A DNA stretch of 6,586 bases from an uncultured Actinomycetes bacterium. Lineage in GTDB: Bacteria; Actinomycetota; Thermoleophilia; Solirubrobacterales; 70-9. The stretch is from NCBI GenBank assembly GCA_946886425.1, contig CAMPIP010000129.1:1-6586 (forward strand), written 5' to 3'. Under the pieces are notes generated by a model. It ran no database searches, had not been told where the DNA came from, and worked only from the letters and a program-made list of their open reading frames with translations. This document shows, one piece after another, positions 1 through 6,586 of the stretch. Position 1 is the first letter of the stretch; each line of letters starts with the position of its first letter. Position numbers and translations under genes: made by a program.

Positions 1-571
1 TAACGGCCCCTGGGTTGGGGCCGCTTGCCGGGGGGGGCTGCACATCGCGTGGGGCGCGACCCCGGGGCCCCCCCGGGCCTCCCCGCCCCACCCCGTGGCC
101 CTTTTCCTCCGCCGCTTTGTAGGCGATCTGGAGGAAGTCGGAGATCGTCAGCGCCGAGAAGACGGCGGCCAGGAAGCGGGTCAGGCGGGGCGCGAAGACG
201 AGGCCGAGCGAGAACGCGGAGACGACCCAGAGGCCCAGGCAGTAAGGGCAGACCAGCAGTTCGCCGACGGCCTTCCGGGCGCCGTCCCCGCGGGCGCTCT
301 CCTCGAACTCGGAGGGGCCGCCGCTTTCCTCGAACTCGGTGAAGGGAGCGCGCAGCGGGCTGGTCACCTTGTCCTTGGAGATCAACCGGCTCAACTTGTG
401 CGAGGCGACCCCGATCGTGATCAGGTCGGCGGCGCCGACGCGCTCCGGCAGCTCTCGCCCCCGCCGGCGGGCGAGCAGCAGGGCCGCGGCGAAGAGGGCG
501 TTGAAGACGGTCCCGATCACCGCGTAGCCGCCGAGCGGCGGTCGTCTCGCGGCTGGCGCGTAGCCCTCCAT
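1..571 (-). CDS. DUF1360 family membrane protein (3' end not in window)
   Basis: The reading frame runs 190 codons from an ATG at 571 to the left edge without a stop. The core matches my memory of the DUF1360 family (Bacillus YjcA-like small membrane proteins of unknown role): SHKLSRL near residue 58, KVTSPLRAPFTE at 68-79, and LLVCPYCLGLW at 105-115, whose CPYC pair could bind metal or form a disulfide. Hydrophobic stretches at about 15-34, 48-64 and 113-150 suggest two to four membrane segments. An acidic insert at 80-96 carries a short internal repeat. After about residue 157 the protein turns into a G/P/R-rich tail read from very GC-rich DNA with runs of 7-8 C or G; this may be a true tail or read-through after a homopolymer indel. 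The start lies 10 bases after the CxxC gene's stop, without a strong Shine-Dalgarno. It is the last operon gene seen. Family call fairly firm, function unknown. Confidence 0.8.
   Translation of the reverse strand, partial: MEGYAPAARRPPLGGYAVIGTVFNALFAAALLLARRRGRELPERVGAADLITIGVASHKLSRLISKDKVTSPLRAPFTEFEESGGPSEFEESARGDGARKAVGELLVCPYCLGLWVVSAFSLGLVFAPRLTRFLAAVFSALTISDFLQIAYKAAEEKGHGVGRGGPGGPRGRAPRDVQPPPASGPNPGAV
4..23 (-). other. Short GC stem-loop in the DUF1360 tail
   Basis: A perfect 7-bp stem (CGGCCCC / GGGGCCG) closes a 6-base loop at the very left edge. It lies inside the open DUF1360 frame. No T-run is visible before the window ends, so a terminator role cannot be judged. It could end the operon if the real DUF1360 stop lies just upstream through a frameshift. 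Confidence 0.3.
300..339. repeat. In-frame direct repeat, 13-bp copies 27 bp apart
   Basis: TCCTCGAACTCGG occurs at 300-312 and again at 327-339. The 27-base period is nine codons, so DUF1360 reads EFEES twice in its acidic insert (residues 79-92). This looks like a small tandem duplication between two hydrophobic regions. The frame is kept. Confidence 0.75.
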
Positions 572-581
572 GACGGTGCGG

Positions 582-1082
582 CTACCCCGGTCGCAGCGCC
601 TCAACCAGCTGGGGGTCGAGCGGCTGGGTGGCGACGACCCGTTCCGGCAGCAGCAGCAGGGCGCCGGTGTCGGCGTCGAGGTCGCGCTCCTCGCTAAGTC
701 GGCCCCGCAGCTCGACCACCATCTTCCCCTCGGCCTCCGCCCCTTTCTCGGCCAGGTACCGGTAGAGGCCCTCGCGGGTGGGAAAGACCGCGATGCCGTG
801 GCGGCGGGTGCGATCGATCTCCCCGCTGCCCTCGCAGGTCGGGCAGGTCGCCTCGAAGCGGACCCGGCCCTGGCAGGCGGGGCAGTCGGGGCGGGCGCCG
901 GTCTGCAGGCAGGAGCGGCATTCGTAGCGAGCGACGCCGCGCCCCCCGCACTTGTCGCAAGGGCCGTGGTCGTGGGAGCCCCAGGGCTCGGTGAACTGCT
1001 TGGCGGGATCGAGCAGCTGCTCGGGATCGGCGTCGGCGGCGCAGGAGTGGAAATAGGACCGGTTGGGGGAGGGCTCGGGCAC
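582..1082 (-). CDS. Protein with four CxxC(x)G zinc-finger repeats, DnaJ-like but without a J domain
   Basis: A 166-residue cytoplasmic protein. Residues 42-87 hold four CxxC knuckles at C42/C45, C55/C58, C67/C70 and C80/C83. The first (CDKCGGRG) and last (CPTCEGSG) match the CxxCxGxG repeat of the DnaJ/Hsp40 cysteine-rich domain; the middle two (CRSCLQTG, CPACQGRV) are looser. Eight cysteines would bind two zinc ions, as in DnaJ. The HPD-bearing J domain and the substrate-binding domain are both absent. The N-terminus has SYFHSCAADADPEQ (one more Cys, C14), and the C-terminal half (92-166) is an unrecognised mixed fold ending ATQPLDPQLVEALRPG. The GTG start lies 2 bases after the PRC gene's TGA, with GAGG 8 bases upstream; longer versions of the frame would run through the PRC gene. 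A redox or folding role is possible but not shown. I do not recognise a named family. Confidence 0.75.
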   Translation of the reverse strand: MPEPSPNRSYFHSCAADADPEQLLDPAKQFTEPWGSHDHGPCDKCGGRGVARYECRSCLQTGARPDCPACQGRVRFEATCPTCEGSGEIDRTRRHGIAVFPTREGLYRYLAEKGAEAEGKMVVELRGRLSEERDLDADTGALLLLPERVVATQPLDPQLVEALRPG

Positions 1083-1084
1083 GC

Positions 1085-1342
1085 TCAGGCCCTCACCACG
1101 ATGCGGCGCTCGTCGATCTCGGCAACCGCGTCCCACGGGATCCCGTGGGCGTCCGGGCCCGGGCCGCGGAGGCGCTGCCAGAGTGCCCGCCGGCCGACCA
1201 GCAGCTCCTCGATGACGACGCCGCCGTCGCGGTCGCGGCGGGCGCGCGCCTCGAAGACCCGTCCCAGCGAGCGGCCGCTCTGGTCGACCACCGGACATCC
1301 GACCAGCGAGCTGAAGGCACCGCGTCCGTCGCTCAGTTCCAC
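1085..1342 (-). CDS. Small PRC-barrel domain protein (second of a tandem pair)
   Basis: An 85-residue soluble protein covering about one PRC-barrel domain: VGCPVVDQSGRSLGRVFEA (14-32), IEELLVGRR (44-52) and GIPWDAVAEID (67-77). The 'D..G..LGRV' strand and the 'IPWD.V.EI' end are the usual PRC-barrel signatures, known from RimM, photosynthetic reaction centre subunit H and many small stress proteins. Such domains usually mediate binding rather than catalysis. The GTG start overlaps the previous gene's stop by 10 bases, so translation is probably coupled, and an AGGAG sits 6 bases upstream. It resembles the adjacent upstream gene and probably arose from it by duplication. The ligand is unknown. 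Confidence 0.8.
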   Translation of the reverse strand: MELSDGRGAFSSLVGCPVVDQSGRSLGRVFEARARRDRDGGVVIEELLVGRRALWQRLRGPGPDAHGIPWDAVAEIDERRIVVRA

Positions 1343-1695
1343 GGCAGGCTCCTGACCAGCCAGCGGTCCGGGTCGTCGCCGTGGCCGAGGCCCAGGTCCT
1401 CGGCCTTGCCGCGCAGATGGATCGCGGCGCCGATCTCGGCGACCTCCTCCCAGGGCACGCGCAGCGCGTTCTGGCCCCAGGTCTCCGGTCCCGCCAGGCG
1501 CCGCGCCAGCCGCCGCAGCCGGCGGCCGGGAAGGCGCCGCGGGTAGAGGGCCTCGCCGACCAGGAGCGCGCTCACCCGCGGTGGGCTGCCGCGCAGCTCG
1601 AGGTCGTCGACGCGCCCGCAGCGGCGCCCATCGCAGTCGAGGATCTGCTCGTCGAGCAGGCGGTGGGCGACGAAGAGCGGCTCGCCGGGATTCAT
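1333..1695 (-). CDS. PRC-barrel domain protein (first of a tandem pair)
   Basis: A 120-residue soluble protein. The PRC-like core covers residues 8-94: LLDEQILDCDGRRCGRVDDLEL (13-34), VSALLVGEA (41-49) and ALRVPWEEVAEIG (77-89), the last being the typical 'PW..V..I' closing strand. Residues 51-68 are very arginine-rich (YPRRLPGRRLRRLARRLA) and could bind acidic lipid, RNA or DNA. A tail of about 25 residues ends GDDPDRWLVRSLPWN. The ATG at 1695 overlaps the NRAMP stop in an ATGA junction. An open frame extends upstream but only through the NRAMP gene, so this start is preferred. A role next to the transporter, such as a cytoplasmic partner, is only a guess. Confidence 0.78.
   Translation of the reverse strand: MNPGEPLFVAHRLLDEQILDCDGRRCGRVDDLELRGSPPRVSALLVGEALYPRRLPGRRLRRLARRLAGPETWGQNALRVPWEEVAEIGAAIHLRGKAEDLGLGHGDDPDRWLVRSLPWN
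1349..1353 (-). promoter_or_regulatory. Shine-Dalgarno deciding the GTG start of the second PRC gene
   Basis: AGGAG on the minus strand, inside the end of the first PRC gene and 6 bases before the GTG at 1342. It supports a start that overlaps the upstream stop codon. Confidence 0.7.
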
Positions 1696-2912
1696 CCGCC
1701 GCCCCCGTTGGTCATCATCAGCAGCGGGATCGCGGCGATCGCGAGGAGGACGATCACGCCGAAGTAGACCCAGCCCAGGGTCGCCGAGATCCGCCCGTTG
1801 GCGTGCTCTCCCATGAACGAGCGGTCGCCGGCGATCAGCAGGATCGGCAGGTAGGTGAGCGGCAGCGCCACCACCGAGAAGACGACGCTGTACTCGGTGA
1901 TCTCGACCGGGTTGATCCCGCTCAACACGATCAGCATCGCCAGGAACAGGAAGACCAGCCAGGAGAAGGTGAAGCGCGGCGCTTTCTTGGGACCGCGGTA
2001 GCGGCCCCACTCCCAGCCGAGGAACTGGGCGAGGTTGTAGGAGGCCGAGAAGCTGGAGTCGATCGCGGCCCCGCCGACGCAGAAGAGGATCCCGGCCAGG
2101 GCGAGCAGCAGCCCGGTCTCGCCGAAGGCCCCCTGGACCGGCAGCGCCACGGTGCCGAGGTCGTTCGGCTGCACCCCGACCGGGTGGAAGAGGAAGCCGG
2201 AGACGACGACCAGGGCGCAGGCGAGGATGCCGCCGAGCCCGTAGCCGATCACGGCGTTGAGCCGGTTCTCTTTGAGGCTCTTCTCGGTCCAGCCCTCCTC
2301 GATCGCCCCCGACGAGTAGAAGTGAACCTCGTAGGGCATCAGCGCCGCCGCGAAGACGCCGACCACGAAGTAGAGGTAGAGCGTCGAGTCGGCGAAGGAG
2401 GGGACGAAGCCCTGGGCGACCTCGCCCCAGTCGGGGCTCTGGTCGATCGCGGTGGCGACGAAGACCAGCATCAGCAGGCCGCCGTAGCCGAACAGCCGCT
2501 CGATGCCGCCGAACGGCAGCAGCGCCACGATCACGACCAGGGAGAGCAGGGCGATGACGACGAAGAGGCTGAAGGGCGCGTCGAAGAGCAGCTGCAGGAT
2601 GATCGCCAAGCCGCCCAGCTCGGCGGCCACGGTCAGCAGGTTGACGAAGGTGCTGGCGATCAGCGCGACCAGCCCGAGCCCGAAGCCCATCCGCATCCGG
2701 ATCGCGTCGAAGACGGGCCGGTTGCTGACCGCCGCCACCCGTCCCGACATCTCCGCGTAGACGGCGATGCCGATCGTCCCCAGCACCACCGCCCAGAGCA
2801 GGTCGTAGCGGTAGAGCGCCCCGGCCTGGGTGTTGAAGACCAGGTCGCCGATGTCGAGGAATCCCCCGATCGCGGCGATGATCCCGAGGGCGATTTTGAA
2901 GATCGTCCTCAC
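1692..2912 (-). CDS. Divergent NRAMP/SLC11-type divalent metal transporter
   Basis: A 406-residue inner-membrane protein with about 11 hydrophobic segments and hardly any N-terminal extension; TM1 begins near residue 5. In NRAMPs, TM1 DPGN and TM6 MPH form the metal site and carry protons. Here TM1 has DIGD (20-23), so the Asp is kept and Asn becomes Asp, and TM6 has A189..MPYE (192-195), so Ala and Met are kept and His becomes Tyr. In TM3 the usual D-I-A-E proton-path pair reads VAAE (95-98): the Glu stays but the Asp is lost. VYAEMSGRVAAVS (51-63) is typical of NRAMP TM2. Metal binding through D20 and M192 is therefore likely, but metal choice and proton coupling may differ from MntH; related NRAMP branches carry Mg or other ions. 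The GTG start overlaps the lipoprotein stop in GTGA and the 3' end overlaps the first PRC gene by 4 bases. Mn/Fe import is the default call, held with caution. Confidence 0.85.
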   Translation of the reverse strand: MRTIFKIALGIIAAIGGFLDIGDLVFNTQAGALYRYDLLWAVVLGTIGIAVYAEMSGRVAAVSNRPVFDAIRMRMGFGLGLVALIASTFVNLLTVAAELGGLAIILQLLFDAPFSLFVVIALLSLVVIVALLPFGGIERLFGYGGLLMLVFVATAIDQSPDWGEVAQGFVPSFADSTLYLYFVVGVFAAALMPYEVHFYSSGAIEEGWTEKSLKENRLNAVIGYGLGGILACALVVVSGFLFHPVGVQPNDLGTVALPVQGAFGETGLLLALAGILFCVGGAAIDSSFSASYNLAQFLGWEWGRYRGPKKAPRFTFSWLVFLFLAMLIVLSGINPVEITEYSVVFSVVALPLTYLPILLIAGDRSFMGEHANGRISATLGWVYFGVIVLLAIAAIPLLMMTNGGGG

Positions 2913-3355
2913 GGCGCTTCCCCGGTGAGCCGGGCGACCACCGCGTCGGCCTGTTCTTTGACTTCGCCCATGTGCTTCTCGACGAGGGCGCCGTGGTGCT
3001 CGTCGCCGGGAAAGGTCCGCAGCTGCGAGAACAGCTCGCCGAGCTCGCCGGCGATCCGCACGGCGGCGTCGCGCTCCTCGCGGACCTCCGCCGAGGGCTC
3101 GGCGTCGGCGAGCTTTTCGGCCTCGTGCTCGGCCTGGCCGCCGAGCGTCTCCGCCATCACCCGCACGTAGGTCGACTTGGTCGCGTCGCGGGCGACGCCG
3201 CTGGCGACGAGTTCGCCCTGCGCGGCCAAGGCGCCGAGGGATTCGACGCCGCGGTTCAGCTCATCGCGGCTGAGGTCGCCGCAGCCGCTCGCGGCGAGGA
3301 GGAGGGCGGCGAGAGCCGCGATCGCGGCCCGCCGCCCGAGGCGCCCACTGCGCAT
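2909..3355 (-). CDS. Small helical lipoprotein upstream of the NRAMP gene
   Basis: A 148-residue protein with an Arg-rich n-region (MRSGRLGRR), a hydrophobic core (11-22) and lipobox AASGC with the lipidated Cys at 25, so the mature protein is predicted to be anchored on the outer face of the cytoplasmic membrane. The rest appears almost wholly helical, rich in Glu/Asp/Ala, with heptad-like stretches (residues 30-112 and 122-144) and an EHH cluster at 119-121 plus H77 and H128. I do not recognise a family. The start is ATG; the gene follows the ferritin-like gene's stop by 30 bases, and its TGA overlaps the NRAMP GTG start. Coupling to a transporter suggests an extracytoplasmic partner, perhaps metal-handling, but no known metal-binding domain is visible. 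Confidence 0.75.
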   Translation of the reverse strand: MRSGRLGRRAAIAALAALLLAASGCGDLSRDELNRGVESLGALAAQGELVASGVARDATKSTYVRVMAETLGGQAEHEAEKLADAEPSAEVREERDAAVRIAGELGELFSQLRTFPGDEHHGALVEKHMGEVKEQADAVVARLTGEAP

Positions 3356-3385
3356 CGCTCCGTCCCATCGGCCCCGGGGGTCCGG

Positions 3386-3874
3386 CTAGGACTCCTCGTA
3401 GGGGTCTTTCTCCCCGGCCAGCCGCAGCGACCCGTCCTTGGCCTCGCTGAAGTGCCGTTCCTGGATCGGCAGCGCCCACTCGACCAGCTCGGAGATCTGT
3501 TCCTCGCCGGCCTGCTCGTTGAGCTTGCCCAGCACCGCCCAGTGCCCGACCTCGCCGGCCTCCGCCATGGTCAGGAACTCGAAGCCGTCGAGGCCGTCGG
3601 AGTCGCCCCCCAGGTAGGTCGACATCATCTCCGTCGCCTCGCTTTTCGTTTCCTGCGCTTTTTCGAGGATCGCCGTCTTCTTGCCGTCGCGGCTGTCGGC
3701 CAACTCGGTGCAGCGGCGCTCGGTCTCCTCGGCCTCCTCGCGCATCTGCCGCAGCGTCGCGACGATGCTTTCGTCTTCGACGAGGCCCTCGACTTTCTCC
3801 GTCGCTCCCTGTGCCGCCTGGGCCAGGCCCAGCACCTCGGCCAGCTTCTCCTCCAACGTCGTCAGCTCGGCCAT
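3386..3874 (-). CDS. Acidic helical protein, probably ferritin-like four-helix bundle
   Basis: A 162-residue, strongly acidic soluble protein with no signal peptide. Four predicted helices fit a ferritin/rubrerythrin-like bundle: about 5-32, 35-61 (before a DGKK turn), 66-87, and a last half (95-145) holding FEFLTMAEAGEVGHW and LVEWALPIQERHF. E99, E105, E108 and H111, then E132, E139 and H141, could be carboxylate/His metal ligands, but the classic paired ExxH sites are not clean and the first helices lack an obvious ligand. It may therefore be a structural relative or a non-ferritin bundle. The ATG at 3874 has AAGGGGGAAGG just upstream (3878-3888). It is the first gene of the operon and starts 42 bases after the leftward GGGTAC promoter. 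The longer open frame upstream only reads through the control region and the DUF892 gene. Gene call strong, fold call moderate. Confidence 0.75.
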   Translation of the reverse strand: MAELTTLEEKLAEVLGLAQAAQGATEKVEGLVEDESIVATLRQMREEAEETERRCTELADSRDGKKTAILEKAQETKSEATEMMSTYLGGDSDGLDGFEFLTMAEAGEVGHWAVLGKLNEQAGEEQISELVEWALPIQERHFSEAKDGSLRLAGEKDPYEES

Positions 3875-3916
3875 CTGCCTTCCCCCTTCTCGTCGTTTGC
3901 GATGGGCGTCGGTTTC

Positions 3917-3941
3917 GTACCCGCCGGACCGTTCGCGAAAC
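3917..3941 (-). promoter_or_regulatory. Leftward SigB/SigF-type stress promoter for the operon
   Basis: On the minus strand: GTTT (3941-3938), a 15-base spacer and GGGTAC (3922-3917). This agrees with the SigF consensus of mycobacteria (GTTT-N15-17-GGGTA) and the SigB family of Streptomyces and Bacillus. It lies 42 bases before the ATG at 3874, leaving room for a short leader and a good Shine-Dalgarno. No vegetative -35/-10 pair is apparent. An almost identical element faces the other way. Confidence 0.72.
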
Positions 3942-3960
3942 GGGGCGCGGTCGTTTCGCG
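3934..3960. repeat. Perfect 9+9 bp inverted repeat joining the two divergent -35 elements
   Basis: CGCGAAACG (3934-3942) and CGTTTCGCG (3952-3960) are exact reverse complements with a 9-base centre. Each arm contains one promoter's GTTT. Imperfect symmetry continues outward to both GGGTAC boxes (GGAC/GTCC, then GTACCC/GGGTAC with bulges). The symmetry partly follows from two back-to-back copies of the same promoter, but the arms match beyond GTTT, so an operator or a preferred extended -35 is possible. Confidence 0.75.
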
Positions 3961-3978
3961 GTCCGCCGGGCGGGGTAC
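3953..3978 (+). promoter_or_regulatory. Rightward SigB/SigF-type stress promoter for the DUF892 gene
   Basis: GTTT (3953-3956), a 16-base spacer and GGGTAC (3973-3978), matching the SigB/SigF-type consensus. A start site near 3985-3988 would give a leader of about 40 bases before the ATG at 4025. The -35 elements of the two promoters are only 11 bases apart, so both could be read under the same condition or compete for polymerase. Confidence 0.72.
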
Positions 3979-4012
3979 GGCCAACCCGACGTGGAGACGT
4001 GCAGAACGAGCG

Positions 4013-4020
4013 AGGGGAGG
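4013..4020 (+). promoter_or_regulatory. Shine-Dalgarno of the DUF892 gene
   Basis: AGGGGAGG, with four bases (CAGG) before the ATG at 4025. It fixes this start within a much longer open frame that is only the shadow of the leftward genes. Confidence 0.75.
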
Positions 4021-4024
4021 CAGG

Positions 4025-4600
4025 ATGGCGGACTTGAACGAGCGCGACGCGAAGCTGATCCAGTACCTGAGTGAGGCCTACGGCAAGGAGAAGGAACTCG
4101 AGGTCTCGCTGGAGGCGCATATCGCGATGACCACCAGGCCGCCGTACAAGAAACGGCTGAAAGCCCACCTCAAAGAGACCAAGGCGCACGGCAAGACCCT
4201 GGAGCGGCGGATCAAGAAGCTTGGCGGCGGCGGGCAGCTGACCCAGAACTTCGCCGGCAAGGTGAAAGCGGCGGCGAAGGGCCCGCTGCACATGGTCCGC
4301 GGCAGCGGCGAGCAGGAGAAGATGCTGAAGAACGCCAAGACCGAGTACTGGAACGAGCATGAGGAGATAGCCACCTACCTGGCGATCGAGTCCCTCGCCG
4401 AAAAGGTCGGCGATACCGAGACGGCGAAGCTGGCGCGGGGGATCCGCCGCGAGGAGGAGCGGATGGCGAAATTCCTCGCCGGCCAGATCAAGACCCTGAG
4501 CGGTGCGGTGGCGAGCGAAGAGGTCCCGGCGGCGCAGCGGCGGCCGCCGAAAGCTAAAGCCAGACGTGCTCGAAAACCAGCTTCCCGCTCGCGTAGTTGA
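4025..4600 (+). CDS. DUF892/YciE-type ferritin-like protein with a basic C-terminal tail
   Basis: A 191-residue cytoplasmic protein. Residues 7-160 follow the DUF892 pattern (E. coli YciE/YciF, ferritin-like dimers induced by stress): helix LIQYLSEAYGKEKELE (11-26), RLKAHLKETKAHGKTLERRIKKLG (44-67, with the family's HL.ET at 48-52), EYWNEHEEIATYLAIESLAEKVGD (107-130, with the E-H..I..Y core) and IRREEERMAKFLAGQI (140-155). Glu/His ligands of a possible di-metal site are E51 and H55, E107/E111/H112, and the 143-145 Glu cluster. DUF892 proteins are linked to stress, but their reaction is not settled. The last 20 residues (172-191) are Arg/Lys/Pro/Ser-rich, like the DNA-binding tails of some Dps proteins, and could bind nucleic acid. 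It is transcribed alone from the rightward promoter. Its 3' end overlaps the convergent phosphoesterase gene by 47 bases. Confidence 0.87.
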   Translation: MADLNERDAKLIQYLSEAYGKEKELEVSLEAHIAMTTRPPYKKRLKAHLKETKAHGKTLERRIKKLGGGGQLTQNFAGKVKAAAKGPLHMVRGSGEQEKMLKNAKTEYWNEHEEIATYLAIESLAEKVGDTETAKLARGIRREEERMAKFLAGQIKTLSGAVASEEVPAAQRRPPKAKARRARKPASRSRS

Positions 4601-5036
4601 GCAGCCCCATCGAGGCCCGCGGCGCCCGCCGCCGCTCGGTCGGGCTGCCGGGATTGAAGATCTGAAAGCCGCCCTCCTCTTCGCGGAGCGGGAGGTGGCT
4701 GTGGCCGAAGACGACCGCGTCGGCGCCCGGGAAGCGGAGGCGCAGCCGGGTCAGGCGGCCCTTGGCGGGGCCGGCGTCGTGGACGAGAGCGAGGGTGCGG
4801 TTGCCGAGCCGGATCTCGAGCTCTTCGGGCAGCGCGTCCTGGAGCGCCGGCTCGTCGACGTTGCCGTGCACGGCGTGGACCGCGGGGCAGAGCTCGCGCA
4901 GCTCGTCGAGGACCGAGGCGGCGGAGAAGTCGCCGGCGTGGATCGTCGCCTCGGCGGCGCCGATCAGCTCGACGCAGCGCCCGGGGAGGCGACGCGTGCC
5001 CTTCGGCATGTGGGTGTCGGCGAGCACGGCGATCAC
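4554..5036 (-). CDS. YfcE/MJ0936-type metallophosphoesterase
   Basis: A 160-residue single-domain calcineurin-like phosphoesterase, the usual length for the YfcE/MJ0936 group, which cleave phosphodiesters with Mn or similar metals; the natural substrate is generally unknown. All metal motifs are present in order: D7-T-H9, HAGD36, GNVD with N59, VH86, G-H112-S-H114, then NPGS(128-131)PTERR. There is no signal peptide or membrane segment. The GTG at 5036 gives DTH at residue 7, and no other start lies further upstream before a stop. No Shine-Dalgarno precedes it; the 17-base gap to ligD leaves little leader, so a leaderless or very short-leader mRNA is likely. Its end overlaps the DUF892 gene tail to tail. 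The divergent ligD neighbour hints at nucleic-acid work, but that is weak evidence. Confidence 0.88.
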   Translation of the reverse strand: MIAVLADTHMPKGTRRLPGRCVELIGAAEATIHAGDFSAASVLDELRELCPAVHAVHGNVDEPALQDALPEELEIRLGNRTLALVHDAGPAKGRLTRLRLRFPGADAVVFGHSHLPLREEEGGFQIFNPGSPTERRRAPRASMGLLNYASGKLVFEHVWL

Positions 5037-5053
5037 ACTGTGTGTGGATTCTG
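5034..5053. promoter_or_regulatory. Very short divergent start region with a CACAC-T-GTGTG inverted repeat
   Basis: Only 17 bases (5037-5053) separate the GTG of the phosphoesterase from the ATG of ligD. An inverted repeat, CACAC-T-GTGTG (5034-5044), covers the phosphoesterase start codon. No Shine-Dalgarno for either gene and no convincing -35/-10 is seen; CAGAAT on the minus strand (5053-5048) is a weak -10 candidate for the phosphoesterase. Each gene's upstream promoter sequence must lie partly within the other gene. Confidence 0.4.
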
Positions 5054-6586
5054 ATGGCGGCGCGGTCGAAGAAGCGGCAGCAAAGCGGCGAGCGCGAGGA
5101 GCTCGGCGAGTACGAGCGCAAGCGCGACTTCAAGGCGACTCCGGAGCCGGCCCCGAGACGGCGGCGCGGCAAGGGCGGGGCGCCGCGCTTCGTGGTCCAG
5201 GAGCACAGCGCCCGCCGCCTGCACTGGGACCTGCGGCTGGAGCACGACGGGGTCGCCGCCTCCTGGGCGGTCCCGAACGGCATCCCCGAGGACCCGAGCG
5301 AGAACCGCAAGGCGGTCCACACCGAGGACCACCCGCTGGAGTACCTCGAGTTCGAGGGCGAGATTCCGAAGGGCGAGTACGGGGCGGGGACGATGAAGGT
5401 CTGGGACAGCGGCACCTACGAGCTGGAGAAGTGGGAGCCGCGGAAAGTGATGGTCCGCTTCGAGGGCGAGCGGCTGCGGGGCCGCTACGCGCTGTTCCGC
5501 GCCGGCAAGGACGAGAAGGACTGGATGATCCACCGGATCGACCCACCGGAGCGGCAGCGCGACCCGTTCCCCGAGCAGGTGGTGCCGATGCTGGCCAAGC
5601 TGGCACCGCTGCCGGCCAGGGACGAGGGCTGGGCGGCCGAGGTGAAGTGGGACGGGGTGCGGGCGATCGCCTACTGTCAGCCGGGGCGGCTGGAGCTGCA
5701 GACCCGCAACCTCAACGTCGTCACCTCCCAGTACCCGGAGGTGCGGCGGCTGGGCCGACAGCTCGGCTCCCGCGACGCCGTCCTCGACGGCGAGCTGGTC
5801 GCCTTCGACGCGGAGGGGCGGCCGAGCTTCGAGCGGTTGCAGCAGCGAATCCACCAAACCGACGCGAGCGTCGTGCGGCGGCGGATGAAATCCCATCCCG
5901 TCACCTACGTCCTCTTCGATCTCCTCTACCTCGACGGCGAGAACCTGATGGAGCAGCCCTACGCGCGCCGCCGCGAGCTGCTCGAGGGGCTCGGCCTGGA
6001 GGGGGAGAGCTGGCAGACGCCGAGCTACTCGGTCGGGCACGCGAAGGAGCTGCTGGCGGCGAGCGCCGAGCGGCGGCTGGAGGGGATCGTCCTCAAGCGC
6101 CTCGACAGCCGCTACGCGCCCGGCAAACGCGGCGGCGCCTGGCTGAAGGTGAAGACCGTCGGCCGCCAGGAGTTCGCGATCGGGGGCTGGGTCCCGGGGG
6201 AAGGCCGCCGCCGCGACCGCGTCGGCGCGCTCCTGCTCGGCGCCTTCGACGAGGAGTGCGGGCTGCGGTACGCCGGCAAAGTCTGCACCGGCTTCTCGGA
6301 GCGCGACCTCGACGAGCTGCTGGAGCGGCTGCGGCCGCTGGCCCGCAAGTCGAACCCCTTCGCCGGCCGCCGCGGTCCCCGCAACGCCAACTTCGTCGAG
6401 CCGGAGCTGGTCGCCGAGGTCGAGTTCCGGGAGATGACCGCCGAGGGCATGGTCCGCCACGGCTCCTTCAAGGGGCTGCGCGAGGACAAGCCGGCAGGCG
6501 AGGTGCGGTTGGAGCGGCCTGACCCGGCCGCGACTACCGAAGCGCCGGCGACCGAGCCCGCGCTTGCCGAGGCCGTGGCCGCCGGG
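5054..6586 (+). CDS. ligD: ATP-dependent DNA ligase LigD (phosphoesterase-ligase part; 3' end not in window)
   Basis: 511 codons are in frame with no stop before the window ends. A basic N-terminus (1-45) leads to the LigD 3'-phosphoesterase domain (about 46-165), with the metal-site residues H51, H57, D59 and R61 in HSARRLHWDLRLE and H89/H93 in HTEDHP; this domain trims 3' ends. The nucleotidyltransferase ligase domain (about 177-368) has motif I EVKWDG with the AMP-accepting K198, motif III DGE (245-247), IIIa FDLLYLDG (288-295), motif IV EGIVLK (343-348) and motif V WLKVK (363-367). The OB-fold follows to about 485 (FVEPELVAEVEF, HGSFKGLREDKP). The last 24 residues are an A/P/E/T-rich linker, so a primase-polymerase domain may follow past the edge, as in the Pseudomonas order PE-LIG-POL; mycobacterial LigD is POL-PE-LIG. 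With Ku it repairs double-strand breaks by end joining. No Ku gene is in the window. ATG is chosen; an in-frame GTG lies at 5042. Confidence 0.92.
   Translation, partial: MAARSKKRQQSGEREELGEYERKRDFKATPEPAPRRRRGKGGAPRFVVQEHSARRLHWDLRLEHDGVAASWAVPNGIPEDPSENRKAVHTEDHPLEYLEFEGEIPKGEYGAGTMKVWDSGTYELEKWEPRKVMVRFEGERLRGRYALFRAGKDEKDWMIHRIDPPERQRDPFPEQVVPMLAKLAPLPARDEGWAAEVKWDGVRAIAYCQPGRLELQTRNLNVVTSQYPEVRRLGRQLGSRDAVLDGELVAFDAEGRPSFERLQQRIHQTDASVVRRRMKSHPVTYVLFDLLYLDGENLMEQPYARRRELLEGLGLEGESWQTPSYSVGHAKELLAASAERRLEGIVLKRLDSRYAPGKRGGAWLKVKTVGRQEFAIGGWVPGEGRRRDRVGALLLGAFDEECGLRYAGKVCTGFSERDLDELLERLRPLARKSNPFAGRRGPRNANFVEPELVAEVEFREMTAEGMVRHGSFKGLREDKPAGEVRLERPDPAATTEAPATEPALAEAVAAG

Follow-up and report, generated by a model that had tools for sequence, protein, structure and literature searches.

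How is transcription directed from a short intergenic region that separates a rightward DUF892 gene from a leftward run of seven genes? This question is raised by the window considered here, the whole stretch of thermoleophilian DNA that was analysed, from an uncultured soil actinobacterium (6586 bases; all coordinates below are positions in it). According to the original prediction, 62 bases (3917–3978) hold two SigB/SigF-type promoters placed back to back between two helical stress genes. Thermoleophilia are abundant in soil and little studied by genetics. Among the matches listed in a search of the open-access literature (subscription papers lay outside it), none dealt with a SigB/SigF regulon of this class. 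Related genomes (G) and loci (L) are cited by number where they have to be told apart.

The Predicted Promoter Pair in the Window

By direct reading, a leftward site with a spacer of 15 bases and a rightward site with a spacer of 16 point away from each other, their GTTT boxes being 11 bases apart (Table 1). From GGGTAC to the ATG there are 42 bases on the minus strand (ATG at 3874) and 46 bases on the plus strand (ATG at 4025). These features had been described exactly to the base. Each site combines GTTT with GGGTA(C/T), a spacer within 14 to 17 bases and a nearby start codon on the same strand, the features taken here to define a SigB/SigF-type site. The pattern GTTTN{14,17}GGGTA occurs exactly twice in the 6586 bases, both times in the promoter pair, and 0 times in 200 dinucleotide-preserving shuffles of the window, which agrees with the earlier view that two such matches are unlikely by chance. 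At positions 3800–4100 a consensus scan gave no sigma-70 sites, and no terminators were found there.

Comparable boxes are known from characterised promoters. SigF promoters of M. smegmatis are given as GTTT-N(14-19)-GGGTA and as GGWWT-N16-17-GGGTAY in excerpts of PMC4694148 and PMC7693655, respectively, and resemble the GTTT-N15/16-GGGTA boxes of the window. The excerpted part of PMC8346170 tabulates S. coelicolor promoters of SigB homologues together with their start sites; the -35 box GTTTCG and the -10 box GGGTAC, as in Streptomyces SCO3167p (GTTTCG...GGGTAC), are like those of the window. The S. coelicolor system differs in having nine sigma homologues with overlapping recognition, in the genes concerned and in belonging to another actinobacterial class. 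SigB of B. subtilis, as quoted in the same excerpt of PMC8346170, likewise uses similar boxes (GTTTAA and GGGA/TAA/T) in the general stress response, but its hexamer spacer is N12-14 (14-16 counted from GTTT), and the phylum is a different one.

A GTT-N15-GGGTA match is also present on the minus strand at 583–605, about 11 bases before a possible start of the DUF1360 gene (571) and within the end of the preceding gene. It may be a weaker, internal SigB/SigF-type promoter.

Table 1. Features of the window (leftward genes are numbered from the promoter pair outward).
Feature	Position	Strand	Basis
DUF1360 protein; leftward gene 7, leaves the window	2..571	-	PF07098
Weak DnaJ CXXCXGXG match; leftward gene 6	582..1091	-	21.2 bits, below cut-off 32.7
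PRC-barrel protein, 85 aa; leftward gene 5	1085..1342	-	PF05239, 22.5 bits, cut-off 21.2
120-aa protein; leftward gene 4	1333..1695	-	No Pfam match
NRAMP-type metal transporter; leftward gene 3	1692..2912	-	PF01566; order kept in L001
148-aa protein, lipoprotein-like start; leftward gene 2	2909..3355	-	No Pfam match; order kept in L001
162-aa protein, predicted ferritin-like bundle; leftward gene 1	3386..3874	-	Pfam (no match), structure prediction
Likely ribosome-binding site GGGGGAAGG of leftward gene 1	3878..3886	-	Inference from sequence
-10 box GGGTAC, leftward promoter	3917..3922	-	Direct reading; GGGTA part at -90..-20 in 19/35 related loci
-35 box GTTT, leftward promoter, spacer 15	3938..3941	-	Direct reading, shuffle test, relatives
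11-base gap separating the two GTTT boxes	3942..3952		Gaps of other pairs: 5-30
Imperfect inverted repeat built by both promoters	3920..3974		Arms 3920-3942 / 3952-3974, 78%
-35 box GTTT, rightward promoter, spacer 16	3953..3956	+	Direct reading, shuffle test, DUF892 relatives
-10 box GGGTAC, rightward promoter	3973..3978	+	Direct reading; GGGTA part in 14/20 DUF892 upstream regions
Likely ribosome-binding site GAGGGGAGG of DUF892 gene	4012..4020	+	Inference from sequence
DUF892 (YciE/YciF-type ferritin-like) protein, 191 aa	4025..4600	+	PF05974; stop 4598-4600

Genes on Either Side of the Pair

The genes read leftward had been regarded as one seven-gene operon. Their spacing fits (gaps or overlaps of at most 30 bases), while the order could be followed for the first three genes, in one relative (L001). 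The seventh gene extends past the window edge. The starts of the DUF1360 gene (604 or 571) and of leftward gene 6 (1091 or 1082) are uncertain and depend on the gene call used.

The description of both promoter-proximal genes as helical stress genes can be sharpened, since both products are ferritin-like: the DUF892 protein by Pfam and PDB sequence matches and the 162-aa protein by predicted structure. The DUF892 protein scores 56.3 bits with PF05974 (gathering cut-off 23.7) and matches the PDB sequences 3hiu and 3ogh, the latter being YciE; it belongs with the YciE/YciF ferritin-like stress proteins and matches a solved member of them. Queries consisted of its first 189 residues (4025–4591), two residues and the stop codon short of the gene end. 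The 162-aa protein is predicted to form a ferritin-like helical bundle, with the same predicted fold as DUF892/YciE, yet it has no Pfam match, and its profile, searched against PDB sequences, found just two matches, at E 0.064 and 0.33, both too weak to convince. At least 7999 relatives of this protein exist. Residues E13, E105, E108, H111, Q138 and H141 are invariant in an alignment of 33 sequences of the family and are, geometry aside, candidates for the di-metal ligand set (E, ExxH pairs) of ferritin-like proteins. Both promoter-linked proteins are probably metal-storing or protective.

A 162-aa protein with 62% identity is found in L019, a record titled Burkholderiales; the family otherwise occurs in actinobacterial records, and L019 is probably a mislabelled or mixed bin.

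Beyond the DUF892 gene, a convergent metallophosphoesterase gene shares 47 bases with it at the 3' ends (4554–4600), and the start of this phosphoesterase (5036) is divergent from that of a LigD-like ligase (5054), 17 bases away. In L002 (4483–5486), the 162-aa gene is immediately preceded by a phosphoesterase gene of the same orientation. Compared with L002, the DUF892 gene and both promoters stand between phosphoesterase and 162-aa gene of the window as if inserted.

Conservation of the Sites in Related Genomes

The proposed check of conservation was carried out separately for each gene, and GGGTA proved to be retained far above shuffles and reversed controls on both sides. Scanning genomes with the 162-aa protein as query yielded 36 loci, 35 of which were used (L036, with five upstream bases, was left out). 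In 19 of these 35 upstream regions GGGTA is present in the sense direction at -90..-20, compared with 2 in the antisense direction, a mean of 1.06 in shuffles (maximum 5) and 1 for the reversed pattern ATGGG. The strict pattern GTTT.{14,17}GGGTA is found in 6/35 and GTT.{15,18}GGGTA in 11/35 (shuffles 0.01 and 0.02, respectively). The remaining 16 regions, which lack GGGTA in the tested range, all belong to proteins of at most 65% identity.

In the family of G002, relatives of the DUF892 protein (E 1e-20) were found in 20 of 50 genomes. GGGTA occurs at -90..-20 in 14 of their 20 upstream regions (antisense 2; shuffles 0.68, maximum 4; reversed control 0) and is absent from this range in six. 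Strict GTTT.{14,17}GGGTA sites are present in 6/20, and GTT.{15,18}GGGTA in 10/20 (shuffles 0.01 for the latter). In relatives, GGGTA mostly ends at -30..-60 from the start codon.

A DUF892 gene divergently upstream of the 162-aa gene was found in none of the 36 loci, of which L010, L012, L021, L022, L025 and L036 hold fewer than 717 upstream bases. The two genes as a conserved divergent pair are rejected, this arrangement being absent from the relative loci. L017 (27%) and L025 (35%) did give weak DUF892-like tblastn matches, located on the downstream side of the 162-aa gene. Since the two genes stand apart in relatives, each promoter belongs with its own gene, and the window therefore joins two otherwise separate units. 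Two loci, L004 and L007, show a second strict site beside that of the 162-aa gene, divergent from it and directed at a different gene (ligase-like in L007).

Spacer length was surveyed in 86 loci (480,595 bases) that had been selected through their proteins, independently of the motif. GTTT-N-GGGTA spacers of 15, 16 and 17 bases were found 36, 17 and 9 times, respectively; these counts include orthologues and so are not independent events. Every other length from 8 to 24 occurred at most once, as did any length in the reversed control. Widening of the spacer to 12-20 in 16 genomes gave a small excess (425 vs 335 control sites among the matches listed).

The Candidate Sigma Factor

Sigma proteins encoded by G003 (262.3 bits) and G008 (244.5) pass the cut-off of the NCBIfam SigBFG model (234.35); that of G006, cut by a contig end, stays below it (202.7). 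Of 50 genomes in the family of G002, 35 contain matches to the G003 protein (E 1e-30), the relative G001 among them, and 14 of the 50 have two to four, which bears on the original suggestion that one sigma factor serves both sides. The motif GTTTN{15,16}GGGTA was compared with its reversed pattern in the same genomes. Its excess is confined to those with a sigma match: 351 vs 163 control sites (29 genomes above the control, 5 below, 1 equal; Wilcoxon 1.2e-5), as against 65 vs 69 in the 15 genomes without one (6 above, 6 below; p 0.81). The difference between the two groups has p = 0.0004, kinship ignored. The sigma-match genomes below the control are G067, G280, G278, G004 and G254, and the equal one is G300. 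Genomes lacking a match average 2.15 Mb, compared with 2.88 Mb for the others, and may be incomplete; incompleteness and common ancestry could both exaggerate the tie between sigma factor and motif.

Sites are also frequent beside the sigma gene itself. GTTT.{14,17}GGGTA is present in 25 of 30 sigma loci fetched from the 35 genomes (2.6–3.8 kb each; reversed control 0/30) and in all 14 of the closest ones (L116–L129). By position, in 12 of these 14 (not L127 and L129) a site precedes the sigma-adjacent gene and faces a divergent gene. In G002 this adjacent gene and its divergent partner are RsbW/SpoIIAB-like and STAS. The anti-sigma-like protein scores 66.9 bits (spIIAB) and 61.2 bits (RsbW), below the equivalog cut-offs, and the STAS anti-anti-sigma protein passes TIGR00377 (72.9 bits vs 53.45). 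Such sites could provide feedback on the regulators. Back-to-back sites separate a HAD-type hydrolase from a SigB/F-like sigma gene in L083, L110 and L113, which suggests that the sigma gene could be autoregulated in some genomes.

Clustering of Sites

Motif sites (N{15,16}) were mapped in eight relative genomes and proved to be bunched in five of them. Compared with 20,000 random placements, with interval sizes taken post hoc from the observed clusters, the bunching was matched once in G005 (4/8 sites within 7.5 kb) and never in G002 (8/19 within about 31 kb), G003 (8/19 within about 29 kb), G006 (6/15 within 4.7 kb) or G008 (5/19 within 9.2 kb). G001, G004 and G007 have at most two sites per contig. 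The stretches of the five genomes, chosen by their sites, contain 42 sites with spacers N14-17, of which 30 lie at most 200 bases upstream of a same-strand start and 3 are intragenic; the reversed control gave 0 sites there.

The order of genes in these islands, called by a simple script and not curated (it missed the DUF892 gene of the window), is by eye common to G002 and G003. RsbW-like, STAS and DJ-1/PfpI families are found in G002, and in G003 the sigma factor, ferritin, a DUF892-domain protein, haem-oxygenase-like, MEDS-HATPase, topoisomerase IB and carbonic anhydrase. The 162-aa gene and a DUF892 relative are present as well, about 19 kb (G002) and 17 kb (G003) apart, and this DUF892 relative has its own site 45 (G002) and 40 (G003) bases before its start. 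A longer DUF892-domain protein is encoded just downstream of the 162-aa gene and convergent to it in G003 (L070, 8177–9127), and by likeness in G002. Ligase/Ku-like end-joining genes (Ku by eye) are found near the 162-aa gene and motif sites in G005 (L073) and G006 (L074), hinting that DNA repair may fall within the SigB-type regulon.

This clustering has a precedent, as far as excerpts of PMC4694148 go, in the run of SigF-dependent genes around sigF in M. smegmatis (about MSMEG_1768-1804), which contains type I topoisomerase, RsbW and sigF; the G002/G003 island, with topoisomerase IB, RsbW-like and SigBFG genes, resembles it. The two differ in that the SigF regulon of M. smegmatis, according to the same excerpts, was measured with a sigF mutant, whereas the promoters of the window were read from sequence; in those excerpts on the regulon no counterpart of the 162-aa ferritin-like and DUF892 genes is noted. 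A large part of the SigB-type regulon of Solirubrobacterales and closely related groups may be gathered, together with the sigma factor and its likely partner-switch regulators, in one chromosomal island of about 30–45 kb, rich in ferritin-like, DNA repair and redox genes and composed mostly of singly or doubly promoted units resembling that of the window, with the 162-aa family as a new lineage-specific branch of stress ferritins. We regard this proposal as a serious but still tentative possibility.

Back-to-Back Pairs and Alternative Explanations

When 299 genomes of the class were searched twice, back-to-back sites turned up at 13 and at 9 distinct places, 19 in all, in 13 genomes; the control gave one genome per search. 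This recurrence could mean that the two promoters of the window form one obligate bidirectional unit, in which the 11-base gap is selected for phasing, mutual exclusion or a shared activator. In favour of it, 17 of the 19 pairs overlap no called gene (L082 lies inside a large reading frame and L111 overlaps a weak call), 11 have gaps of 5–13, and a gap of 11 recurs in the window, G003 and G008 (10 in G002). Over all 19 pairs, however, the GTTT boxes are 22, 25, 6, 25, 6, 10, 10, 9, 16, 7, 9, 30, 13, 8, 15, 26, 11, 5 and 25 bases apart, and pairs with alike genes (named by eye from protein starts, except the sigma genes of G008 and G260) differ: 9, 8 and 11 in the three HAD-type hydrolase/sigma-like pairs, 16 and 13 in the two thiamine-enzyme-like/ferritin-like ones. 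The 11-base gap is thus not fixed, although back-to-back placement is recurrent. A rough gene caller places nine pairs between outward-pointing genes (L076, L077, L081, L083, L084, L088, L110, L113 and L114), which together with the range of gaps weakens a fixed 11-base architecture. Both genes of the window have single promoters elsewhere, short gaps may merely reflect compact intergenic DNA, and an obligate unit is considered unlikely. Because the -35 boxes are so near to each other, two polymerases could probably not occupy the pair at once, judging by polymerase footprint sizes.

The symmetry of the region also allows it to be read as an operator bound by a dimeric regulator, whether repressor or activator, with the box matches as a by-product of its half-sites. 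The promoter arms resemble each other beyond the boxes, being 78% complementary over 23 nt (3920–3942 and 3952–3974), and CGCGAAACG/CGTTTCGCG within the pair form a perfect 9-base inverted repeat with 9 bases between. Mirrored flanks of this kind are, however, absent from the other pairs, which have different flanks at gaps of 5–30, and from most single sites, and on this ground the operator was rejected. In most relatives the site faces a gene and no mirrored strict copy accompanies it (L004 and L007 being the exceptions), the 15–17 spacer peak is that expected of a sigma factor, and no Pfam family matched in the window is a DNA-binding regulator (3 of its 10 proteins are without a match), so that this explanation appears very improbable. 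Chance matches in a G+C-rich intergenic region, with the true promoters elsewhere, could be suspected of boxes so short and degenerate, given a sizeable genome-wide background (163 control hits in 35 genomes). The empty shuffles, the conservation in relatives and the lack of any sigma-70-like site at 3800–4100 speak against it, and we give it almost no credence.

Proposed Regulation and Its Meaning

The reading as two separate SigB/SigF-type promoters, placed back to back and each serving its own gene, is held with high confidence. It draws on the identity of boxes and spacers with characterised promoters, on their placement and their conservation ahead of each gene, on the spacer peak, and on the sigma tie and the sites near sigma genes in relatives; start sites, sigma dependence, stress induction and protein functions are inferred, as follows. 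Under stress, a SigB/F-family sigma factor would be released by its anti-sigma factor through partner switching and would direct RNA polymerase to both promoters. Leftward transcription would yield the 162-aa ferritin-like protein, then the lipoprotein-like protein, the NRAMP metal transporter, the PRC-barrel protein and others; rightward transcription would yield the DUF892 ferritin-like protein. This response would probably serve to handle metals and to protect the cell during desiccation or in stationary phase.

Promoters of this kind are already well known, and as an instance of a familiar type of switch the pair is sound but rather ordinary. The analysis adds a motif for this lineage and ties it to a sigma factor; it also adds the island setting and the predicted ferritin-like identity of the 162-aa protein. 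For Thermoleophilia it offers GTTT-N15-17-GGGTA as a testable motif, along with a candidate sigma factor and a list of targets, and it places an uncharacterised, widespread protein among the ferritin-like stress proteins. If the island reading is true, the metal-sequestering, DNA-protecting response could be reshuffled, transferred or lost in separate blocks.
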